DNA of 64,000 bases from Falsochrobactrum tianjinense (GTDB lineage Bacteria; Pseudomonadota; Alphaproteobacteria; Rhizobiales; Rhizobiaceae), in NCBI RefSeq assembly GCF_019100495.1, contig NZ_JAHRVA010000002.1:387960-451959 (forward strand). The letters run 5' to 3'. The notes beneath the pieces are model-generated. The model was not told the origin of the DNA and did no database searches. It was given only the letters and a program-made list of their open reading frames with translations. Positions 1 to 64,000 of this stretch are shown here, one piece after another; position 1 is the first letter of the stretch, and every line of letters starts with the position of its first letter. Both the position numbers and the translations under genes were made by a program.

Positions 1-998
1 AGCCGCTGGAGCTGGATCTGCCGGAAAAGAAAATTCTGCTGACACCTGACGGCAAGGTGGACAAGGTTATCGTGCCTGAACGGCTGGATGCCCATAAGCT
101 CATTGAAGAATTCATGATTCAGGCCAATGTGTCCGCCGCCGAAACGCTTGAGGCGCGACGCCAACCATTGATTTTCCGCATTCACGATGCGCCAGCACTC
201 GCCAAGCAGGAAACCCTGCGCGAATTTTTGCGAACGCTCGATCTCAGCCTTGCCAAGGGAGCGGAGCTGCAACCGCGTCAGTTCAACCGCATTCTGGAAG
301 CCGTCGAAGGCACCGACCATCAGGAACTCGTCAATCAGGTCGTTCTGCGGACGCAGAGCCAGGCCGAGTACAATCCTGGCAATATCGGTCATTTCGGGCT
401 GCATCTGCGGCGCTATGCGCATTTCACGTCGCCCATCCGCCGCTATGCCGACCTGATCGTGCATCGCGCGCTCATCAAAGCGCTCAACCTTGGAAAAGAC
501 GGGCTGGCAACCGATGAGGAGGCACAGCTTGAAGAAATTTCCGCGCAGATTTCATCAACCGAGCGCCGCGCCATGCTTGCCGAGCGCGAAACCGTCGATC
601 GCCTGATCGCTCACTTCCTCGCCGCCCATGTCGGCAATGAATATGAAGGCCGTGTCACAGGCGTCACCAGAGCGGGGCTTTTCGTATCGCTTGCGACATA
701 TGGCGCAGATGGGCTTGTGCCTATTTCCACTTTAGGCAATGAATACTATCTATACGATGAAGCAAACCATGCAATCGTCGGAGAACGAAGCGGTGAAGGC
801 TTCCGCCTTGGCGATACGGTCACGGTAAGGCTTGTGGAAGCGTTGCCGGTCGCCGGATCGCTTCGTTTCGAGATGGTTTCAGAACCGCATTCGTTGCCCG
901 CATCGACACAATCCTTTCACAAGGCAAGGCGGGGAATGCGGGGTCACAAGGGTAAACCCGCGGGAGCGCCCCGCCATAAGAGAAGAGATCGCCGATGA
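1..998 (+). CDS. rnr: Ribonuclease R, C-terminal part (5' end outside window)
   Basis: This is the C-terminal third or so of RNase R, the processive 3'-to-5' exoribonuclease that degrades structured RNA. The reading frame is open from base 3, so the gene starts upstream of the window. The visible part holds the end of the RNB catalytic domain, including the HFTSPIRRYADL motif that is diagnostic of the RNase II/R family. It is followed by an S1 RNA-binding domain (YEGRVTGVTRAGLFVSL) and a short basic tail rich in Arg and Lys, as in other RNase R proteins. Its stop codon overlaps the ATG of the DUF983 gene (ATGA), which suggests translational coupling. Assignment as RNase R rather than RNase II rests on the S1 domain plus basic tail. 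Confidence 0.95.
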   Translation, partial: PLELDLPEKKILLTPDGKVDKVIVPERLDAHKLIEEFMIQANVSAAETLEARRQPLIFRIHDAPALAKQETLREFLRTLDLSLAKGAELQPRQFNRILEAVEGTDHQELVNQVVLRTQSQAEYNPGNIGHFGLHLRRYAHFTSPIRRYADLIVHRALIKALNLGKDGLATDEEAQLEEISAQISSTERRAMLAERETVDRLIAHFLAAHVGNEYEGRVTGVTRAGLFVSLATYGADGLVPISTLGNEYYLYDEANHAIVGERSGEGFRLGDTVTVRLVEALPVAGSLRFEMVSEPHSLPASTQSFHKARRGMRGHKGKPAGAPRHKRRDRR

Positions 999-1459
999 GC
1001 ACGCTGGAAGCCAATCCCGCAGAAAGCCATGTTCAGGTTTTCGGGGGCGAAAGCCCGAAGACCGCCCGCCCGACCCGTCCTCTTGGCCAGGCCATGCGGC
1101 GCGGTTTCAAGAGCCACTGTCCGCATTGCGGCGAAGGCAAGCTGTTCCGCGCCTTCGTCAAGCCGGTGGCGAACTGCTCGGTATGCAACGAAGATTATAC
1201 GCCGCAGCGCGCCGACGATCTTCCGGCCTATCTGACCATTGTTATCGTCGGCCATATCGTAATTGCTGCGTTCATGGTCATGGAAGCAAGCAGCAATTTG
1301 CCCTTGTGGGGGCATATGATGATCTGGGGTCCTCTGACCGTTCTTTTGTCCCTCCTATTGTTGCAGCCGATCAAGGGCGCAACCATCGGCCTGCAATGGG
1401 CGCTTTTCATGCATGGCTTTGGCGGCCATGATGAAGGTGATTACGGCGACGTCACATAA
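995..1459 (+). CDS. DUF983 family membrane protein
   Basis: A 154-residue protein of the DUF983 family, whose function is unknown. The N-terminal half carries two Cys pairs (CPHCGEGKLF and CSVCNEDY), a likely zinc ribbon, and the second half has two hydrophobic segments (about residues 79-96 and 106-124) that should span the inner membrane. It starts inside the stop codon of rnr (ATGA overlap), and the NUDIX gene follows 14 bp later, so the three are probably co-transcribed. The rnr-DUF983-NUDIX order is common in Rhizobiales, as far as is known from these families. Confidence 0.85.
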   Translation: MSTLEANPAESHVQVFGGESPKTARPTRPLGQAMRRGFKSHCPHCGEGKLFRAFVKPVANCSVCNEDYTPQRADDLPAYLTIVIVGHIVIAAFMVMEASSNLPLWGHMMIWGPLTVLLSLLLLQPIKGATIGLQWALFMHGFGGHDEGDYGDVT

Positions 1460-1473
1460 AACGGTGCCAGACC

Positions 1474-2208
1474 GTGGCGATCCATTCCCGTTCAGATATA
1501 GCGGCCCGGAAAACAACGCTGCGCCCGCGTGACGCGGCGTCACTACTGCTCGTTGACCGGTGCGGACCGAAAGCCCGTATCCTGATGGGCAAACGTCACC
1601 CACGCCTGATCTTCATGCCGGGAAAATTCGTCTTTCCAGGCGGGCGCACCGACCCCGTTGATGGCGATGTCGTCGCCGCAAGCGAACTCAACACCAATGA
1701 CTCCAAAAAACTTCTCTGCGGCATGGGCGCACGACCGTCAAAGCGCCGTGCGCGGGCGCTCGGCCTTTCCGCCATACGCGAAACTTTCGAAGAAACGGGG
1801 CTGCGCATCGCACGCCCATCATCAAACAACATAGTATTACCTGATAATGAGGATTGGTGTGCATTCCTTGCAGATGGCATGTTGCCTGCGCTTGGCGATC
1901 TGCGTTACTTCGCGCGGGCGGTCACACCACCCGGACATGTCCGTCGCTATGATACGCGCTTTTTTATCGTTTTTCGCGATAGCCTGCCGGGACTCGAAAG
2001 CCAGAAGCTTGTTCCAAGCGGAGAACTCGACGATTTGGACTGGGTGGCGATAGATGAAGTAGATCAACTGGATGTCCCCCGCATCACGCAAGCCATCCTT
2101 CAGGAAGCACAAATGCTGCTGACCGATACAGGACGGGACCTGCCTGCCACCCTGCCCGTGGCGCAATACAGCAAGCGGCATGGCCGTTATGTCCGCGAAG
2201 TGATTTGA
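1474..2208 (+). CDS. NUDIX hydrolase
   Basis: A 244-residue NUDIX-family pyrophosphohydrolase acting on nucleoside diphosphates linked to another moiety; the substrate cannot be told from sequence. The NUDIX box is seen as PGGR at about residues 55-58 and REtfEEtG at 102-109, where the Glu residues would bind the metal. The two halves are separated by an insertion of about 35 residues, longer than in the compact classic box. It starts at GTG 14 bp after the DUF983 stop and ends 4 bp before the MFS gene, so it belongs to the same transcript. Confidence 0.85.
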   Translation: MAIHSRSDIAARKTTLRPRDAASLLLVDRCGPKARILMGKRHPRLIFMPGKFVFPGGRTDPVDGDVVAASELNTNDSKKLLCGMGARPSKRRARALGLSAIRETFEETGLRIARPSSNNIVLPDNEDWCAFLADGMLPALGDLRYFARAVTPPGHVRRYDTRFFIVFRDSLPGLESQKLVPSGELDDLDWVAIDEVDQLDVPRITQAILQEAQMLLTDTGRDLPATLPVAQYSKRHGRYVREVI

Positions 2209-2212
2209 CCTC

Positions 2213-3424
2213 ATGAACAAAGAAATCAACCCTACCGAAATTGCTCCCTTTGATCCGAATGGCGGGCCAAAAGAGGGGCAATTGCACTGGCGCTCGCTCG
2301 CAGCCGCGATTGCCACAATCAGCGCCGTGGGCGTTGCCATCGGCCTGGGTATTCCGCTTTTAAGCGTGCTGCTTGAAAACCGTGGCCACTCCGCAAGCCT
2401 GATTGGCGCCAATACGGCAGCCGCCGGGTTGGCTTCGATCATAGCCGCACCGCTAGCAGCGCCCATAGCCGCGCGGCTGGGCGTTGCCCGCGCCATCGTA
2501 TTGATGCTGCTTATCGGAAGCGTCGCCTTTCTCGGCTTTCACTTCCTGCAATCGCTCTGGGCGTGGTTCGCTCTGCGAATCGTCCTGCATTTCGCGCTGA
2601 CTGCCCTCTTTGTCCTCTCTGAATACTGGATCAACGCATCCGCCCCGCCCGAAAGGCGCGGTCTGGTGCTCGGCATTTATTCCACCTCGCTTTCGCTGGG
2701 TTTCGCGTTGGGGCCGTGGTTGTTTTCGAGAATCGGCAGCGCTGGCGGACTGCCTTTCTTCGTTGGTTTCGGAATCATACTGGTCGCGATCATTCCAGTG
2801 CTGCTTGCATGGCGCGACAGTCCGGATTTCGAGGAAGGCGAGCATGTCCCCTTCCTACCCTTTATTTTCGCCGTTCCCACCGCGACAATGGCTGTATTCG
2901 TGTTCGGCGCGGTCGAAACAGGTGGCTTCGCCCTGTTTCCCGTCTTCGGCGCACGGATAGGCTATCCAGAGGCCGACGCAGCACTGCTGCTCACCATGAT
3001 CGGGCTGGGCAACGTGCTTATGCAGATCCCGCTAGGCATCATCAGCGACCGCATTTCAGACCGACGCAAGCTGCTGCTGTTTTGTGCCGTAACCGGCCTC
3101 ATCGGCATGCTTGTCCTGCCCTATCTGATGCAGAACTGGTATCTGATCGCCGGGGTTCTGTTTTTATGGGGCGGCGTCGTGGCCGGGCTTTATACGGTTG
3201 GCCTTGCGCATCTGGGCTCTGAACTCACGGGGCGCGAGCTGGCTTCGGCCAATGCGGCTTTCGTCTTCTGTTATGCCATCGGCATGCTGGCGGGCCCGCA
3301 ATTGGTCGGCGTGGGCATGGATGTCATGGGGCCGAAAGGCTTCCCACTCAGCCTAGGCGTATTTTTTGCCGTATATGCCGTTTTTGCAGCGATAAGATTG
3401 CTGCAAAAGAAGAAGCAGGGTTGA
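2213..3424 (+). CDS. MFS transporter
   Basis: A 403-residue major facilitator superfamily protein with about twelve hydrophobic segments. The first starts near residue 28, and there is a hydrophilic loop after the sixth (about residues 198-208). The cytoplasmic loop ISDRISDRRK (about 280-289) is the second-half counterpart of the MFS signature G-x-x-x-D-R-x-x-R-R. It resembles the YcaD/sugar-efflux type subgroup, but the substrate is unknown. It lies 4 bp after the NUDIX gene and ends the rnr transcript. Confidence 0.85.
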   Translation: MNKEINPTEIAPFDPNGGPKEGQLHWRSLAAAIATISAVGVAIGLGIPLLSVLLENRGHSASLIGANTAAAGLASIIAAPLAAPIAARLGVARAIVLMLLIGSVAFLGFHFLQSLWAWFALRIVLHFALTALFVLSEYWINASAPPERRGLVLGIYSTSLSLGFALGPWLFSRIGSAGGLPFFVGFGIILVAIIPVLLAWRDSPDFEEGEHVPFLPFIFAVPTATMAVFVFGAVETGGFALFPVFGARIGYPEADAALLLTMIGLGNVLMQIPLGIISDRISDRRKLLLFCAVTGLIGMLVLPYLMQNWYLIAGVLFLWGGVVAGLYTVGLAHLGSELTGRELASANAAFVFCYAIGMLAGPQLVGVGMDVMGPKGFPLSLGVFFAVYAVFAAIRLLQKKKQG

Positions 3425-3522
3425 CTTTTCGCCCTCAATCCGTAGTGTCGCGCCGAATTTCCGCTTCTGGCCGACATCCTGGACTCGCAGCGGTTTAATC
3501 ATGAAAGAGCAGGTATTTCGAT

Positions 3523-3690
3523 ATGGCCAAGGCTACGACGATCAAGATCAAGCTTTTGTCGACCGCTGACACCGGCTTCTTCTACGTTACGAAGAAGAAC
3601 AGCCGCACGATGACGGAAAAATTGACAAAAACCAAATATGACCCGGTTGCGCGCAAGCACGTCGAGTTCAAGGAAACGAAGATCAAGTAA
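3523..3690 (+). CDS. rpmG: 50S ribosomal protein L33
   Basis: A 55-residue protein beginning [14 protein letters not shown] and ending [11 protein letters not shown], which matches bacterial ribosomal protein L33 of the cysteine-free type: no CxxC pairs are present, so it does not bind zinc. It is preceded by AGAGCAGG about 9 bp upstream of the ATG and followed by a strong hairpin terminator. It stands alone between the MFS gene and the convergent pleD gene. The gene is short enough to be missed by a 60-residue cutoff. Confidence 0.96.
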
Positions 3691-3726
3691 TTCGTTTCCC
3701 TTGCCGGTCATGCTGGCGAGAATCAA

Positions 3727-3760
3727 AAAACGCCGTCTCTTTTTTGAGGCGGCGTTCTTG
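3727..3760 (+). terminator. Rho-independent terminator of rpmG, possibly bidirectional
   Basis: Arms AACGCCGTCTC (3729-3739) and GAGGCGGCGTT (3746-3756) pair with one G-U wobble, around a T-rich loop and with a CTTGTT tail on the plus strand. A run of A before the stem gives a U tract on the minus strand, so it can also end the divK-pleD transcript. Confidence 0.8.
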
Positions 3761-3767
3761 TTAAAAA

Positions 3768-5153
3768 TCATGCTGCTGACAGGACTATCCGGTTACGGCC
3801 GCTTTTCTTGGCTTCGTAAAGGGCCGCATCGGTTCGGGCAAAAAGCGCCTCCGTGCTATCGCCCATTAGCCGCAAAGCGGCAATGCCGACACTGATCGTC
3901 ATATTGACCGCCTGCTTGCCAGCGGAGATCGAAAAAGGTTTCTCCGCCACCGCCTCACGAATGCGTTCGGCAACCGCGGCAGCAGCCTTGATATCGGTGT
4001 CAGGCAGAACGAGCGCGAATTCCTCCCCGCCATAGCGGCACATGACATCCATATTTCGGATATTCTTGCGCAGCCGCGTCGAGAATTCTCGCAAGACGTC
4101 GTCGCCCGCATCGTGGCCATACTGGTCATTGATGCACTTGAAATGATCGAAATCGATCATGACGACCGATAACGGTCTTTCGCGCCCTGTGGCGCGCGAA
4201 AACAACACCGGCATATGCGTATCGAGATAACGGCGGTTATGCAGCCCTGTCAGGCTGTCCGTCACTGCCATGGTGATGGTTCGGTGCAGGCTCTGCCGCA
4301 GGAGATCGTTATAACATTTGCGTTTGATCTGGGTGCGCAGCCGCGCGAACAATTCGAGCTTTTCGAGCGGGCGCATCACATAATCATTCACGCCCAGTTC
4401 GAGGGCGCGCACTACCAGCGCGCCTTCGTCCTCATCGACGATCAAGAGGATCGGAATAAGCCGCGTGCGCTCGATCGTACGCATTTGCGAGCATAACCGC
4501 AGCGGATCGTAGTCGGTGAAAGCAGCGGATATGACAATGCTGTCATAATCGGTTTCGAGGGCTCTTATAAGCGCCGTACTCGCGTCATAGGCCACATCGA
4601 CGAAGTAATCCTCGCCAAGCAGCATGCGCAGCCGTGCAGCCGCCAGTTCGTCCTCATCCACCACGAGGATACGGGCCGCATCGTCGCCGCCGCCAAAACG
4701 GCCCGAGAGCTTCGCAGTGAGAAGCGCCTCCACCTGCGTATCTGCCACGGTGCCGGTGCGCTGGAAAAGTTCGTCGGAAACCATCTTGAGCCGCGCGATG
4801 CTCTTTACGCGTGACAGGAGTTGGAGATCGTTGACGGGTTTGGACATGAAATCGTCAGCACCCGCTTCAAGCCCCCTGATCCGGTCCTCCGGACTGTGAA
4901 GCGATGTGAGCATGACGACCGGAATATTGCTTGTGCGCGGATCATCCTTCAAGCGGCGGCAGACCTCGAAACCATCAATCCCCGGCATCAATATATCGAG
5001 AATCACGATATCAATCTGGCCGCCAAGGCAGATTTCTATCGCTTCAGTTCCATTATATGCAGCCACAACCTCATAATATTCTTGCAGAAGTAACGCTTCG
5101 AGCAGCTTTATATTGGAATCCACATCATCGACGACGAGAATTCTTGCTGTCAT
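3768..5153 (-). CDS. pleD: Response regulator / diguanylate cyclase PleD
   Basis: A 461-residue protein with two receiver domains and a GGDEF domain, the architecture of Caulobacter PleD, which makes cyclic di-GMP at the cell pole during the cell cycle. The first receiver has the phospho-acceptor Asp53 (ILDILMPGIDG). The second (about residues 155-280) lacks the Asp at that position (VISAAFTDYDP), as expected for the adaptor receiver used in dimerisation. The catalytic motif is GGEEF at 375-379. An RNMD at 366-369, five residues before it, fits the RxxD inhibitory site for product feedback. It lies 36 bp downstream of divK on the same strand, so the two form an operon. Confidence 0.95.
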   Translation of the reverse strand: MTARILVVDDVDSNIKLLEALLLQEYYEVVAAYNGTEAIEICLGGQIDIVILDILMPGIDGFEVCRRLKDDPRTSNIPVVMLTSLHSPEDRIRGLEAGADDFMSKPVNDLQLLSRVKSIARLKMVSDELFQRTGTVADTQVEALLTAKLSGRFGGGDDAARILVVDEDELAAARLRMLLGEDYFVDVAYDASTALIRALETDYDSIVISAAFTDYDPLRLCSQMRTIERTRLIPILLIVDEDEGALVVRALELGVNDYVMRPLEKLELFARLRTQIKRKCYNDLLRQSLHRTITMAVTDSLTGLHNRRYLDTHMPVLFSRATGRERPLSVVMIDFDHFKCINDQYGHDAGDDVLREFSTRLRKNIRNMDVMCRYGGEEFALVLPDTDIKAAAAVAERIREAVAEKPFSISAGKQAVNMTISVGIAALRLMGDSTEALFARTDAALYEAKKSGRNRIVLSAA

Positions 5154-5189
5154 GATCTTCTGCCCCCCATTCTGCCTGAAGCCTCTATA

Positions 5190-5561
5190 TCAGGCGTCCC
5201 CCAGATAGGATTTTATCGTTTCGATAAATCGTGGCACGGAAATCGGCTTGGATATATAGGCCTCGCAGCCGCCCTGCCTGATGCGCTCTTCATCACCCTT
5301 CATGGCAAAGGCCGTGACGGCGATAACCGGAATATGTCGCAATTCCTCATCGTCTTTAAGCCATTTCGTCACTTCCAGTCCCGAAACCTCGGGAAGCTGG
5401 ATATCCATCAGAATAAGATCGGGACGATGCTCGCGGGCAAGATCCAGCGCTTCAAGTCCGCTGCGCGTCCTGATCGTTTCGTATCCGCTGGCTTCGATAA
5501 GATCGCGAAACAACTTCATATTGAGTTCGTTATCCTCGACGATCATCACTCTTTTGGTCAT
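5190..5561 (-). CDS. divK: Single-domain response regulator DivK
   Basis: A 123-residue stand-alone receiver with the acidic pair at 9-11 (VEDN), phospho-acceptor Asp53 ([13 protein letters not shown]), Thr83 (VTAFAMKG) and Lys105 (ISKPI). With no output domain, it acts by binding partners such as the PleC/DivJ/PdhS histidine kinases and DivL. In Brucella it is known to localise to the old pole with PdhS. It is the first gene of the divK-pleD operon. Confidence 0.95.
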
Positions 5562-5718
5562 CGAATATTCCCTGGCCTGTTCTTCCCGCTGCCCTGCAAT
5601 TTACAATATCTCATGCAGTTTAAGCGCATTTGATTGACGAAAGGCAAATATTCCGTTGTCGTAAGCGACACACGCCACTACACACGAATTATATCCAGGC
5701 ATAAACGGAGAAAAACAC

Positions 5719-6006
5719 ATGAAGCTGCCCATGAACCAGGCCGATGCGGAAAACCTCGCCGTCGCTGGATTGGCATGGCTTGCACAGGACAAGGATTTAC
5801 TACCACGTTTTCTTGCCCTGACGGGCATTGAGGTATCCTCGATCCGCTCGGCAGCGAGCGAACCCGGTTTTCTGGCAGGTGTACTACAATTCTATCTCGG
5901 TCATGAGCCGACTCTTCTGCGCTTTTGCGAGGAGACCGGCAACGATCCGGCAACGATCGAACAAGCGGCCGCCCTTTTGCCGGGCGGCGCAAATTATCAT
6001 CTTTAG
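5719..6006 (+). CDS. DUF3572 family protein
   Basis: A 95-residue protein that fits the Rhizobiales DUF3572 family, of unknown function. It is rich in Leu and Ala, probably helical, soluble and without a signal peptide. It is preceded by CGGAGAAAAACAC upstream of the ATG, a fair ribosome binding site. It is transcribed divergently from divK, with a 157-bp gap that must hold both promoters. It is followed directly by a repeat element. Confidence 0.8.
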   Translation: MKLPMNQADAENLAVAGLAWLAQDKDLLPRFLALTGIEVSSIRSAASEPGFLAGVLQFYLGHEPTLLRFCEETGNDPATIEQAAALLPGGANYHL

Positions 6007-6009
6007 CTG

Positions 6010-6114
6010 AGAGTATTTCCAGCAAAAGTGTGAAACGATTTTGCGCCTGGATAATGCGTTAAAGCAAAGACTTAGAGTGGACCCGATGATTCCGTTTAAA
6101 CAGGGTCCGCTCTA
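6010..6114 (+). repeat. Intergenic repeat, Bru-RS-like (copy 1)
   Basis: An element of about 105 bp that begins GAGTATTTCCAGCAAAAGTG and ends in an inverted repeat, AGAGTGGACCC (6074-6084) with GGGTCCGCTCT (6103-6113). The same arrangement occurs inverted at 28451-28554. Size, palindromic end and intergenic place fit the Brucella Bru-RS family, an identity inferred and not checked. Confidence 0.7.
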
Positions 6115-6126
6115 AACAGGCGCTTG

Positions 6127-6153
6127 AAAAAAGCCCGGCGAGTAAGCCGGGCT
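6127..6153 (-). terminator. Rho-independent terminator of rnk
   Basis: On the minus strand AGCCCGGC pairs perfectly with GCCGGGCT around a TTACTC loop and is followed by a run of six T. It lies just past the stop codon of rnk. Confidence 0.92.
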
Positions 6154-6159
6154 ATGCGA

Positions 6160-6660
6160 TCAGGCGGCGCTTGGGCCGGGATCGTTGTCTTCGTCGCTGG
6201 CGGTATCAGGCCGCTTTGCTGCAAGTTCGACCACATTGGCGGCCGCTGCTTCTTCCGTCGAGGCTTCGGCCTTGGAAACGGTCAGCACATTCAGCTCATG
6301 CAACTTGCCGTCACGCGCCGTCCATGAAATGGACTGCCCCGGCGTGAGACCAATCAGTGCCGTTCCAATAGGTGTGAGAATAGAGATCTTGCCCTGAGCG
6401 ATATCCGCCTCGCCCGGATAGACCAGTGTAACACGGCGCTCGTGTCCGTCATTCGAGCGGTATTCCACCATCGATCCCATATGCACGACGTTTTCGGGTA
6501 GCCGCTTCGGCGGCACCACCTTGGCGCGGTCGAGTTCAAGCATCAATTCTTCGGCGATCTCCTCGAGTTTTTCGGAGACGTTCCCGGCCAACCCCATCAG
6601 GCGTTCATAATCAGTTTCACTGACTACAATGTTGGGCTTCTTACGATTCTTTCCGCTCAT
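6160..6660 (-). CDS. rnk: GreA/GreB-family protein Rnk (nucleoside diphosphate kinase regulator)
   Basis: A 166-residue protein with a short N-terminal helical region (about residues 12-50) and a GreA/GreB-type C-terminal domain (about 55-135, including VVHMGSMVEYR and LTPIGTALIGLTPGQSI). This is the Rnk arrangement, in which the coiled-coil is too short to reach the RNA polymerase active site like GreA does. The tail after residue 135 is acidic and Ala-rich and longer than in enteric Rnk. It ends at a perfect terminator and is divergent from dinB. Confidence 0.85.
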   Translation of the reverse strand: MSGKNRKKPNIVVSETDYERLMGLAGNVSEKLEEIAEELMLELDRAKVVPPKRLPENVVHMGSMVEYRSNDGHERRVTLVYPGEADIAQGKISILTPIGTALIGLTPGQSISWTARDGKLHELNVLTVSKAEASTEEAAAANVVELAAKRPDTASDEDNDPGPSAA

Positions 6661-7009
6661 GGCGATAGCTCACTGCTGTTTTAAAATTAAGAGCCTCCGC
6701 ACCGATTCCGGTCCGAAGCGCTTGATTGATTTTTGGGTGAAAGCGCTTTGTTAAACTTCCGCTTGAAAGCAAGCGACAACCTCTCCCCCGGAGTCCTCTG
6801 CGCTGGGCAGGACTCGAGGGATGCTATCCCGTGATCGGTTGGACCCGATGGAGTATGGAAGCGAAGCGGTCGTTCATGGTATTAGAGTTGGTGATATCCT
6901 GGCCAATGTCAAGTGCGCAGCCAGCAGTTCGTAACCGGACTGGTAACATTATCCGGGATTGGTGCTATAAACGATGTTCCTTTTATGTTCATAAGACAGC
7001 GCGCTCGAT
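6661..7009. other. Intergenic region between rnk and dinB
   Basis: A 349-bp divergent promoter region. It holds a 7-bp-stem hairpin GAGTCCT/AGGACTC at about 6794-6818 without a T run, a CTATAA -10-like box near 6965, and the SOS box at 6976-6990. No convincing open reading frame was seen here. Confidence 0.5.
6976..6990 (+). promoter_or_regulatory. SOS box (LexA operator) of dinB
   Basis: GTTCCTTTTATGTTC matches the alphaproteobacterial LexA site GTTC-N7-GTTC exactly. It ends 19 bp before the dinB ATG and just after a TATAAA-like -10 element, so bound LexA would block transcription. About two such matches are expected by chance in 64 kb, but the position ahead of a classic SOS gene makes this one likely. 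Confidence 0.85.
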
Positions 7010-8347
7010 ATGGCCTATGATTTTGCCGCAAACAATTTTCAGCGAGGCTTTTGCCGCGATTGTTTCGCGTTGCAGAAGACGGAGACGCAACGCCGTTGCC
7101 AGGCCTGCGGCAGTCCGCGCCTGGTTCGCCATGCGGAACTTTACGCCCTTTCACTTGCCCATGTGGATTGCGACGCCTTTTACGCTTCGGTCGAGAAGCG
7201 CGACAATCCCGAACTGCGCGACAAGCCGCTGATCATTGGCGGCGGCAAGCGCGGCGTGGTTTCCACCGCCTGCTATCTTGCGCGCATTCATGGCGTGCGT
7301 TCCGCCATGCCCATGTTCAAAGCGCTGAATGCCTGCCCGCAGGCCGTCGTCATCAAGCCGAATATGGAAAAATATGCTCGCGTGGGACGCGAAATACGTC
7401 AGTTGATGCATGAGCTTACACCTCTCGTCGAGCCTATCTCCATCGATGAGGCATTTATGGATCTGGGCGGGACCGAAAAGCTGCATCGCGCACCACCTGC
7501 AATCGTGATGGCCCGTTTTGCGCGTCGTGTCGAAGAAGAGATCGGCATCACCATCTCCATCGGCCTGTCCTATTGCAAGTATCTGGCCAAAATGGCCTCC
7601 GATCTCGAAAAGCCGCGCGGCTTTTCCATTATCGGCGAGACGGAAGCGCTGGGTTTTCTGCGCGACAAGCCAGTTGACATGATCTGGGGGGTCGGAAAAT
7701 CCTTCAATGCACGGCTGGAAAGCGACGGCATACGTACCATCGGCCAGCTTCAGACCATGGACGAAACCTCGCTGATGAAAGCCTATGGCACGATGGGCCA
7801 GCGGCTTTATCGTCTCGCACGCGGGCAGGACAGCCGCAAGGTCGAACCCGACCACGATATGAAAAGCGTTTCGGCCGAAACCACCTTCAATACCGATCTT
7901 TCGCGAGCCAGCGATCTGGTGCCGGTCCTTCGCGCCTTATCGGAAAAAGTCTCGCACAGACTCAAGGCTGGCAATATCGCCGGTCGAACCGTGGTGCTCA
8001 AACTCAAGACGAAAGATTTCAAGCTACGCACGCGCAACCGCCAGCTGCCTGATCCGACCCAGCTTGCCGACCGCATTTTCCGCACCGGCCTCCAGTTGCT
8101 GGAGAAGGAACTGGACGGAACCCAATTCCGCCTGCTGGGTATCGGCGTCGCCGAATTATCGTCCAATGATCGCGCCGACCCGCCCGATCTGGTGGACACA
8201 CATGCCACCAAGCGCGCAGTGGCCGAAAATGCAATCGACCAGCTGCGCAGCAAATTCGGCAGCAATGCGGTCGAAACAGGCTATACTTTCTCGAAGGGCA
8301 ATCTCACACAAACCCAGACGCCTTCGGACCGCGATCCGGATGCCTGA
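7010..8347 (+). CDS. dinB: DNA polymerase IV with N-terminal zinc-finger extension
   Basis: A 445-residue Y-family translesion polymerase. The metal-binding residues are seen in [12 protein letters not shown] (Asp53, with the family's DxDxFY pattern) and SIDEAFMDL (Asp146-Glu147). Little-finger sequence follows to about residue 400. Ahead of the polymerase is a 45-residue extension with two Cys pairs (CRDC at 15-18, CQAC at 30-33) that should form a zinc ribbon; enterobacterial DinB lacks it. The ATG at 7010 is chosen because the extension is in frame and Cys-paired, and it sits just behind a perfect SOS box. It is probably induced by DNA damage. Confidence 0.93.
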
Positions 8348-8522
8348 GCCGGAACACAGATCATCGAATAGATAGAGGCGGTTTTTTGCGATGCATGGCA
8401 GCCATAGTAAACGATGGAGAAAAGCCTTTTGATTGCTCGTAACGGCTTGACGAAGCGTAACGGGATCAATATGGAACTGCCCAAGAGAGTTTGCCGATTG
8501 ATTTGGCGCATCTCCTACGGAT

Positions 8523-8596
8523 GGCCTCGTGGCGGAGTGGTTACGCAGAGGACTGCAAATCCTTGCACCCCGGTTCGATTCCGGGCGAGGCCTCCA
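8523..8596 (+). tRNA. tRNA-Cys (anticodon GCA)
   Basis: A 74-nt tRNA with CCA encoded. The acceptor arms GGCCTCG/CGAGGCC pair perfectly, the anticodon loop is CTGCAAA with anticodon GCA, and the T arm is CCGGTTCGATTCCGG. It marks the left edge of the accessory patch that follows. Confidence 0.97.
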
Positions 8597-8649
8597 ATCT
8601 TTTCCCACTCCACCGATAACGCATTGAATTAACAAATCTTATTTTTAAG

Positions 8650-8691
8650 GTGTGGCAACGTGTTCACCCGGTGTCCCGCCACACTTTTGTT
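8650..8691 (+). terminator. Probable terminator downstream of tRNA-Cys
   Basis: GTGTGGC (8650-8656) pairs with GCCACAC (8678-8684), followed by TTTTGTT. The loop is long (21 nt) with some internal pairing, so it is of moderate strength. Confidence 0.6.
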
Positions 8692-8776
8692 GGTGTGGCA
8701 ATTCGTTCTGCCTTTCACCCCATTATCTACTTCAATCCACAAATTCCGATTCCTTATTGACTCTTCTTTCGAACGA

Positions 8777-8791
8777 GAACATTTTAGGAAC
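8777..8791 (+). promoter_or_regulatory. Second SOS-box match upstream of the remnant-GNAT-cho genes
   Basis: GAACATTTTAGGAAC fits GAAC-N7-GAAC exactly. A TTGACT (8757-8762) 17 bp before CATTTT (8780-8785) gives a possible promoter overlapped by the site. The nearest downstream genes on this strand are a broken gene, a GNAT gene and cho. Confidence 0.55.
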
Positions 8792-8806
8792 ATCTGACGG
8801 CAACAG

Positions 8807-9023
8807 ATGAAATCACTGGCACGCTTGGCGGCGGTATAGGCTGGATGGAAGCGTTTATACGAACGGATGCTATTTCACCATTTTTCAACTACCCACACCA
8901 GAAGCGCAAAAAGAGTTTATCGAACTATATGGCGGCATTCCTCACAACGCGCTCGACAAGAACAGCAGACCATGGGAAACCTATTTCGAAAATGCGTCAC
9001 ACGATATTCCGAAATCCAGCTGA
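8807..9023 (+). pseudogene. Frameshifted remnant of an unidentified gene
   Basis: No intact gene is present, but coding-like sequence changes frame. One frame reads TGTLGGGIGWMEAFIRTDAI at about 8817-8876. A second, from about 8871, reads QLPTPEAQKEFIELYGG and later SRPWETYFENASHDIPKSS before TGA at 9021-9023. A candidate start, ATG 8807, runs into a stop after ten codons. The most economical view is one gene of some 70 codons or more damaged by indels near 8830 and 8875. The parent family was not recognised. Confidence 0.45.
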
Positions 9024-9080
9024 GCAAAGACGTGAATGTCGAGCTTACAGAGCATCAAACGGCTGTTAGACCATGATCAA

Positions 9081-9554
9081 ATGTCGATGAATTTAACTCC
9101 CCCGGTCAAGCTTGGTTCTGAATACGCGGACGCCGCAGCGCGCCTCATGCGGGCATCATTTAATGATCGGCTTCCGTCTCTTGCCAATCTCCACACCCCA
9201 GACGAAGACACCTGGTTTTTTCGCAACCGCGTGTTTAAAGAATGCGATGTGTGGGGTGTCTTCGACACCGACACACTGACCGGAATCATAGCAATCAACC
9301 AACGCTGGATTGAGCAATTATATGTATTGCCGGCCTATCAGAAGTTCGGCGTGGGCACTTCGCTCCTGAATATTGCCAAACAGGCTTTCACCGAACTCTC
9401 GCTGTGGACATTTCAGATCAACCAGCAAGCACGAACATTCTATGAAAGGCATGGCTTTGTAGAAGCCGAGCTAACCGATGGCAGCAATAATGAGGAGCAA
9501 GAGCCCGATGTTCGCTATTTCTGGCAAGCCCGAAACGAACATCGCGTGCCCTGA
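9081..9554 (+). CDS. GNAT family N-acetyltransferase
   Basis: A protein of about 157 residues with the GNAT fold. The acetyl-CoA binding motif is visible as LYVLPAYQKFGVGTSLLNIA (pattern Q/R-x-x-G-x-G/A). It is followed by a conserved C-terminal section with ARTFYERHGFVEAE, which is typical of the family. The substrate is unknown. ATG 9081 (MSMNLT) is preferred; an in-frame ATG at 9036 would add 15 residues that look unlike the family. It follows the broken gene by 58 bp and precedes cho, all on one strand. Confidence 0.8.
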   Translation: MSMNLTPPVKLGSEYADAAARLMRASFNDRLPSLANLHTPDEDTWFFRNRVFKECDVWGVFDTDTLTGIIAINQRWIEQLYVLPAYQKFGVGTSLLNIAKQAFTELSLWTFQINQQARTFYERHGFVEAELTDGSNNEEQEPDVRYFWQARNEHRVP

Positions 9555-9664
9555 AATATGAAAATGCGCTCAAGCAGCCATCATGCAGCCGTCTGATTGA
9601 CATATCAACAACCCGCCGCACCTAAACGCCTTATAAACCTGACAAACTCTTTCATATGTGACCA

Positions 9665-10528
9665 ATGCGCCGTCATCATCTCGCCCGAACAGACCTGCCG
9701 CTCAGCAATATGCTTTACAGCTATCCGCAGCACCTGCAAGAAAGTGCGGCGTCCGCCCCCAATGCGCCCGGCATCTATATCTTTCGCGGCAAAGCAAACG
9801 ACTATCCGGTCTATATAGGCAAGAGCATCAACCTGCGCGCTCGCCTGTTATCTCACCTGCGGACGAAAGCCGAAAAACGGCTGCTCGCGCAAGCGGGATC
9901 AATCGAGATAATCCGTACGGCAGGGGAGTTCAGCGCGCTTTTACTCGAAGCCCAGTTGATAAAGCGAATGCAGCCAATGTTTAATAAAATGCTGCGCGCC
10001 ACAAGCATCTTGCACTCAATCCGGGTGACGGACGATACAGTCGAGATTGAAGCAATCAGTTCGCCAGAATTTAGCGAAAGCGAAAATCTGCATGGCCTGT
10101 TCAGAAGCCGGAGATCAGCCGAAGAACTTCTGCGCGCCCTGGCTGATCAGCACGGGCTTTGTCTCGCGGTCATGGGGATGGAGAGCACTATATTCTCGCG
10201 CGGTTGTTTCCGACACTCCCTCAAGAGATGCCATGGAGCCTGCTGTGGGCATGAAAACATCAAGGCACACAATGACCGCCTGGGTGAAGCACTGGCTGGA
10301 TACCGAATAAGAACATGGCCTTTCGCCGGGTTTGTCGGACTGAAAGAAAAATATGAAGAATTGACTTCCATCCACCTGATTAAGAACTGGCACTATTACG
10401 GCACGGTTCAATCCTTGGATGATCTGGATATAAACAAGGTCAGTCCCGCCCCTATATTTGATGCTGATATTTACAAGATACTGGTCGCCGCAATGTTCAA
10501 CAGCAAAGCGAACCTTATTGAGGTTTGA
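9665..10528 (+). CDS. cho: Excinuclease Cho (UvrC-like nucleotide excision repair nuclease)
   Basis: A 287-residue protein that matches E. coli Cho (295 residues) in length and along its sequence. It has the GIY-YIG nuclease domain (PGIYIF at 35-40, VYIGKSINLRARLLSHLRT at 49-67, catalytic Glu near 95) and then the Cys-containing section CFRHSLKRCHGACCG. Cho makes the 3' incision during nucleotide excision repair, sometimes where UvrC cannot; it has no UvrB-binding or second nuclease domain. In E. coli it is SOS-induced. No SOS box lies directly upstream here, but one lies about 870 bp ahead at 8777. Confidence 0.88.
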   Translation: MRRHHLARTDLPLSNMLYSYPQHLQESAASAPNAPGIYIFRGKANDYPVYIGKSINLRARLLSHLRTKAEKRLLAQAGSIEIIRTAGEFSALLLEAQLIKRMQPMFNKMLRATSILHSIRVTDDTVEIEAISSPEFSESENLHGLFRSRRSAEELLRALADQHGLCLAVMGMESTIFSRGCFRHSLKRCHGACCGHENIKAHNDRLGEALAGYRIRTWPFAGFVGLKEKYEELTSIHLIKNWHYYGTVQSLDDLDINKVSPAPIFDADIYKILVAAMFNSKANLIEV

Positions 10529-10545
10529 GAATAGTCGATAAGACA

Positions 10546-10857
10546 CTACCCCGTCACAATAGCGACGATCTTCTTCCAGTATGTCGCAAAGGCCGCAGCA
10601 AAAGCGCCGATCAGCATTATCGCGCCAACCCCGCGTTCACGCCAGCGGCTAAATTCAGCAACAGGCTCCTCGACCTTCTCAAGCCGCATGTCGATACTTT
10701 CTATGTTGCGTTGAAGAGCTTCCAGCAAGCGTTCGGATTTTTCCTGACGTTCGTATTGCTGCTTGCGATCTTGCCGCGCTTTTTCCTGATCGGAGATGAT
10801 GAGGTCAAGCTTCCCCTCTATGCGGCCTATTGCTCGCTCCTGCCCTGCTTCTGTCAT
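10546..10857 (-). CDS. DUF1515 family protein (phage-type membrane-anchored coiled coil)
   Basis: A protein of about 103 residues. A long charged helix (about residues 1-70, with many Glu, Arg and Lys) is followed by one C-terminal membrane segment (GVGAIMLIGAFAAAFATYW). DUF1515 proteins occur in Rhizobiales prophages and their remains, and the shape suggests a role near the lysis genes, but no function is proven. The ATG at 10857 overlaps the stop codon of a truncated upstream frame (ATGA), a typical phage-operon junction. Confidence 0.7.
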   Translation of the reverse strand: MTEAGQERAIGRIEGKLDLIISDQEKARQDRKQQYERQEKSERLLEALQRNIESIDMRLEKVEEPVAEFSRWRERGVGAIMLIGAFAAAFATYWKKIVAIVTG

Positions 10858-11027
10858 CCCCAGCAACCCCGCCGCTTCCCGTTTTCGTCATTGCCTTCGA
10901 CACGTTCTGCCCCTGCCCTGTCCGCCTTGGTCAGCGCGACAAGTCCGGCTGGTGTGAGATTATTCTGACGGAACACTTCAACATATTGGTACAATGGAAT
11001 TGAACCAAATCGCCAGGAGTGCGTTTC
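10854..11027 (-). pseudogene. 3' remnant of a phage-type gene upstream of DUF1515
   Basis: A 57-codon open stretch with no start codon, bounded upstream by an in-frame TAA at 11028-11030. It reads SWRFGSIPLYQYVEVFRQNN and then LTPAGLVALTKADRAGAERV and ends in TGA overlapping the DUF1515 ATG. The coding-like composition and the coupling suggest the C-terminus of a deleted gene, plausibly a lysozyme or peptidoglycan-binding gene of a prophage. The family is not certain. Confidence 0.45.
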
Positions 11028-11059
11028 TTAATCAGTCATTAACCATATGGGAGGCCGAC

Positions 11060-11140
11060 ATGCTCTGGTATTCAAAGATCGAAAGCAGTGTGGCTGTTGC
11101 TTTTCTGATTGTAGTGCCGCTCATATTATTGCTGACGTAA
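11060..11140 (+). CDS. Small membrane protein, 26 residues
   Basis: ATG is preceded by GGGAGGCCGAC, a strong ribosome binding site. The product begins MLWYSKIESS and then has an uninterrupted hydrophobic stretch of about 15 residues (VAVAFLIVVPLILLLT), ending at TAA. This would be a single-pass membrane peptide. A second peptide of the same design lies at 11665. No family is recognised. Confidence 0.45.
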   Translation: MLWYSKIESSVAVAFLIVVPLILLLT

Positions 11141-11212
11141 ATAACTGCCATATCTGTCTGCAGGAGAGGATGCGGCGAAACCTTAAATAGCGACCATAAA
11201 CAGGAAACAATC

Positions 11213-11479
11213 ATGAAATCACCCATTACCTTTGCCATATCGTTGACTGTGGCAGTATTCGCATGCTCATCGGCGCTTGCAGATCGTCACCCTAATGCAG
11301 ACGAGCGCAAGCAAATCGAAGAAGTTCTCACCGCTGCCGGTTATTCGTCATGGGGCGAAGTGGAACTGGACAACGACAAGGTTTGGGAAGTTGATGACGC
11401 ACGTCACTCCGACGGCTATCGTTATGATCTGGAACTTGACGTGAAGACACTGAAAATCATCGATAAAGTCCGCGATTAA
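11213..11479 (+). CDS. PepSY domain protein, secreted
   Basis: An 88-residue protein with a signal peptide (residues 1-23, cleavage after SALA) and one PepSY-type domain (YSSWGEVELDNDKVWEVDDAR and RYDLELDVKTLKIIDK). PepSY proteins are periplasmic and often sit with metal- or stress-response systems; no partner is adjacent here. A good AGGAAACAATC precedes the ATG. The gene stands alone. Confidence 0.82.
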   Translation: MKSPITFAISLTVAVFACSSALADRHPNADERKQIEEVLTAAGYSSWGEVELDNDKVWEVDDARHSDGYRYDLELDVKTLKIIDKVRD

Positions 11480-11664
11480 TCGGCCCGTTACGGCCACGCG
11501 AAACGGACAGCCATCAAGCATGATTATACTTTGCTGCCCGTACTCTCCCTTCTCTGCTTTTATGGGGCCAGATTTCGCAGTTTTCGGCCCCGTCTTCATT
11601 TATTATACTAAAGTATTATATTAAGCTTCACTGCATGGCGCAGGCTTGTGAAGGGGAGGATACT

Positions 11665-11757
11665 ATGGAAGATATTATTTCCACTTTGGCTATTACTGGC
11701 ATTGGTCTTGTGATCGTTCATAATACGATATCGCTGTTATCAGTGCCGCTGTTCTGA
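11665..11757 (+). CDS. Small membrane protein, 30 residues
   Basis: AAGGGGAGGATACT precedes the ATG, one of the best ribosome binding sites in the window. The product, starting MEDIISTLAITGIGLVIVHN, is hydrophobic along almost all its length and ends at TGA. It has the same layout as the 26-residue product at 11060. No family is recognised. Confidence 0.45.
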   Translation: MEDIISTLAITGIGLVIVHNTISLLSVPLF

Positions 11758-11823
11758 TTGTTTTCCAGCCTTGCAAGAATGGCGCTCCACCCTTGCCGAA
11801 CTGAATTTGCGCTACATATCAAT

Positions 11824-11858
11824 AGGGCATTGATCAGTCTGTCAGAGATCGATGCCCT
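11824..11858. other. Hairpin upstream of the GlsB-type gene
   Basis: AGGGCATTGATC (11824-11835) pairs with GATCGATGCCCT (11847-11858), 12 bp with one G-U wobble and an 11-nt loop. No T run follows, so a leader structure or a weak terminator of the small gene at 11665 is possible. Confidence 0.5.
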
Positions 11859-11947
11859 AACTGCCTGATTCGACACGCATCTTCATTGAGGATAGTTTCA
11901 TATTCTCGGGGTGCGTTCCGATGTTTAATAAATGAGGAGCATTCAAA

Positions 11948-12199
11948 ATGGGTGACGCAGGTATCGGCTGGATTGCAGCAATCATCATAGGCGGTCTTGC
12001 CGGATGGATAGCCTCGAATTTCATGAATAGCAGTACCGGCATATTCATGAATATCATTTTGGGTATAGTTGGCGCTGCGATAGCCAGCTTTATTTTCAGT
12101 TTTCTCGGCGTATCATTTGGGGGTTGGCTTGGCTATCTGATTGCGGGCTTTATTGGTGCCTGTATCCTGATATGGATTGGGCGCGCCGTCAGCGGATAA
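11948..12199 (+). CDS. GlsB/YeaQ/YmgE family stress-response membrane protein
   Basis: An 83-residue protein with three membrane helices and abundant Gly (WIAAIIIGGLAGWIAS, IILGIVGAAIASFIFSF, WLGYLIAGFIGACILIW). This is the Transgly-associated (YeaQ/GlsB) family, found in general stress and cell-envelope regulons, without a defined biochemical role. GAGGAGCATTCAAA gives a strong ribosome binding site. A hairpin stands upstream and a terminator downstream, so it is monocistronic. Confidence 0.88.
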   Translation: MGDAGIGWIAAIIIGGLAGWIASNFMNSSTGIFMNIILGIVGAAIASFIFSFLGVSFGGWLGYLIAGFIGACILIWIGRAVSG

Positions 12200-12221
12200 T
12201 TATCCCTACCAGCCAGTGAAG

Positions 12222-12247
12222 AAGCCTCGCCCACGCGGGGCTTTTTC
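12222..12247 (+). terminator. Rho-independent terminator of the GlsB-type gene
   Basis: GCCTCGC (12224-12230) pairs with GCGGGGC (12235-12241) around CCAC, followed by TTTTTC. Confidence 0.88.
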
Positions 12248-12364
12248 TTTGGAATGAGGTTCGTTTTTCCATCCCATGGTAGCATTCAGCGCCCGGTTGG
12301 GCCAGTATCCGGATTGCCCAAATTATCCTGCCGGCTTTTCATCCGGCACAGCCACGAAAGACGC

Positions 12365-13405
12365 ATGATGACCGAAACAACCATCCTGACCATTGCCACC
12401 CTTCAAGAGCGCGTAGAGGCGATTTTTCGTAAAGCCGGCCTGAACGCCATACAGGCCGGGGCCGTTGCTCGTGTGATCGTTGCGGGCGAGCGCGATCACT
12501 GTAAATCGCACGGTATCTATCGTATCGAAGGCGCGCTGCGCACGGTCAAGGCCGGTAAGGTAAAACCAGATGCAATCCCTGAAATCATTGAGCAGGAAGC
12601 GTCGGCTATCGTGCGCGTAAACGCCAATTTCGGCTTCTCCAATCCAGCCTTTGAAATGGGGGTGCCGGTCGTGGCCGAACGCGCGCGCAAACACGGAGTT
12701 GCGGCCCTCGTCGTCAATGATTGCACGCATTTCGCCGCCCTTTGGCCGGAAGTGGAAGCGCTGACCGCACAAGGTCTGGCAACGCTCGTCATGTGCCCAA
12801 GCTATGCAACCGTCGCGCCCACCGGCGGCAACAAGCCGTTGCTGGGTACGAACCCGTTCGCATTTGGCTGGCCGCGCAAAAACAATACGCCCTATGTTTT
12901 CGACTTCGCCACATCGGTCGCCGCTCGCGGCGAGATCGAACTGCATCGCCGCGCGGGCAAGCAACTGCCCGAAGGCTGGGCGCTCGATGCCGAGGGCAAT
13001 CCGACCACTGATCCCGAAACGGCCCTTGCCGGCGCCATGCTGCCTTTTGGCGGACATAAGGGTTCTGCCATCAGCACAATGGTCGAGCTTCTCGCCGCCA
13101 TCATGATCGGCGATCTGACCAGCCCTGAAGTGCTTGATTTCCTTGGCTCCACAACGCTTTCCCCTATGCATGGCGAACTGATTGTCGCCTTTTCGCCGGA
13201 AGCGTTTTCCGCAGGCCGTTCCGGCGATCCTTTTGCGCGCGCCGAAACTCTGTTTGACGCAATTGTGGGTCAGGGCGCACGCCTGCCCTCACAGCGCCGT
13301 TTTGCTGCGCGCGCCGAATCCGAGAGTGAAGGCGTCAAGCTGACCAAGGCAGAAATCGACCAGCTCGACTTCCTGCTCGACAAGGGCCTTGATGCCATTT
13401 CGTAA
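12365..13405 (+). CDS. Ldh-family NAD(P)H oxidoreductase, probable pyrroline-2-carboxylate reductase type
   Basis: A protein of about 346 residues in the malate/L-lactate dehydrogenase (Ldh_2/YlbC-YiaK) family, which uses a non-Rossmann NAD(P)H fold. Seen features are GERDHCKSHGIYRIEG near residues 38-53 (with the family His), GGNKPLLGTNPFAFGWPR and LPFGGHKGSA. Members include malate, lactate, diketogulonate and delta1-piperideine/pyrroline-2-carboxylate reductases. The neighbouring DapA-like deaminase and GntR favour the proline/hydroxyproline branch, which is inference. Two adjacent ATG codons (12365, 12368) could start it; an in-frame ATG at 12254 gives unlike sequence. It is convergent with the deaminase gene. 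Confidence 0.8.
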   Translation: MMTETTILTIATLQERVEAIFRKAGLNAIQAGAVARVIVAGERDHCKSHGIYRIEGALRTVKAGKVKPDAIPEIIEQEASAIVRVNANFGFSNPAFEMGVPVVAERARKHGVAALVVNDCTHFAALWPEVEALTAQGLATLVMCPSYATVAPTGGNKPLLGTNPFAFGWPRKNNTPYVFDFATSVAARGEIELHRRAGKQLPEGWALDAEGNPTTDPETALAGAMLPFGGHKGSAISTMVELLAAIMIGDLTSPEVLDFLGSTTLSPMHGELIVAFSPEAFSAGRSGDPFARAETLFDAIVGQGARLPSQRRFAARAESESEGVKLTKAEIDQLDFLLDKGLDAIS

Positions 13406-13435
13406 TGCATCTGACCCTGACCAGAACGAGCAAAT

Positions 13436-13468
13436 AAAAAGGCCCTCCGGGATGGGAGGGCCTTTCTC
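13436..13468. terminator. Bidirectional rho-independent terminator
   Basis: AAAGGCCCTCC (13438-13448) pairs perfectly with GGAGGGCCTTT (13455-13465). Runs of A before and T after let it serve both convergent genes. Confidence 0.9.
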
Positions 13469-13483
13469 ATTTTGCAAACCGAA

Positions 13484-14446
13484 TCAGGCTTTATATTGCT
13501 GCACCGTACCGGGCAGCTTGCTCCATTCGGCATACCAGCTATTGAACAGCTTGAACTGGGCTTCGGCATAACCGCGCTGGCTGTCTGAAAGCTCGTCAGT
13601 TTCGTTGAAATGCAGCATATATTCCTTGTCACCCTTCAAAACCATCAGATGTTTGAAATAGAGAACAAGTTCGGGGCCTTCATCGAAGGAAGACAGAATG
13701 GCAAGCGCCTGTTCGAGTTCCTGCGCGCGCTGCCGCGCATCGACATCACCCTTCGCTGCCGCCTGCGCCAGATTGCATAGGTGGATGATTTCCTTCGGCA
13801 GAACATTGCCGATGCCAGTGATCGCGCCCGTCGCGCCGCAATTCACGAAGCCATGAACGACCGTCGTATCGACGCCGATCATCAATGTCACCTCGTCATC
13901 GCGGCTGGTGATGTCCTCAGCCGCATAACGCATATCGGCAGCGCCGCCGAATTCCTTGAAACCCACGAGATTGGAGTGCTCGGCGCGTAGCGCGAAGAAC
14001 AGATCCGCGCGGGTGGCAAAGCCATAATAAGGGCTGTTGTAGATCACCGCAGGAAGATCGGGAGCCGCTGAAAGGATCGCCTTGAAATGCGCCTTCTGCG
14101 CCGCAATCACCGCGCCGCGCGACAGAATGCGCGGGATGACCATCAGACCCTTCGCACCGACCTTCTGCGCATGGGCGGCATGGGCCACGGCGGAGGCCGT
14201 ATTGACCGCGCCCGTGCCGACAACCACCGGAACACCAGCCTTCACAAGGCGCTCGACGCCTTCCATGCGCTGTTCGTCTGTCAATAGCGGCCAGTCGCCC
14301 ATGGAGCCGCAATAAACGACAGCCGACATGCCGTCGGTAATCAGTTCCTTGGCCTTACGCACCAGCGCATCGAAATCAGGAGTACGATCATCCTTGCAGG
14401 GGGTCATCAGAGCCGGGATCACGCCGGAAAAAACATTAGCCGCCAT
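13484..14446 (-). CDS. DapA-family lyase, probable 1-pyrroline-4-hydroxy-2-carboxylate deaminase
   Basis: A 320-residue member of the dihydrodipicolinate synthase / N-acetylneuraminate lyase superfamily. The Schiff-base lysine is Lys164 (VGFKEFGGA) and the catalytic tyrosine is Tyr136 (IYNSPYYG). The GSMGDWPLL segment and overall length fit the hydroxyproline-pathway deaminase, which converts pyrroline-4-hydroxy-2-carboxylate to alpha-ketoglutarate semialdehyde plus ammonia. The role is supported by the GntR regulator upstream and an Ldh-family reductase opposite, both typical partners. ATG 14446 is preceded by GAGAGGAG. An operator candidate lies in its promoter. Confidence 0.78.
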   Translation of the reverse strand: MAANVFSGVIPALMTPCKDDRTPDFDALVRKAKELITDGMSAVVYCGSMGDWPLLTDEQRMEGVERLVKAGVPVVVGTGAVNTASAVAHAAHAQKVGAKGLMVIPRILSRGAVIAAQKAHFKAILSAAPDLPAVIYNSPYYGFATRADLFFALRAEHSNLVGFKEFGGAADMRYAAEDITSRDDEVTLMIGVDTTVVHGFVNCGATGAITGIGNVLPKEIIHLCNLAQAAAKGDVDARQRAQELEQALAILSSFDEGPELVLYFKHLMVLKGDKEYMLHFNETDELSDSQRGYAEAQFKLFNSWYAEWSKLPGTVQQYKA

Positions 14447-14536
14447 CAAAAACTCCTCTCGGTCAGCTTCTCATCTTGACGCAATTCCAGACGCGAAACC
14501 ACATCTGGGATGGGATATTACTACTTGTATTTTATT

Positions 14537-14545
14537 TGTCGACAT
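14537..14545. promoter_or_regulatory. Candidate GntR operator upstream of the deaminase gene
   Basis: TTGTCGACA, containing the 8-bp palindrome TGTCGACA, lies between the regulator stop and the deaminase start. The same 9-mer occurs ahead of the regulator itself at 15343. FadR-subfamily GntR proteins usually bind TNGTNNNACNA-like palindromes, so the match is credible. Confidence 0.6.
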
Positions 14546-14557
14546 AAAATCGACAGC

Positions 14558-15262
14558 TTACAGACTTATTTCCAGCCGGTCATCGCGCATGACCAGTTTC
14601 TGCACCTGACTTACGATCTGTTCGGCATGTGCACCCGCCAGCCGTTCCGCCAGTTTCGTGTCGCGTGCAGCGATAGCGGCGATCATTTCGTCATGTTCTT
14701 CGACAAAACGTTTCGGTAGCCGATCATTATAGGACTGATAATAAAGCCGCAGGATGCGACGCCCTTCATCTTGAAGCCGCTTGAACAGGCTCGTGAAATA
14801 AGGATTGCGCCCCGCTTCCGCTATCGCCAGATGCAGAGCGGCATTGGTAGCAATCATTGCCAGCGCATCCTGCGCTTTCACCGCCGCTGCGAACTCGGCC
14901 TGATGCCCGGCAATAATCTCAAGATCAGACGGTCGGTGGTTCTTGGCGGCAAGCTGCGTCGTCACGCGATACATCAGCGTCAAGGCGTCGAAATAGGTGT
15001 GCATGTTGAGGAAGTCGATATTCGACACCAGCGTCGAGCGGTTGGGCAGCGTATCGATCAACCCTTCGCCTGCCAGCCGCACCAATGCCTCGCGAATGGG
15101 CGTGCGCGACATTTTAAAACGCTCGGCAAGCTGTACTTCATCGATAGGACTGCCCGGGGCCAGAACCAGATCGAGAATTTCATCACGAAGCAGGTCATAG
15201 ACCATTTTTACGCCCGAACCGCGCTTGCGCTCGCTCGCGGGAGTTTTGTCATCATCTGTCAT
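14558..15262 (-). CDS. GntR family transcriptional regulator (FadR subfamily, FCD domain)
   Basis: A 234-residue protein. The winged helix at about residues 20-80 contains LRDEILDLVLAPGSPIDEVQ and MSRTPIREALVRLAGEGLI, the GntR signature. The all-helical FCD effector domain follows, with a His-rich metal/ligand pocket of the family (NHRPSDLEIIAGH, LHLAIAEAGRNPYF, EEHDEMIAAI). ATG 15262 is chosen because AGAAGGATC precedes it; an upstream in-frame ATG at 15352 adds unlike sequence. It probably senses a proline-type or related acid and controls itself and the downstream deaminase gene. Confidence 0.88.
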   Translation of the reverse strand: MTDDDKTPASERKRGSGVKMVYDLLRDEILDLVLAPGSPIDEVQLAERFKMSRTPIREALVRLAGEGLIDTLPNRSTLVSNIDFLNMHTYFDALTLMYRVTTQLAAKNHRPSDLEIIAGHQAEFAAAVKAQDALAMIATNAALHLAIAEAGRNPYFTSLFKRLQDEGRRILRLYYQSYNDRLPKRFVEEHDEMIAAIAARDTKLAERLAGAHAEQIVSQVQKLVMRDDRLEISL

Positions 15263-15342
15263 CAACTGATCCTTCTGCCAGCGCCGGGAAAGGCCAATGT
15301 GTCGTGCATGGCATCGGAGAAGAATAAGCATTTGTACGCAAC

Positions 15343-15351
15343 TTGTCGACA
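15343..15351. promoter_or_regulatory. Candidate GntR operator upstream of gntR
   Basis: The 9-mer TTGTCGACA is repeated exactly, 80 bp upstream of the regulator start codon, consistent with autoregulation. Confidence 0.6.
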
Positions 15352-15466
15352 CATTGGCTACCCTGACGGATCAACAAGCACGGCATGCATTGCCCCTCGG
15401 CGAAATATCGGCTATAACCTACTGAAATAATTAATTCTTTTAGATCAGACAGAAAGGGCACGCAAG

Positions 15467-15766
15467 ATGATTACTGGTTCTCAATGTCGGGCAGCACGCG
15501 CACTGGTCGAAATCACCCGACCTAAATTGGCAATGCGGGCGAAAGCGGATGAAAAACTCATCGAACATTTCGAGCGCGGCATCCACACCCCCGACACTGC
15601 TATAATCGAAAAGCTTCAGGCCGAATTGGAAGTTCTGGGCGCGGTGTTTATCGAAGAGAACGGCGGGGGCATCGGCGTGCGGCTGAAATTCACCGAGTCC
15701 GAAGCCAGGCGGATTGCGCGCCTTGAGGGCGAAGGCGGGGTGACGGCCAGCGACCGGGTTCCCTGA
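15467..15766 (+). CDS. XRE-like small DNA-binding protein
   Basis: A 99-residue protein whose first 70 residues follow the Cro/CI helix-turn-helix pattern. It opens MITGSQCRAARALVEITRPKL, then a second helix with Glu-Lys-Leu-Ile, then the common FERGIHTPDTAIIEKLQAEL end. Such small XRE proteins are widespread in Rhizobiales chromosomes; the target is unknown. AGAAAGGGCACGCA precedes the ATG. It is divergent from the GntR gene and 56 bp ahead of mscS. Confidence 0.8.
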   Translation: MITGSQCRAARALVEITRPKLAMRAKADEKLIEHFERGIHTPDTAIIEKLQAELEVLGAVFIEENGGGIGVRLKFTESEARRIARLEGEGGVTASDRVP

Positions 15767-15822
15767 CCGACCCGCTCGCAGCCCTTCATCATCTCTATAA
15801 CTAACGAAACCGGAGGATATAT

Positions 15823-16773
15823 TTGAAGAACAATACAAATATACAATTACTCTTATGGCCAACAATTACCGTCATTCTTTGCGTGGCGATCTATATTTTT
15901 CATGACCTTTTATTTCTGCGATTTGCACCGGATGTGGACGCAAACGCTATCAGGCAATTGAGCATTGCTGGCATTTATTTTTCCGGCGCATGGCTCGTCG
16001 CTCGCATCATAGGCTCGACATTAAAACGGACCTCCCCTGATCGCAGAAAATCTCCCAAGCTTTTGCGCGAACTGATTTCGGCAGCGCTGTTTCTTGCCGC
16101 GACGATTGCGACAGTCGCCATGCTGCTTGGGCAATCCGCAGGCGGTGCGCTCGCGAGTTCCGGCCTGATCATCGCCATTCTGGGCTTCGCCATCCGCAAT
16201 GTGCTGGCTGACGTTCTATCAGGAATTGCCCTGGGGCTGGAAGCTCCCTTCCGCATCGGCGACTGGGTCGAGATCGATGGCACCATACGCGGCCGCGTCA
16301 TAGAGATCGGCTGGCGTACGACCCGGCTCCTCACCCGGAACGACACCTATATGATCTTGCCAAACAGCCAGATTTCCCGCCAGCGCATGACCAATTACAG
16401 CGCTCCCAAGAAACATTATCGCGCCAGTGCCGAGATCGTCCTGAGCCATGGTATTTCCATTGAAACCGGCAAGATCCTGCTGGCCGAAGCAGCCAAGTCA
16501 ACGCCAATCATCATGCAATCGCGCGAGCCGGACGTCCGCACTCTCTCATATGATACCGAAGGTGTGCGCTATACCATTCGTTATTGGGTACCCAGCTTTG
16601 TCGATGACATCGACTGTCGCGACGCGGTGCTAACTGCGGTCGATGCAGCCATCCGGCGGCATGGGCTTACGCCGCCACTCACTCGTATCGAACTTTCGAG
16701 ATCCGCGAACAGCGGCAAGGAAACACAGGAAAGTCCCGCGCAAGAACGGATTACTTCCGCGAACGCATCTTAA
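15823..16773 (+). CDS. Mechanosensitive ion channel, MscS family
   Basis: A 316-residue protein with two leading membrane helices (about 8-27 and 46-64) and a third around 85-105. The pore-lining segment is Gly/Ala-rich (GQSAGGALASSGLIIAILGF) and is followed by LSGIALGLEAPFRIGDWVEI, the start of the MscS beta domain. It opens on membrane tension to release solutes. The start is TTG at 15823, behind a strong GGAGGATATAT. Its last 23 bp overlap the 3' end of the convergent lpxK gene. Confidence 0.9.
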   Translation: MKNNTNIQLLLWPTITVILCVAIYIFHDLLFLRFAPDVDANAIRQLSIAGIYFSGAWLVARIIGSTLKRTSPDRRKSPKLLRELISAALFLAATIATVAMLLGQSAGGALASSGLIIAILGFAIRNVLADVLSGIALGLEAPFRIGDWVEIDGTIRGRVIEIGWRTTRLLTRNDTYMILPNSQISRQRMTNYSAPKKHYRASAEIVLSHGISIETGKILLAEAAKSTPIIMQSREPDVRTLSYDTEGVRYTIRYWVPSFVDDIDCRDAVLTAVDAAIRRHGLTPPLTRIELSRSANSGKETQESPAQERITSANAS

Positions 16774-17776
16774 ACCGGTCGAGGGTCGTTTCAATAATAT
16801 GATCAGGCGCATCCTTGCGCTCGAATTGCAGATCGACATCAAGGACCGCCAGTTGGCGAAGGAAATCTTTGGGTGCGCCGATCATCGTCGCAAGCCGCAC
16901 ATGATCCTTGGCCGTGGTAATCAATCCTATGTCATGCTGGTCCGCTGTTAGCACAAGTTGGCGAATCTCTTCGGGTTGATAATTGTGGTGGTCGGGGAAT
17001 GCGTGCGTTTCCGCTATCTCGCCCCCGGCCTGTCTCACGCTGGCGAAGAATTTGTCCGGATTGCCTATCCCGGCAAAAGCCAGCCATTTACGTCCAGCCA
17101 CTTTTGCCGCCGAAGTCGGTGCGAGCTGCGCTTCATAGATCACGCGCCCGGCACGCGATGCCTGGCGCACTACAAAATCGGCCTCCGCACCCTTTCCAAT
17201 GCGTAGCATCGCATCGGTCTTGCGCATCTGGTCGGTCAGTGGTGCGCGCAGCGGCCCTGCTGGAATAATGCGGCCATTGCCGATGCCGCGCGTGGAATCG
17301 ACCACCAGCAACGCGAAATCCATATGCAGCCGTGCGCTTTGAAAACCATCGTCCATGATGATGAAATTGCAGCCATTTTGCAGCAAATGCATTGCTGCTT
17401 TGCGCCTGTTGGGACAGAGCGTGACCGGCGCATGGCGCGCAAGCAATAGCGGCTCATCTCCAACATGGCGCGCGCTGTCGTGATCAGGATCGACTGCATG
17501 CAGCCCCGTATAATTGCCACCATAGCCGCGCGAGACAATACCGGGGCGCAACCCGCGATTTTTAACAGCCTTGGCAAAGGCAATTGCGGTCGGCGTTTTA
17601 CCCGCGCCGCCCACGGTGAAATTGCCTATACATAGAACCGGCGCAGAAACTTTAGGCGGCTCCGCTTTTAACAGCCGCCGCCCGGCCACCGTGCCATAAA
17701 TCCATGCTAGCGGGGCCAGCGTCATTGCACGCCAATCGGGCTTTTCCCACCAGAAGGGCGGTGCCTCACTCGCCAT
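16751..17776 (-). CDS. lpxK: Tetraacyldisaccharide 4'-kinase
   Basis: A 341-residue inner-membrane-associated kinase that phosphorylates the 4' position of the lipid A precursor. The N-terminal hydrophobic segment (about 13-35) fits the membrane anchor. The P-loop is seen as VGGAGKTPTAIAFAK and the Walker B-like section as FIIMDDGFQ. It follows waaA with a 1-bp gap in a lipid A/core operon, and its 3' end overlaps mscS on the other strand. Confidence 0.95.
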   Translation of the reverse strand: MASEAPPFWWEKPDWRAMTLAPLAWIYGTVAGRRLLKAEPPKVSAPVLCIGNFTVGGAGKTPTAIAFAKAVKNRGLRPGIVSRGYGGNYTGLHAVDPDHDSARHVGDEPLLLARHAPVTLCPNRRKAAMHLLQNGCNFIIMDDGFQSARLHMDFALLVVDSTRGIGNGRIIPAGPLRAPLTDQMRKTDAMLRIGKGAEADFVVRQASRAGRVIYEAQLAPTSAAKVAGRKWLAFAGIGNPDKFFASVRQAGGEIAETHAFPDHHNYQPEEIRQLVLTADQHDIGLITTAKDHVRLATMIGAPKDFLRQLAVLDVDLQFERKDAPDHIIETTLDRFKMRSRK

Positions 17777-17777
17777 A

Positions 17778-19118
17778 TCAGCTCTGACCCGATATGAGAG
17801 CCGTCTCGTTGCGGTTGCCTGGCAATTGCGCTTGCAGGATCAACGGCTGAATGAAAGGCTCCAATGCGCTCAGAGTACGATCCAGGGCACCGCGCATATC
17901 TCGGACCGTGTTGGCACCGGCGCTGATCATCGTGCGCAAGTGCTGGGGATTATTGAACAGAAAGTTGATGGCGCCGGCCAGCATATTGCGATCCTTCACA
18001 ACCCGCGCGCCGCCATTCTTGATGAGGCGCTGAAAGGATTCGCGGAAATTCTGCACATTTCGACCCGTCAATACCGCCGTACCCATCATGGCTGGTTCGA
18101 GCGGGTTATGACCGCCCGCCTTCGTCAGCGAATTGCCGATAAAGGCAATCTCGGTGAGTTGCAGATAAAGCCCCATTTCACCAATGGTGTCGCCAAGCAG
18201 AACATCCGTGTCCGCTTCGATTACATCGCCACGGCTTCTCAGCGCGACCTTCAATCCTTTTTCAGTAAGCATCGCCTCAATTGCCGGCGCGCGATGGGGA
18301 TGGCGCGGCACAATGATGGTGACGAGACGCGGATAACGCACCTTGAGCATCTGATGCACTTCAGCGGCAATTTCGTCCTCACCCTCATGCGTGGAAATTG
18401 CCGCCCATGTGCGCCGTCCGGCGATCTGCCGCTGCAAGATGGAAAGAGCCTGTGGGTTGGCAGGTGCAGGAGCCGTATCCACTTTCAGATTGCCCGAAAC
18501 GCTCACCGGCCTCGCGCCCAGTTTGCGAAAACGGTCGCCATCCAGCTCCGATTGCGCAATCACATGGGCAAAATTTTCAAACAGCGCTTCTGCCAGTTCC
18601 GGGCGTTTCTGCCATGCTGTGAAGGAACGGTCCGACATTCTGCCGTTCACCAGCACATGCGGGATGTGACGCGCACCAAGCGACAATACCGTAGCAGGCC
18701 ATATTTCCGACTCGCAGCCAATCACCAGATCGGGTTTCCAGTGGTCGAGAAAACGATTTACCGCTGGTTGCAGATCAAGAGGCGCATATTGATGGATGAC
18801 CTTGGAGCCAAGCTGGTCCGCCACCAGTTTGGCGGAGGTAACGGTTCCGGTGGTCATGACAATGTGAATGCCCGTAGCCGCGATGCTCTCGACAAGCGAG
18901 GCTATAGCTACCGTTTCACCGACGCTTGCCGCATGCGCCCAGACGACAGGCCCCCGAGGCCGCGCAATCGCCGTTTTACCATAGCGCTCACTGCGCCGAT
19001 CACGCTCTTCCTTGCCGCGGGATGTACGATAAGCGATATAGGTTCCGATGAACGGATAGGCGGCGGAACCAAGCAAACGATAGGCAGACAGCATATTTCG
19101 TGCCCAGCGTTCACTCAT
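17778..19118 (-). CDS. waaA: 3-deoxy-D-manno-octulosonic acid (Kdo) transferase
   Basis: A 446-residue glycosyltransferase that adds Kdo to lipid IVA at the inner membrane. It has an N-terminal membrane anchor (about 6-26), the WAHAASVGE motif, NGRMSDRSF and the nucleotide-sugar section GGHNPLEPA. It is 4 bp overlapped by the preceding DUF374 gene (ATGA) and directly followed by lpxK. Whether it adds one or two Kdo residues cannot be told from sequence. Confidence 0.95.
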   Translation of the reverse strand: MSERWARNMLSAYRLLGSAAYPFIGTYIAYRTSRGKEERDRRSERYGKTAIARPRGPVVWAHAASVGETVAIASLVESIAATGIHIVMTTGTVTSAKLVADQLGSKVIHQYAPLDLQPAVNRFLDHWKPDLVIGCESEIWPATVLSLGARHIPHVLVNGRMSDRSFTAWQKRPELAEALFENFAHVIAQSELDGDRFRKLGARPVSVSGNLKVDTAPAPANPQALSILQRQIAGRRTWAAISTHEGEDEIAAEVHQMLKVRYPRLVTIIVPRHPHRAPAIEAMLTEKGLKVALRSRGDVIEADTDVLLGDTIGEMGLYLQLTEIAFIGNSLTKAGGHNPLEPAMMGTAVLTGRNVQNFRESFQRLIKNGGARVVKDRNMLAGAINFLFNNPQHLRTMISAGANTVRDMRGALDRTLSALEPFIQPLILQAQLPGNRNETALISGQS

Positions 19119-19912
19119 TTCGCTCTCTCCAATGCGCTATAAGCCTTTGTCGTCGCGTCATTGAGCTGGCGCGTCAATTCCATGCGTTTTTCTTCCAGTT
19201 GTGCCTCGTCAGCATCGGAATCTACCCAGACCAGATCTCCACACACAACCATGGAATGGCCGAATGGCAGCGGGATGGTGGTTTTGTCCCATGTTTTTTG
19301 CAAAACATGGTTGCGCGAAAAAGCATATGCAAACGGCACTATCGGTCGCCCGGACAGTTTCGCCAGCAGAATAATTCCCTGACCTGCCTCCCGCGCTTTG
19401 CCGTGGGCGATGTCAGCGATCATCGAAGCTGATTGTCCCTTTTTCAGCGCATTTTTCAAGGTAAGAAGCGCCCGCGCTCCACCCTTTTCAGGAGCGGGCC
19501 CAGTGCGGCGTCCGCCAGAGCCCCGTACGGTTATAAATCCGAATTTCTCGGCAACGCGGGCATTGAGTTCGGCATCGTTGCTGCGCGAGAACATCGCCAC
19601 CACTTCCAGATCTTCCGGGCGCGCCAGAGGAGCCATTATGTGCTGGCCATGCCAGAAAGTGACAATCGACGGGCTGTATTTGCGCAAGATAGCTTCAGGA
19701 TCAGCAGAATCCTTCAAGCGCGGATTCGTCACATGAACGAATTTCAAATAGCCAGTGATAAGCTGAACCAGTACGGATTTGATAAAGTCCGACCGCGCGA
19801 GCGGACCACGGATACGCCGCCAAAAATTTTTGGCAAAACCATCCGTCCGCTTGCGTTTTACGGTCATCGCCGAGCTGTTCCTGTCATCGTGCATATATTG
19901 ATCGCTACTCAA
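19115..19912 (-). CDS. DUF374 family lysophospholipid acyltransferase-like protein
   Basis: A 265-residue protein of the DUF374 (PF04028) acyltransferase-like family. The core has FWHGQHIMAPL and then VRGSGGRR and KGGARALLTLKNAL, positions that correspond to the HX4D-type region in related acyltransferases, though the canonical HX4D is not plain. It sits immediately ahead of waaA, with an ATGA overlap, which ties it to lipid A/core or membrane-lipid assembly. The acyl acceptor is unknown. Confidence 0.85.
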   Translation of the reverse strand: MSSDQYMHDDRNSSAMTVKRKRTDGFAKNFWRRIRGPLARSDFIKSVLVQLITGYLKFVHVTNPRLKDSADPEAILRKYSPSIVTFWHGQHIMAPLARPEDLEVVAMFSRSNDAELNARVAEKFGFITVRGSGGRRTGPAPEKGGARALLTLKNALKKGQSASMIADIAHGKAREAGQGIILLAKLSGRPIVPFAYAFSRNHVLQKTWDKTTIPLPFGHSMVVCGDLVWVDSDADEAQLEEKRMELTRQLNDATTKAYSALERAK

Positions 19913-19930
19913 GCATGTCCGGCAAAAGCC

Positions 19931-20182
19931 TTAATCAGCTCCTGTCTCAGTACTCCCCGGATCAAGAAGACGGTGCATGTGAACGATGAAATAACGCATA
20001 TGCGCATTGTCGACCGTCTGCTGAGCCTTTGCTTTCCATGCAGTTTTCGCTGTCTCGTAATTTGGATAGACGCCGACGATATCGAGCTTATCGAGATCCC
20101 GGAACTCGACGCTTCCAAGTTTTTTCAACTCGCCGCCAAACACCAGATGAAGAAGCTGTTTCTTGTCGCCTTCGACACTCAT
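19931..20182 (-). CDS. DUF4170 family protein
   Basis: An 83-residue soluble protein of the Rhizobiales DUF4170 family. Conserved-looking sections are LLHLVFGGELKKLGSVEFRD and DIVGVYPNYETAKTAWKAKA, with MRYFIVHMHRLLDP at the end. Start ATG 20182 is preceded by CAGGAG. It is 18 bp upstream of the acyltransferase gene and 37 bp downstream of cysQ, inside the envelope operon. The family has no known biochemical role; its steady place here suggests a link to lipid A or membrane-lipid metabolism. Confidence 0.85.
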   Translation of the reverse strand: MSVEGDKKQLLHLVFGGELKKLGSVEFRDLDKLDIVGVYPNYETAKTAWKAKAQQTVDNAHMRYFIVHMHRLLDPGSTETGAD

Positions 20183-20219
20183 GACAATAACTCCTGAATA
20201 AGATCGGTTCGCGGCATGA

Positions 20220-21029
20220 TTAGCCCAACGGCCACTCCGCGACAACACTCAACATCTCCTGAAGGAGGTTTCCGCTAGCGGCGACGAGGAAGCCGTGCGA
20301 CAGCGTCGGCCCCCCATATATAAGCGGAGAGGCGTCGCTGCCAAGAATGGCTCCGCCCGACTCGCTAAGAATGAGATCGGCCGCCGCCAGATCCCAATCA
20401 TGGGAATTGGGCCGAATGAAGGTACCCGCGATATCGCCCCGCGCCACCATGGCGATACGATAGGCCAGCGACGGCACATAAGGATGCAGAGCTACGCGAT
20501 CACGCCACACCTCCGGCATGGTATCGACCAGCGATCTTGCCGATGCAATAACGATTTTTTCATCCGCAGGCGGCAGATGAGTTCGGATCGGCATTCCGTT
20601 CTGCGATGCTCCAAGTCTCTTGCCCGCTTCGATGACCTCGCCCCGCGCCGGACATTGCAGCACACCGGCCACCGGTTTTCCATTCTCTACAATAGCAATG
20701 CTGACGCACCATTGATCCTGCCCGGCAATATAGGCGCGGGTTCCATCAATCGGATCGACGATGAAAGTACGACGACGTTGCGCGACACTTCTCTCATCGA
20801 TGGTTTCCTCGGAAATCCAGCCATAATCCGGCCGCGCTTCCAGCAATACTTCGCGAAGGTAACGATCGACCGCCAGATCAGCTTCGCTGACCGGCGAATG
20901 TCCATCCTTCAGCCACACTTCCGGCGACTGGCCGAAATAGCGCATGGCGATGCGCCCGGCTTCGCGAGCCGCATGGCGCAACAATTCGAGTTCCGCGTGA
21001 ATATCCTGTCGTCGCTCAGTTTCCGGCAA
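20220..21029 (-). CDS. Inositol monophosphatase family protein, CysQ-type 3'(2'),5'-bisphosphate nucleotidase
   Basis: A 269-residue Mg-dependent phosphatase. The family metal motifs are seen in order: SEADLAVD, SEET, VDPIDGTRAYI and NSHDWDLAAADLIL (WDxAAxxLI). In CysQ this removes the 3' phosphate from PAP, although inositol-phosphate specificity cannot be excluded. Its start overlaps the pmbA 3' end by 14 bp, so the two are coupled. Confidence 0.85.
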   Translation of the reverse strand: MPETERRQDIHAELELLRHAAREAGRIAMRYFGQSPEVWLKDGHSPVSEADLAVDRYLREVLLEARPDYGWISEETIDERSVAQRRRTFIVDPIDGTRAYIAGQDQWCVSIAIVENGKPVAGVLQCPARGEVIEAGKRLGASQNGMPIRTHLPPADEKIVIASARSLVDTMPEVWRDRVALHPYVPSLAYRIAMVARGDIAGTFIRPNSHDWDLAAADLILSESGGAILGSDASPLIYGGPTLSHGFLVAASGNLLQEMLSVVAEWPLG

Positions 21030-22359
21030 GAGTCATGCCTTCGATTACCAATGTGGGCGCGGTGATGCCGAAATTGCGGTCGATGTCGGAAGCGGGCGTC
21101 ATGTTGAGAAACATATCCTTGAGGTTGGAGGCTATCGTCACCTCACTCACCGGATAGGCTAACTCGCCATTCTCGATCCAAAAGCCCGACGCGCCCCGGC
21201 TATACTGGCCGGTAATCATATCGACGCCCTGCCCGAACACTTCCGTCACATAAAAACCCGTTTCGACCGAACGGATCAATTCTTCGGGCGATTGCGTGCC
21301 CGGCTCGATGGCGAAATTGGTCGATGCAGGAGATACGCTCGAACCAGACCGCACGCCGCGCCCATTGCTCGTCAATCCCAGTTCACGCGCGCTGGAACCC
21401 GACAGCAGCCAATGCTGCAACACGCCATCCTCAACCATGGTCAGGGGCTGGCCTTCCATGCCCTCTCCGTCAAAAGGTCGAGAGGAAGCCCCGCGCGAGC
21501 GCAGCGGATTATCCGTGACATACAGGCCCTTTTTGAGTGCCTGCCGACCGAGGCTGTCGCGCAGGAAACTTGTCTTGCGCGCGACCGATGCGCCGTTGAT
21601 GGCGCTGGCAAGATGGGCTGCGATGCCGCGCGCCAGACGCGGATCGTAAACGACCGTCACTGGACCGGTCTTTGCCTGCCTCGCGCCAAGCCTGCGTACG
21701 GCGCGCTCTCCCGCCCGCCTGCCGATTTCCTCGGAGGTATCGAGATCGGCGAAGTGAAGCCGCGAACTGAAATCATAGTCACGCTCCATCTTCGTCCCCT
21801 CGCCTGCTATTGCAGAGACTGAACGGCCAAAGCGTGTCGCGGCATAATGACCGGAAAAGCCAGTTGAGGTGACAAGAACAAGCCCGCCCATACCAACGGA
21901 CGCGCCCGCCCCGCCCGAATTGGTCACACCTTGAACGGCGCGCGCGGCGTCTTCCGTGGCAAGCGCATCCTGCGTCAGGCGCGCCGTGTCGATCTCAGTC
22001 GTATCAAAAAGATCAAGATCGCGCGGCGTCTGCACCAGCAATGCCGGGTCCGCCAGTTGCTCATAAGGATCTTCGGGCGCAACCTTCGCCATGGCGACGG
22101 CGCGCTCCGCCAGCCGGTCGGGATCGCTGCCCGCATTGGCCGAAACGCTCGCCACGCGCCGTCCGACAAACACGCGCAGGGCAAAATCATCGCTTTCAGA
22201 CGATTCGGTGCCTTCGACCTTTCCAAGTCTCACCGAGACGCTCAACGCGCGCGCCCGGATTACAACCGCATCCGCCTGATCCGCGCCTGCTCGTCGGGCC
22301 GCAGCGACGAGCGTCGCAGCATAGTCAACCAGCTTACTCGCCGAACTCTCTGAAATCAT
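21016..22359 (-). CDS. pmbA: TldD/PmbA family metalloprotease-like protein
   Basis: A 447-residue PmbA-type protein. In E. coli, TldD and PmbA (TldE) form a heterodimeric protease in which TldD carries the HExxxH zinc site and PmbA carries no active site. No HExxxH is visible here, which fits the PmbA partner. Typical sections are ESSESDDFALRVFVGRRVASVSAN, GEGMEGQPL and GVDMITGQYSRGASGFWIENGE. TldD would be encoded elsewhere. ATG 22359 is chosen; an ATG four codons upstream is possible. Confidence 0.87.
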   Translation of the reverse strand: MISESSASKLVDYAATLVAAARRAGADQADAVVIRARALSVSVRLGKVEGTESSESDDFALRVFVGRRVASVSANAGSDPDRLAERAVAMAKVAPEDPYEQLADPALLVQTPRDLDLFDTTEIDTARLTQDALATEDAARAVQGVTNSGGAGASVGMGGLVLVTSTGFSGHYAATRFGRSVSAIAGEGTKMERDYDFSSRLHFADLDTSEEIGRRAGERAVRRLGARQAKTGPVTVVYDPRLARGIAAHLASAINGASVARKTSFLRDSLGRQALKKGLYVTDNPLRSRGASSRPFDGEGMEGQPLTMVEDGVLQHWLLSGSSARELGLTSNGRGVRSGSSVSPASTNFAIEPGTQSPEELIRSVETGFYVTEVFGQGVDMITGQYSRGASGFWIENGELAYPVSEVTIASNLKDMFLNMTPASDIDRNFGITAPTLVIEGMTLAGN

Positions 22360-22405
22360 TATGTAATCCAAACCTGCTCAATTATTCCCGCAATGGCGTA
22401 ATCCG

Positions 22406-23263
22406 TCAGGATGACAGATTTTTACCCGCCATGATCCCATCAAGCGCACGCTTGAGTTCGTCGCGCACGCCCGCGCTTTGGGAAAGTATCTGCTCGAACC
22501 TGGTGAAATCAAGCAGCCCGATCCTGTCCACATTGGGGCGGAGGAAAATATGCGGCGCGCAGCAACGAAATTTGTTCTCGATGATCGCACACATAGTAAG
22601 CTGGTTGCCCCCCATCACCGCCTCGAATGTCGAGGGCATATGATCATCAGGGCCGACGGGCGCACCTACCACATCGATGCCAATCACAATATCCGCCTTG
22701 TCGAACAGCAGATCGAACGGCACCGGATTGAACAGTCCACCATCCACCAGAATACGGCCTTCGCGCCGCACAGGCGCAAAGACCGGTGGAATGGCGCAGG
22801 AAGCCGCAATCGCCGAACGCAAATCGCCCTTTTCGATATTTAATTCTTTCGCAGCGTGAAAATCCGAGGCCGTAATGCTCATCGGGACTTTCAGATCTTC
22901 AACATTGGCAGGCAGTTCAGGCGGCAGAAAAACGTCCAGCACTTTTTCGATATTGAACTGGCTGACGCGAAAACCGCCCTTGAGCAATTCGCCCCAGCGT
23001 TCCGGGCGGGTTCGCCATATGCGGCGCGCGATTTCCGAACGATGGGTGAAAATCATCCCCATATAGTCACGCAGTTCCCTGCCGCTCATCCCATTCGCCA
23101 TGCCGGTGCCTATGATCGAGCCGATGGACGACCCGGCTATAGCGACCGGCTTTATACCCAGCTCATCCAGCACATCGACAATATGGATATGGGCAATACC
23201 GCGAGCTCCGCCGCCGCCAAAAGCAACGGCTATGCGCGGGCCTGCTGGCACGGTCGTATCCAT
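22406..23263 (-). CDS. Patatin-like phospholipase family protein
   Basis: A 285-residue serine lipid hydrolase of the patatin/RssA type. The catalytic dyad is visible: Ser46 in AGSSIGS (GxSxG) and Asp174 in VDGGLFNP. The oxyanion Gly-rich loop is GGGGARG at 16-22. No signal peptide is present, so it should be cytoplasmic or membrane-associated. It ends 46 bp before pmbA and follows an M16 gene. Confidence 0.9.
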   Translation of the reverse strand: MDTTVPAGPRIAVAFGGGGARGIAHIHIVDVLDELGIKPVAIAGSSIGSIIGTGMANGMSGRELRDYMGMIFTHRSEIARRIWRTRPERWGELLKGGFRVSQFNIEKVLDVFLPPELPANVEDLKVPMSITASDFHAAKELNIEKGDLRSAIAASCAIPPVFAPVRREGRILVDGGLFNPVPFDLLFDKADIVIGIDVVGAPVGPDDHMPSTFEAVMGGNQLTMCAIIENKFRCCAPHIFLRPNVDRIGLLDFTRFEQILSQSAGVRDELKRALDGIMAGKNLSS

Positions 23264-23286
23264 ATCTCTTCCTTACGATTTACTTT

Positions 23287-24624
23287 TCAGGATTGGGCCG
23301 GTCCGTAAATAAGGATGGCTGGCTCTGCCTGCAAAAGTTTTTTGGCGATAGTTTTTACCTGATCAAGTGTCACCGCGTCGATAAGCTCGCCACGCTTGTC
23401 GATATAATCGCGCGGCAGTTCAGCTTCCTGCAATCCGACCAGAGTATCAGCGATTGACACGGAGGAAGTGAGGTTATTAACCGCATAAGAGCCTTTCAGG
23501 TAGCTTTTTGCGGCGGCAAGCTCGGCCTCGGTAGGCCCGTCATTGGCCATTGCCGCAACCTGCTCGCGAATGATCTTTAGTGACTCCTGCGCTTTTTCGG
23601 GCCGCGTTGCGGTCGAAATCATCAATGCCGAAACATGGTCGCGCAGCACCATGGCTGAAGAAACCGAATAGGCCAGCCCGCGCTTTTCGCGCACTTCCGC
23701 ATAAAGACGCGAAGTGAAACCGCCTCCAAGAATATGGTTCATCAGATAGGCTGCGAAAAATTCGGGGTCCTTGCGGGGAACAGCCGGATAGACGAAGCTT
23801 ATCGATGTCTGCGGCATGTCGAAGCTGAGGCTGGTCGTCGTACCAAGCGCCAGTTTTGCATCGGGTACCGGCACCAGCTCGGCCATGGCGGGCAAATCGC
23901 CGAAGACCCGGTCCAGCATTTCGCCAAGTTCTTTCGCGTCGATGGAACCAACAACGCCGATGGTCAGGCGATCGCGGGCAAAATTCGTGCGGTGGAAATT
24001 CAGCAGATCGTCGCGGCTAATCGTTTGCAGCGACTTCACCGTGCCTTCATCCGGACGGCCATAAGGATGGTTGCCGTAAAGCACTTCGCCAAATTTGCGC
24101 GAGGCAATTGTGGACGGATTACGCTGCGAAGCCTCAATACTCGCCACGACCTGCTGGCGGATACGGTCGATGGCGTCTTGATCGAAACGCGGATTGTTGA
24201 CCGCCAGCGCCAATAGCCCGGTCACGGCATCACGATTCTCAGCCAGCATGCGGATATTGCCCGAAACAGAATCCCCGGAAGCGGAGAAGCTCATCTCCGC
24301 GCCCAGATTGTCAATCTGCTCCTGAAAACTGTCGGAATCGAGATCGCCTGCGCCCTCATCGAACAGCCCTGTCATCAAATTGGCAAGGCCTTCCTTGCCC
24401 GCCGGGTCTTGCGAAGTCCCCCCCTTGAACGAAAACCGCATGGAAACGAGCGGTACGGAACTGTCCTCGACCAGCCAAGCATGAATGCCTTTCGGCGAAA
24501 CGACTTCCTGTATTTCAATGGCGTTTGCAGGCAAGCTGCAAACCATCAGCAGCAGAAAAAACGCAATGAAAGCGGCACAAGCAGTGCGCGCATGGGCAAA
24601 GCCGCGCATAATTGAAGTATTCAC
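23287..24624 (-). CDS. M16 family peptidase, non-catalytic partner subunit
   Basis: A 445-residue secreted M16 protein with a signal peptide (hydrophobic at about 15-33). The position of the zinc motif HxxEH is occupied by LANLMTGLFDEG, so it lacks the metal ligands, while the later REKRGLAYSVSSAMV section (the family's R/Y pair) is kept. This is the pattern of a two-subunit periplasmic M16 protease, where this chain supports substrate binding. The GTG start overlaps the stop of the upstream M16 gene by 4 bp (GTGA). Confidence 0.88.
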   Translation of the reverse strand: MNTSIMRGFAHARTACAAFIAFFLLLMVCSLPANAIEIQEVVSPKGIHAWLVEDSSVPLVSMRFSFKGGTSQDPAGKEGLANLMTGLFDEGAGDLDSDSFQEQIDNLGAEMSFSASGDSVSGNIRMLAENRDAVTGLLALAVNNPRFDQDAIDRIRQQVVASIEASQRNPSTIASRKFGEVLYGNHPYGRPDEGTVKSLQTISRDDLLNFHRTNFARDRLTIGVVGSIDAKELGEMLDRVFGDLPAMAELVPVPDAKLALGTTTSLSFDMPQTSISFVYPAVPRKDPEFFAAYLMNHILGGGFTSRLYAEVREKRGLAYSVSSAMVLRDHVSALMISTATRPEKAQESLKIIREQVAAMANDGPTEAELAAAKSYLKGSYAVNNLTSSVSIADTLVGLQEAELPRDYIDKRGELIDAVTLDQVKTIAKKLLQAEPAILIYGPAQS

Positions 24625-26153
24625 TGGATTGCTCCCCCCGCATCGTTTGCATCCGGCCCCTGTGACGAGATGCCGGGATTTTCGCGCGCATTTTCGGGCT
24701 CGGTGTCGGGCGGCAGCAAATAGCTCGTCACAGACTGATCCTCTACAAGATAGCGGCTTGCGGCGTCCTTGATCTGGTCGATGGTGACAGACTTGATCAG
24801 TTCCGGCCATTTCTGGATATCCTCGATGGTCTGCCCGATGGCAAGGGTCGAGCCATAAATGCGCGCCATGCCCGACTGATTGTCACGGGCGAAAATGATC
24901 GCTTTCAGGAAACGGTTGCGGGCCTGATCCAGTTCGGCCTGCGTGACGCCTTCCCTGACGATGCGTGCAACTTCCGCCCGCACCGCCTTTTCCACCTCGG
25001 CCAGTGTCTTGCCGTTTTGCGGCGAGCCATAGACCGAGAAAGTGCCGTCATCAAGCGCATCGCCTCCATAATTCGCGCCCGTATTGGCGGCGATACCCTG
25101 CTTGACGATCAGTTCCTGGTACAGCCGGGAACGAAGTGAGCCGCCCAATATTTCACCCAGAAGATCGAGCGTGGGCGCGTCGCCTGCCTTCGCTTCCGGG
25201 AACCGCTTTTCATTGGCGTAAGAAGGCACCAGCCACGAGACGCGGAAGGAGGGTGTACTCACCCGCTCATCATGCAATGTGACCACGCGGGCAGCGTGCT
25301 TGACCGGTTCCTGCGGGCGTTCGCGCGGCAGGACCTCGGCGCGTTTTGGCACCTTTGCCCACGTTTTCATAACAAGCTCACGCACTCGCTCAGGCGTGAC
25401 ATCCCCTGTAATCACCAGCGTCGCATTGTTCGGTGTATAATATTGCTGGTAGAAATCCACGGCATCCTTGAGGCTGAGTTTTGCCATTTCCTGCTGCCAG
25501 CCGATCACCGGCACGCGATAGGGATGATTGTAGAAAAGCACCGCATCGGTATTTTCCATCAGCATCGCCGCCGGATTGGAATCCACCCGCATGCGGCGTT
25601 CTTCGAGAATGACCTGGCGCTCGGTCGTCACCGCATCTTCGTCCAGCACCAGATTGGCCATCCGATCGGATTCGTAATCCATAACCATTTCGAGCGCTTC
25701 CGGGGCAATGCGCTGGAAATAGGCCGTATAGTCGTAGGACGTGAAAGCATTTTCCTGACCGCCAATCGCCGCCACCTGCGCAGAGAACTCGCCCACCGGG
25801 TGGTTCTTGGTGCCCTTGAACATCAGATGCTCAAGAAAATGGGCAATGCCTGATTTGCCCGGCGCTTCATCGGCGGAGCCGACATGATACCAGATCATCT
25901 GCGTGACCACGGGCGCGCGATGATCGGGAATGACCACCACCTTCAGCCCGTTTTCAAGGGTGAAGCTCGCGACATCTTCGGACAGCATGATGTCCGGCAA
26001 GGTGGACAGCGCTTCGGGAGCTGCCGCCTGCCTCGCGGGTGCCGCATCCTGCGCCCAGACAGGGGCCTGAACAGGGACCATCGCAAATGGCAAGGCCAAT
26101 ATGAAGCCAAGCGCCGTGGACAATAATACGCGCCGGAGGGAAAGGTTATGCAC
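24621..26153 (-). CDS. M16 family zinc peptidase, catalytic subunit
   Basis: A protein of about 510 residues with a signal peptide (residues 1-35, ending PVWAQ). The zinc motif is HFLEH at 105-109 with a third ligand Glu further on (EERRMRVDSN area), and YQELIVKQGIAANTG carries the M16 C-terminal section. It is secreted to the periplasm and processes peptides or membrane-protein fragments. GTG 26153 is preferred because it gives a clean signal peptide and follows GGAG; an ATG at 26231 overlapping the rsmD stop would add a Cys/Arg-rich stretch. Confidence 0.88.
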   Translation of the reverse strand: MHNLSLRRVLLSTALGFILALPFAMVPVQAPVWAQDAAPARQAAAPEALSTLPDIMLSEDVASFTLENGLKVVVIPDHRAPVVTQMIWYHVGSADEAPGKSGIAHFLEHLMFKGTKNHPVGEFSAQVAAIGGQENAFTSYDYTAYFQRIAPEALEMVMDYESDRMANLVLDEDAVTTERQVILEERRMRVDSNPAAMLMENTDAVLFYNHPYRVPVIGWQQEMAKLSLKDAVDFYQQYYTPNNATLVITGDVTPERVRELVMKTWAKVPKRAEVLPRERPQEPVKHAARVVTLHDERVSTPSFRVSWLVPSYANEKRFPEAKAGDAPTLDLLGEILGGSLRSRLYQELIVKQGIAANTGANYGGDALDDGTFSVYGSPQNGKTLAEVEKAVRAEVARIVREGVTQAELDQARNRFLKAIIFARDNQSGMARIYGSTLAIGQTIEDIQKWPELIKSVTIDQIKDAASRYLVEDQSVTSYLLPPDTEPENARENPGISSQGPDANDAGGAIQ

Positions 26154-26227
26154 CAAACGACATCTCCAATCAGTTTTTCCCGCCCGGTCCTGCGGGCGGC
26201 ATGATCTGCACTCAAAAGGCGAGCGAT

Positions 26228-26791
26228 TCATATATCATGCTTCAACTGGATGAAACGGATAATGGTCCCGCCGTAATTTCGTTCTTCATGCACAGCGAAT
26301 CGCTCGTCGAGCGCAAGTGATGCCTGCGCATCTTCTTCAAGTACCAGAAGTGCGTCAGGATTAAGCCAGCCGCCATCAAGCGCCGATAAAAATGCCTTCT
26401 CGCCCATCCGGCGACCATAGGGAGGATCGGCGAATACCAGATCGAAAGGCTCTATTGTGCCCGCCTCACCCAAACGGCACGCGTCGCGACGCAAAATCTT
26501 GCTGTGGCCCTGCAAGCCGAAAGCCTCGATATTCTGCCGTAAAATACCGCGACCTTCCGCAGATTCCTCTACGAAAATGGCATAGCGCGCGCCACGCGAC
26601 AAGGCTTCCAGCCCTAGCGCGCCCGTGCCGGCGAAAAGATCGAGAACACGCGCGCCGTCCACCTTGCCAGGAAAACTATGGGCCAAAATATTGAAAAGGC
26701 TTTCTCTCGTGCGATCCGTGGTCGGGCGAATGGCGCTGGTGGCAGGCGTCACCAGCCCCCTTCCGCGAAATTTACCGCCGACGATCCGCAC
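26228..26791 (-). CDS. rsmD: 16S rRNA (guanine(966)-N(2))-methyltransferase
   Basis: A 187-residue SAM-dependent methyltransferase acting on G966 of 16S rRNA. The start VRIVGGKFRGRGL is the family's opening. Motif I is LDLFAGTGALGLEALSRGA, and the catalytic motif IV is FADPPYGRR. GTG 26791 has GGGAGG five bases ahead and overlaps the rluB 3' end by 20 bp; a longer in-frame reading upstream overlaps the low-complexity tail of rluB and is rejected. Confidence 0.93.
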   Translation of the reverse strand: MRIVGGKFRGRGLVTPATSAIRPTTDRTRESLFNILAHSFPGKVDGARVLDLFAGTGALGLEALSRGARYAIFVEESAEGRGILRQNIEAFGLQGHSKILRRDACRLGEAGTIEPFDLVFADPPYGRRMGEKAFLSALDGGWLNPDALLVLEEDAQASLALDERFAVHEERNYGGTIIRFIQLKHDI

Positions 26792-28394
26792 CACTGCCTC
26801 CCGGTCTGCCGCCCCGTGGCTTGCCGCCGCCCGGCCGTCCGCCGGAACCGCCCCGGTCAGGGCCTTTGCCAAAGTCCTTCGGTCCCCTGGACGGACCACT
26901 CTTGGATGGACCACCTTTTGTCGGGCTTCCCTTTGCTGAGCCTCCCTTGGCCGAGCTTCCCTTGGCTGGACCAGCCTTGGCAGATCCCTTGCCGAAACTG
27001 CGACCTTCAAAACCGCCCTGCGAGCGTTCGCCGGAATCATCGCGCGCTTGCGCGCGCTCACGCTTGCCCAAGCGCTTCGGGCGCTGCTCGCCCCCTTCCT
27101 CGGAACGTGGAGCGCCACGGCGGCGCTCGTCGTCGCGCGGTTCGTTGCGGTGCTGCGCATCATCCTCAAAACGGCGCGGACGCGACTGCAAATCGCCACT
27201 GGCCTTGGCAGGACGATGCGGCAATTGAGGCTCGAAGCGCGTCGCATGTTTCGCTGCGGCTTTTTCGCCCTTGGGGCGCGCACCGGGAGCCATCCAAACA
27301 TTCGCATTGCCGCGCCGGCGCGGCTCGGTCCGTTCAGCGGCCTTATCGTCACGCCCCTTGCGGCGCTCAGGCGTGCTTGAAATCCATTCGCGTTCGCGCG
27401 GCGCACGGCGACGCTCGCCTTCCGGTTCCCGCTCTTCTACATCGCGACGCGTGCGCCCCTGAACGGCAGTATTGGAAAATTCATTATGGATCGGCGCATC
27501 AAAATCAGCGCCCGACTCCTCGACGAGTTTTTCGCCAAGCTGGTCGCGCAAAATGCGCCCACGAATTTCGCGAACCGCACCTTCCTCCAGATCGCCAAGC
27601 TGGAAGGGGCCGAAGGAAATGCGGATCAGTCGGGAAACGGTAAGACCGAGTGCACCGAGAATATTCTTCACTTCACGGTTCTTGCCTTCGCGCAGACCGA
27701 TCGAGATCCAGACATTGCTCCCCTGCTCGCGTTCGAGCGTGGCTTCAACGCTACCATAAAAGACGCCGTCGACCGCAATGCCATTCTTGAGTTCGTCGAG
27801 CTGGAGTTGCGTCACCTTGCCATGCGCGCGCACCCGATAGCGGCGCAGCCAGCCGGTGGATGGCAATTCCAATACGCGTGACAAGCCGCCATCATTGGTC
27901 AGCAGCAGCAGACCTTCCGTGTTGATATCGAGACGGCCGACCGACAGCACGCGGGGCATTTCCGGCGGCAGCGCCTCGAAAACCGTCGGGCGCCCCTCTG
28001 GATCGCGATTGGTCGTCACCAGTCCGGCGGGCTTGTGATAAAGCCAGAGCCGCGTCCGCTCGGCTTGTTTGATCGGCTTGCCGTCAACGGTGATGATATC
28101 GGTGCGCTTTACATTGATAGCGGGACTTACCAGCACCTTGCCGTTCACCGTAATACGGCCCGCCGCAATCATCATTTCCGCGTCACGGCGCGAGGCGATA
28201 CCGGCCCGCGCCAGACGCTTCGCTATGCGCTCGCTTGTTTCTGCTTCGCCTTCAACCGTGCGAGGCGCAGATCTGCGCGGCTTATCGGGTCCACGCCCGT
28301 CCCCGCCTGCACCACGTCCTCCGCCTCCGCCTCGGCCTTCACCTCGTCCATGAGGGGGGCGTTTACCGCCCTTGTTATCATCATCTTTACTCAT
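26772..28394 (-). CDS. rluB: Ribosomal large-subunit pseudouridine synthase B family, with long basic tail
   Basis: A 540-residue enzyme. An N-terminal Gly/Arg-rich leader (1-50), an S4 RNA-binding domain (about 53-100) and the RsuA/RluB catalytic domain (about 115-290) with Asp156 in GRLDINTEGLLLL are seen. From about residue 300 to the end comes a very basic, low-complexity region with Arg/Glu-rich blocks, short AKG/SKG repeats and a Gly/Arg tail. E. coli RluB has about 290 residues, so the extension nearly doubles it. It forms a unit with rsmD and the M16 pair. Confidence 0.9.
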   Translation of the reverse strand: MSKDDDNKGGKRPPHGRGEGRGGGGGRGAGGDGRGPDKPRRSAPRTVEGEAETSERIAKRLARAGIASRRDAEMMIAAGRITVNGKVLVSPAINVKRTDIITVDGKPIKQAERTRLWLYHKPAGLVTTNRDPEGRPTVFEALPPEMPRVLSVGRLDINTEGLLLLTNDGGLSRVLELPSTGWLRRYRVRAHGKVTQLQLDELKNGIAVDGVFYGSVEATLEREQGSNVWISIGLREGKNREVKNILGALGLTVSRLIRISFGPFQLGDLEEGAVREIRGRILRDQLGEKLVEESGADFDAPIHNEFSNTAVQGRTRRDVEEREPEGERRRAPREREWISSTPERRKGRDDKAAERTEPRRRGNANVWMAPGARPKGEKAAAKHATRFEPQLPHRPAKASGDLQSRPRRFEDDAQHRNEPRDDERRRGAPRSEEGGEQRPKRLGKRERAQARDDSGERSQGGFEGRSFGKGSAKAGPAKGSSAKGGSAKGSPTKGGPSKSGPSRGPKDFGKGPDRGGSGGRPGGGKPRGGRPGGSGADRRR

Positions 28395-28450
28395 CTGGTG
28401 TTGGCCTCTCAGCAGCGCCGCCGTGTTATCTTCGCCTGTCAAAGCGGGCA

Positions 28451-28554
28451 AGAGCGGTTCCAGTTTTAATGGGTTCCTCGGAACCGCTCTATCTGTTTGT
28501 TTTCACGCATTTCCGAACGCAAAACCGTTTCACACTTTTGCTGGAAATGCTCTA
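28451..28554 (-). repeat. Intergenic repeat, Bru-RS-like (copy 2)
   Basis: An inverted copy of the 6010 element. It has the terminal palindrome AGAGCGGTTCC (28451-28461) / GGAACCGCTCT (28480-28490) and then ACGCATTTCCGAACGCAAAA to the TGGAAATGCTCT end. Its length is 104 bp. It lies between rluB and tadA. Confidence 0.75.
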
Positions 28555-28685
28555 GAACCATGCGGATCATAAACGCCGTATAAATTCGTTCGCAAATCGG
28601 TTTCGATTTCGAGACTTATGCAGTAACAAATCACTCAATAGCATGCGAGCAAAATTTCCCTACACAGGCATGAAATGAGGTTGCG

Positions 28686-29159
28686 GTGAAAAAGGCGACA
28701 GAAATTTCATCGATCGGACCGGCGTCCCCAATGGAAGCGGCGCTTGACGAGGCGCAAGCCGCAGGCACGCGCGGTGAAGTGCCCATCGGCGCGGTGATCG
28801 TGCATGAAGGCAGCATCATCGCCCGCGCAGGCAACCGTACCCGCGAGATGAACGACATCACTGCCCATGCCGAAGTGCTTGCTATCCGGCAGGCGGGAGA
28901 GTTGCTGCAATCCGAGCGGTTGCCGCATTGCGATCTCTATGTCACGCTCGAACCATGCGCCATGTGCGCCGCAGCGATTTCCTTCGCCCGCATCCGCCGA
29001 CTTTACTATGGCGCGCCCGACCCGAAAGGCGGCGGCGTCGAGCATGGACCACGTTTTTACACCCAGCCCACCTGTCATCACATTCCGGAAATCTATGCGG
29101 GCTTTTCCGAAGCCCGGTCGCAGAAGCTTCTCAAGGATTTCTTCCGCGATAAAAGATAA
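28686..29159 (+). CDS. tadA: tRNA-specific adenosine deaminase
   Basis: A 157-residue zinc deaminase that converts A34 to inosine in tRNA-Arg(ACG). The zinc ligands are HAEVLA and PCAMCAAA, with the proton-shuttling Glu in HAE. The GAPDPKGGGVEHG section and RRLYYGA are typical of TadA. The likely start is GTG 28686 behind ATGAGG; ATG 28731 is an alternative. It is divergent from rluB. Confidence 0.95.
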   Translation: MKKATEISSIGPASPMEAALDEAQAAGTRGEVPIGAVIVHEGSIIARAGNRTREMNDITAHAEVLAIRQAGELLQSERLPHCDLYVTLEPCAMCAAAISFARIRRLYYGAPDPKGGGVEHGPRFYTQPTCHHIPEIYAGFSEARSQKLLKDFFRDKR

Positions 29160-29205
29160 TTGAGACGGCCTCAGCCCGGCGCGCTATCGAAACAAACCCC
29201 AGCCA

Positions 29206-29247
29206 ATTGAAAACAGCCGAAAGAAGATACCTCCGGCTGTTTTCAAT
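29206..29247. terminator. Bidirectional terminator between tadA and the lipoprotein gene
   Basis: ATTGAAAACAGCCG (29206-29219) pairs perfectly with CGGCTGTTTTCAAT (29234-29247), a 14-bp stem. The T and A runs are part of the stem, so it can stop both convergent transcripts. Confidence 0.85.
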
Positions 29248-29271
29248 GAACAAAACTCATATTGTGAAATA

Positions 29272-29946
29272 TTAGTTCCAAGGCAGGTAATCCCGCCAAC
29301 CCTTGCTAACGCCTGCGGCTTTCTTGCGCTCCCGTTCCTTCTGTGCTTCGTCCTGACCAAGCTCGCCAGCCGCAGCCGTGGCTGCCGGCGCGCGATAGGT
29401 AAGCGGTGGTTCGCTCAGATAACGGCGCGTTGTCGAAGAGCCGCGTGTCTGCTGCTCACGCGCCCTCTTGGAAGCTGCGACTTTCGCCGAATCGAATGTC
29501 GGCGTGCGGGAAGCATAGTCCTCGCGGCGGCTGCTTCCACTTGGAAGCATCGCCTGCGCATTAGAAGCAACCGGTCCATCCTGCATGACAGGCGAAATGA
29601 AATTCGGGTTGTCTCGGTTTGCAGTAATCTCATCACGTAGGCGCTTGCGGCGTTGCTCCGGCGATTCCGGCCAAGATGGGTCGCCTGCACTGACCACACT
29701 CTGTTGCGGTGGGGGTAACGTCGCATTGTTATCCCCTTCACCAGGGCGAACAAGCTCGGGGCGCGGTTTATAGTCTATGCGTTCTTTTTTGTTACCCTGG
29801 CCGAAACTTGCCATGTTCGACACATCATCGAAGAGCTGGGCGCTCGCCGTCTTGTCGGTTCCATAGGTCGGCGAGGAGACGCAGCCAGAGAGGGCGAGGC
29901 CCGCAACTGCCGTCATCAATACCAGAACTCGTCCTTCAATCTTCAT
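29272..29946 (-). CDS. Hypothetical lipoprotein
   Basis: A 224-residue protein with a lipoprotein signal peptide (MKIEGRVLVLMTAVAGLALSGC; lipobox LSGC, Cys22 acylated). The mature part is Pro-, Ser- and Arg-rich and looks mostly disordered, with ERKKAAGVSKGWRDYLPWN at the end. No domain was recognised. ATG 29946 is used since the next in-frame ATG upstream gives no signal peptide. It lies 3' of ileS on the same strand and could be an outer membrane assembly accessory, which is a guess. Confidence 0.75.
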   Translation of the reverse strand: MKIEGRVLVLMTAVAGLALSGCVSSPTYGTDKTASAQLFDDVSNMASFGQGNKKERIDYKPRPELVRPGEGDNNATLPPPQQSVVSAGDPSWPESPEQRRKRLRDEITANRDNPNFISPVMQDGPVASNAQAMLPSGSSRREDYASRTPTFDSAKVAASKRAREQQTRGSSTTRRYLSEPPLTYRAPAATAAAGELGQDEAQKERERKKAAGVSKGWRDYLPWN

Positions 29947-30179
29947 TAGCGCCACTTCTTTTACGCCTGCCGAATTGTATAGCAAAAGCTTATCAGTCAC
30001 CCTTGCCGCAAGAAACCGGCAACTCCAAGGCAGATTGCAAGTTAATCCAAGGAGAGCCTTTTACATCAGAGCATCCCCTGCGGCAATCGCGTTATTAATT
30101 GCCATTTCATCATGTCCACGCCCATGAGGGCAAGTGCCTGCGCAAAAGAAGTTCGGGCGCACACTGCGCCCGGTTCAAC

Positions 30180-33098
30180 TCACGCGGCGGCAAGCCTGCC
30201 GAGTGCCTTCAATTCGTGCAGCGCACCCGCATCACGCGCCGAGACTTCAGGGAATTCGGGGTCCGAACCCACATCGGTCGTGTAACGCCAGGAACGGGCA
30301 CATTTTTGCCCTTCGGCCCGCGCAGGCACCACAGCGATACCCTTGACCTCATCAAGCGTGAAAGCATCGTCGGGTGCAGCCGCATCGGTCACTTCGATGC
30401 CGCTGGTAATGCAGATTTCCGCAAAGTCCAGCCCTTCGAGCGAATCACGCAGGCTTTTATCAGCGATATGGACGAGAGGAGCTGCTTCCAGCGACGAGCC
30501 GATCCGCTTGTCCGCCCGTTCCAGTTCCAATGCGCCAGTGACGACGCGGCGGACATTGCGCACCTTGCGCCATTTTTCCACCAGCACATCGTCGCGCCAT
30601 TCGGCGGGGGTTTTGCGGAACTGCTCCATATGGACCGAAGCGGCCTGCGGGTAACGGTCGAGCCAGGCTTCCTCCATGGTAAAGGGCAGCATCGGCGCCA
30701 GCCATGTCGTAACGCGATCGAAAATCTCGCGCACGGTCTGCAAGGCGGCCTTGCGGCGCACGCTCGATGGCGCATCGCAGTAAAGCGCATCCTTGCGGAT
30801 ATCGAAATAGAAGGCCGAAAGCTCCACATTCATAAAATCGATCAGCGCGCGCGAAATGCGCTTGAAATCGAAGGCGTCATAACCTGAGCGTACGACCTCA
30901 TCCAGTTCCGCAAGCCGGTGCAGCATCAGCCGCTCCAGTTCAGGCAGATCAGCATAGGCCACGTTTTCCCCTTCGTCATGGGCGAGCGTTCCCAGCATCC
31001 AGCGGATGGTGTTGCGCAGCTTGCGATAGGAATCGATATTGGTCTGGATGATACTCTTGCCCAGACGCTGATCTTCCCAATAATCGGTCGTCATCACCCA
31101 AAGACGCAATATATCCGCGCCCGAATCCTTGATGACGTCCTGCGGTGTCACCGTATTGCCAAGTGATTTCGACATCTTCTTGCCGTTCTCGTCCATGGTG
31201 AAACCATGAGTCACAACGGCATTATAAGGCGCGCGCCCGCGCGTGCCGCAGCTTTCAAGCAGCGAGGAATGGAACCAGCCGCGATGCTGGTCCGAGCCTT
31301 CCAGATAGACATCCGCCGGCCATTTCATGTCCGGGCGATCTTCCAGCGTGAAAGTGTGGGTTGAGCCCGAATCGAACCAGACATCGAGAATGTCGCGAAC
31401 CTGCGTCCAGCCTTCTCCGGCGCGATCACCAAGAAAACGCTCCCGCGCGCCTTCGGCAAACCATGCGTCCGCCCCTTCGGCTTCGAAAGCATCAAGGATG
31501 CGCTTGTTGATCACATCGTCCTGCAAGATGTTGCCGTCTTCATCAACGAACACGCAGATTGGCACGCCCCATGCGCGCTGGCGCGAGAGCACCCAATCGG
31601 GGCGGCTTTCGATCATTGCGCGCAACCGCGTCTGACCGGCGGCAGGCACAAAACGGGTATCGTCAATCGCTTTCAGCGAACGCGAACGCAGCGTGGTGCC
31701 ATCGCCGAGATTCTTGTCCATATAGACGAACCATTGCGGCGTGTTGCGGAAAATGACCTGCTTTTTCGAACGCCATGAGTGCGGATAGGAATGTTTGAGG
31801 CGACCGCGCGCAAACAGCCTGTCGCTGGCGATAAGCTGCTCGATCACGGCCTTGTTGGCGTCACCCTTCTTGCCATTATCATCGATGACGCGCGCAGCAC
31901 CGCCCTCGCGGTCGGGACCAAAACCCGGCGCATCCTTGGTATAAAAACCCGCATCATCGACCGGGAAAGGGATCGTCGGATCGATGCCGCGCGCTTCCAA
32001 CTCGCGAGCATGATCCGTCCATGCTTCAAAGTCTTCACGGCCATGGCTGGGGGCGGTATGCACAAAACCCGTACCGGCATCGTCGGTGACGTGATCGCCT
32101 GCGATGAGCGGCACGATGAATTCGTATCCGCCGCCAAAGCCTTTGAGCGGGTGGTCAAGAGCTATACTGGCAAGCAATTCTGCAGGTACATCATGCAGGC
32201 GCTTGAACTCAAGTTTCGCCTTGTTGAAGCATTCTTCTGCCAGCTTGTCTGCGAAAACCAGTTTTTCACCCGGCTGCGGTCCAAAATCATTTTCAGCGTC
32301 AGTGACTTCGTAAAGACCGTATTCAATGCGCGATGAATAGGCAACGGCACGGTTGCCGGGAATCGTCCATGGCGTGGTCGTCCAGATGACGACGAAGCTG
32401 CCCGCCAATTCGCCTGATCCGGCGACCGGAAACTTCACCCAGATCATATCCGATTCAATATCGTGATACTCGACTTCTGCCTCGGCCAGCGCCGTACGCT
32501 CGACCACCGACCACATGACCGGCTTGGAGCCGCGATAAAGCTGGCCGGTTGCTGCAAATTTCAGCAACTCGCCGGCGATGCGCGCTTCGGCGTGGAAATT
32601 CATGGTCGTATAGGGGGTTTCGAAATCACCGCAGATAGCGAGGCGCTTGAACTCTTCCGACTGAACCTTGATCCAGTGGCTTGCGAATTCGCGGCACTCC
32701 TTGCGGAATTCGTTGATCTCAACTTCGTCCTTGTTCTTGCCCTGCGCGCGATATTTCTCCTCGATCTTCCACTCGATCGGCAAACCGTGGCAATCCCATC
32801 CCGGAACGTAATTCGAGTTGAAGCCGCGCATCTGGAACGAGCGGGTGATCACATCCTTGAGTATCTTGTTGAGCGCGTGGCCAATATGAATATTTCCATT
32901 GGCATAGGGCGGGCCGTCATGGAGCACATAGAGTGGACGGTCCCTGGCGTCTTCGCGCAGCTTCTTATAGAGGTTCATTTCCTCCCAGCGCTGCACGAAT
33001 AGCGGTTCGCGCGCAGGCAGGCCCGCGCGCATCGGAAAATCAGTCTGCGGCAGATTGAGGGTCTTGGAATAGTCAATCTTGGCGGTCATTTCGGTCAT
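30180..33098 (-). CDS. ileS: Isoleucyl-tRNA synthetase
   Basis: A 972-residue class I synthetase. The HIGH motif is at 71-74 ([12 protein letters not shown]) and KMSKSLGN marks the second catalytic loop; the editing domain CP1 fills the space between. At the C-terminus the usual E. coli-type zinc ribbon KCxRCWxY is only partly kept ([14 protein letters not shown]), with the other Cys ligands lost. Two ATG codons three residues apart (33098, 33089) could start it. Upstream is a 368-bp gap. Confidence 0.97.
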
Positions 33099-33466
33099 TT
33101 TATTATTTGCCTGTCAGGCCCGCACGGCAAATGGCGGGCGGATACTCTAAAAACTCAGGAGACTGTAAGGCACAGCCGTTCGATCCCGGACCTTCCCGCC
33201 ATGCGCCACTAACAGCAGCACCCTTCAGGCTTAGAGGAAGGCCGGGCCAATAATTCGTATGGCCGTCATGACTTGCCGAAAATCCGTCATCATGGCCACG
33301 CTTTTAGCAACCCGCTTGGCAGGAATAAAGAGGCAAGGCGCAATAAACTTGCATCCCACGGGCAGAAAACCCGCAGGCTGGAAATTATGTCTCAAAAACT
33401 AAACCACATGCAGGCTTGAGGCGAGGTCAAAACGCCAGGCCCCGCCCAGCTCCGCATGGCCTGCGA
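33099..33466. other. Intergenic region between ileS and the VOC protein gene
   Basis: A 368-bp gap. It has an inverted repeat GCCCGCA/GGCGGGC at about 33119-33140 near the ileS start. An open frame of 51 codons from ATG 33259 on the plus strand has no good ribosome binding site. No tRNA, riboswitch or T-box could be supported, though ileS leaders deserve a covariance search. Confidence 0.4.
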
Positions 33467-33913
33467 TCAGCTTTGCTGCGGCGTCCACCCCGCAGACGGG
33501 ATGGTATTGACCATCCAGGGCACGCCGAATTTGTCAATCAGGCCGCCAAAACCCGGCGACCAGAAAGTCTCATCGAACGGCATGACCGCCTTGCCGCCTT
33601 CCGATAGCTGGTCAAACCAGCGTTTGGCCTCGGTCTTGTCTCCAGTGTGCAACGTTACGTCGAAACCATTCTTGGGCTTGTCGATATTGCGCGCCCATTC
33701 GACATCCATATCCGCGCCCATCAGCGCCTGATCGCCGACTTCAAGCCAGCAATGCATCATCCAGTTCTTGTACTTTTCATCGCCGATCGGCATGCTCGGA
33801 GGCGCATCGCTATAAGGTATGGCGGCAGTGATCTTTCCACCCAGCACTTTTGCGTAAAACTCGAACGCCTCACGGCACTGGCCCTGAAAGCTCAGGCTGG
33901 TGACAATTTTCAT
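33467..33913 (-). CDS. VOC family protein, PhnB-like
   Basis: A 148-residue protein of the PhnB-type vicinal-oxygen-chelate fold. It starts MKIVTSLSFQGQCREAFEFY (the FxGxxxEAxxFY opening) and carries FWSPGFGGLIDKFGVPWMVN near the end. Such proteins are small metal-binding enzymes or scaffolds of mostly unknown substrate. A GAGGAGACC precedes its ATG. Confidence 0.88.
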   Translation of the reverse strand: MKIVTSLSFQGQCREAFEFYAKVLGGKITAAIPYSDAPPSMPIGDEKYKNWMMHCWLEVGDQALMGADMDVEWARNIDKPKNGFDVTLHTGDKTEAKRWFDQLSEGGKAVMPFDETFWSPGFGGLIDKFGVPWMVNTIPSAGWTPQQS

Positions 33914-34036
33914 GACGGTCTCCTCCTGTCGTCATTATCGGTTCTCCCCAGCCACATCAGCTTCCCGCTTATATTGATATCAACGTAGTTGCACTCCAGA
34001 TGTCAACCCTTCAGATGCGCGAATTTCGTAAACCCG

Positions 34037-35227
34037 CTATGCCTGTGATGTTTTTACCGGCAGGCGCTGGCGCACCAGTGTCGTCCAGTAAGAGCACCCC
34101 CATGCGATGGCGTCATCATTGAAATCATATTTCGGATGATGCAGATTAGCGCTTGGGCCGTTACCGATATTGATCATCGCGCCCGGCACTTCATTGAGCA
34201 TGAAGGCAAAATCCTCGCCGCCCAGGGTCGCCGGCATGTCACGCGTCACGCGGTCTTCGCCCGATACCGCCTCGGCGGCAAGGGCCGCCAGTTCCGTCTC
34301 CCGTTCGTGATTGACGGTGACAGGATAATTACGCTGATAATCAAGGGTTGCCTTGGCTCCAAAAGCCTCAGCAATACCTTGAACTGCGCGCGTCAGGCGT
34401 TCTTCGATATGGTTGCGCACCTCTTCGCGCAGCGTGCGAACCGTTCCGGTGAGCCGGATCGTCTGCGGAATGACATTGAACGCATCGCCGCCGTGAATGG
34501 TGGTAATCGAAATCACCGCTGAATCCAGCGGGTCGATAGTGCGCGCCGTCAATGTCTGGATTGCCTGAATAAGCGCCGCCGTAACCGGGATCGGATCAAC
34601 GGTATGATGCGGCGACGCCGCATGGCCGCCAATGCCTTCAATCGTGATATCAAGCACATCAACCGAGCCCATGATCGGGCCTGAATTGATGGTGAAATGG
34701 CCCACAGCCAGATTGGGGCGGTTATGCATTCCGTAGACTTCATTGATCGGCCAGCGGGTGAGCAGACCGTCATCGATCATCGCCTTGGCGCCCGCACCGC
34801 CCTCTTCGGCGGGCTGGAAAATGACGACGACCGTGCCGTCGAAAGCGCGGCTTTGGGCAAGTTCGCGGGCTGCACCCAGAAGCATGGTTGTGTGGCCATC
34901 ATGGCCGCATGCATGCATTTTGCCAGGGATTCTAGACGCCCATTCCGCGCCGGTATCCTCAAGGATCGGCAGGGCATCCATATCGGCGCGCAGGCCGATA
35001 GCCCTGCCCGAATGATCGAACTGTCCGCGAATAACGCCGACGACTCCGGTACGCCCGATGCCCGTTACGACCTCATCGACACCGGCAGCGCGCAGCGCTT
35101 CGGCGACCTTTTCCGCAGTGCGGTTCACATCATAAAGAAGTTCAGGGTTCTGATGCAGGTCACGCCGGAATGCAATGAGATCATCAAGCTGGTTCGAGGT
35201 CCAGTTTTCAACCGGCATATCAGGCAC
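34037..35227 (-). CDS. M20 family metallo-amidohydrolase
   Basis: A 396-residue amidohydrolase of the M20D hippurate/aminoacylase type. The metal ligands appear in MHACGHDGHTTML, QPAEEGGAGAKAM and GMHNRP, and the tail has LGGEDFAFML. It should cleave an N-acyl or N-carbamoyl amino acid in the cytoplasm. It is the last gene of the operon fed by the ABC transporter, and its start overlaps the end of the thiazoline-hydrolase family gene by 8 bp. Confidence 0.9.
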   Translation of the reverse strand: MPDMPVENWTSNQLDDLIAFRRDLHQNPELLYDVNRTAEKVAEALRAAGVDEVVTGIGRTGVVGVIRGQFDHSGRAIGLRADMDALPILEDTGAEWASRIPGKMHACGHDGHTTMLLGAARELAQSRAFDGTVVVIFQPAEEGGAGAKAMIDDGLLTRWPINEVYGMHNRPNLAVGHFTINSGPIMGSVDVLDITIEGIGGHAASPHHTVDPIPVTAALIQAIQTLTARTIDPLDSAVISITTIHGGDAFNVIPQTIRLTGTVRTLREEVRNHIEERLTRAVQGIAEAFGAKATLDYQRNYPVTVNHERETELAALAAEAVSGEDRVTRDMPATLGGEDFAFMLNEVPGAMINIGNGPSANLHHPKYDFNDDAIAWGCSYWTTLVRQRLPVKTSQA

Positions 35228-35705
35228 CCTTTTCGTTTTCTGATGTTTCGAGGCGATAGCGGAAGTCGCAATGGCTTGCGCCCTTCATGATCGTCTGGCT
35301 GCGCTCCAGCTTCATATCGGGATTGTAACCGATGCAGAAATCACCATCACGATTGCAGGACAGCAGATGGCCGATATGGCCCAGTCCCATCTCGCGATAC
35401 ATTTCCGAATAGCGGCAACGCGTAACATTGAAATCGAAATGATCCTCCCCCTGCGAAATCACATCGATTTCCAGTGCGTTTTCCTTCGTCCAAAGCGGCT
35501 GAATATCGGCGAAGTCCTGTATCGTTGGCGTGCGGCCCAGTTCTTCGGCAAAGCTCTTGCCCTGTTCGATGGCCGAACGACTGACAGCCTCGCCGATAGC
35601 GGCCTGCGCTTCCTCTTCGCCCGACCGCTCGCGGATGACCTCATAGACATTCTTGAGAACCAGCGCCTCGATGCGGCGACGTTCGAGAATTGGCATTTGA
35701 TTCAT
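35220..35705 (-). CDS. L-2-amino-thiazoline-4-carboxylic acid hydrolase family protein
   Basis: A 161-residue protein fitting the ATC hydrolase family (PF14196). Typical sections are FDFNVTRCRYSEMYREMGL and GHLLSCNRDGDFCIGYNPDM. In Pseudomonas, AtcB of this family opens the ATC ring to S-carbamoyl-cysteine on the way to L-cysteine. The family also includes members with no assigned substrate, so the reaction here is inferred. The gene lies between the FAD oxidoreductase and the M20 amidohydrolase, and the second AtcC-type step is also an M20 enzyme. Confidence 0.8.
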   Translation of the reverse strand: MNQMPILERRRIEALVLKNVYEVIRERSGEEEAQAAIGEAVSRSAIEQGKSFAEELGRTPTIQDFADIQPLWTKENALEIDVISQGEDHFDFNVTRCRYSEMYREMGLGHIGHLLSCNRDGDFCIGYNPDMKLERSQTIMKGASHCDFRYRLETSENEKGA

Positions 35706-35733
35706 GGACCTGACCTTTCACATGAAGGTTGAA

Positions 35734-37053
35734 TTAGAGTTTGGGTTCCGAAAGATCCTTGCGCCGGAGCCATGCGAGATAGAATGGAGCGACCTTCCGC
35801 GCAATTTTATGAAACGGCAGCGGTGCGGGTTGCGAAACCGGCAAGGCCAGTTCCTCGACTGACTCGCCGTCGAGTGCGCGCGCAAATTCGCGCCCGAGCG
35901 CCGTGCCGAGCGCCACACCGCGCCCATTGCATCCGATCCACGCCCAGCCATTGGGGCCAAGCTGATGAACACGCGGGAAACGATCCCACGTCATACCGAT
36001 ATAGCCACTCCAGACATGGGTGATTTCCGGCTCGCCCAGCGCTGGAAAAGCCTCCGCCATATTGCGTGCGGCCTTATGCTTCACCCGTTCGGCAACGTTG
36101 AAATCCCCCATCACCACACCGCCGGTAATCAGCCGGTTGCGCGCATCATAGCGGAAGAAACGCAGATCGCCACGCGTATCGGACACCGCCTGCCTTCCGG
36201 GCAGAATCGTGGCGCGCAGATTGTCGCTGACGGGCGCGGTCGCCATCTGCCAGGAAAGGACGGGAACTATGGTGCGTGCAAGGCGCGGCGCAAGTCCCTC
36301 GCGCAACTCGCCCGTATAGGCATTGGTGGCAAGCAGAAAGCCTTTGGCCCGAACCGTCGCTCTCTCCGTACGCACGACCCAGATATTACCTTCCTGCTGG
36401 AAAGAGGTGACGGGGCTTTGCTCGTGAATAATCGCGCCATGGTTTTCGGCGACGCTAGCAAGACCGCGCGCCAGGGCCAGCGGATTGATGTGTCCGCCGG
36501 TCGGATTGAACATGCCACCATACCAGGAATCGCTGCCGATCAGTTGCGAGGTCGCGGCGCGATCGAGAAACTCTGCCGGGAAGCCGAAACGCTTCCATGC
36601 TTCGACGCGCATTTGCGACAGTTTTACCCGGCCCGGCGAATGGGCCGGCTGGAACCAGCCGTTCTGCTCGGCCTCAGCCTGAATATTCTCCTCGCGTACG
36701 ATGGAAAACAGAATATCGGCGCTGTTGCCGATCAGTCTGGCGAAGCGCTCGCCCGCCGCGCCATAGCGTTTGGCGATTGCATCCGGCTCCGCAGAAGTCA
36801 TGGTCGGGATAACCTGCCCGTTATTGCGTCCCGATGCGCCCCACCCGACCGCATTCCCTTCGAGCAGGACCACCCGCTTGCCGCGTTTAGCCAGATGAAG
36901 CGCTGCCGAAAGGCCGGTGAAGCCGCCGCCAACAATTGCAACATCGGCTTCCGTATCGCGGGTCAGCGGCTTTGCAGGCGTGCGCGCCGGTGCCGTGGCT
37001 GCCCAGATAGAGGGAGGAAAAGTGATATTCTGCATGACTGAAGCCGCTCTCAT
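35734..37053 (-). CDS. FAD-dependent oxidoreductase (DAO family)
   Basis: A 439-residue flavoprotein. The dinucleotide motif is VAIVGGGFTGLSAALHLAKR, followed by LLEGNAVGWGASGRNNGQV, a start typical of the PuuB/OoxB-like amine and opine oxidases. The C-terminal half holds the substrate domain. It overlaps the ABC ATPase gene by 4 bp (ATGA), so it is coupled to the transporter. Oxidative deamination of a secondary or primary amine taken up by the transporter is the likely job. Confidence 0.87.
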   Translation of the reverse strand: MRAASVMQNITFPPSIWAATAPARTPAKPLTRDTEADVAIVGGGFTGLSAALHLAKRGKRVVLLEGNAVGWGASGRNNGQVIPTMTSAEPDAIAKRYGAAGERFARLIGNSADILFSIVREENIQAEAEQNGWFQPAHSPGRVKLSQMRVEAWKRFGFPAEFLDRAATSQLIGSDSWYGGMFNPTGGHINPLALARGLASVAENHGAIIHEQSPVTSFQQEGNIWVVRTERATVRAKGFLLATNAYTGELREGLAPRLARTIVPVLSWQMATAPVSDNLRATILPGRQAVSDTRGDLRFFRYDARNRLITGGVVMGDFNVAERVKHKAARNMAEAFPALGEPEITHVWSGYIGMTWDRFPRVHQLGPNGWAWIGCNGRGVALGTALGREFARALDGESVEELALPVSQPAPLPFHKIARKVAPFYLAWLRRKDLSEPKL

Positions 37054-38690
37054 TCTGCGCTGTTGAAATGTGGCGGCGTCCAGTCCTTGCCGGGAATCGA
37101 TGCCAGCAGGCGCTGCGTATATTCATGGCGCGGGTTGGCGAAAACTTCCGCCGTCGGCCCCGCTTCCGCGATCTCACCTTTCGACATGACGATGATGCGG
37201 TCACAAAGCTGCGCGGCCACCCGCAGATCGTGCGTAACAAAGAGCAGCGACAGGTTGAGCCGCTCGCGCAAATCGGCCAGCAGGCGCAGCACCTGCGCCT
37301 GAACCGAGACGTCGAGGGCCGAAACCGGCTCGTCGGCGACGATAATGCGCGGCTCCAGCGCGAGCGCGCGCGCAATGCCGATACGCTGACGCTGGCCACC
37401 GGAGAATTCGTGCGGGAAACGGTCGGCGGCAGCGGGCGAAAGCTCGACCAGTTCCAGAAGCTCACGCGCCTTCTCATGCGCCTGCTTCTTCGGCATACCA
37501 TGGACGATAGGCCCCTGCGCGATCAGATCGACCACACGGCGGCGCGGATTGAGCGAGGCCATCGGGTCCTGAAAAACCATCTGGATATTCTTGCGCATGG
37601 CGCGCAACTCACGCGGGCTGGCGCCCAGAAAATCCTTGCCGTTCACGTCGACCCTGCCGCCATCGGCTTCGAGAAGCCGTGTTACAATGCGCGACACGGT
37701 CGTCTTGCCGGAGCCACTCTCCCCAACCACGCCAAGCGTTTCACCCCGGTGCAGCTCGAAGGAAAGATTTTTTACCGCAGAGACGGCGCTGCGTCTGCCG
37801 CTCAAAAGCCCGCCGCGCGCTTTGAAGACTTTTTCCAAGCCATCGGCCTTGAGGATGACCGGCTGGTTTTCGCTGGAGGGCTTGGGCTCCGGCGGCGAGA
37901 GTGCCGGAACGGCTGCGATCAGCGCCTGCGTATAGGGATGCTGCGGGCGATTAAGAACCTCTTCGGCAGGTCCTTCCTCGACCAGTTCGCCAAGCCGCAG
38001 CACCGCCACGCGATCGGCGATTTCAGCCACCACGCCAAAATCGTGAGTGATGAACAGAATACCAGTATCATGTTCTTTTTGCAGGTCGCGGATCAGCTTG
38101 AGAATTCGCGCCTGCGTCGTGACATCCAACGCCGTGGTCGGCTCGTCGGCAATGATGAGGCGCGGCTTGAGGATCAGCGCCATGGCGATCATCACCCGCT
38201 GGCGCTGCCCGCCGGAAATCTGATGCGGATAGGCATTATAGGCGGATTCCGGGTCCGGTATCTGCACTTCGCGCAGCATGGCGAGCACGGTGGAGCGGCG
38301 TTCCTTGCGGCCAAGCTTTGTATGCAAGCGCAGCACTTCATCGATCTGCCAGCCGACTGTCTTCTGCGGGTTGAGCGCGGTCATCGGCTCTTGAAAGATC
38401 ATGCCGATGCGGTCGCCGCGAAGTTTCTTCATCTGCGTTTCGCTAAGCGAATGAAGGTCGGTGCCTTCAAGCATGATCGTGCCGTTGGTAACGCGCACAT
38501 GTGGCTCCGGCAGAAGTCGCATGACCGCGCCTGCCGAAAGCGATTTGCCCGAGCCACTTTCTCCAACGAGGCAGACGATCTCGCCCGGATTGACGGTAAG
38601 CGTCAGGTCCTGCAAGGCAAACGGGCGGTCCGCGCCCTTGGGCAGCGCGATTTGCAGGTTTTTGATTTCGAGAACGGGAGCCGCTGTCAT
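37050..38690 (-). CDS. ABC transporter ATP-binding protein, fused DppD-DppF type
   Basis: A 546-residue protein with two complete nucleotide-binding domains in one chain. The Walker A motifs are GESGSGKS (first half) and GESGSGKT (second half), and both halves have SGGQRQR signatures and DEPTTALD/DEPVSALD Walker B sections. This type powers uptake of peptides, opines and related solutes. It overlaps the permease gene upstream by 4 bp. Confidence 0.93.
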   Translation of the reverse strand: MTAAPVLEIKNLQIALPKGADRPFALQDLTLTVNPGEIVCLVGESGSGKSLSAGAVMRLLPEPHVRVTNGTIMLEGTDLHSLSETQMKKLRGDRIGMIFQEPMTALNPQKTVGWQIDEVLRLHTKLGRKERRSTVLAMLREVQIPDPESAYNAYPHQISGGQRQRVMIAMALILKPRLIIADEPTTALDVTTQARILKLIRDLQKEHDTGILFITHDFGVVAEIADRVAVLRLGELVEEGPAEEVLNRPQHPYTQALIAAVPALSPPEPKPSSENQPVILKADGLEKVFKARGGLLSGRRSAVSAVKNLSFELHRGETLGVVGESGSGKTTVSRIVTRLLEADGGRVDVNGKDFLGASPRELRAMRKNIQMVFQDPMASLNPRRRVVDLIAQGPIVHGMPKKQAHEKARELLELVELSPAAADRFPHEFSGGQRQRIGIARALALEPRIIVADEPVSALDVSVQAQVLRLLADLRERLNLSLLFVTHDLRVAAQLCDRIIVMSKGEIAEAGPTAEVFANPRHEYTQRLLASIPGKDWTPPHFNSAE

Positions 38691-39562
38691 TTTTTCTGCC
38701 TCGGATTAAGCGCATCGTTCAGCCCTTCGCCAAGCAGGCTGAAAGACAGAACGGTCAGCAGAATGGCGATGCCGGGAATAACCGAGCAGAACCAGTCGGT
38801 GCGCAGAACGGCGCGCCCCTGCCCAATCATATTGCCCCAGCTTGCATAGTTTGGGTCCCCGAGGCCCAAAAAGGCTAGCGCGCTTTCCATCAGGATGGAC
38901 GTCGCCATCACAACGGAAGCAAACACGATCACCGGTGGCAAGGCATTGGGCAGGATTTCGCGAAAGATGATCGAGACATTGCCGACGCCGAGATTACGTG
39001 CGGCATCAACAAATTCACGATTGCGCAAGGCGAGGAATTCGGCGCGTACCATGCGGGCTGGTGCAGTCCATGAAACAATGCCGATACAGACAATAATGTT
39101 CTCAATGGATGAGCCGAAGATCGCGACCAGCGCCAGAAGCAGCACGAAGCTCGGTACGGTCTGGAATGCTTCAGTCACGCGCATCAATATGTCGTCCACC
39201 CAGCCGCCATAATAGCCTGCGAGCGCACCGATGATAATGCCAATGAAGATCGAGATCAGTGTTGCGACGACGCCGATGAGAAGCGAAATGCGCGCGCCAT
39301 GAAATATACCGGCCAGAATGTCACGGCCAAGCTGGTCGGTGCCAAGCGGCGTAACTGCATCAATGAACGGCCAGACCAGTGGGTTGCCCGCGCGCCGAAG
39401 CGGATCGCCGGGGGTAATGAAATCGGCGAGAAGCGCGATCAGCACCACGGCAATGAAGAGAACCAGCCCCAACACCGCGGCGCGATTGCGGCTGAAGCGC
39501 TGCCAAAGAGTTTTAACGCGCGAGACTTGTGGGCGGGTAAGGGACAAATCCTGAGAGGTCAT
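38687..39562 (-). CDS. ABC transporter permease, DppC type
   Basis: A 291-residue inner-membrane permease with about six membrane helices and the BPD_transp_1 cytoplasmic loop (EFLALRNREFVDAARNLGVG), which contacts the ATPase. The N-terminal Arg-rich stretch is typical of DppC. It overlaps both neighbours by 4 bp. Confidence 0.93.
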   Translation of the reverse strand: MTSQDLSLTRPQVSRVKTLWQRFSRNRAAVLGLVLFIAVVLIALLADFITPGDPLRRAGNPLVWPFIDAVTPLGTDQLGRDILAGIFHGARISLLIGVVATLISIFIGIIIGALAGYYGGWVDDILMRVTEAFQTVPSFVLLLALVAIFGSSIENIIVCIGIVSWTAPARMVRAEFLALRNREFVDAARNLGVGNVSIIFREILPNALPPVIVFASVVMATSILMESALAFLGLGDPNYASWGNMIGQGRAVLRTDWFCSVIPGIAILLTVLSFSLLGEGLNDALNPRQKK

Positions 39563-40542
39563 GACAGTTCGATCCTCGAATCAAGTCGCGCATAGATGAG
39601 GTCGGTGATGAAATTGACGACCACTACGAGTACCGAGCACAGGAAAATGATGCCCATCAGCGTGTTGAGATCGCGCTTGATTACCGATGTATAAGCAAGC
39701 TGGCCAAGCCCCGGTAGTGAAAAGATCGTTTCCACCACTACCGAGCCGCCAAGGACCGTCGAGAACTGAAGTCCGAGCAACGTCACCACGGGGAGGAAGG
39801 CGTTGCGCATGATGTGATGGAACATCAGCCGCGCGCCGCTAGCACCCTTGGCGCGGGCGGTGCGTACATAATCCAGGCCCTCCACTTCCAGCACGCTGGT
39901 GCGCATCAGCCGCATATAAAAGGCGAGATAGATGAGCGAGAGCGCGGTCGTCGGCATGACCAGATGCACCGCAATATCCCAAACGTTCTTCCAACCAGTG
40001 TAGAACCCGCCAAGCGTTTTGTAGCCGCCCACTGGCAGCCAGCCAAGCTTGACGGAAAAGACGAACATCAAAATGAGGCTCAGGAAAAAGCTCGGCATGG
40101 CATAGAAGACGAGACCGAGCGTGGAAATGGCATTGTCGGTCAGCGAATAGGCGCGCCGCGCCGCAACTGCCCCAAGCGCGATGCCAAAGATAAACGCCAT
40201 CGAAAGCGAGGCAACCATCAAAAGCAGCGTCGGCACAAGGCGGCTCATCAGCACGTCCAGAACCGGCAGTTCATAAACATAGGACCAGCCGAAATCGAAC
40301 TGCGCGAGCTTGCTCATGTAAATCCACAGCTGCATCAGAACCGGTTGATCGAGACCGTATTCGGCACGCAGATTGGCGACGAATTGCGGATCGGCACCGC
40401 CCATGTCGCCGACAAGCGCATCGACGGTATCGCCAGGTGCGAGTTTTATCAGCAGGAACGAACCGATCATGATGAGAAGGATGACGGGTATCGCCTGCAA
40501 GATGCGCCGCAGCGCAAAACTCAGGATCGGGGGCAAGGACAT
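39559..40542 (-). CDS. ABC transporter permease, DppB type
   Basis: A 327-residue permease with about six membrane helices and the EAA-type loop (EGLDYVRTARAKGASGARLM). The ending LIYARLDSRIEL is the DppB family ending. It is first of the permease pair; an 81-bp gap with a strong hairpin separates it from the binding protein. Confidence 0.93.
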   Translation of the reverse strand: MSLPPILSFALRRILQAIPVILLIMIGSFLLIKLAPGDTVDALVGDMGGADPQFVANLRAEYGLDQPVLMQLWIYMSKLAQFDFGWSYVYELPVLDVLMSRLVPTLLLMVASLSMAFIFGIALGAVAARRAYSLTDNAISTLGLVFYAMPSFFLSLILMFVFSVKLGWLPVGGYKTLGGFYTGWKNVWDIAVHLVMPTTALSLIYLAFYMRLMRTSVLEVEGLDYVRTARAKGASGARLMFHHIMRNAFLPVVTLLGLQFSTVLGGSVVVETIFSLPGLGQLAYTSVIKRDLNTLMGIIFLCSVLVVVVNFITDLIYARLDSRIELS

Positions 40543-40575
40543 TGCGGGTATCCGACGAACTATTCACATTTACGG

Positions 40576-40612
40576 GCAATACCGCCGTCAGGATGTCTGG
40601 CGGCGGTATTGC
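40576..40612 (-). terminator. Attenuating hairpin between binding protein and permease
   Basis: GCAATACCGCCG (40576-40587) pairs perfectly with CGGCGGTATTGC (40601-40612), a 12-bp stem. There is no clear T run on the minus strand. Such stem-loops often stabilise upstream binding-protein mRNA or reduce readthrough. Confidence 0.6.
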
Positions 40613-40623
40613 GGTGTATCAGC

Positions 40624-42210
40624 TTATTGATCAATCCACAGATCGTACCAGCTCGAAGAATCCCAGCGTGGCGTATTGTGATGGTTTTTCAGGATCTTGT
40701 TGGTCACGCCGACAAACGGATGTTCGATGGCGAAGATAACAGGCAGATCCTTCATCTCAAGCTGCTGGATATTGTGATAGAGTTCAGCGCGCTTGGTGGG
40801 GTCGAGTTCGGATGCCGCCTGATCAATCAGGCTGTCCATCTCGTCCGATTTGTAGCCAAATTGATTGGACCATGCCGTGCCGACTGGAGCGCCTGACCGC
40901 AGCCAGACCGTGGTAGAGACAGCCGGATCGGCACGGAACTGATGCCAGCCATTGGCCGTGTCAAAGTCATGGTCGCGATAAACGCCATTGAGGAAGCCTG
41001 GCGCGTCATTGGTCAGGATCTCGACCTCGATGCCCACTTCCTTCATGGCCTGCGCATAATACTCGCCCCAAAGCTGAGTATATTCACCCCATGGGGCCGG
41101 GCGATGGCGCAGCTTGAAACGGATGCCATCGGGACCAGCCGGGTATCCGGCTTCATCGAGCAGCGCTTTGGCTTTCTCGACGTCATATGGGTAGGTCTGG
41201 ACGTCATCGGTATAGTTTGCGCCCCCCGAACTTGGGATCGGACCACGCCCCGGCTTGGCATGACCGCGCATGATTGTCTTGATCGCAAAGTCGATGTCGA
41301 GCGCGTGATAGACCGCCTGCCGCACTTTCAGATTGGCAAGGATGGGGTTGCGCAGGTTGAACTCGATGGTCGAGTGGGCCACGTTATTTTCAAAGCCCTT
41401 CGTGCCGGTATCAAAACGGCCGTCTTTTTGCAGGCGTTCAGTGTCGGACATGGAAATACCATTGAAGGCGGTTTCCATGACTTCACCCGCTTCAAGGGCT
41501 GCGGCAGCAGCAGCCTTGTCGGGCATGAAGCGCCAGATGATACGGTCAAGATAAGGATATTCCTCACCGCGCCAATAATCCTCATTGCGTTCAGCAATGA
41601 TGTGCTGGCCGCGCTCATACTGCACGAACTTGAACGGCCCCGTGCCGACCGGCGCGGAGTTGTATTTGTTCTTGAGAATGTCGGTGCCCTCATAAAGATG
41701 CTTGGGTACCGGATGGCCAAGATCGGGCATGGCGGCGACAAGCAGATCAAGCGGCATCGGCTTGGAATAGCGGAACACCGCCGTATGCGGATCCGTGCAG
41801 TCAACTGCTTCGAGATTGGCCTGAAGTGTTGTGGAATAATTGAGCAGTTTCTTCCAGAGGTTCATCGCGCTGAATGCAACGTCATCGCAGGTAAAAGGCT
41901 CGCCATCGTGCCAGCGCACATTCTCGCGCAGCTTGAAGGTGATGGCCTTGCCATCCTCGGAGGAGGTCCAGCTTGTCGCCAGAACCGGGACGTAACCTTC
42001 ATAGGTACGATCGATCAGCGGCTCCATGATGCGGCCGGTGATCTGGTAAACACCTGTGGAGGCGCGCAGCGCAGGGTTCAATACGCCCTGCTCGGTGTTC
42101 ATATGAACGATGACCGTGCCGCCGCGTTTCACTTCTTCGGCGTGAGACGGCACCGCAGCAAACGAAAAGACAGCGAGAAACAGGCCAAGGCCAATTTTTC
42201 TGATATGCAT
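40624..42210 (-). CDS. ABC transporter substrate-binding protein (SBP_bac_5)
   Basis: A 528-residue periplasmic binding protein of the DppA/OppA class. Signal peptide 1-25 ends VPSHA. Domain features are RASTGVYQITGRIMEPLIDR, KLRENVRWHDGEPFTCDDVA and FKFVQYERGQHIIAERN, which follow the family well. ATG 42210 has GGGGGAATAAAA ahead of it. It leads the operon, and the ligand is unknown. Confidence 0.92.
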   Translation of the reverse strand: MHIRKIGLGLFLAVFSFAAVPSHAEEVKRGGTVIVHMNTEQGVLNPALRASTGVYQITGRIMEPLIDRTYEGYVPVLATSWTSSEDGKAITFKLRENVRWHDGEPFTCDDVAFSAMNLWKKLLNYSTTLQANLEAVDCTDPHTAVFRYSKPMPLDLLVAAMPDLGHPVPKHLYEGTDILKNKYNSAPVGTGPFKFVQYERGQHIIAERNEDYWRGEEYPYLDRIIWRFMPDKAAAAAALEAGEVMETAFNGISMSDTERLQKDGRFDTGTKGFENNVAHSTIEFNLRNPILANLKVRQAVYHALDIDFAIKTIMRGHAKPGRGPIPSSGGANYTDDVQTYPYDVEKAKALLDEAGYPAGPDGIRFKLRHRPAPWGEYTQLWGEYYAQAMKEVGIEVEILTNDAPGFLNGVYRDHDFDTANGWHQFRADPAVSTTVWLRSGAPVGTAWSNQFGYKSDEMDSLIDQAASELDPTKRAELYHNIQQLEMKDLPVIFAIEHPFVGVTNKILKNHHNTPRWDSSSWYDLWIDQ

Positions 42211-42491
42211 TTTTATTCCCCCGGAAGAATATTGAGGATGGCTTTCGAGCCTCTTTTCCCGCATGTTCCAATATTGTTCAAGCCCCTGAAATCACTCAAA
42301 AGAAACCTCAGAATGCAAGTCTTTTCATGCAAGCATTGTGATGCCAGAATGGACGCGGATTGCGTTAATGTAAACTAATATACTACCCAAAATTAGAAAA
42401 ATGTTCCGGACCCCTGTGATAATAAATGTCACTTTTCTTTAATGCCACCCAAGAAATAACGATCCCCTCCTGCTTAGAAAGGAAGTTCTCC

Positions 42492-43352
42492 ATGTCCCAT
42501 CCCGTAAAAGGCGTCGATCACGTTTTCCTTCTGGTCAATAACCTTGAAGAAAGCGCCGCACAATATCGCCGCCTTGGCTTCACGCTAAGCCCACGCGGCC
42601 TGCACAGCAAGGAGAAGGGAACCGGCAATTACACGATTATGTTCCCGGAAGATTACTTCGAGCTTCTGGGCATCGTGACCGAAACCGAAGGCAATCTGCA
42701 CCAGCGTGAGAAACTGACGGCACAAGGAGAAGGACTGCACGCCATTGCCTGCCGCATCGACAATGCGCAGGAAGCCAAGGCCGAACTTGCATTGCTCGGC
42801 GTTGAAACAGGTAAGGTGGGTGCCTTCTCGCGCCCGGTGCAATTGCCCAATGGCGGCGAAGGCGTGGCGGCGTTCGAGACTGTTTCCTTTGCCGACAGCG
42901 AAGCGCCGCAAGGTATGGTGTTTATGTGCCAGCACAAAACCCGAGATACCGTCTGGTTGCCGGAACTTATCGAACATGCCAACAGCGCTAGCGCCCTTTC
43001 AGCTATCGTCACGCTATCGTCCAATCCGGAAGTCACCGCCAGAGGCTTCGCGCGGCTTTATGCGGATGGAAAAGCGTTCGCACAGGATGGCGGATGGAAG
43101 GTGACGACCGGCACGCGTTCCGCCGATCTGCTGGTACTGGCACCGCAGCGAGCTGCGGAAATCTATCCCGGCGTCGACTTCTCCAAAACACCCGCCAGCG
43201 CTTTTGCAGCGCTTCGTATCCGCGTCAGCTCGCTTGAGGCGGCTCGCGCAGCGCTTGATGCAAACGGTGTACTCCATGTGAAGACGGAAGCTGGCATCGC
43301 CGTTCTGCCGGAAAATGCGAGCGGCACGCTGCTGGAGTTTTCCAAGCAGTAA
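42492..43352 (+). CDS. VOC family protein, glyoxalase-like domain
   Basis: A 286-residue protein of the Glyoxalase-like (PF13468) type. It opens MSHPVKGVDHVFLLVNNLEE, with a vicinal-oxygen-chelate pattern and EGLHAIACRIDN in the second module. The substrate is unknown. It is divergent from the binding protein, with a 281-bp gap that should hold both promoters. ATG 42492 is preceded by GAAAGGAAG. Confidence 0.85.
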   Translation: MSHPVKGVDHVFLLVNNLEESAAQYRRLGFTLSPRGLHSKEKGTGNYTIMFPEDYFELLGIVTETEGNLHQREKLTAQGEGLHAIACRIDNAQEAKAELALLGVETGKVGAFSRPVQLPNGGEGVAAFETVSFADSEAPQGMVFMCQHKTRDTVWLPELIEHANSASALSAIVTLSSNPEVTARGFARLYADGKAFAQDGGWKVTTGTRSADLLVLAPQRAAEIYPGVDFSKTPASAFAALRIRVSSLEAARAALDANGVLHVKTEAGIAVLPENASGTLLEFSKQ

Positions 43353-43363
43353 CGCTATTATAT

Positions 43364-43397
43364 TTCACCCGAAAGCGCCCTCACGCTTTCGGGTGAA
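43364..43397. terminator. Bidirectional terminator
   Basis: TTCACCCGAAAGC (43364-43376) pairs perfectly with GCTTTCGGGTGAA (43385-43397). It sits between convergent genes and can stop both. Confidence 0.8.
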
Positions 43398-43430
43398 GTG
43401 TTTGCCGGATTTTACTTTACAGGAAAAATA

Positions 43431-44003
43431 CTATGCGTCCTTGGGCAAGGTCGAACGCACCCTTGCAATGAACGTATGAAATTCCACCATGAAATTGCGC
43501 AGGAAATCGGCGGTACCGTCATTGGTGACTTCACCATCATCGGCAATCAGCCCCGGCGTAAACTGGATATAGGCTTCGGGCGCATTCATCTGTGGTGAGT
43601 TGCAGAAGCCAAGCACGCTGCGCAGGTTCTGTTGGGCAACAGCGGTGCCGATAGAGCCCGGCGAGGTGCCGATGACCGCCGACGGCTTGTGCGCAAACGA
43701 ATTTGTGCCATAGGGACGACTTGCCCAGTCAATCGCATTCTTCAATCCACCCGGTATGGAGCGATTATACTCCGGCGTGACAAACAGTACGGCATCAACC
43801 GCCGCAATCGCGTCCTTGAATGCTTTGCCTGCCGGCGGGAAATCCGCATCATAATCATAGCTGTAAAGCGGCAGGTCCTTGAAGGAAATCTCCGACATTA
43901 CCAGTTCCGGCGGCGCAAGTTGTACCAGCGCCTTGGCAAGCTTGCGATTGATCGATTCCTTGGCAAGACTGCCGATCAGATAGCCGACTTTGTGTGTAGT
44001 CAT
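43431..44003 (-). CDS. NADPH-dependent FMN reductase family protein
   Basis: A 190-residue flavodoxin-like reductase. The FMN-binding loop is GSLAKESINRKLAKAL at the start, and the conserved VTPEYNRSIPGGLKNAIDWASRP stretch is the family's ChrR/YieF-type motif. It could reduce quinones, chromate or flavin. It is read toward the VOC protein and ends at a shared terminator. Confidence 0.9.
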   Translation of the reverse strand: MTTHKVGYLIGSLAKESINRKLAKALVQLAPPELVMSEISFKDLPLYSYDYDADFPPAGKAFKDAIAAVDAVLFVTPEYNRSIPGGLKNAIDWASRPYGTNSFAHKPSAVIGTSPGSIGTAVAQQNLRSVLGFCNSPQMNAPEAYIQFTPGLIADDGEVTNDGTADFLRNFMVEFHTFIARVRSTLPKDA

Positions 44004-44532
44004 GGAACGCTCCTATCGAAATGAAGAATACTAGGTAAACGCTATGATCTATGCCTTTATTATTGTGTGCTTGTTCATGGCGATTGTCACCTGAATTATA
44101 CGGAAAGCGCTATCAATAAAGCGAGCATGATCAAGTGTGCTGTCATGGGGATCCGGATCAGATGATTACAGTGAGTTTAGCTACACGAAGAAATGATGAT
44201 CCTCGCTGTGCGGATATCTGTTCGATGCTTCTTCTATAATCTCATAACAGGAAGCAGGCCTGAAACCCCGCACAGAGAAATCCTAAGTAAATAACATATT
44301 AGCCATACATAATATACAATTATTACTAGCAAAGCAGGATAATTCAACCAAAGCATCGTTGATATTGGAATATTACATCAGAAGTTTGCAGCAACACTTG
44401 CATAATAAGTATATTTTAATGAAAAACTCTTATTAATGTATTCATAATCTACTGCTTCATTATGCAGTGATTCCCGTTCGAGCATCGCTCAAGCGGTTCC
44501 CCCGTATCACAGCACAAGGAATCGTATCGAAT
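44004..44532. other. AT-rich leader and promoter region upstream of the autotransporter gene
   Basis: A 529-bp gap, markedly richer in A and T than the surrounding genes. It probably contains the divergent promoters of the FMN reductase and the autotransporter. No gene was supported. TTAATG and TATATT stretches at about 44405-44440 fit -10-like boxes but none is decisive. AT-rich leaders are typical of horizontally spread or H-NS/Ros-type regulated surface genes. Confidence 0.5.
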
Positions 44533-47500
44533 ATGTCTATTCCGGGATATAAGAAGCGCGAGACTACAGCCGCGTCCGCTGCCCTGAACCTACGCTCGGG
44601 CGTGTCTACGCTGGCTCTGTTAGGTGCATTTATCGTTTCTGGTGGCGCAATCAACGATGCACATGCAGCCAGTTATTTGGTAGCAACCGAATCTGACTTA
44701 ATTGCGGCAATCAACAGCGCCAATGCTGATGGCGATGCGGCATCGACCATCACGCTGACCGGAAATGTAACACTTGCCAATCCATCGGCCATTCCATCAA
44801 TCACCAAGTCCTTGACGATTAATACCGGCAGCTTCGCCTTCTCCGCGACCGGAGATACGCTTTTCGATACGGCAGATGGTGAAACCCTCACCCTGAACGG
44901 CAATTTTGCAGGTACTTCGAATTACCCACAATCTGGCATACTCACAAAAGAAGGTGGCGGAACCACAGTATATACCGGTTCTTCTACCTATACTGGTAAT
45001 TATTTCATCAATGACGGCTTTGTCGAATTTCGTGATGGCGCACAATTTAATACAGCGTCTCTCTCTCAAGGTACGACTGTATCAGCTGAGGCTGGTTCTA
45101 CCGCGCGCCTTTTAGTAACCGGCCCCGGAACAGCAGTCTATACTGGACTTCAAATTGGGGGCGGAGCAAATTCGCATTCGGTCCTTGAAATTACCGATGG
45201 TGGGGTAGTCCAAAGCTCCGATTCCAATAGCATAAGCGTTTCCAGTTCAGGCAAGGATGCTGGTATTATATCCTCGGTGATTGTCGACGGCGCGGGCTCC
45301 CTGCTTCATCTAAATGGTGATATCTTTGCCGGGTATTGGGGAGATGCCTTCTTCAACGTTACAGATGGAGGTGTTATTCGGTCAAAGCGGATCGACTTTG
45401 GTGGGCATACATTCTTGAAGGGGAAATTCGCAGCAGGCGTAGTTACCGGTAAAGGCTCGACCTGGGAGAGCAGCGGAACATTCGGTCTCTTTAGCGGATC
45501 TCTTAACGTTCTGGATCGGGGACAGGTTACATCCGCGACATTTAGCATCGCTGGTTCAGGAGGCGTTGCTGAAGCTCTGGTGTCTGATGCAGGTTCAAGC
45601 CTCGCCACGACAACGGGTGATATTACGCTCTCCACCTCAGGTCAGGGCGTGTTGACAGTCGTGCAGGACGGTAAGGTGACGGTAAAAGGCGGCACCGGTT
45701 CAATCAAAATTGCAACTGCCGCAGCCGGTCGTGGTGTCCTCAATATTGGTGGCAAAGAAGGAGAAGCCGCACAGAGTGCCGGCGTGATTGAAGCTGCAAC
45801 TATTGCATTCGGTTCCGGCAATGGCATCGTCAATTTCAACCACACCAACAGCGGTTATGATTTTACGCCGGTTTTCACCGGAGCAGGCACGATCAATCAC
45901 GCAGGTAGCGGCAAAACCATTCTGGATACGGATAACAGTGCCTTTACCGGTGTGACAAATGTCAACGCGGGTACACTCGCTGTTAATAATGTTCTTGGCG
46001 GCACGATGAATGTGTCCGGCGGTCGCTTGCAGGGCATCGGCACAGTCGGCACAACAACCCACGAGGCAGAAGGCGTTATCGCGCCCGGCAACTCCATCGG
46101 CACACTGACCATCGATGGCGATTATATCGGCAATGGCGGTCTGGTTGAGATCGAAACAGTACTGGGCGACGACAGCTCATCCACCGATCTTCTTCACATC
46201 ATGGGTAATACCTCCGGCACCGGCGATGTCAGGGTTATAAATTTGGGTGGTACTGGCGCCCCGACCACGGAAGGGATCAAGATCATCGAGGTTGGAGGCA
46301 CGTCCGATGGTGTCTTCTCGCTAAAAGGCGATTATGCCCTCGATGGAGATCAGGTTGTCGTCGCTGGCGCTTATGCCTACCGCCTGCTTCAGAACGGTGT
46401 CAGCACACCAACCGATGGCGACTGGTATTTACGCTCAACATTGAAGCCCGTCGATCCTGATCCGGCTCCCACACCGGAACCAGATCCCGCTCCGGCCCCA
46501 ACCCCAGAGCCGCAGCCCGCAACACAACCGCTCTATCAGGCTGGCGCTCCTATCTATGAAGCCTATCCGCAAACACTGATGGCATTGAATAGTCTTCCGA
46601 CGCTTAAGCAGCGTGTCGGCAACCGTTATTGGTCATATGCCGGAAACCGGATGATCGTGCAGGGTGCGGATGCCATTATTCCTTATGCCCCGGCAGAAGA
46701 AGCAGGCATATTCACACAGGAAAATGGTGTATGGGGCCGCATCGAAGGCGCTCATAACCGTTTCAAGCCAGATGTCAGCACAACGGATGCGGCCTACGAT
46801 GTTGATGTTTTCAAGTTGCAGGCAGGTCTTGATGGCATGCTGCACGAAACCGCGAACGGCAAGCTGATCGGCGGCATTACGGTCCATTACGGCCATGGCT
46901 CAACCGACATATTCTCTCCCCACGGCAACGGCGAAATCTCCACCGACGGCTACGGCTTCGGAGGAACTCTGACCTGGTACGGTGAAAACGGTTTCTATCT
47001 CGACGGTCAGGCGCAGGTAACGTGGTATAGGTCCGATCTGTCTTCCGATCCTTTGGGCATCGGGCTGGCCGATGGAAATCATGGCTTTGGCTACGCCCTT
47101 TCGCTTGAAAGCGGCAAGAGAATACAGATCAACGAACAGTGGTCATGGACGCCGCAGGGTCAGTTGATCTATTCCAGCGTGGATTTCGACAGCTTCTACG
47201 AACCGTTTGGAGAAAAGGTTTCCTTGCATAATGGAGACAGCTTGCAGGGTCGCCTGGGTCTATCCTTCGACCGCCAGAATGCCTGGCAGAACAGTAAGGG
47301 TCTGACGAACCGCATCCATAGCTATGGCATCGGTAATCTCTATTACGAATTTTTGGACGGAGTGTCGGTGGAACTGGCCGAAACGCGTCTCACCTCACGT
47401 AATGAGCGCCTGTGGGGCGGCATCGGGCTCGGTGGCTCCTACAACTGGGATGACGACAAATACTCGCTTTACGGCGAGGCGTCGATCAATACCAGCCTGA

Positions 47501-47559
47501 ACAATTTTGGCGATAGCTATAATTACAAGGGAAATATCGGCTTCCGTGTAAAGTGGTAA
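44533..47559 (+). CDS. Autotransporter outer membrane protein (type Va)
   Basis: A protein of about 1008 residues. After a long N-terminal signal region (to about residue 47, cleavage near AHAASY) there is a beta-helical passenger to about residue 630, with Gly/Ser/Thr-rich repeats such as SGQGVLTVVQDGKVTVKGGT. A PATR-like end (FTGVTNVNAGTLAVNNVLGG) follows, then a Pro/Ala linker (PDPAPTPEPDPAPAPTPEP) and a C-terminal beta-barrel ending FRVKW with a terminal aromatic residue. It should be exported and shown on the cell surface, possibly as an adhesin. Several Brucella paralogues exist and this one is not named here. ATG 44533 has AAGGA upstream. Confidence 0.9.
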   Translation: MSIPGYKKRETTAASAALNLRSGVSTLALLGAFIVSGGAINDAHAASYLVATESDLIAAINSANADGDAASTITLTGNVTLANPSAIPSITKSLTINTGSFAFSATGDTLFDTADGETLTLNGNFAGTSNYPQSGILTKEGGGTTVYTGSSTYTGNYFINDGFVEFRDGAQFNTASLSQGTTVSAEAGSTARLLVTGPGTAVYTGLQIGGGANSHSVLEITDGGVVQSSDSNSISVSSSGKDAGIISSVIVDGAGSLLHLNGDIFAGYWGDAFFNVTDGGVIRSKRIDFGGHTFLKGKFAAGVVTGKGSTWESSGTFGLFSGSLNVLDRGQVTSATFSIAGSGGVAEALVSDAGSSLATTTGDITLSTSGQGVLTVVQDGKVTVKGGTGSIKIATAAAGRGVLNIGGKEGEAAQSAGVIEAATIAFGSGNGIVNFNHTNSGYDFTPVFTGAGTINHAGSGKTILDTDNSAFTGVTNVNAGTLAVNNVLGGTMNVSGGRLQGIGTVGTTTHEAEGVIAPGNSIGTLTIDGDYIGNGGLVEIETVLGDDSSSTDLLHIMGNTSGTGDVRVINLGGTGAPTTEGIKIIEVGGTSDGVFSLKGDYALDGDQVVVAGAYAYRLLQNGVSTPTDGDWYLRSTLKPVDPDPAPTPEPDPAPAPTPEPQPATQPLYQAGAPIYEAYPQTLMALNSLPTLKQRVGNRYWSYAGNRMIVQGADAIIPYAPAEEAGIFTQENGVWGRIEGAHNRFKPDVSTTDAAYDVDVFKLQAGLDGMLHETANGKLIGGITVHYGHGSTDIFSPHGNGEISTDGYGFGGTLTWYGENGFYLDGQAQVTWYRSDLSSDPLGIGLADGNHGFGYALSLESGKRIQINEQWSWTPQGQLIYSSVDFDSFYEPFGEKVSLHNGDSLQGRLGLSFDRQNAWQNSKGLTNRIHSYGIGNLYYEFLDGVSVELAETRLTSRNERLWGGIGLGGSYNWDDDKYSLYGEASINTSLNNFGDSYNYKGNIGFRVKW

Positions 47560-47573
47560 GCCGGTAGCAAAAA

Positions 47574-47612
47574 CGAGTGTTGGGGGCGTGCGAGCCACGC
47601 CTCCAACACTCG
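47574..47612. terminator. Long hairpin downstream of the autotransporter gene
   Basis: CGAGTGTTGGGGGCGTG (47574-47590) pairs with CACGCCTCCAACACTCG (47596-47612), 17 bp with one wobble, around a 5-nt loop. No T run follows, so termination would be inefficient; it is also opposite rpsU. Confidence 0.6.
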
Positions 47613-47710
47613 AAATGAACAATAACATATTTGAATGTCTCGATAGCGCCGTTCGGCAAGCTTCCGCTTGCCGCTAGAACACGCTTCGGCCTGTTCTCAA
47701 CAGGACTTCC

Positions 47711-47995
47711 TCAAGCCGCCGAAGATGACGAGGAAGACGGGGGCGTAGATGTTCTTGGTCGCGCTGCCAGAGGCTTCCGCTTCGGGCGCGGCAGCAAGCC
47801 TTCTCTCTGGGCTCTCTTTTTCGCATCCTTACGCGCGCGACGGATAGCTTCGTCTTTTTCGCGCGCCCGTCGCTCGGACGGTTTTTCATAGGCGCGGCGT
47901 GCTTTCAACTCGCGAAAGATTCCTTCGCGCTGCATCTTCTTCTTGAGCACCCTGAGTGCCTGATCCACGTTATTATCGCGTACAATGACTTGCAA
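47711..47995 (-). CDS. rpsU: 30S ribosomal protein S21
   Basis: A 94-residue small-subunit protein. It starts [20 protein letters not shown] and has the basic [21 protein letters not shown] stretch of S21. The C-terminal Pro/Ser-rich end is longer than in E. coli S21 (71 residues). It is close to a hypothetical gene upstream on the same strand. Confidence 0.95.
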
Positions 47996-48110
47996 GTGGC
48001 CTCCTTTCGCAGCAATGCGCTGCCGATAAACTTATGGGCGATGAAAATTTACTGCCGGGACCGAATGGCCCATAGAAAATTCGGAAACAACAGGGGCTGT
48101 CGCTGTATCG

Positions 48111-48329
48111 TCAGCCCTTCTTGCCGGGGACGGGAGACAGATCATCAATACGCTGCTGTTCCAATCGCGCAGCCTTCAGACGCTTGGTCTTGGCATCTGC
48201 CGCGGCTTTTTCATTAAGCAAAATGGCCTTGGCGACGCGATCCGTCTCGGCGTTTTTGGTTTCAGTTCGCGAAAGAGGCTTTTTAAAGAGACTATCTTTA
48301 TTCAAGCCTCTGCCGGATTGTTCTTGCAT
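48111..48329 (-). CDS. Hypothetical protein, 72 residues
   Basis: A small, highly charged protein (Lys, Arg, Glu, Asp) with no hydrophobic segment, and with a start MQEQSGRGLNKDSLFKKPLS behind GAGGAGAAC. No domain was recognised; the composition suggests a helical or disordered cytoplasmic protein. It is between cspA and rpsU on the minus strand and could be co-transcribed with rpsU, with a 115-bp gap. Confidence 0.65.
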   Translation of the reverse strand: MQEQSGRGLNKDSLFKKPLSRTETKNAETDRVAKAILLNEKAAADAKTKRLKAARLEQQRIDDLSPVPGKKG

Positions 48330-48482
48330 ATTCCGTTCTCCTCTTCACCGCCCTGCGTCCGAACGGCTGCATAAAGGCGATCCAGTGACGATGCGAACAT
48401 GCCCGCAGCGAGCCACCACAAGAACGTGCAGAACATTCGCAAACCGCGTGCGGCCTGTCGAAGACAGCGGCACTCTTATGTC

Positions 48483-48508
48483 AAAAAAGGCCGGGTTGCC
48501 CCGACCTT
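48483..48508 (-). terminator. Rho-independent terminator of cspA
   Basis: On the minus strand AAGGTCGGG pairs with CCCGGCCTT around a 4-nt loop, with TTTTTTGA after it. It lies about 70 bp past the cspA stop. Confidence 0.8.
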
Positions 48509-48579
48509 CCAATCGTCTCAACAATCAGTGCCAGTACATCCGTGGTCAAAGATCGGAAACAATATTTGATGCTCTAAAC

Positions 48580-48789
48580 TTAAACTTCTTGCAGATTTTC
48601 TGCTGCGGTCTTGCCCGAGCGACGATCTGCAACAGCTTCAAAGCTTACTTTCTGGCCTTCACGAAGGCTGGAAAGGCCAGCACGTTCCACTGCCGAGATG
48701 TGTACAAACACATCCGGAGCGCCATCTTCAGGCTGAATAAATCCAAAACCCTTGGTGGTGTTGAAGAATTTTACTGTACCGATTGCCAT
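48580..48789 (-). CDS. cspA: Cold-shock protein CspA
   Basis: A 69-residue cold-shock domain protein. The RNA-binding motifs RNP-1 (KGFGFIQ) and RNP-2 (DVFVHIS) are both seen. It is an RNA chaperone. An AT-rich stretch of over 150 bp upstream, with no other start, may be the long leader that folds at low temperature in known cspA mRNAs. A terminator lies downstream at 48483. Confidence 0.95.
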
Positions 48790-49026
48790 ATTGAATTCCT
48801 TTCAATTCGCATGGTTGGTGTGAAGCGAATTGCCATTCGCTGCCGAATTTTACGAATTTGAAAGAAAGAAATTGAGCAATAAAAGCTCAGATACATTCGA
48901 AAACAAAATCGATGTGCTGAATATAGGCAGAAATTCGCTTTTTTACAAGCCACCCCAGCAATTTAATTTTACCGGGGATGAATGAACTTTCGCAAGTATT
49001 GGAAACGTCGCCAGAAAACGTCCGCC

Positions 49027-49869
49027 TCATCTAAGGGCTTCCAACTCGGCAATGCGCTCGGCGCTGTCTTTCTCCAGGGTGCGCGTCATTTCGCGAATGA
49101 TGGTTTCGGCCAGCACGAAGAGCGCTGCCGACGAATCCCACGCCGAAGGAGCCGCAATCCGTCCGGCCAAAACATGGCGTGCGACGCGCGCGATAGGCGA
49201 CAACCATTGGTCGGTAATGAGAATGATCTCCACGCTTCGGCTTTTCGCCTTTTCCGCAAGTTTCAAAAGGCTGTCCTGATAGCGGCGAATATCGAAGACG
49301 ATCAGAACATCACGCCTGCCCATATCGAGAAGGCGATCGCCCCACATGCTTTCCTGCCCGGCCAGATGGAACACGCGCGGACGGATGATCGACATATGCG
49401 CCGCCATATATTGCGCTATCGGATCGGTAAAACGCCCACCAATGAGATAGACGCTTCCCCTGGAATTACAAAGGGCTGCAACCACCTGCCGCAACTGCTT
49501 TTGGCCCAAGTGCCGGAAGCTTTCGCGAATATTGTCCAGCGTGTGCTCCACAGCCGGATAGGCGGCACCCGATCCCTTTTCCGGCTGTTCGTTGCGATGG
49601 TGCGGAGACTGAAGCTGCGCCGCCAGCTCATTCTGCAAGCAGACCTGAAAATCGGAATAATTATGGAAACCCAGCCGGTTCACGAAACGCAGAATTGTGG
49701 GAGAACTGACGCCCGCCTGCGCAGAAAATTCCGCGACAATTTTCAGGCCAAGCATCGGATAATTGGCGATCAGCGTTTGCGCGGCGCGGCGCTCGCCGGG
49801 CGGCATCGCGTCAATCCGCTCATTGATCAGTTCCGCGACACTCGCGCGCGCCAATGCGGTATTTTCCAT
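49027..49869 (-). CDS. MurR/RpiR family transcriptional regulator
   Basis: A 280-residue regulator with an N-terminal helix-turn-helix domain (about 1-80, containing FSAQAGVSSPTILRFVNRLG) and a SIS sugar/phosphate-binding domain (about 125-265, with GSVYLIGGRFTDPIAQYMAA and VLIVFDIRRYQDS). It is divergent from the catabolic operon across a 128-bp gap with a palindrome at 49966, and is probably its regulator. RpiR proteins usually respond to a phosphorylated or acid intermediate; the ligand here is unknown. Confidence 0.9.
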   Translation of the reverse strand: MENTALARASVAELINERIDAMPPGERRAAQTLIANYPMLGLKIVAEFSAQAGVSSPTILRFVNRLGFHNYSDFQVCLQNELAAQLQSPHHRNEQPEKGSGAAYPAVEHTLDNIRESFRHLGQKQLRQVVAALCNSRGSVYLIGGRFTDPIAQYMAAHMSIIRPRVFHLAGQESMWGDRLLDMGRRDVLIVFDIRRYQDSLLKLAEKAKSRSVEIILITDQWLSPIARVARHVLAGRIAAPSAWDSSAALFVLAETIIREMTRTLEKDSAERIAELEALR

Positions 49870-49965
49870 TCCGACTGCTCTTTCCCGAATATAGGCAAAA
49901 TTGTGTTTGACAAAGCATCATAGGACGTATCAAATAATCCACAATAGCGCACAAATGGAAAAAAC

Positions 49966-49979
49966 GTAACATAAGTTAC
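49966..49979. promoter_or_regulatory. Candidate RpiR operator
   Basis: GTAACATAAGTTAC is a perfect 5-bp inverted repeat around ATAA, 18 bp ahead of the first operon gene. HexR-type RpiR sites follow TGTA..TACA, which this site resembles (CGTAAC/GTTACAG). Confidence 0.5.
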
Positions 49980-49997
49980 AGCGCAGGGAACAAACAA

Positions 49998-50810
49998 ATG
50001 GTAGACGAGCGAGTTGATCGTGCGGATAGTCGGGATCTGCCTTCCGCACCGGTCATTGTCGTCAATGAAGATGGGAAAAGCCCTTATCTCTTCGTTTGCG
50101 AACATGCCTCCAATTTCATACCGAAAAATTTTGGGGGGCTAGGGCTAGATACCGAAGCGCTCACGGCCCACATCGCATGGGACCCCGGAGCGGTCGAAGT
50201 CGCACGGCATTTAAGTACGGCACTGGATGCAACCCTGATTGAGGCTGGCCTTTCGAGGCTGCTGATTGATTGCAACCGCCCGCTCGACGCGCATGACCTT
50301 ATCCCGGAAATCAGTGAAGCCACGGTCATTCCCGGAAACCACGCCCTCGATTCCATCGACCGCATGGCGCGGATCGACCTGTCGCACCGGCCATTTCATG
50401 CCTGCATCGAAAGCACGATCAAAGCTCGCGCGGCACACGGCCAGCCCTCATGGATCGTCACCATCCATTCCTTCACGCCCGTCTATCATGGCACATCGCG
50501 CCCCTGGCAGATCGGCATCATTCATGACAGGGACGACCGGATCGCAAGGCCCCTGATCGCGGGATTGAAACGGGACCCGGCCCTCAATGTCGGCGTCAAC
50601 GAGCCTTACTCGCCCGCAGACCGGGTCTATTACACGCTGGAGCGCCATGCACGTCCGCACAATTCGCCTTGCGTGATGATCGAAATCCGCAATGACGAGA
50701 TCACAAATGCGCAAACGCAAGAAGGTTGGGCAGCGCGCCTTGCCGCCATCTTCACGGATATAGCCGGGACGCTTGCGCCTCAAGATCACTTCACCGGACA
50801 GAAAGCCTGA
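49998..50810 (+). CDS. N-formylglutamate amidohydrolase family protein
   Basis: A 270-residue member of the HutG/N-formylglutamate amidohydrolase family (PF05013). Seen features are LFVCEHASNFIPK, RLLIDCNRP, VTIHSFTPVYHG and VMIEIRNDEI, which hold the family metal and substrate residues. It has no histidine-catabolism neighbours here. It is the first gene of an operon with a TRAP importer, a glutamine-synthetase-type ligase and two dehydrogenases. In this setting it could hydrolyse a gamma-glutamyl or N-acyl-glutamyl compound; this is inferred. Confidence 0.88.
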   Translation: MVDERVDRADSRDLPSAPVIVVNEDGKSPYLFVCEHASNFIPKNFGGLGLDTEALTAHIAWDPGAVEVARHLSTALDATLIEAGLSRLLIDCNRPLDAHDLIPEISEATVIPGNHALDSIDRMARIDLSHRPFHACIESTIKARAAHGQPSWIVTIHSFTPVYHGTSRPWQIGIIHDRDDRIARPLIAGLKRDPALNVGVNEPYSPADRVYYTLERHARPHNSPCVMIEIRNDEITNAQTQEGWAARLAAIFTDIAGTLAPQDHFTGQKA

Positions 50811-50821
50811 AGGAGCGGAAT

Positions 50822-51373
50822 ATGCCGAAGCCGATCAGACTGTTTGTCAAGTATGTAGATACTCTGAATTATTATGTCGGGCGCTTTGCGATGTATCTGT
50901 TTTTCGCACTTGCCGCCTGCCTGCTTTATTCAACGTTTTCGCGTGTTGTTTTTGGCGTGCCTATAAACTGGGTGCTGGAAATGTCGCAATTCATTCTCTC
51001 CGCCTATTATCTTCTGGGCGGGGCCTATGCCATGCAACAGGGCGCGCATGTGCGCATGGACCTGTTCTTCGACAGGCTCACGCCTCGAAGCAAGGCAATC
51101 ACCGACATGATCACCATCCTGTTTATCATCTTCTATCTGGGAGTGATGATCGCGGGCGGCATTTCATCAACCAATTACGCTATCGTCTATAACCAGAAGA
51201 ATTATACCGCCTGGGCGCCCGTCCTCTGGCCGATCAAGCTCATCATGACGGTCGGCGTCTTCCTTCTGCTTCTTCAATGCCTTTCCAATTTCTTCAAGGA
51301 CTGGGCCACCCTGCGAGGCAAGCCGATCCATACGATCGCAGGCCCGGCCATTGAGGAGGGGCACCACCTATGA
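50822..51373 (+). CDS. TRAP transporter small permease (DctQ)
   Basis: A 183-residue protein with four membrane helices, the DctQ arrangement. It starts MPKPIRLFVKYVDTLNYYVG behind GAAGGAGCGG, and the WVLEMSQFILSAYYLLGGAYAM segment is typical. It works with the large permease encoded next, whose ATG overlaps its stop by 4 bp. Confidence 0.92.
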   Translation: MPKPIRLFVKYVDTLNYYVGRFAMYLFFALAACLLYSTFSRVVFGVPINWVLEMSQFILSAYYLLGGAYAMQQGAHVRMDLFFDRLTPRSKAITDMITILFIIFYLGVMIAGGISSTNYAIVYNQKNYTAWAPVLWPIKLIMTVGVFLLLLQCLSNFFKDWATLRGKPIHTIAGPAIEEGHHL

Positions 51374-52695
51374 GCTCCGAACTCATCACGCTTTTCATGT
51401 TCGCCACCATGATGGTGCTGCTGATGACCGGGCAGCGTGTCTTCGGCGTCATCGGCTTCGTAGGTGCAGCGGCCGCGCTTCTGTTATGGGGCAAGGGCTC
51501 GTTCGAGATGCCCTACAATGCCACATTCGCGGTATTGAACTGGTATCCCCTCATCACCGTGCCGTTCTTTGTCTTCATGGGCTATATGCTGTCGGAATCG
51601 GGCATTGCGAGCAATCTTTACCGAATGTTCCATGTCTGGTTCGGGGGCATTCGCGGCGGGCTGGCACTGGGTACGGTTGGCCTGATGGTCATCATTTCAT
51701 GCATGAACGGCCTAAGCGTGGCAGGTATGGCCATCGGCGCGACGGTCGCCCTGCCCGAGCTTCTCAAGCGCGGTTACAACAAAATCATGGTCACGGGCGT
51801 CATTCAGGCGGGCAGTTCGCTCGGCATCCTCATCCCACCCAGCGTCGTGCTGGTGCTTTATGCGATGATTGCACGCCAGCCTGTATTGCAGCTCTGGCTG
51901 GCAGGCATCGGACCCGGTATCCTGATGGCATTGCTGTTTTCCATCTACATCTATATCCGCTGCCGCCTCCAGCCTGAACTGGGGCCGACCCTGCCAAAGG
52001 AGGAACTAGACAGGATCACCTGGGGTGAACGTTTCTCGTTATTACGTGCAGGTATCCTGCCGCTGGTGATTTTCGGCGCAATGATGGGCCTGTTTCTAAC
52101 TGGTGTGACAAGCCTCGTTGAAAGCGCTGCGGTCGGCGCACTCCTGGCAACGCTTGCCGCGCTTGTAACAAAACGACTTACAAAAGTAGTCTGGGAAACG
52201 ACCACCCGCAACACTCTCACTGTCACCTGCATGTTCCTCTGGATCATTCTGGCGGCACTGTGTTTCTCGTCGGTCTATGACGGGTTGGGGGCCGTGAAGG
52301 CAATTGAGAACGTATTGCTCGGCACATTCGATCTTTCGCCATGGACCATTCTCATACTCATGCTGCTGTCTTTCATCGTGCTGGGAATGTTCCTCGACGA
52401 TACCGCCATGCTGGTGATTGTCGCCCCGCTTTACATCCCATTGGTGAAGAGCCTTGGCTTCAATGCCATCTGGTTCGGCATTCTCTACACGATCACCTGC
52501 CAGATTGCGTACATCACACCGCCTTTCGGCTATAATCTCTTCATCATGAGAGCACTGGCGCCCAAGGATGTCACGCTGGTGGATATCTATCGCTCCATCG
52601 TGCCATTCTTCTTTCTGATGGTGCTGACCATCATCATCCTGATGATCTTTCCCCAGATCGCGATGTGGCTACCCGATTGGTACACGGGACGATGA
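51370..52695 (+). CDS. TRAP transporter large permease (DctM)
   Basis: A 441-residue membrane protein with about twelve helices, the sodium-coupled translocating subunit. Typical stretches are GSSLGILIPPSVVLVLYAM and GMFLDDTAMLVIVAPLYIPL. TRAP systems move carboxylates and related organic solutes. It is translationally coupled to the small permease by an ATGA overlap. Confidence 0.93.
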   Translation: MSSELITLFMFATMMVLLMTGQRVFGVIGFVGAAAALLLWGKGSFEMPYNATFAVLNWYPLITVPFFVFMGYMLSESGIASNLYRMFHVWFGGIRGGLALGTVGLMVIISCMNGLSVAGMAIGATVALPELLKRGYNKIMVTGVIQAGSSLGILIPPSVVLVLYAMIARQPVLQLWLAGIGPGILMALLFSIYIYIRCRLQPELGPTLPKEELDRITWGERFSLLRAGILPLVIFGAMMGLFLTGVTSLVESAAVGALLATLAALVTKRLTKVVWETTTRNTLTVTCMFLWIILAALCFSSVYDGLGAVKAIENVLLGTFDLSPWTILILMLLSFIVLGMFLDDTAMLVIVAPLYIPLVKSLGFNAIWFGILYTITCQIAYITPPFGYNLFIMRALAPKDVTLVDIYRSIVPFFFLMVLTIIILMIFPQIAMWLPDWYTGR

Positions 52696-52808
52696 CGAGA
52701 ACTTACGGAGGACAACCCATAAGACTGGCCACAAGAGCCGCAAAAGGCCGGGCCGCCATGGTTGAAGAGTACAAATAAGGGAACTTCAAACAAACGGGAG
52801 AATGAGCA

Positions 52809-53876
52809 ATGAGTGAGAATAACAGGCTTAACAAACGCGACTTTCTCAAAAAGGCCGGACTGACCGGCGTTGGCGCGCTTGGCGCGACCACACTCGCCGC
52901 GCCCTATGTTCGGGCACAAAGCCCGATCAAGTGGCGGCTTCAGACCTATGCCGGCCCAGCTTTGGCCGAGCACGTCATCAAGCCCTCCATCGACGCTTTC
53001 AACAAGGCGGCCAATGGTGAAATGGTGATCGAGCTTTACACGTCGGATCAGCTTGTGCCGCAGGGCGAGCTGTTCCGCGCCGTGCAAGCGGGAACCATCG
53101 ACGCCGCCCAGAGCGACGATGATTCCATGGCGTCACCTGTCGATGTCGCAGTATTCGGGGCCTATTTCCCCTTCGCCTCACGCTACAGCCTCGATGTGCC
53201 TGTCCTGTTCAACTGGTATGGCCTCAAGGAAATCTGGGAAGAGGCCTACAACGAAATCCCTGGCGTTACATGGCTGAGCGCCGGTGCCTGGGACCCCTGC
53301 AACTTCGCTACGACCAAGCCGATCCGCAGTCTGCAGGACTTGCAGGGGCTGCGTGTCTTTACCTTCCCGACCGGCGGACGCTTCCTCACCAAGTTCGGTG
53401 TCGTGCCTGTCACCTTGCCTTGGGAAGATATTGAAGTGGCGATCCAGACCGGCGAACTGGACGGCGTGTGCTGGTCCGGCGCAACGGAGGTCTATACGGT
53501 CGGCTGGGCCGACATCAATAAATACTACCTCACCAACAACATCAGCGGTGCATGGGCCGGTTCCTATTTTGCCAATACGGAGAAATGGAACGCAGTTCCT
53601 GATCATCTCAAACAACTGTTCAAGCTGGCGATGGATAGTTCGCATTATTACCGCCAGCACTGGTACTGGTGGGGTGAAGCGCATTACCGCACAACGGGCG
53701 GCAAGCTGGAACTCACCAGCATTCCGGAAGCCGAATGGCAGCAGGTGGAAGATGCGGCCATGCAGTTCTGGGATGAAATTGCCGCCAAGAGCGCACGCAC
53801 GGCCAAGGTGGTCGATATCCTGAAGAAATATCAGGAGACCATGCGCAAGGCTGGCGCACCATACCGTTATTCCTGA
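52809..53876 (+). CDS. TRAP transporter substrate-binding protein (DctP), Tat-type signal
   Basis: A 355-residue periplasmic binding protein. The N-terminus NKRDFLKKAGLTGVGALGAT resembles a Tat signal, but with Lys-Arg instead of Arg-Arg, and the cleavage follows VRAQ. The mature domain follows the DctP family, with a conserved ligand-binding stretch (VGAWDPCNFATTKPIRSLQD region). A strong terminator follows at 53884. The gap before this gene (52696-52808) has no other gene. Confidence 0.9.
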   Translation: MSENNRLNKRDFLKKAGLTGVGALGATTLAAPYVRAQSPIKWRLQTYAGPALAEHVIKPSIDAFNKAANGEMVIELYTSDQLVPQGELFRAVQAGTIDAAQSDDDSMASPVDVAVFGAYFPFASRYSLDVPVLFNWYGLKEIWEEAYNEIPGVTWLSAGAWDPCNFATTKPIRSLQDLQGLRVFTFPTGGRFLTKFGVVPVTLPWEDIEVAIQTGELDGVCWSGATEVYTVGWADINKYYLTNNISGAWAGSYFANTEKWNAVPDHLKQLFKLAMDSSHYYRQHWYWWGEAHYRTTGGKLELTSIPEAEWQQVEDAAMQFWDEIAAKSARTAKVVDILKKYQETMRKAGAPYRYS

Positions 53877-53883
53877 CGAATTC

Positions 53884-53917
53884 GGCGTCGCGCTCTGGCG
53901 CGGCGCCTCTCTTTTTT
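53884..53917 (+). terminator. Rho-independent terminator within the TRAP/ligase operon
   Basis: GGCGTCGCGC (53884-53893) pairs with GCGCGGCGCC (53898-53907) around TCTG, followed by TCTCTTTTTT. It stands between dctP and the ligase gene, so readthrough or a second promoter must serve the downstream genes. Confidence 0.88.
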
Positions 53918-53939
53918 CCCGTTTGGAGCGAAGCATTAA

Positions 53940-55310
53940 ATGGCCGAACAGTTGACTTTCGATGCATTGAAAAAAGCGGTCGCGAATGACGAGATCGATA
54001 CCGTGCTTGCCTGTTTCGTGGATATGCAGGGACGCCTGATTGGCAAACGCTTCTATGGGCAGTTCTTTGTAGAATCGGGCCACGAGGAAACACACGGTTG
54101 CAGTTATCTGCTTACCGACGATATCGATATGGAACCTGTCGCCGGCTATGAGGCGGCAAGCTGGGACAAGGGCTACGGCGATTTTGTCATCAAGCCGGAT
54201 CTCTCCACGCTGCGCCTTGCGCCATGGCTTGAAAAAACGGCCATAGTTCTGTGCGATGTGCTGGATCATCATGATCACGAAGATCTTTCGCATTCGCCCC
54301 GCGCTATCCTCAAAAAGCAGTTGGCACGTCTGCATGAACGCGGCTATCGCGCCTATTTCGCATCGGAACTGGAATTCTATCTTTTCGATGAGACTTATAA
54401 GAGCGCGCGCGCCAAGCACTGGCAAGCGATGGAAACCTCTTCGCCCTATGTGCAGGATTATGTGATCCACCTCACCACCAAGGAAGAACAGGTGCTGCGC
54501 GCCATGCGCAATCATCTCGCCGCCGCAGGAATTCCAGTGGAAAATTCCAAGGGTGAATGGGGCCCCGGCCAGCAGGAACTCAATGTGCGCTACGCCGAAG
54601 CGCTGGAAATGGCAGATCGTCATGTCGTCATGAAAAACGCCATGAAGGAAATCGCCGAAGCCCATGGCAAGTGCATCACTTTCATGGCCAAATATGATTA
54701 CAGCAGAGCTGGCAGCTCCAGCCATGTGCACAATTCGCTCTGGAGCGCCGACGGCAAGGAGCCGCTGTTCTTCGATCCGAAAGCGCCATACACGATGACG
54801 CCGCTGATGCGGTCATGGGTGGCGGGCCAGCTTAAATATGCTGCGGATTACACCTATTTTCTTGCGCCTTACATCAACTCCTACAAGCGTTTTCAGGCGG
54901 GTACTTTCGCGCCGACCAAGATCATGTGGAGCCAAGACAACCGAACGGCAGGCTTTCGCCTGTGCGGCGAAGGCACCAAGGCCATTCGCATGGAATGCCG
55001 CATCGGCGGCGCGGACCTGAACCCCTATCTCGCTTTCGCAGCGCTTATCGCCGCCGGTCTGAAAGGCGTAGACGAAAAGCTGGAACTGGACGAGCCATTC
55101 GTGGGCGATGCCTATAGCGCGGTGAAGCTGAAGGAAATTCCTTACACGCTGCGCGAAGCGGCTCAAGCGCTGAAGAACTCGGCGTTCCTCAGGGAGGCGC
55201 TGGGTGACGATGTGGTCAACCACTATGTCCATACCGCCCATTGGGAGCAGATCGAATATGATCGCCGTGTCACCGACTGGGAGCTGTATCGCGGGTTTGA
55301 GCGCTATTAG
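53940..55310 (+). CDS. Glutamine synthetase family protein, PuuA-like gamma-glutamyl ligase type
   Basis: A 456-residue enzyme with the glutamine synthetase fold. Active-site sections are ASELEFYLFDE (metal Glu), SSSHVHNSLWS (ammonia/substrate region), and IRMECRIGGADLNPYLAFAA. The last one reads GGAD-x-NPYL, the form found in PuuA and other amine ligases rather than in true GlnA. The GlnA adenylylation site is absent. It should join the gamma-carboxyl of glutamate to an amine using ATP, in the cytoplasm. Its neighbours are ALDH and Fe-ADH. Confidence 0.88.
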   Translation: MAEQLTFDALKKAVANDEIDTVLACFVDMQGRLIGKRFYGQFFVESGHEETHGCSYLLTDDIDMEPVAGYEAASWDKGYGDFVIKPDLSTLRLAPWLEKTAIVLCDVLDHHDHEDLSHSPRAILKKQLARLHERGYRAYFASELEFYLFDETYKSARAKHWQAMETSSPYVQDYVIHLTTKEEQVLRAMRNHLAAAGIPVENSKGEWGPGQQELNVRYAEALEMADRHVVMKNAMKEIAEAHGKCITFMAKYDYSRAGSSSHVHNSLWSADGKEPLFFDPKAPYTMTPLMRSWVAGQLKYAADYTYFLAPYINSYKRFQAGTFAPTKIMWSQDNRTAGFRLCGEGTKAIRMECRIGGADLNPYLAFAALIAAGLKGVDEKLELDEPFVGDAYSAVKLKEIPYTLREAAQALKNSAFLREALGDDVVNHYVHTAHWEQIEYDRRVTDWELYRGFERY

Positions 55311-55375
55311 AGGATTTCCAGCGAAAGCGCGCAGCGGTTTCGCGTCGAACAATGCGGCACAACAAAGACTGGGCC
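55311..55375 (+). repeat. Diverged fragment of the Bru-RS-like repeat (copy 3)
   Basis: ATTTCCAGCGAAAGCGCGCA and the following GGTTTCGCGTCGAACAATGC align with the first 60 bp or so of the elements at 6010 and 28451, with many substitutions. The terminal palindrome is missing. It fills the gap between the ligase and dehydrogenase genes. Confidence 0.5.
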
Positions 55376-55409
55376 AATAACGAAATGACCTTCTTCAAAG
55401 GAAATATCT

Positions 55410-56795
55410 ATGAGCGGCACGGCAAAACTTATCTCCCCAATTGATGGTTCGCTCTATGCGGAGCGTCCGTTTGCAAGCGAAGCCGCAATCCAGTCCGTGG
55501 TGTCGGCGGCGCGACAAGCACAGGCTAGCTGGGCGCGATTGAGTATCGCCGAACGGGCACGTTATTGCCGTGCCGCGCTCGATGCACTGGCGGCGATGCA
55601 GGACGAGATTATTCCGGAAATTGCCTGGCAGATGGGGCGCCCCACCAGATATGGCGGCGAGAACGGCGGCATGCAGGAACGCGGCCAGTATATGATCGAT
55701 ATAGCCGAAGATGCACTCAAACCCTATTTGCCCGCGCAAAAAAACGGTTTCAGTCGCTACGTGAAACATGTGCCGCTCGGCGTGGTGATGGTGATCGCGC
55801 CGTGGAATTACCCTTATCTCACCGCCGTCAACACGATTATCCCCGCATTGATGGCCGGAAACAGCGTGATCCTCAAACACGCGACACAGACGCTTCTGGC
55901 TGGTGAGCGCTTTGCCCAGGCTTTCGAGAAGGCAGGGCTGCCAAAAGGCGTATTTCAGAATGTCGTTCTGGATCACGCCTCGACGGAGAAATTGCTGGCA
56001 TCAGGCATGATCGACCATGTCAATTTCACGGGCTCGGTCGGCGGCGGGCGCGCGATCGAAAAGGCTGCTGCGGGCACTTTCATGTCGCTAGGGCTGGAGC
56101 TGGGCGGCAAGGATCCCGCCTATGTGCTGCCGGATGTCAATCTCGACCATGCGGTGGCCAACCTGGTCGATGGAGCCTTCTTCAATTCCGGTCAGTGCTG
56201 CTGCGGCATCGAACGCATCTATGTGCACGAAGCCGTGTACGACAAATTCGTCGACGGCTTTATTGATCTCACCAGGCAATATGTGGTCGGCAACCCGCTG
56301 GATGCGTCGACCACACTCGGTCCCATGGCGCAGGCGCGTTTTGCCGATCTCATCCGCGAACAGAAGGCGGAAGCCTTGCGCAAGGGAGCAAAAGCGCATG
56401 TGAATATGACTGCCGACCACGACAAGGCCGGATCGCCTTATATCGCGCCGGAAGTGCTGACCAGTGTCGATCACCAGATGAGCGTGATGCGTGAGGAAAG
56501 CTTTGGCCCCATTGTCGGCATCATGAAGGTGCGCAATGACGAGGAAGCGCTGGCTCTGATGAATGACAGCATTTACGGCCTCACCGCCTCACTCTGGACC
56601 ACGGACACCGACCATGCTGCAACACTTGGCGACCGCATCGAGACCGGCACCGTTTTCATGAACCGCTGCGACTATCTCGACCCAGCACTGGTCTGGACCG
56701 GCGTGAAGGACACCGGCAAAGGTGCTGCCCTTTCGCCCATCGGCTACGGCAATCTCACACGGCCCAAATCCTTCCACCTGCGTGAAAAAATCTGA
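55410..56795 (+). CDS. Aldehyde dehydrogenase family protein
   Basis: A 461-residue NAD(P)-dependent aldehyde dehydrogenase. The general base Glu230 lies in LGLELGGKDP, and the nucleophilic Cys is at 263-265 in NSGQCCCGIERIY. The Rossmann section is VMVIAPWNYPYL and MAGNSVILKHA. It would oxidise an aldehyde formed by the adjacent alcohol dehydrogenase. RBS AAGGAAATATCT precedes the ATG. Confidence 0.93.
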   Translation: MSGTAKLISPIDGSLYAERPFASEAAIQSVVSAARQAQASWARLSIAERARYCRAALDALAAMQDEIIPEIAWQMGRPTRYGGENGGMQERGQYMIDIAEDALKPYLPAQKNGFSRYVKHVPLGVVMVIAPWNYPYLTAVNTIIPALMAGNSVILKHATQTLLAGERFAQAFEKAGLPKGVFQNVVLDHASTEKLLASGMIDHVNFTGSVGGGRAIEKAAAGTFMSLGLELGGKDPAYVLPDVNLDHAVANLVDGAFFNSGQCCCGIERIYVHEAVYDKFVDGFIDLTRQYVVGNPLDASTTLGPMAQARFADLIREQKAEALRKGAKAHVNMTADHDKAGSPYIAPEVLTSVDHQMSVMREESFGPIVGIMKVRNDEEALALMNDSIYGLTASLWTTDTDHAATLGDRIETGTVFMNRCDYLDPALVWTGVKDTGKGAALSPIGYGNLTRPKSFHLREKI

Positions 56796-56823
56796 CCTGC
56801 ATTACCTTCGGAAAGCAAATGAC

Positions 56824-57987
56824 ATGACCACTTTGACCGCTAAATGGAATTTCCCCACCACTGTGCTTTTCGGACCGGGCCGTATCAAGGAACTGCCTGC
56901 CGTCCTAAAGGCCGCCGGTATCGAGAACCCGCTTTTTGTCACCGATCCAGGGCTGGCCAAGCTGCCTGTGGTCGCGTCCACTCTGGCGGTTCTCGATGCG
57001 GCAAACGTGCGCTATGCCGTCTTTTCCGATGTGAAACCCAATCCGGTCGAGAGCAATCTTCATGCAGGCGTCAAGGCGTTCAACGACGGCAAGCATGATG
57101 GCGTGATCGCTTTTGGCGGCGGCTCGGCACTCGATCTTGGCAAGTTGATCGCCTTTCAGTCTGGCCAGACGCGCCCTGTGTGGGATTTCGAGGATATTGG
57201 CGACTGGTGGACCCGCGCTGACGGCGACGCTATCGCGCCGATTATCGCCGTGCCGACGACGGCCGGCACCGGCTCGGAAGTGGGCCGCGCAGGCGTGCTG
57301 ACCAACGAAGCCACGCATACGAAGAAAGTCATCTTCCACCCGAAGATGCTTCCTGTAACGGTGATTGCCGATCCGGAGCTTTCCACCGGCATGCCGCCCT
57401 TCATCACCGCAGGCACCGGCATGGATGCGCTGGCGCATTGTCTTGAAGCCTATTGCGCACCGGGCTTTCACCCGATGGCAGACGGCATCGCACTTGAAGG
57501 CATCCGCCTCGTTTTCGAGAACCTGCCCAAAGCCTATGCCGATGGTTCCGACATCGAGGCGCGCGCGAATATGATGGCGGCGGCGGCCATGGGCGCGACC
57601 GCCTTTCAGAAAGGACTTGGCGCGATCCATTCGCTCTCCCACCCGATAGGCGCGCTTTACGACACTCATCATGGCATGACCAATGCCGTCTTCATGCCCT
57701 ATGTGCTACACCACAACCGGGTGGCGATTGAAAAGCGTATTGAGCGGCTTGCCGATTATCTTGGCATTGACGGTGGCTTCGACGGCTTCGTGGAAGCGAT
57801 CATGAAGCTGCGCAAAGAGTTGGGCGTACCCAACAGCTTGCCGGAATTCATCAAGGGGCTGGACATGGATGAAGTGCGAATGGATCTGATTGCGGAAATG
57901 GCGATCGTGGATCCGACCGCTGGCGGCAACCCCATTGAACTGACCAAGGAAGGCGCTCTGGATCTACTCAATGCGGCACTTGGGTAA
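56824..57987 (+). CDS. Iron-containing alcohol dehydrogenase
   Basis: A 387-residue group III alcohol dehydrogenase. The nucleotide-binding GGGSALDLGK (98-107) and metal-binding GMDALAHCLEAYCAPGF and IHSLSHPIGALYDTHHGMTN sections are both present, with the expected His and Asp residues. It would oxidise an alcohol to an aldehyde, passed to the ALDH next door. It follows the ALDH gene by 28 bp and ends the operon. Confidence 0.93.
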   Translation: MTTLTAKWNFPTTVLFGPGRIKELPAVLKAAGIENPLFVTDPGLAKLPVVASTLAVLDAANVRYAVFSDVKPNPVESNLHAGVKAFNDGKHDGVIAFGGGSALDLGKLIAFQSGQTRPVWDFEDIGDWWTRADGDAIAPIIAVPTTAGTGSEVGRAGVLTNEATHTKKVIFHPKMLPVTVIADPELSTGMPPFITAGTGMDALAHCLEAYCAPGFHPMADGIALEGIRLVFENLPKAYADGSDIEARANMMAAAAMGATAFQKGLGAIHSLSHPIGALYDTHHGMTNAVFMPYVLHHNRVAIEKRIERLADYLGIDGGFDGFVEAIMKLRKELGVPNSLPEFIKGLDMDEVRMDLIAEMAIVDPTAGGNPIELTKEGALDLLNAALG

Positions 57988-58029
57988 TATCGGGAAAAGA
58001 TAAACCCGAGCATCCGCCGAGCCGATTGA

Positions 58030-58938
58030 TTACCGGCTTTGGGAGCGCCGCGCCATCCATATTCCAGCAAGGACGATCAAGCCGCCGATGCATTGCCACA
58101 GGGTAAGCGCCTCTCCCAGAATCAGCCAGGCCAGCAGCGCGGCAATGACGGGCTGGAGCAACAGCGTGAGCGAAGAAAACGTCACCGGAAGCCACGCCAA
58201 GGCATAGGCGATGAGGCTCTGGCCTCCTGCCTGGCTAAGCCATGACAGGGCAAACAGCACGGCCCAACCCGCCAGCGTAAAAGGGATCAGCGTCGGCTCG
58301 GAAAGCAAAGCGAAAGGCAATATGCTCAATGCAGCCGTGCTCGTGCTCCAGATCATGACGACCGGAGTCGAGAACCGCTCGCGCGCCTTGCCAAGCACGA
58401 GGATATAGCCTGCGTAAAGCATGGCGGCGAGGATCGCCACCGCATCACCCTTTAGATCGCCACCGCCCAGCGCCTGCGGCCCGCCTTTCAGAATGACGAC
58501 ACCTGCAATCGTGACGACCAGCGCCACCGCGAACAGTTTACCCGGTGCCTGACGCAGAATAAGCCAACAATAAAGCGCAACGAATATCGGCGCCATATTG
58601 ACAAGCAGTGTCGAATTGGCGACCGACGTCATATGAAGCGAAATATGCCAGGCGGCGAGTTCCACCGCGAGCAGGAGGCCGGGCAGAACAACCAGCCATA
58701 TATCGCGCAAGCTGCGTGGTTTGTCCGCATCCAGTGCGGTGCCGCGCGCCGTGAAAAGCATCAGCGGTATCAATGCGAGCGCAAGTCTCCAGAAAGCGGT
58801 CGAGATCGCTCCAAGTTCCGAGAGCCGCACGAAGATCGGCGAGCAGCCGATGACCATTCCGCCTGCGAGAAGCGCAAGCAGCGCAAGCCTCATCTGGCGG
58901 CGCTTGGGATCTTGCATTGTTTCAGTCGAAATGACCAT
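58030..58938 (-). CDS. EamA/DMT family transporter
   Basis: A 302-residue membrane protein with ten hydrophobic helices in two EamA repeats, the usual drug/metabolite exporter arrangement. Its C-terminal repeat ends GEALTLWQCIGGLIVLAGIW, the family's end. Substrate is unknown. It is convergent with the Fe-ADH gene and is on the same strand as, and downstream of, the MocR regulator gene. Confidence 0.88.
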   Translation of the reverse strand: MVISTETMQDPKRRQMRLALLALLAGGMVIGCSPIFVRLSELGAISTAFWRLALALIPLMLFTARGTALDADKPRSLRDIWLVVLPGLLLAVELAAWHISLHMTSVANSTLLVNMAPIFVALYCWLILRQAPGKLFAVALVVTIAGVVILKGGPQALGGGDLKGDAVAILAAMLYAGYILVLGKARERFSTPVVMIWSTSTAALSILPFALLSEPTLIPFTLAGWAVLFALSWLSQAGGQSLIAYALAWLPVTFSSLTLLLQPVIAALLAWLILGEALTLWQCIGGLIVLAGIWMARRSQSR

Positions 58939-59067
58939 CGGGAGAACTCTTGATTTCTGTTTTCAAGCCGGTGTGCGATGCCGAGCCTCTGTGCTGCATG
59001 AGGCGGTCCTATCACGTTGGGATGAAGACAAGAAGCTGATCTTGTGCGGCGTGCGGCAAGGCCGCAT

Positions 59068-60474
59068 TCAATCGTCTGCCTGAGACTTTTTCATCGCGTT
59101 CTCGATGACGGTAAACACCCGCTCATCCAACAATTGCGCGATATTGAAGCGAACGAAGGATGCCGCCGATTGCGATATGCTGAATACATTTCCCGGCGCG
59201 AGAACGACATTTTCTTCGACGCACCGCCGCGCGATGACGGATGAATCGTGGCCTTCGGGCAAGCGGCACCAAAGGTAAAATCCGCCGCGCGGCACGATCC
59301 ACGGCACGATGTCCATTTGTGCCAGGCGGGCGGCGGCGGTTTTACGGGCGCGCGTCAACCGCTGCCGGACCTCCTCCATGTGTTTGCGATAGCTGCCGCC
59401 AGCCAGAACATTGGCGATAAGCTCGGCCGCAACCGGGCTGGGACCGCCAAAGCTTGTCGCGACCTGAAGATCGACCAGTCTCTCGATCCAGTCTGGCCGC
59501 GCGGCAATATAGCCGCAGCGCACGGAGGCCGAAAGCGTCTTGGAAAAACTGCCGATCCTGATGACGCGGTTCAACCCGTCGAGAATGGCAAGGCGCGGCG
59601 ATAATGCTGGCTCGAAATCGGTAAAAATATCGTCTTCTACGATGGTCAGTCCGTGAGCCGCAGCAGCACTGAGCACCCGATGCGCAGTCTGAGGCGAAAG
59701 GCTGGCACCGGTTGGATTGTGAAGGGCGGAGTTGGTGATATAGAGGCGTGGGTTTTCGGCGATAAGAGCCTGTTCAAAAGCCGAGATATCCGGGCCTGTC
59801 GGCGTAAACGGAACGCCGGTGATTCTGACCTGATGCGCACGCAGCAGGGCCTGAAAATTGAAATAGCAAGGGTCATCGACCAGAACGGTATCACCGGGCC
59901 GCAAGAGCAAACGGCAGATCAGATCGATCGCCTGCGTTCCCGAAGCGGTCAGGACGATCTGTTCTGCGGTGGCGCTGATGCCTTCGTCGGCAAACCGGCT
60001 GAGCAACAGGCGGCGCAGGGCAAGCGAACCGCGCGTGCTGCCATAATCGGAGAGTAGCGTATCGTCGCCCCGGCTGAGCGCCCTTAATCCTTTGCGAAGC
60101 GCGGCAGTGGGCATCCAGTCGGCAGGCAGCCAGCCGCAGCCGGGCTTGAGGACGGATGCATCGGCATCGAGCGATTGTCTGGATACCCAGAAAGGATCGA
60201 CATCGCGCTCGCGCGAAGGCCCCATTCCGGCCAGCGCCATCGGCGGCAGATCCGCGCCGGTGACATAAAAGCCAGAGCCCCGTCGCGCCCGGATAATGCC
60301 TTCGGCTTCAAGACGACCGTACGCCTCGACAACCGTGGACGGCGACACGTTCATGGTTTCGGCGAAACGGCGAACCGATGGCAAACGATCTCCCGGTTCC
60401 AGCGCCCTGTTTGCGATTCTTGTGCGCACGGCATCCATAAGCGCTTGCGTCCGCGTCGTTTCTTCGCCGTTCAT
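59068..60474 (-). CDS. MocR-type regulator (GntR helix-turn-helix plus aminotransferase domain)
   Basis: A 468-residue PLP-dependent transcription factor. The GntR winged helix at about 5-75 contains GDRLPSVRRFAETMNVSPST and VVEAYGRLEAEGIIRARRGSGFYV. The class I aminotransferase domain follows, with the PLP lysine in RIGSFSKTLSASVRCGY and the DDPCYFNF motif. It binds an amino acid or amine and acts as a regulator. ATG 60474 has GGAGCGGACA; an earlier ATG (60486) has no ribosome binding site. It is divergent from the EamA-DapA pair. Confidence 0.9.
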   Translation of the reverse strand: MNGEETTRTQALMDAVRTRIANRALEPGDRLPSVRRFAETMNVSPSTVVEAYGRLEAEGIIRARRGSGFYVTGADLPPMALAGMGPSRERDVDPFWVSRQSLDADASVLKPGCGWLPADWMPTAALRKGLRALSRGDDTLLSDYGSTRGSLALRRLLLSRFADEGISATAEQIVLTASGTQAIDLICRLLLRPGDTVLVDDPCYFNFQALLRAHQVRITGVPFTPTGPDISAFEQALIAENPRLYITNSALHNPTGASLSPQTAHRVLSAAAAHGLTIVEDDIFTDFEPALSPRLAILDGLNRVIRIGSFSKTLSASVRCGYIAARPDWIERLVDLQVATSFGGPSPVAAELIANVLAGGSYRKHMEEVRQRLTRARKTAAARLAQMDIVPWIVPRGGFYLWCRLPEGHDSSVIARRCVEENVVLAPGNVFSISQSAASFVRFNIAQLLDERVFTVIENAMKKSQADD

Positions 60475-60491
60475 TGTCCGCTCCATTAAAT

Positions 60492-60515
60492 TGTATGGGT
60501 AATAATATCCATACA
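60492..60515. promoter_or_regulatory. Candidate MocR operator
   Basis: A perfect inverted repeat TGTATGG (60492-60498) and CCATACA (60509-60515) with a 10-bp AT-rich spacer lies in the divergent promoter. A further TTGTAT half-site occurs about 15 bp on. MocR proteins usually bind such repeats in divergent promoters. Confidence 0.6.
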
Positions 60516-60592
60516 GATTATTGAAATTGTATCTCACTGTTGCTGTTCGCGCCACAGCCGGATTGCTACTGCAAACGGGAAAGCGAGGATAG

Positions 60593-61453
60593 ATGGATCG
60601 ATCAATGGCAGGTTGGGGCAGCGGCCTTTTGGGGGTTGTCATATTCAGCGGGTCCCTGCCCGCCACACGGGTGGCTGTCGGGGATTTCTCACCGATGTTT
60701 CTCACATCCGCGCGCGCAGTGATCGCCGCGCTGCTCAGTATGGTTTTTCTGTTCGCGCTGCGCCAGACGCGGCCCGAACGACGCGACATCCTTCCCTTGA
60801 CGCTGGTGGCAATCGGCTGCGTGGTCGGCTTCCCGCTGCTGACGGCGCTCGCCCTCCAGCATATCACGGCGGCACATTCCATCGTCTTCGTCGGGCTGCT
60901 TCCGCTGGCGACCGCTATTTTCGGCGTGCTGCGCGGCGGCGAGCAGCCAAAACCTGCTTTCTGGCTGTTCTCGATTATCGGTGCCGCCACGGTCGCCGGT
61001 TTCGCACTTAACGGAAGCGGGGACGGAACTCTGGCGGGTGACCTGCTGATGATCGCCGCCATACTGGTATGCGGCCTGGGTTATGCGGAAGGAGCAACGC
61101 TTTCACGGCGGCTGGGCGGTTGGCAGGTCATCTCCTGGGCTTTGGCGCTATCCTTGCCGATCATGGCGATAATCACCTTGTTCACCCTCCCCCAGACATG
61201 GACTGACATTAGCACTCCCGCATGGATCGGCCTCGGCTATGTCTCGATCTTCAGCATGATGGTTGGCTTTATCTTCTGGTATCGCGGCCTTGCCCTTGGC
61301 GGCATCGCAGGCGTCGGCCAGTTGCAACTCCTGCAACCGTTCTTCGGCTTCCTGCTGGCGGCGATTTTTCTGGGCGAACCCATTGCCTGGACCATGATCG
61401 CGTCTACTGTAGTCGTCGTAATATGTGTGGCCGGAGCAAAGCGATTCGCCTGA
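60593..61453 (+). CDS. EamA/DMT family transporter
   Basis: A 286-residue protein with about ten membrane helices in two EamA repeats, including GVVIFSGSLPATRVAVGDFS at the start and LQLLQPFFGFLLAAIFLGEP at the end. It is divergent from the MocR gene and 23 bp ahead of the DapA-like gene, suggesting one transcript and a shared substrate. Confidence 0.88.
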   Translation: MDRSMAGWGSGLLGVVIFSGSLPATRVAVGDFSPMFLTSARAVIAALLSMVFLFALRQTRPERRDILPLTLVAIGCVVGFPLLTALALQHITAAHSIVFVGLLPLATAIFGVLRGGEQPKPAFWLFSIIGAATVAGFALNGSGDGTLAGDLLMIAAILVCGLGYAEGATLSRRLGGWQVISWALALSLPIMAIITLFTLPQTWTDISTPAWIGLGYVSIFSMMVGFIFWYRGLALGGIAGVGQLQLLQPFFGFLLAAIFLGEPIAWTMIASTVVVVICVAGAKRFA

Positions 61454-61476
61454 GCCTGCCAGCAAAAGGAGTTGAC

Positions 61477-62373
61477 ATGTCGATCTTTCAGGGCCTTTCG
61501 GCATTCCCGATCACGCCTGCCGATGAGCACGGGACCGTCGATATGGATGGCGTCATGCGGCTGACTGCACGGCTCGCAAGTGCCGGAGTGGATTCAATCG
61601 GGCTTCTGGGCAGCACCGGCACCTATACCTATCTGGACCGAACTGAACGGCGGCGCGCGATCAGGGCAGCGGTCAAATCCGTTGGCGGCAAGACGCCGCT
61701 TATCGTCGGTATCGGCGCGCTGCGCACGGACGACGTTCAGGATCTTGCACGCGATGCCGAAGCCGAAGGCGCGAGTGCGCTTTTGCTCGCCCCGGTCTCC
61801 TATACGCCGCTGACCGACGAAGAGGTGTTTGCACATTATGCGGCGGTCGCAGGCGCGACAGAGCTGCCGCTCTGCATCTACAACAATCCCGGCACAACAC
61901 ATTTTACCTTCAGCCATGGGCTTCTTGCGCGGCTCGCCGATGTCCCCAATATTGCCGCCGTGAAGATGCCCCTACCGTCAGAAACCTCCATGGCAGAGGA
62001 ACTGGAGATCCTGCGTGCGGGGCCTGCGGCGCGTCTTGCAATCGGCTATAGCGGCGACTGGGGCGCTGCCGAAGCGCTGTTGGCCGGTGCCGATGCCTGG
62101 TATAGCGTCATAGCTGGCTTTCTGCCTGAAATTGCAATGCAAATGGTTCGCGCCGCGAGCGCTGGCAGCAGAGAAGAACTGCTCGAAAGCAACAATCGAC
62201 TGACGCCTTTCTGGGATCTGTTTCGTGAATTCGGCAGCCTTCGTGTCGCCTATGCGGCGCTCGATATAATGGAACTGAATGCCACCCTGCCTCCACGGCC
62301 CTTGCTGCCGCTTGCCGAACCGATCCGCCATCGCGTGGCGCAAGCCCTGTCGGCGGCAGTGGCAGCAGAATGA
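61477..62373 (+). CDS. DapA-family lyase
   Basis: A 298-residue (beta/alpha)8 lyase of the dihydrodipicolinate synthase superfamily. The Schiff-base lysine is Lys163 (NIAAVKMPL) and the tyrosine is Tyr135 (CIYNNPGTT). It should make or cleave a pyruvate-linked C-C bond. Gene context (MocR regulator and EamA exporter) suggests catabolism of an amino or keto acid rather than lysine synthesis. ATG 61477 has AAAAGGAG. Confidence 0.85.
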   Translation: MSIFQGLSAFPITPADEHGTVDMDGVMRLTARLASAGVDSIGLLGSTGTYTYLDRTERRRAIRAAVKSVGGKTPLIVGIGALRTDDVQDLARDAEAEGASALLLAPVSYTPLTDEEVFAHYAAVAGATELPLCIYNNPGTTHFTFSHGLLARLADVPNIAAVKMPLPSETSMAEELEILRAGPAARLAIGYSGDWGAAEALLAGADAWYSVIAGFLPEIAMQMVRAASAGSREELLESNNRLTPFWDLFREFGSLRVAYAALDIMELNATLPPRPLLPLAEPIRHRVAQALSAAVAAE

Positions 62374-62474
62374 GCCAGTGTGCATGCTATCGTCACTTTT
62401 GAAAACGTCGATGATGCTGTAGGTTGCCCGGTATATTTCCAGGCAACCGGGTTTCCGGACAAATCGGGGCAATT

Positions 62475-63068
62475 GTGAATAAAACGGTTCGACTGGCAAT
62501 CCTTGGAACTTTTTTGGCCTGCCCTGCCCATGCGGATGATCACTGGGAAGCGGTCGAAATCATCAAGCCTTATGCGATTGCCGGGCGCACTGCACCGCAA
62601 CTCTATGAATCCATCGGCGCGCGGGGCCCCAAGATCGGCAAGGCGCGTGTCATCGCGCATACAAGCTATGTGCTGACCTGGGAGCGGCAATTCGACCGCA
62701 GCAACAATACCTGCACGGTAGTTTCAGCAACGCCTAAACTGAAAATCACCTATACGCTGCCCAAGCCGTCGCAGAAATTGCCTTCGCCGGTGCGGGAAAA
62801 CTGGGACGTCTTCTATGAGGGCATCCGCAAGCACGAGCTGGTTCACGGTGACATTGCCAAGGATATGACGCGCGAAATCGTCCGCAAAACCGTCGGCCTT
62901 TCGGTTGCCAGCGATCCAAAATGCCAGAAAATCCGCAAAGTTCTGGCAAAAGAGATTACCAATATGGTCGACGTGCAACGCACGCGCGGACGTGATTTCG
63001 ACCGAGTCGAAATGAGCAGTGACGGCAACGTTCAGCAGCTTATCTTGTCCTTTTTGAATGGCCGATAA
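62475..63068 (+). CDS. DUF922 family secreted putative zinc protease
   Basis: A 197-residue protein with a signal peptide (1-21, ending AHA). The HExxH motif is seen as HELVH at 120-124, and further conserved sections such as SYVLTWERQFDRSNNTCTVV precede it. DUF922 members are predicted secreted zinc-dependent proteases without known substrates. Start GTG 62475 follows CGGGGCAATT. It stands alone, with a terminator downstream. Confidence 0.85.
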   Translation: MNKTVRLAILGTFLACPAHADDHWEAVEIIKPYAIAGRTAPQLYESIGARGPKIGKARVIAHTSYVLTWERQFDRSNNTCTVVSATPKLKITYTLPKPSQKLPSPVRENWDVFYEGIRKHELVHGDIAKDMTREIVRKTVGLSVASDPKCQKIRKVLAKEITNMVDVQRTRGRDFDRVEMSSDGNVQQLILSFLNGR

Positions 63069-63100
63069 AATGTGGCCACTTCAGGATGTAAGAGTGAACT

Positions 63101-63143
63101 AAACTCCTGATTGGAATTTTATTCCAATTAGAGGGAGTTTTTG
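63101..63143 (+). terminator. Rho-independent terminator of the DUF922 gene
   Basis: An 8-bp core ATTGGAAT/ATTCCAAT around TTT, with outer AACTCC/GGAGTT arms separated by a small internal loop, ending in a T-rich tail (AGTTTTTGA). Confidence 0.75.
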
Positions 63144-63242
63144 ATTTCATTATTGCTTGTTGAGACCAAAGGTTTGATGTGATTTAAGAAAGCCGTGGAA
63201 GGCTCCTCTTCCCGCTCCCGAATATCAATTACAAAGCCAAAG

Positions 63243-64000
63243 AATGCCTCACCAGAAAACATCGCTCATTTCGCTGCAGCCCTCACGGCGGCAATTTCTC
63301 GGTATGTCCGCAGGCGCGGCTGTCGCCGCCGGTTTCGGTCTGGCTGGACCAGGACTTCTCTTGCCTACGCAGGCCCGTGCGCAGGACGCAAAGCCCAGCA
63401 AGGGCGGACATCTGGTCATTGCAATGCATTCAGCCTCAAGCTCGGACCATCTGGACCCGGCTTCCTACACGATGGCCTACATGTATACGGTCGGCTTCCA
63501 GCTCTTCAACACGCTGCTGGAACTCGGACCCGATGGAAAGCTCACCAGCGCTCTTGTCGAAAACTGGGAACCGGCCAATACCGACGCCAGCAAGTGGGTG
63601 TTCCGCCTGCGCAAGGGTGTCACTTTCCACAATGGCAAGGAACTGACCGCCGCGGACGTTGTTTATTCGCTCAATCATCATCGCGGCGACGACACCACGT
63701 CAGGCGGCAAGGGCGTATTGCTCGCGGTGACCGATGTTCAGGCATCCGATACCTATGAAGTCACTGTCACGCTGGATGCGGGGAATGTCGATTTCCCGGC
63801 CGCTTTTGTCGACTATCATCTCGGTATCGGGCCGGAAGGCGAAGACTTCGACAAGGGTATCGGCACCGGTGCTTTCGTTCTGGAAGACTTCCAGCCCGGC
63901 ATACGCGCGCTGACGCGCCGCAACCCTAATTACTGGCATCCTGACCGCGCGAACGTGGATTCCGTCGAAACCATCGCAATGGACGATACCACTGCACGCA
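63243..64000 (+). CDS. ABC transporter substrate-binding protein, N-terminal part (continues beyond window)
   Basis: The reading frame runs from ATG 63243 to the window edge, 252 residues. A Tat signal (SRRQFLGMS at 14-22, then a hydrophobic stretch to about 40, ending QARAQ) is followed by SBP_bac_5 sequence: SDHLDPASYTMAYMYTVGFQ, WVFRLRKGVTFHNGKELTAA and IGTGAFVLEDFQPGIRAL. It is a peptide/opine-class binding protein, and the permease genes would follow outside the window. Only a weak ribosome binding site is seen. Confidence 0.9.

What the first reader, a model, noticed from the sequence alone, without database searches (positions are those of the whole stretch)
49027..57987. Possible complete gamma-glutamylation pathway for an amino alcohol or amine
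Seen: RpiR regulator divergent from N-formylglutamate amidohydrolase family, TRAP QMP importer, PuuA-like ligase, ALDH and Fe-ADH, in order on one strand. Known: in putrescine (Puu) and isopropylamine/alaninol-type pathways, a glutamine-synthetase relative caps the amine with glutamate, dehydrogenases oxidise the side chain and a hydrolase removes the glutamate. Inference: the ligase, Fe-ADH, ALDH and amidohydrolase supply all four steps, with the amidohydrolase family recruited for deglutamylation and TRAP as the entry route. Such a set with a HutG-type hydrolase and a TRAP carrier is, to my knowledge, not described.
Basis: partly seen in the sequence, partly recalled or inferred. Interest (0 to 1): 0.8.

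Follow-up and report, generated by a model that had tools for sequence, protein, structure and literature searches.

The report
Known ethanolamine gamma-glutamylation operon
This is a further copy of an already published bacterial gene set that is thought to import ethanolamine, cap it with glutamate, oxidise it and release glycine; the genes were read well but the system is not new.

Summary
The inferred chemistry is very probably right, and the substrate can be named: ethanolamine.

The claim that the set "is not described" is wrong. The same eight genes in the same order were published for Phaeobacter sp. MED193 (PMC10132767). A review table lists the same four enzyme families for Chromohalobacter salexigens (PMC9397018). 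The nearest solved binding protein is Csal_0678, which binds ethanolamine. The second-nearest solved ligase by sequence is Csal_0679.

Added here:
- the ligase has Phe323 where glutamine synthetase has a catalytic Glu, as in the ethanolamine ligase GlnA4;
- a palindrome conserved in close relatives may be the RpiR operator;
- PDB 11zs, deposited as a Brucella melitensis "glutamine synthetase", looks like this ligase's orthologue.

Verdict: already known, low interest.

The parts
49027..49869 (-). RpiR-family regulator (HTH_6 + SIS), divergent; counterpart by position of MED193_10021
   Evidence: published order
49907..49935 (+). predicted promoter: TTGACA -35-like hexamer and TATCAAAT -10-like region (inference)
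   Evidence: TTGACA-to-palindrome spacing of 58-59 kept in 49 of 60 intergenic regions
49966..49979 (.). palindrome GTAAC-N4-GTTAC, candidate operator of the RpiR regulator (inference)
49998..50810 (+). PF05013 amidohydrolase; proposed gamma-glutamylglycine amidohydrolase (GGAH)
   Evidence: published role proposal
50822..51373 (+). TRAP small permease DctQ / EtoV (start inferred)
51370..52695 (+). TRAP large permease DctM / EtoW
52809..53876 (+). TRAP binding protein DctP / EtoX, ethanolamine-binding protein family
   Evidence: 522 bits to 4uab, which is Csal_0678, ethanolamine-binding
53940..55310 (+). GS-like ligase, proposed ethanolamine gamma-glutamylase (ETAGA)
   Evidence: 5dm3 = Csal_0679 and 11zs; residue check
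55410..56795 (+). aldehyde dehydrogenase, proposed dehydrogenase of the gamma-glutamyl aldehyde (GAADDH)
   Evidence: position as
56824..57987 (+). iron-containing alcohol dehydrogenase, proposed gamma-glutamylethanolamide dehydrogenase (GETADH; start inferred)
   Evidence: position as

Best explanation
The operon imports and catabolises ethanolamine by the published gamma-glutamylation route. EtoX/EtoV/EtoW (TRAP) brings ethanolamine in. The GS-like ligase uses ATP to join it to glutamate, giving gamma-glutamylethanolamide. The Fe-ADH oxidises the alcohol to the aldehyde and the ALDH oxidises that to gamma-glutamylglycine. The FGase-family amidohydrolase splits it into glutamate and glycine. 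The divergent RpiR protein probably represses the operon at a palindrome just downstream of the promoter. Shown here: gene identity, order, relatedness and conservation. Shown by others in relatives: ethanolamine binding by the binding protein, induction of five of the proteins, and the ligase step for GlnA4. Inferred for this organism: all enzyme activities, the order of steps and the operator. In the passages I read, the hydrolase step is proposed, not assayed, in any organism.
For: Same eight-gene order as the Phaeobacter ethanolamine operon, whose EtoX binds ethanolamine with Kd 7.9 uM and whose hydrolase, binding protein, ligase and both dehydrogenases rise on phosphorylethanolamine. DctP is closest to 4uab/4xf5 = Csal_0678 at 522 bits, next solved hit 62 bits; Csal_0678 binds ethanolamine. 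The ligase is closest to 11zs (969 bits) and 5dm3 = Csal_0679 (567 bits), the next solved hit being 179 bits. The four enzyme families match the C. salexigens table in PMC9397018. Substrate pointer independent of TRAP: near-full-length matches to the NCBIfam ethanolamine permease model (343, 345 and 375 bits; cut-off 382, just missed) beside the ligase in L048, L055 and L052, with related proteins in L057, L058 and L099. The GS catalytic Glu of the flexible loop is Phe323 here, as reported for GlnA4. The window's genome shows no EutB and has glycine decarboxylase.
Against: No activity has been measured for this organism. The Tyr that lines the GS ammonium pocket appears kept (Tyr174, invariant in 17 aligned ligases), unlike GlnA4, where it is replaced. 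The ethanolamine-permease matches fall just under the curated cut-off. In the class-wide sample the link is loose: of 30 ligase loci, 8 had FGase, 10 had TRAP, 6 had all eight genes and 6 had the ligase alone. I could not read the primary C. salexigens paper, and the papers that cite it differ: PMC10132767 says the pathway was demonstrated, PMC6529630 says it was predicted in silico.
Confidence: 0.93

Rival explanations
1. The same chemistry, but the natural substrate is another short amino alcohol such as alaninol (2-amino-1-propanol) or 3-aminopropanol.
For: The ligase family acts on varied amines; a record annotated ipuC (isopropylamine route) is 37% identical. A second Csal_0678 structure, 4xf5, exists; I recall that its ligand is 2-amino-1-propanol, but the title is cut off in the output.
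Against: Published EtoX binds ethanolamine in the micromolar range (amino alcohols other than ethanolamine were not among the analogues named in the passage), and ethanolamine-permease-like proteins turn up in the same slot in other loci.
Confidence: 0.05
2. A putrescine (Puu-type) pathway.
For: A GS-like ligase and an aldehyde dehydrogenase are shared with Puu (recalled; families).
Against: PuuA model 199 bits against a cut-off of 650, PuuC model 200 against 850; an alcohol dehydrogenase has no place in that route; the hydrolase is PF05013, whereas PuuD is, as I recall, of the class I glutamine amidotransferase type.
Confidence: 0.01
3. The ligase is an ordinary glutamine synthetase that happens to lie next to a TRAP carrier.
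For: PDB 11zs, its close relative, is deposited as a glutamine synthetase; the pocket Tyr is kept.
Against: Type I GS model 250 bits against a cut-off of 429 and type III 234 against 470; a separate 469-aa GS, which I read as the GSI, exists in the genome (L066); loop Glu replaced by Phe323 and the Asp50 position by Ala68; linkage with Fe-ADH in 58 and ALDH in 59 of 63 loci.
Confidence: 0.01

Closest known systems
Eto operon of Phaeobacter sp. MED193 (MED193_10021 to 10056; PMC10132767)
   Same: Same eight genes, same order, same RpiR at the start
   Different: Marine Roseobacter-group host; the sequences of the MED193 genes themselves were not compared here
Chromohalobacter salexigens ethanolamine pathway (Csal_0678 binding protein, Csal_0679 ligase)
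   Same: Nearest solved binding protein and second-nearest solved ligase by sequence; same four enzyme families
   Different: A gammaproteobacterium; its full gene order was not seen here
Streptomyces coelicolor GlnA4 ethanolamine pathway (PMC6529630)
   Same: Ligase of the same proposed reaction; Phe replaces the GS loop Glu
   Different: Figure legend lists a short-chain dehydrogenase, a putative ethanolamine transporter and a glutamine amidotransferase, and neither Fe-ADH nor TRAP
Isopropylamine/alaninol (Ipu) pathway
   Same: Same capping idea; the annotated ipuC product is a relative of the ligase
   Different: 37% identity only; other enzymes differ (recalled)

Membership tests
Ethanolamine gamma-glutamylation (Eto) operon | Gene set and order RpiR / hydrolase, EtoV, EtoW, EtoX, ligase, ALDH, Fe-ADH | tested here: met
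   against the published order
Ethanolamine gamma-glutamylation (Eto) operon | Binding protein closest to ethanolamine-binding Csal_0678 | tested here: met
   522 bits, next solved hit 62 bits; identity of 4uab
Ethanolamine gamma-glutamylation (Eto) operon | Binding protein lacks the Arg that holds carboxylates in other TRAP binding proteins | tested here: met
   RVFTFPT in the window and Csal_0678, where the two other DctP proteins found in the same genome have Arg (MKIRV); lack in Csal_0678 stated. The alignment has a one-residue gap at this place
Ethanolamine gamma-glutamylation (Eto) operon | Ligase lacks the GS ammonium-site acidic residues | tested here: met
   E327 position = Phe323, D50 position = Ala68 in a MAFFT alignment; GS numbering, its placement on the genome's own GS from recall; the D50 region aligns poorly. 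The Tyr179 position is kept
Ethanolamine gamma-glutamylation (Eto) operon | Enzyme activities and induction by ethanolamine | not testable with these tools
   needs assays
Putrescine (Puu) pathway | Ligase at PuuA equivalog level | tested here: not met
   199 bits against 650
Canonical Eut pathway | Ethanolamine ammonia-lyase EutB | tested here: not met
   no match in the 99.86% complete genome; the control run found it in E. coli
Type I or III glutamine synthetase | Score over the equivalog cut-off | tested here: not met
   250/429 and 234/470 bits

The most novel reading that the evidence does not exclude
The pathway is known, but its transport module looks interchangeable. The TRAP slot is taken by an ethanolamine-permease-like protein in Devosia loci and by a different amino acid permease (2A0304-like) in Mesorhizobium and some Ochrobactrum loci, which would make that permease a third, uncharacterised ethanolamine importer. 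RpiR would control these operons in Brucellaceae and Mesorhizobium through a GTAAC-N4-GTTAC operator placed at a fixed distance from the promoter.
Probability: 0.6. Interest if true: 0.25.

Novelty: already known. Interest (0 to 1): 0.12.

Why it matters
It names ethanolamine, a phospholipid head group, as the likely substrate for a set of genes annotated generically in Rhizobiales. It also suggests that close relatives labelled 'glutamine synthetase', including PDB 11zs, may be ethanolamine ligases. That is useful for annotation, not a new kind of system.

Tried and rejected
Considered and rejected: Puu pathway, plain glutamine synthetase, canonical Eut (see rivals and membership). The novelty claim was tested by eight paper searches. 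One search found nothing, probably because four exact terms were demanded; two searches found the describing papers. One search listed papers on etoxazole, the eTOX project and similar, none on this operon. The C. salexigens primary paper (10.1021/bi501388y, recalled as Vetting et al. 2015) is not held, so I know it only through papers that cite it.

Weak results: the EtoX model is poor (mean pLDDT 59) and was used only to obtain entry titles through a structure match; the sequence match stands on its own. The ligase model is fair (74.7). In one search I aligned wrong open frames for the two other DctP proteins and repeated it correctly. The operator idea does not hold outside close relatives: 11 of 60 intergenic regions do not show it at the kept spacing. 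By itself the palindrome is not beyond chance in the window (with one mismatch allowed, 24 of 100 shuffles have at least one match), and the backwards control of the 16-bp site gave 3 hits in the genome against 1 real, exact hit. That FGase can be replaced by another hydrolase rests on one annotated Arthrobacter plasmid.

Full report
Observation. The eight genes are present as open frames in the order given. NCBIfam shows that the ligase is neither a type I or III glutamine synthetase nor PuuA at the curated cut-offs. DctQ probably begins at 50822 and Fe-ADH at 56824.

What it is. The DctP protein matches PDB 4uab/4xf5 at 522 bits, the next solved sequence being at 62 bits. A structure comparison gave the entry titles: both are Csal_0678 of Chromohalobacter salexigens. 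A passage in PMC4646407 states that Csal_0678 binds ethanolamine and lacks the Arg typical of carboxylate-binding TRAP proteins. The window protein also lacks it (RVFTFPT, the same letters as Csal_0678), whereas the other two DctP proteins found in the same genome have Arg there, with a one-residue gap in the alignment. The ligase matches 11zs (969 bits) and 5dm3 (567 bits), the next being 179 bits. Titles identify 5dm3 as Csal_0679 and 11zs as a Brucella melitensis 'glutamine synthetase' released 2026-04-08.

Prior description. PMC10132767 (passages and section 9 read) gives for Phaeobacter sp. MED193 the operon RpiR, GGAH, EtoV, EtoW, EtoX, ETAGA, GAADDH, GETADH, that is, the window's order. 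It reports Kd 7.9 uM of EtoX for ethanolamine and higher amounts of GGAH, EtoX, the ligase and both dehydrogenases on phosphorylethanolamine (EtoX also rose without phosphate). Its figure calls the pathway predicted, and its text says that related genes were demonstrated to work in C. salexigens and Agrobacterium tumefaciens C58. PMC9397018 (passages) tabulates PF00120, PF00465, PF00171 and PF05013 for C. salexigens. PMC6529630 (passages) demonstrates the ligase step for GlnA4, calls the C. salexigens pathway an in silico prediction, and proposes hydrolysis of gamma-glutamylglycine by the formylglutamate amidohydrolase family. So the claim that a HutG-type hydrolase with a TRAP carrier is undescribed is wrong, while the hydrolase step itself was only proposed in what I read.

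Synteny among ligase loci. Of 63 genome-contig loci found with the ligase, 54 have FGase, 49 RpiR, 59 ALDH, 58 Fe-ADH, 28 TRAP and 25 all eight genes (thresholds 32% identity for FGase and RpiR, 40% for the rest; five of these loci are under 15 kb and may miss genes). This sample leans to close relatives. In an even draw of 289 alphaproteobacterial genomes, own genome included, 75 had a match at E up to 1e-60. I fetched the 30 loci of other genomes with at least 50% identity in that call, and two at about 41%. Among the 30, 23 have Fe-ADH, 15 ALDH, 10 TRAP, 8 FGase, 8 RpiR and 6 all eight; 6 have the ligase alone (three are under 15 kb). Linkage is thus strong among Brucellaceae and Mesorhizobium, complete in some distant genomes, and loose across the class.

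Presence in relatives. In 40 genomes (own included), 31 have the ligase at E up to 1e-120 and 24 have EtoX at E up to 1e-100; within the genus, own genome not counted, the figures are 22 of 23 and 16 of 23.

Transporter swap. Where TRAP is missing, a permease often takes the slot between FGase and ligase. In L048 and L055 the best family is the ethanolamine permease TIGR00908 (343 and 345 bits); in L052, which has no FGase hit, a 375-bit match lies just before the ligase; the cut-off is 382. L057 has the same layout as L055, L058 has a related protein before the ligase without FGase, and L099 has the order RpiR, FGase, permease, ligase, ALDH, Fe-ADH. In 20 loci, 16 of them Mesorhizobium by record title, a different amino acid permease sits between FGase and ligase; the two scanned, L016 and L027, fit 2A0304 best (206 and 212 bits, cut-off 598). 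Ten of 63 loci, and 19 of the 30 in the class sample, show none of the three. The permease swap points to ethanolamine without using the TRAP evidence.

Ligase residues. Aligned with the genome's own GS (L066), the loop Glu is Phe323 and the Asp50 position is Ala68, the latter in a poorly aligned region. PMC6529630 reports Phe331 at the loop position in GlnA4. The Tyr of the ammonium pocket is kept (Tyr174), which differs from GlnA4 and is told as a point against.

Regulation. The 128-bp gap between RpiR and FGase holds TTGACA at 49907, TATCAAAT at 49928-49935 and GTAACATAAGTTAC at 49966-49979. With up to two mismatches the 16-bp site occurs once, exactly, in the 3.5 Mb genome; the backwards control gave 2 and 1 hits. 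The bare palindrome with one mismatch allowed is not beyond chance in the window (24 of 100 shuffles), so the case rests on conservation. Among 60 intergenic regions (window included), 32 have the exact half-sites and 49 have at least 8 of 10 half-site bases at a fixed 58-59 bp from TTGACA. In L042 both arms changed and the palindrome was kept. The 11 others, from more distant genomes, do not fit. Shared ancestry could explain part of this.

Context. The genome shows no EutB, so it lacks the canonical Eut route, and it has glycine decarboxylase to use the glycine. Two other PF05013 proteins exist elsewhere, so the operon copy need not serve histidine breakdown.

Verdict.

Noticed in passing
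window:53940-55310, PDB 11zs: PDB 11zs, deposited as a Brucella melitensis glutamine synthetase, is 86% identical to this ligase in the structure alignment; the window ligase scores 969 bits against it and at most 179 against solved entries other than 11zs and 5dm3. The deposited name may be misleading.
   Followed up: partly
L016:8376-9935, L027:8357-9913: A 2A0304-like amino acid permease sits between FGase and ligase in 20 of 63 loci: possible uncharacterised ethanolamine importer.
   Followed up: partly
L131 (Arthrobacter sp. U41 plasmid, typed conjugative): An actinobacterial version with a gamma-glutamyl-GABA-hydrolase-family protein next to the ligase, plus amidase, inositol-monophosphatase-family and choline-kinase-family genes.
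   Followed up: no
L132 (Ruegeria conchae plasmid): Variant with a sulfatase-like hydrolase and an inositol-monophosphatase-family gene beside FGase, ligase, ALDH and Fe-ADH; perhaps feeds in a phosphorylated head group (inference).
   Followed up: no
L059: Record titled Bacillus subtilis SK6B4 carries a Pseudochrobactrum-like operon (85% identical ligase, same layout): probably a mislabelled or mixed genome.
   Followed up: no
L048, L055 upstream of FGase (L055:6551-7408): A PPK2 polyphosphate kinase gene lies just before FGase in L055; L048 has a similar frame.
   Followed up: no
window:44467-47559 +: 1030-aa protein that looks like an autotransporter, upstream of the operon (by eye only).
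   Followed up: no
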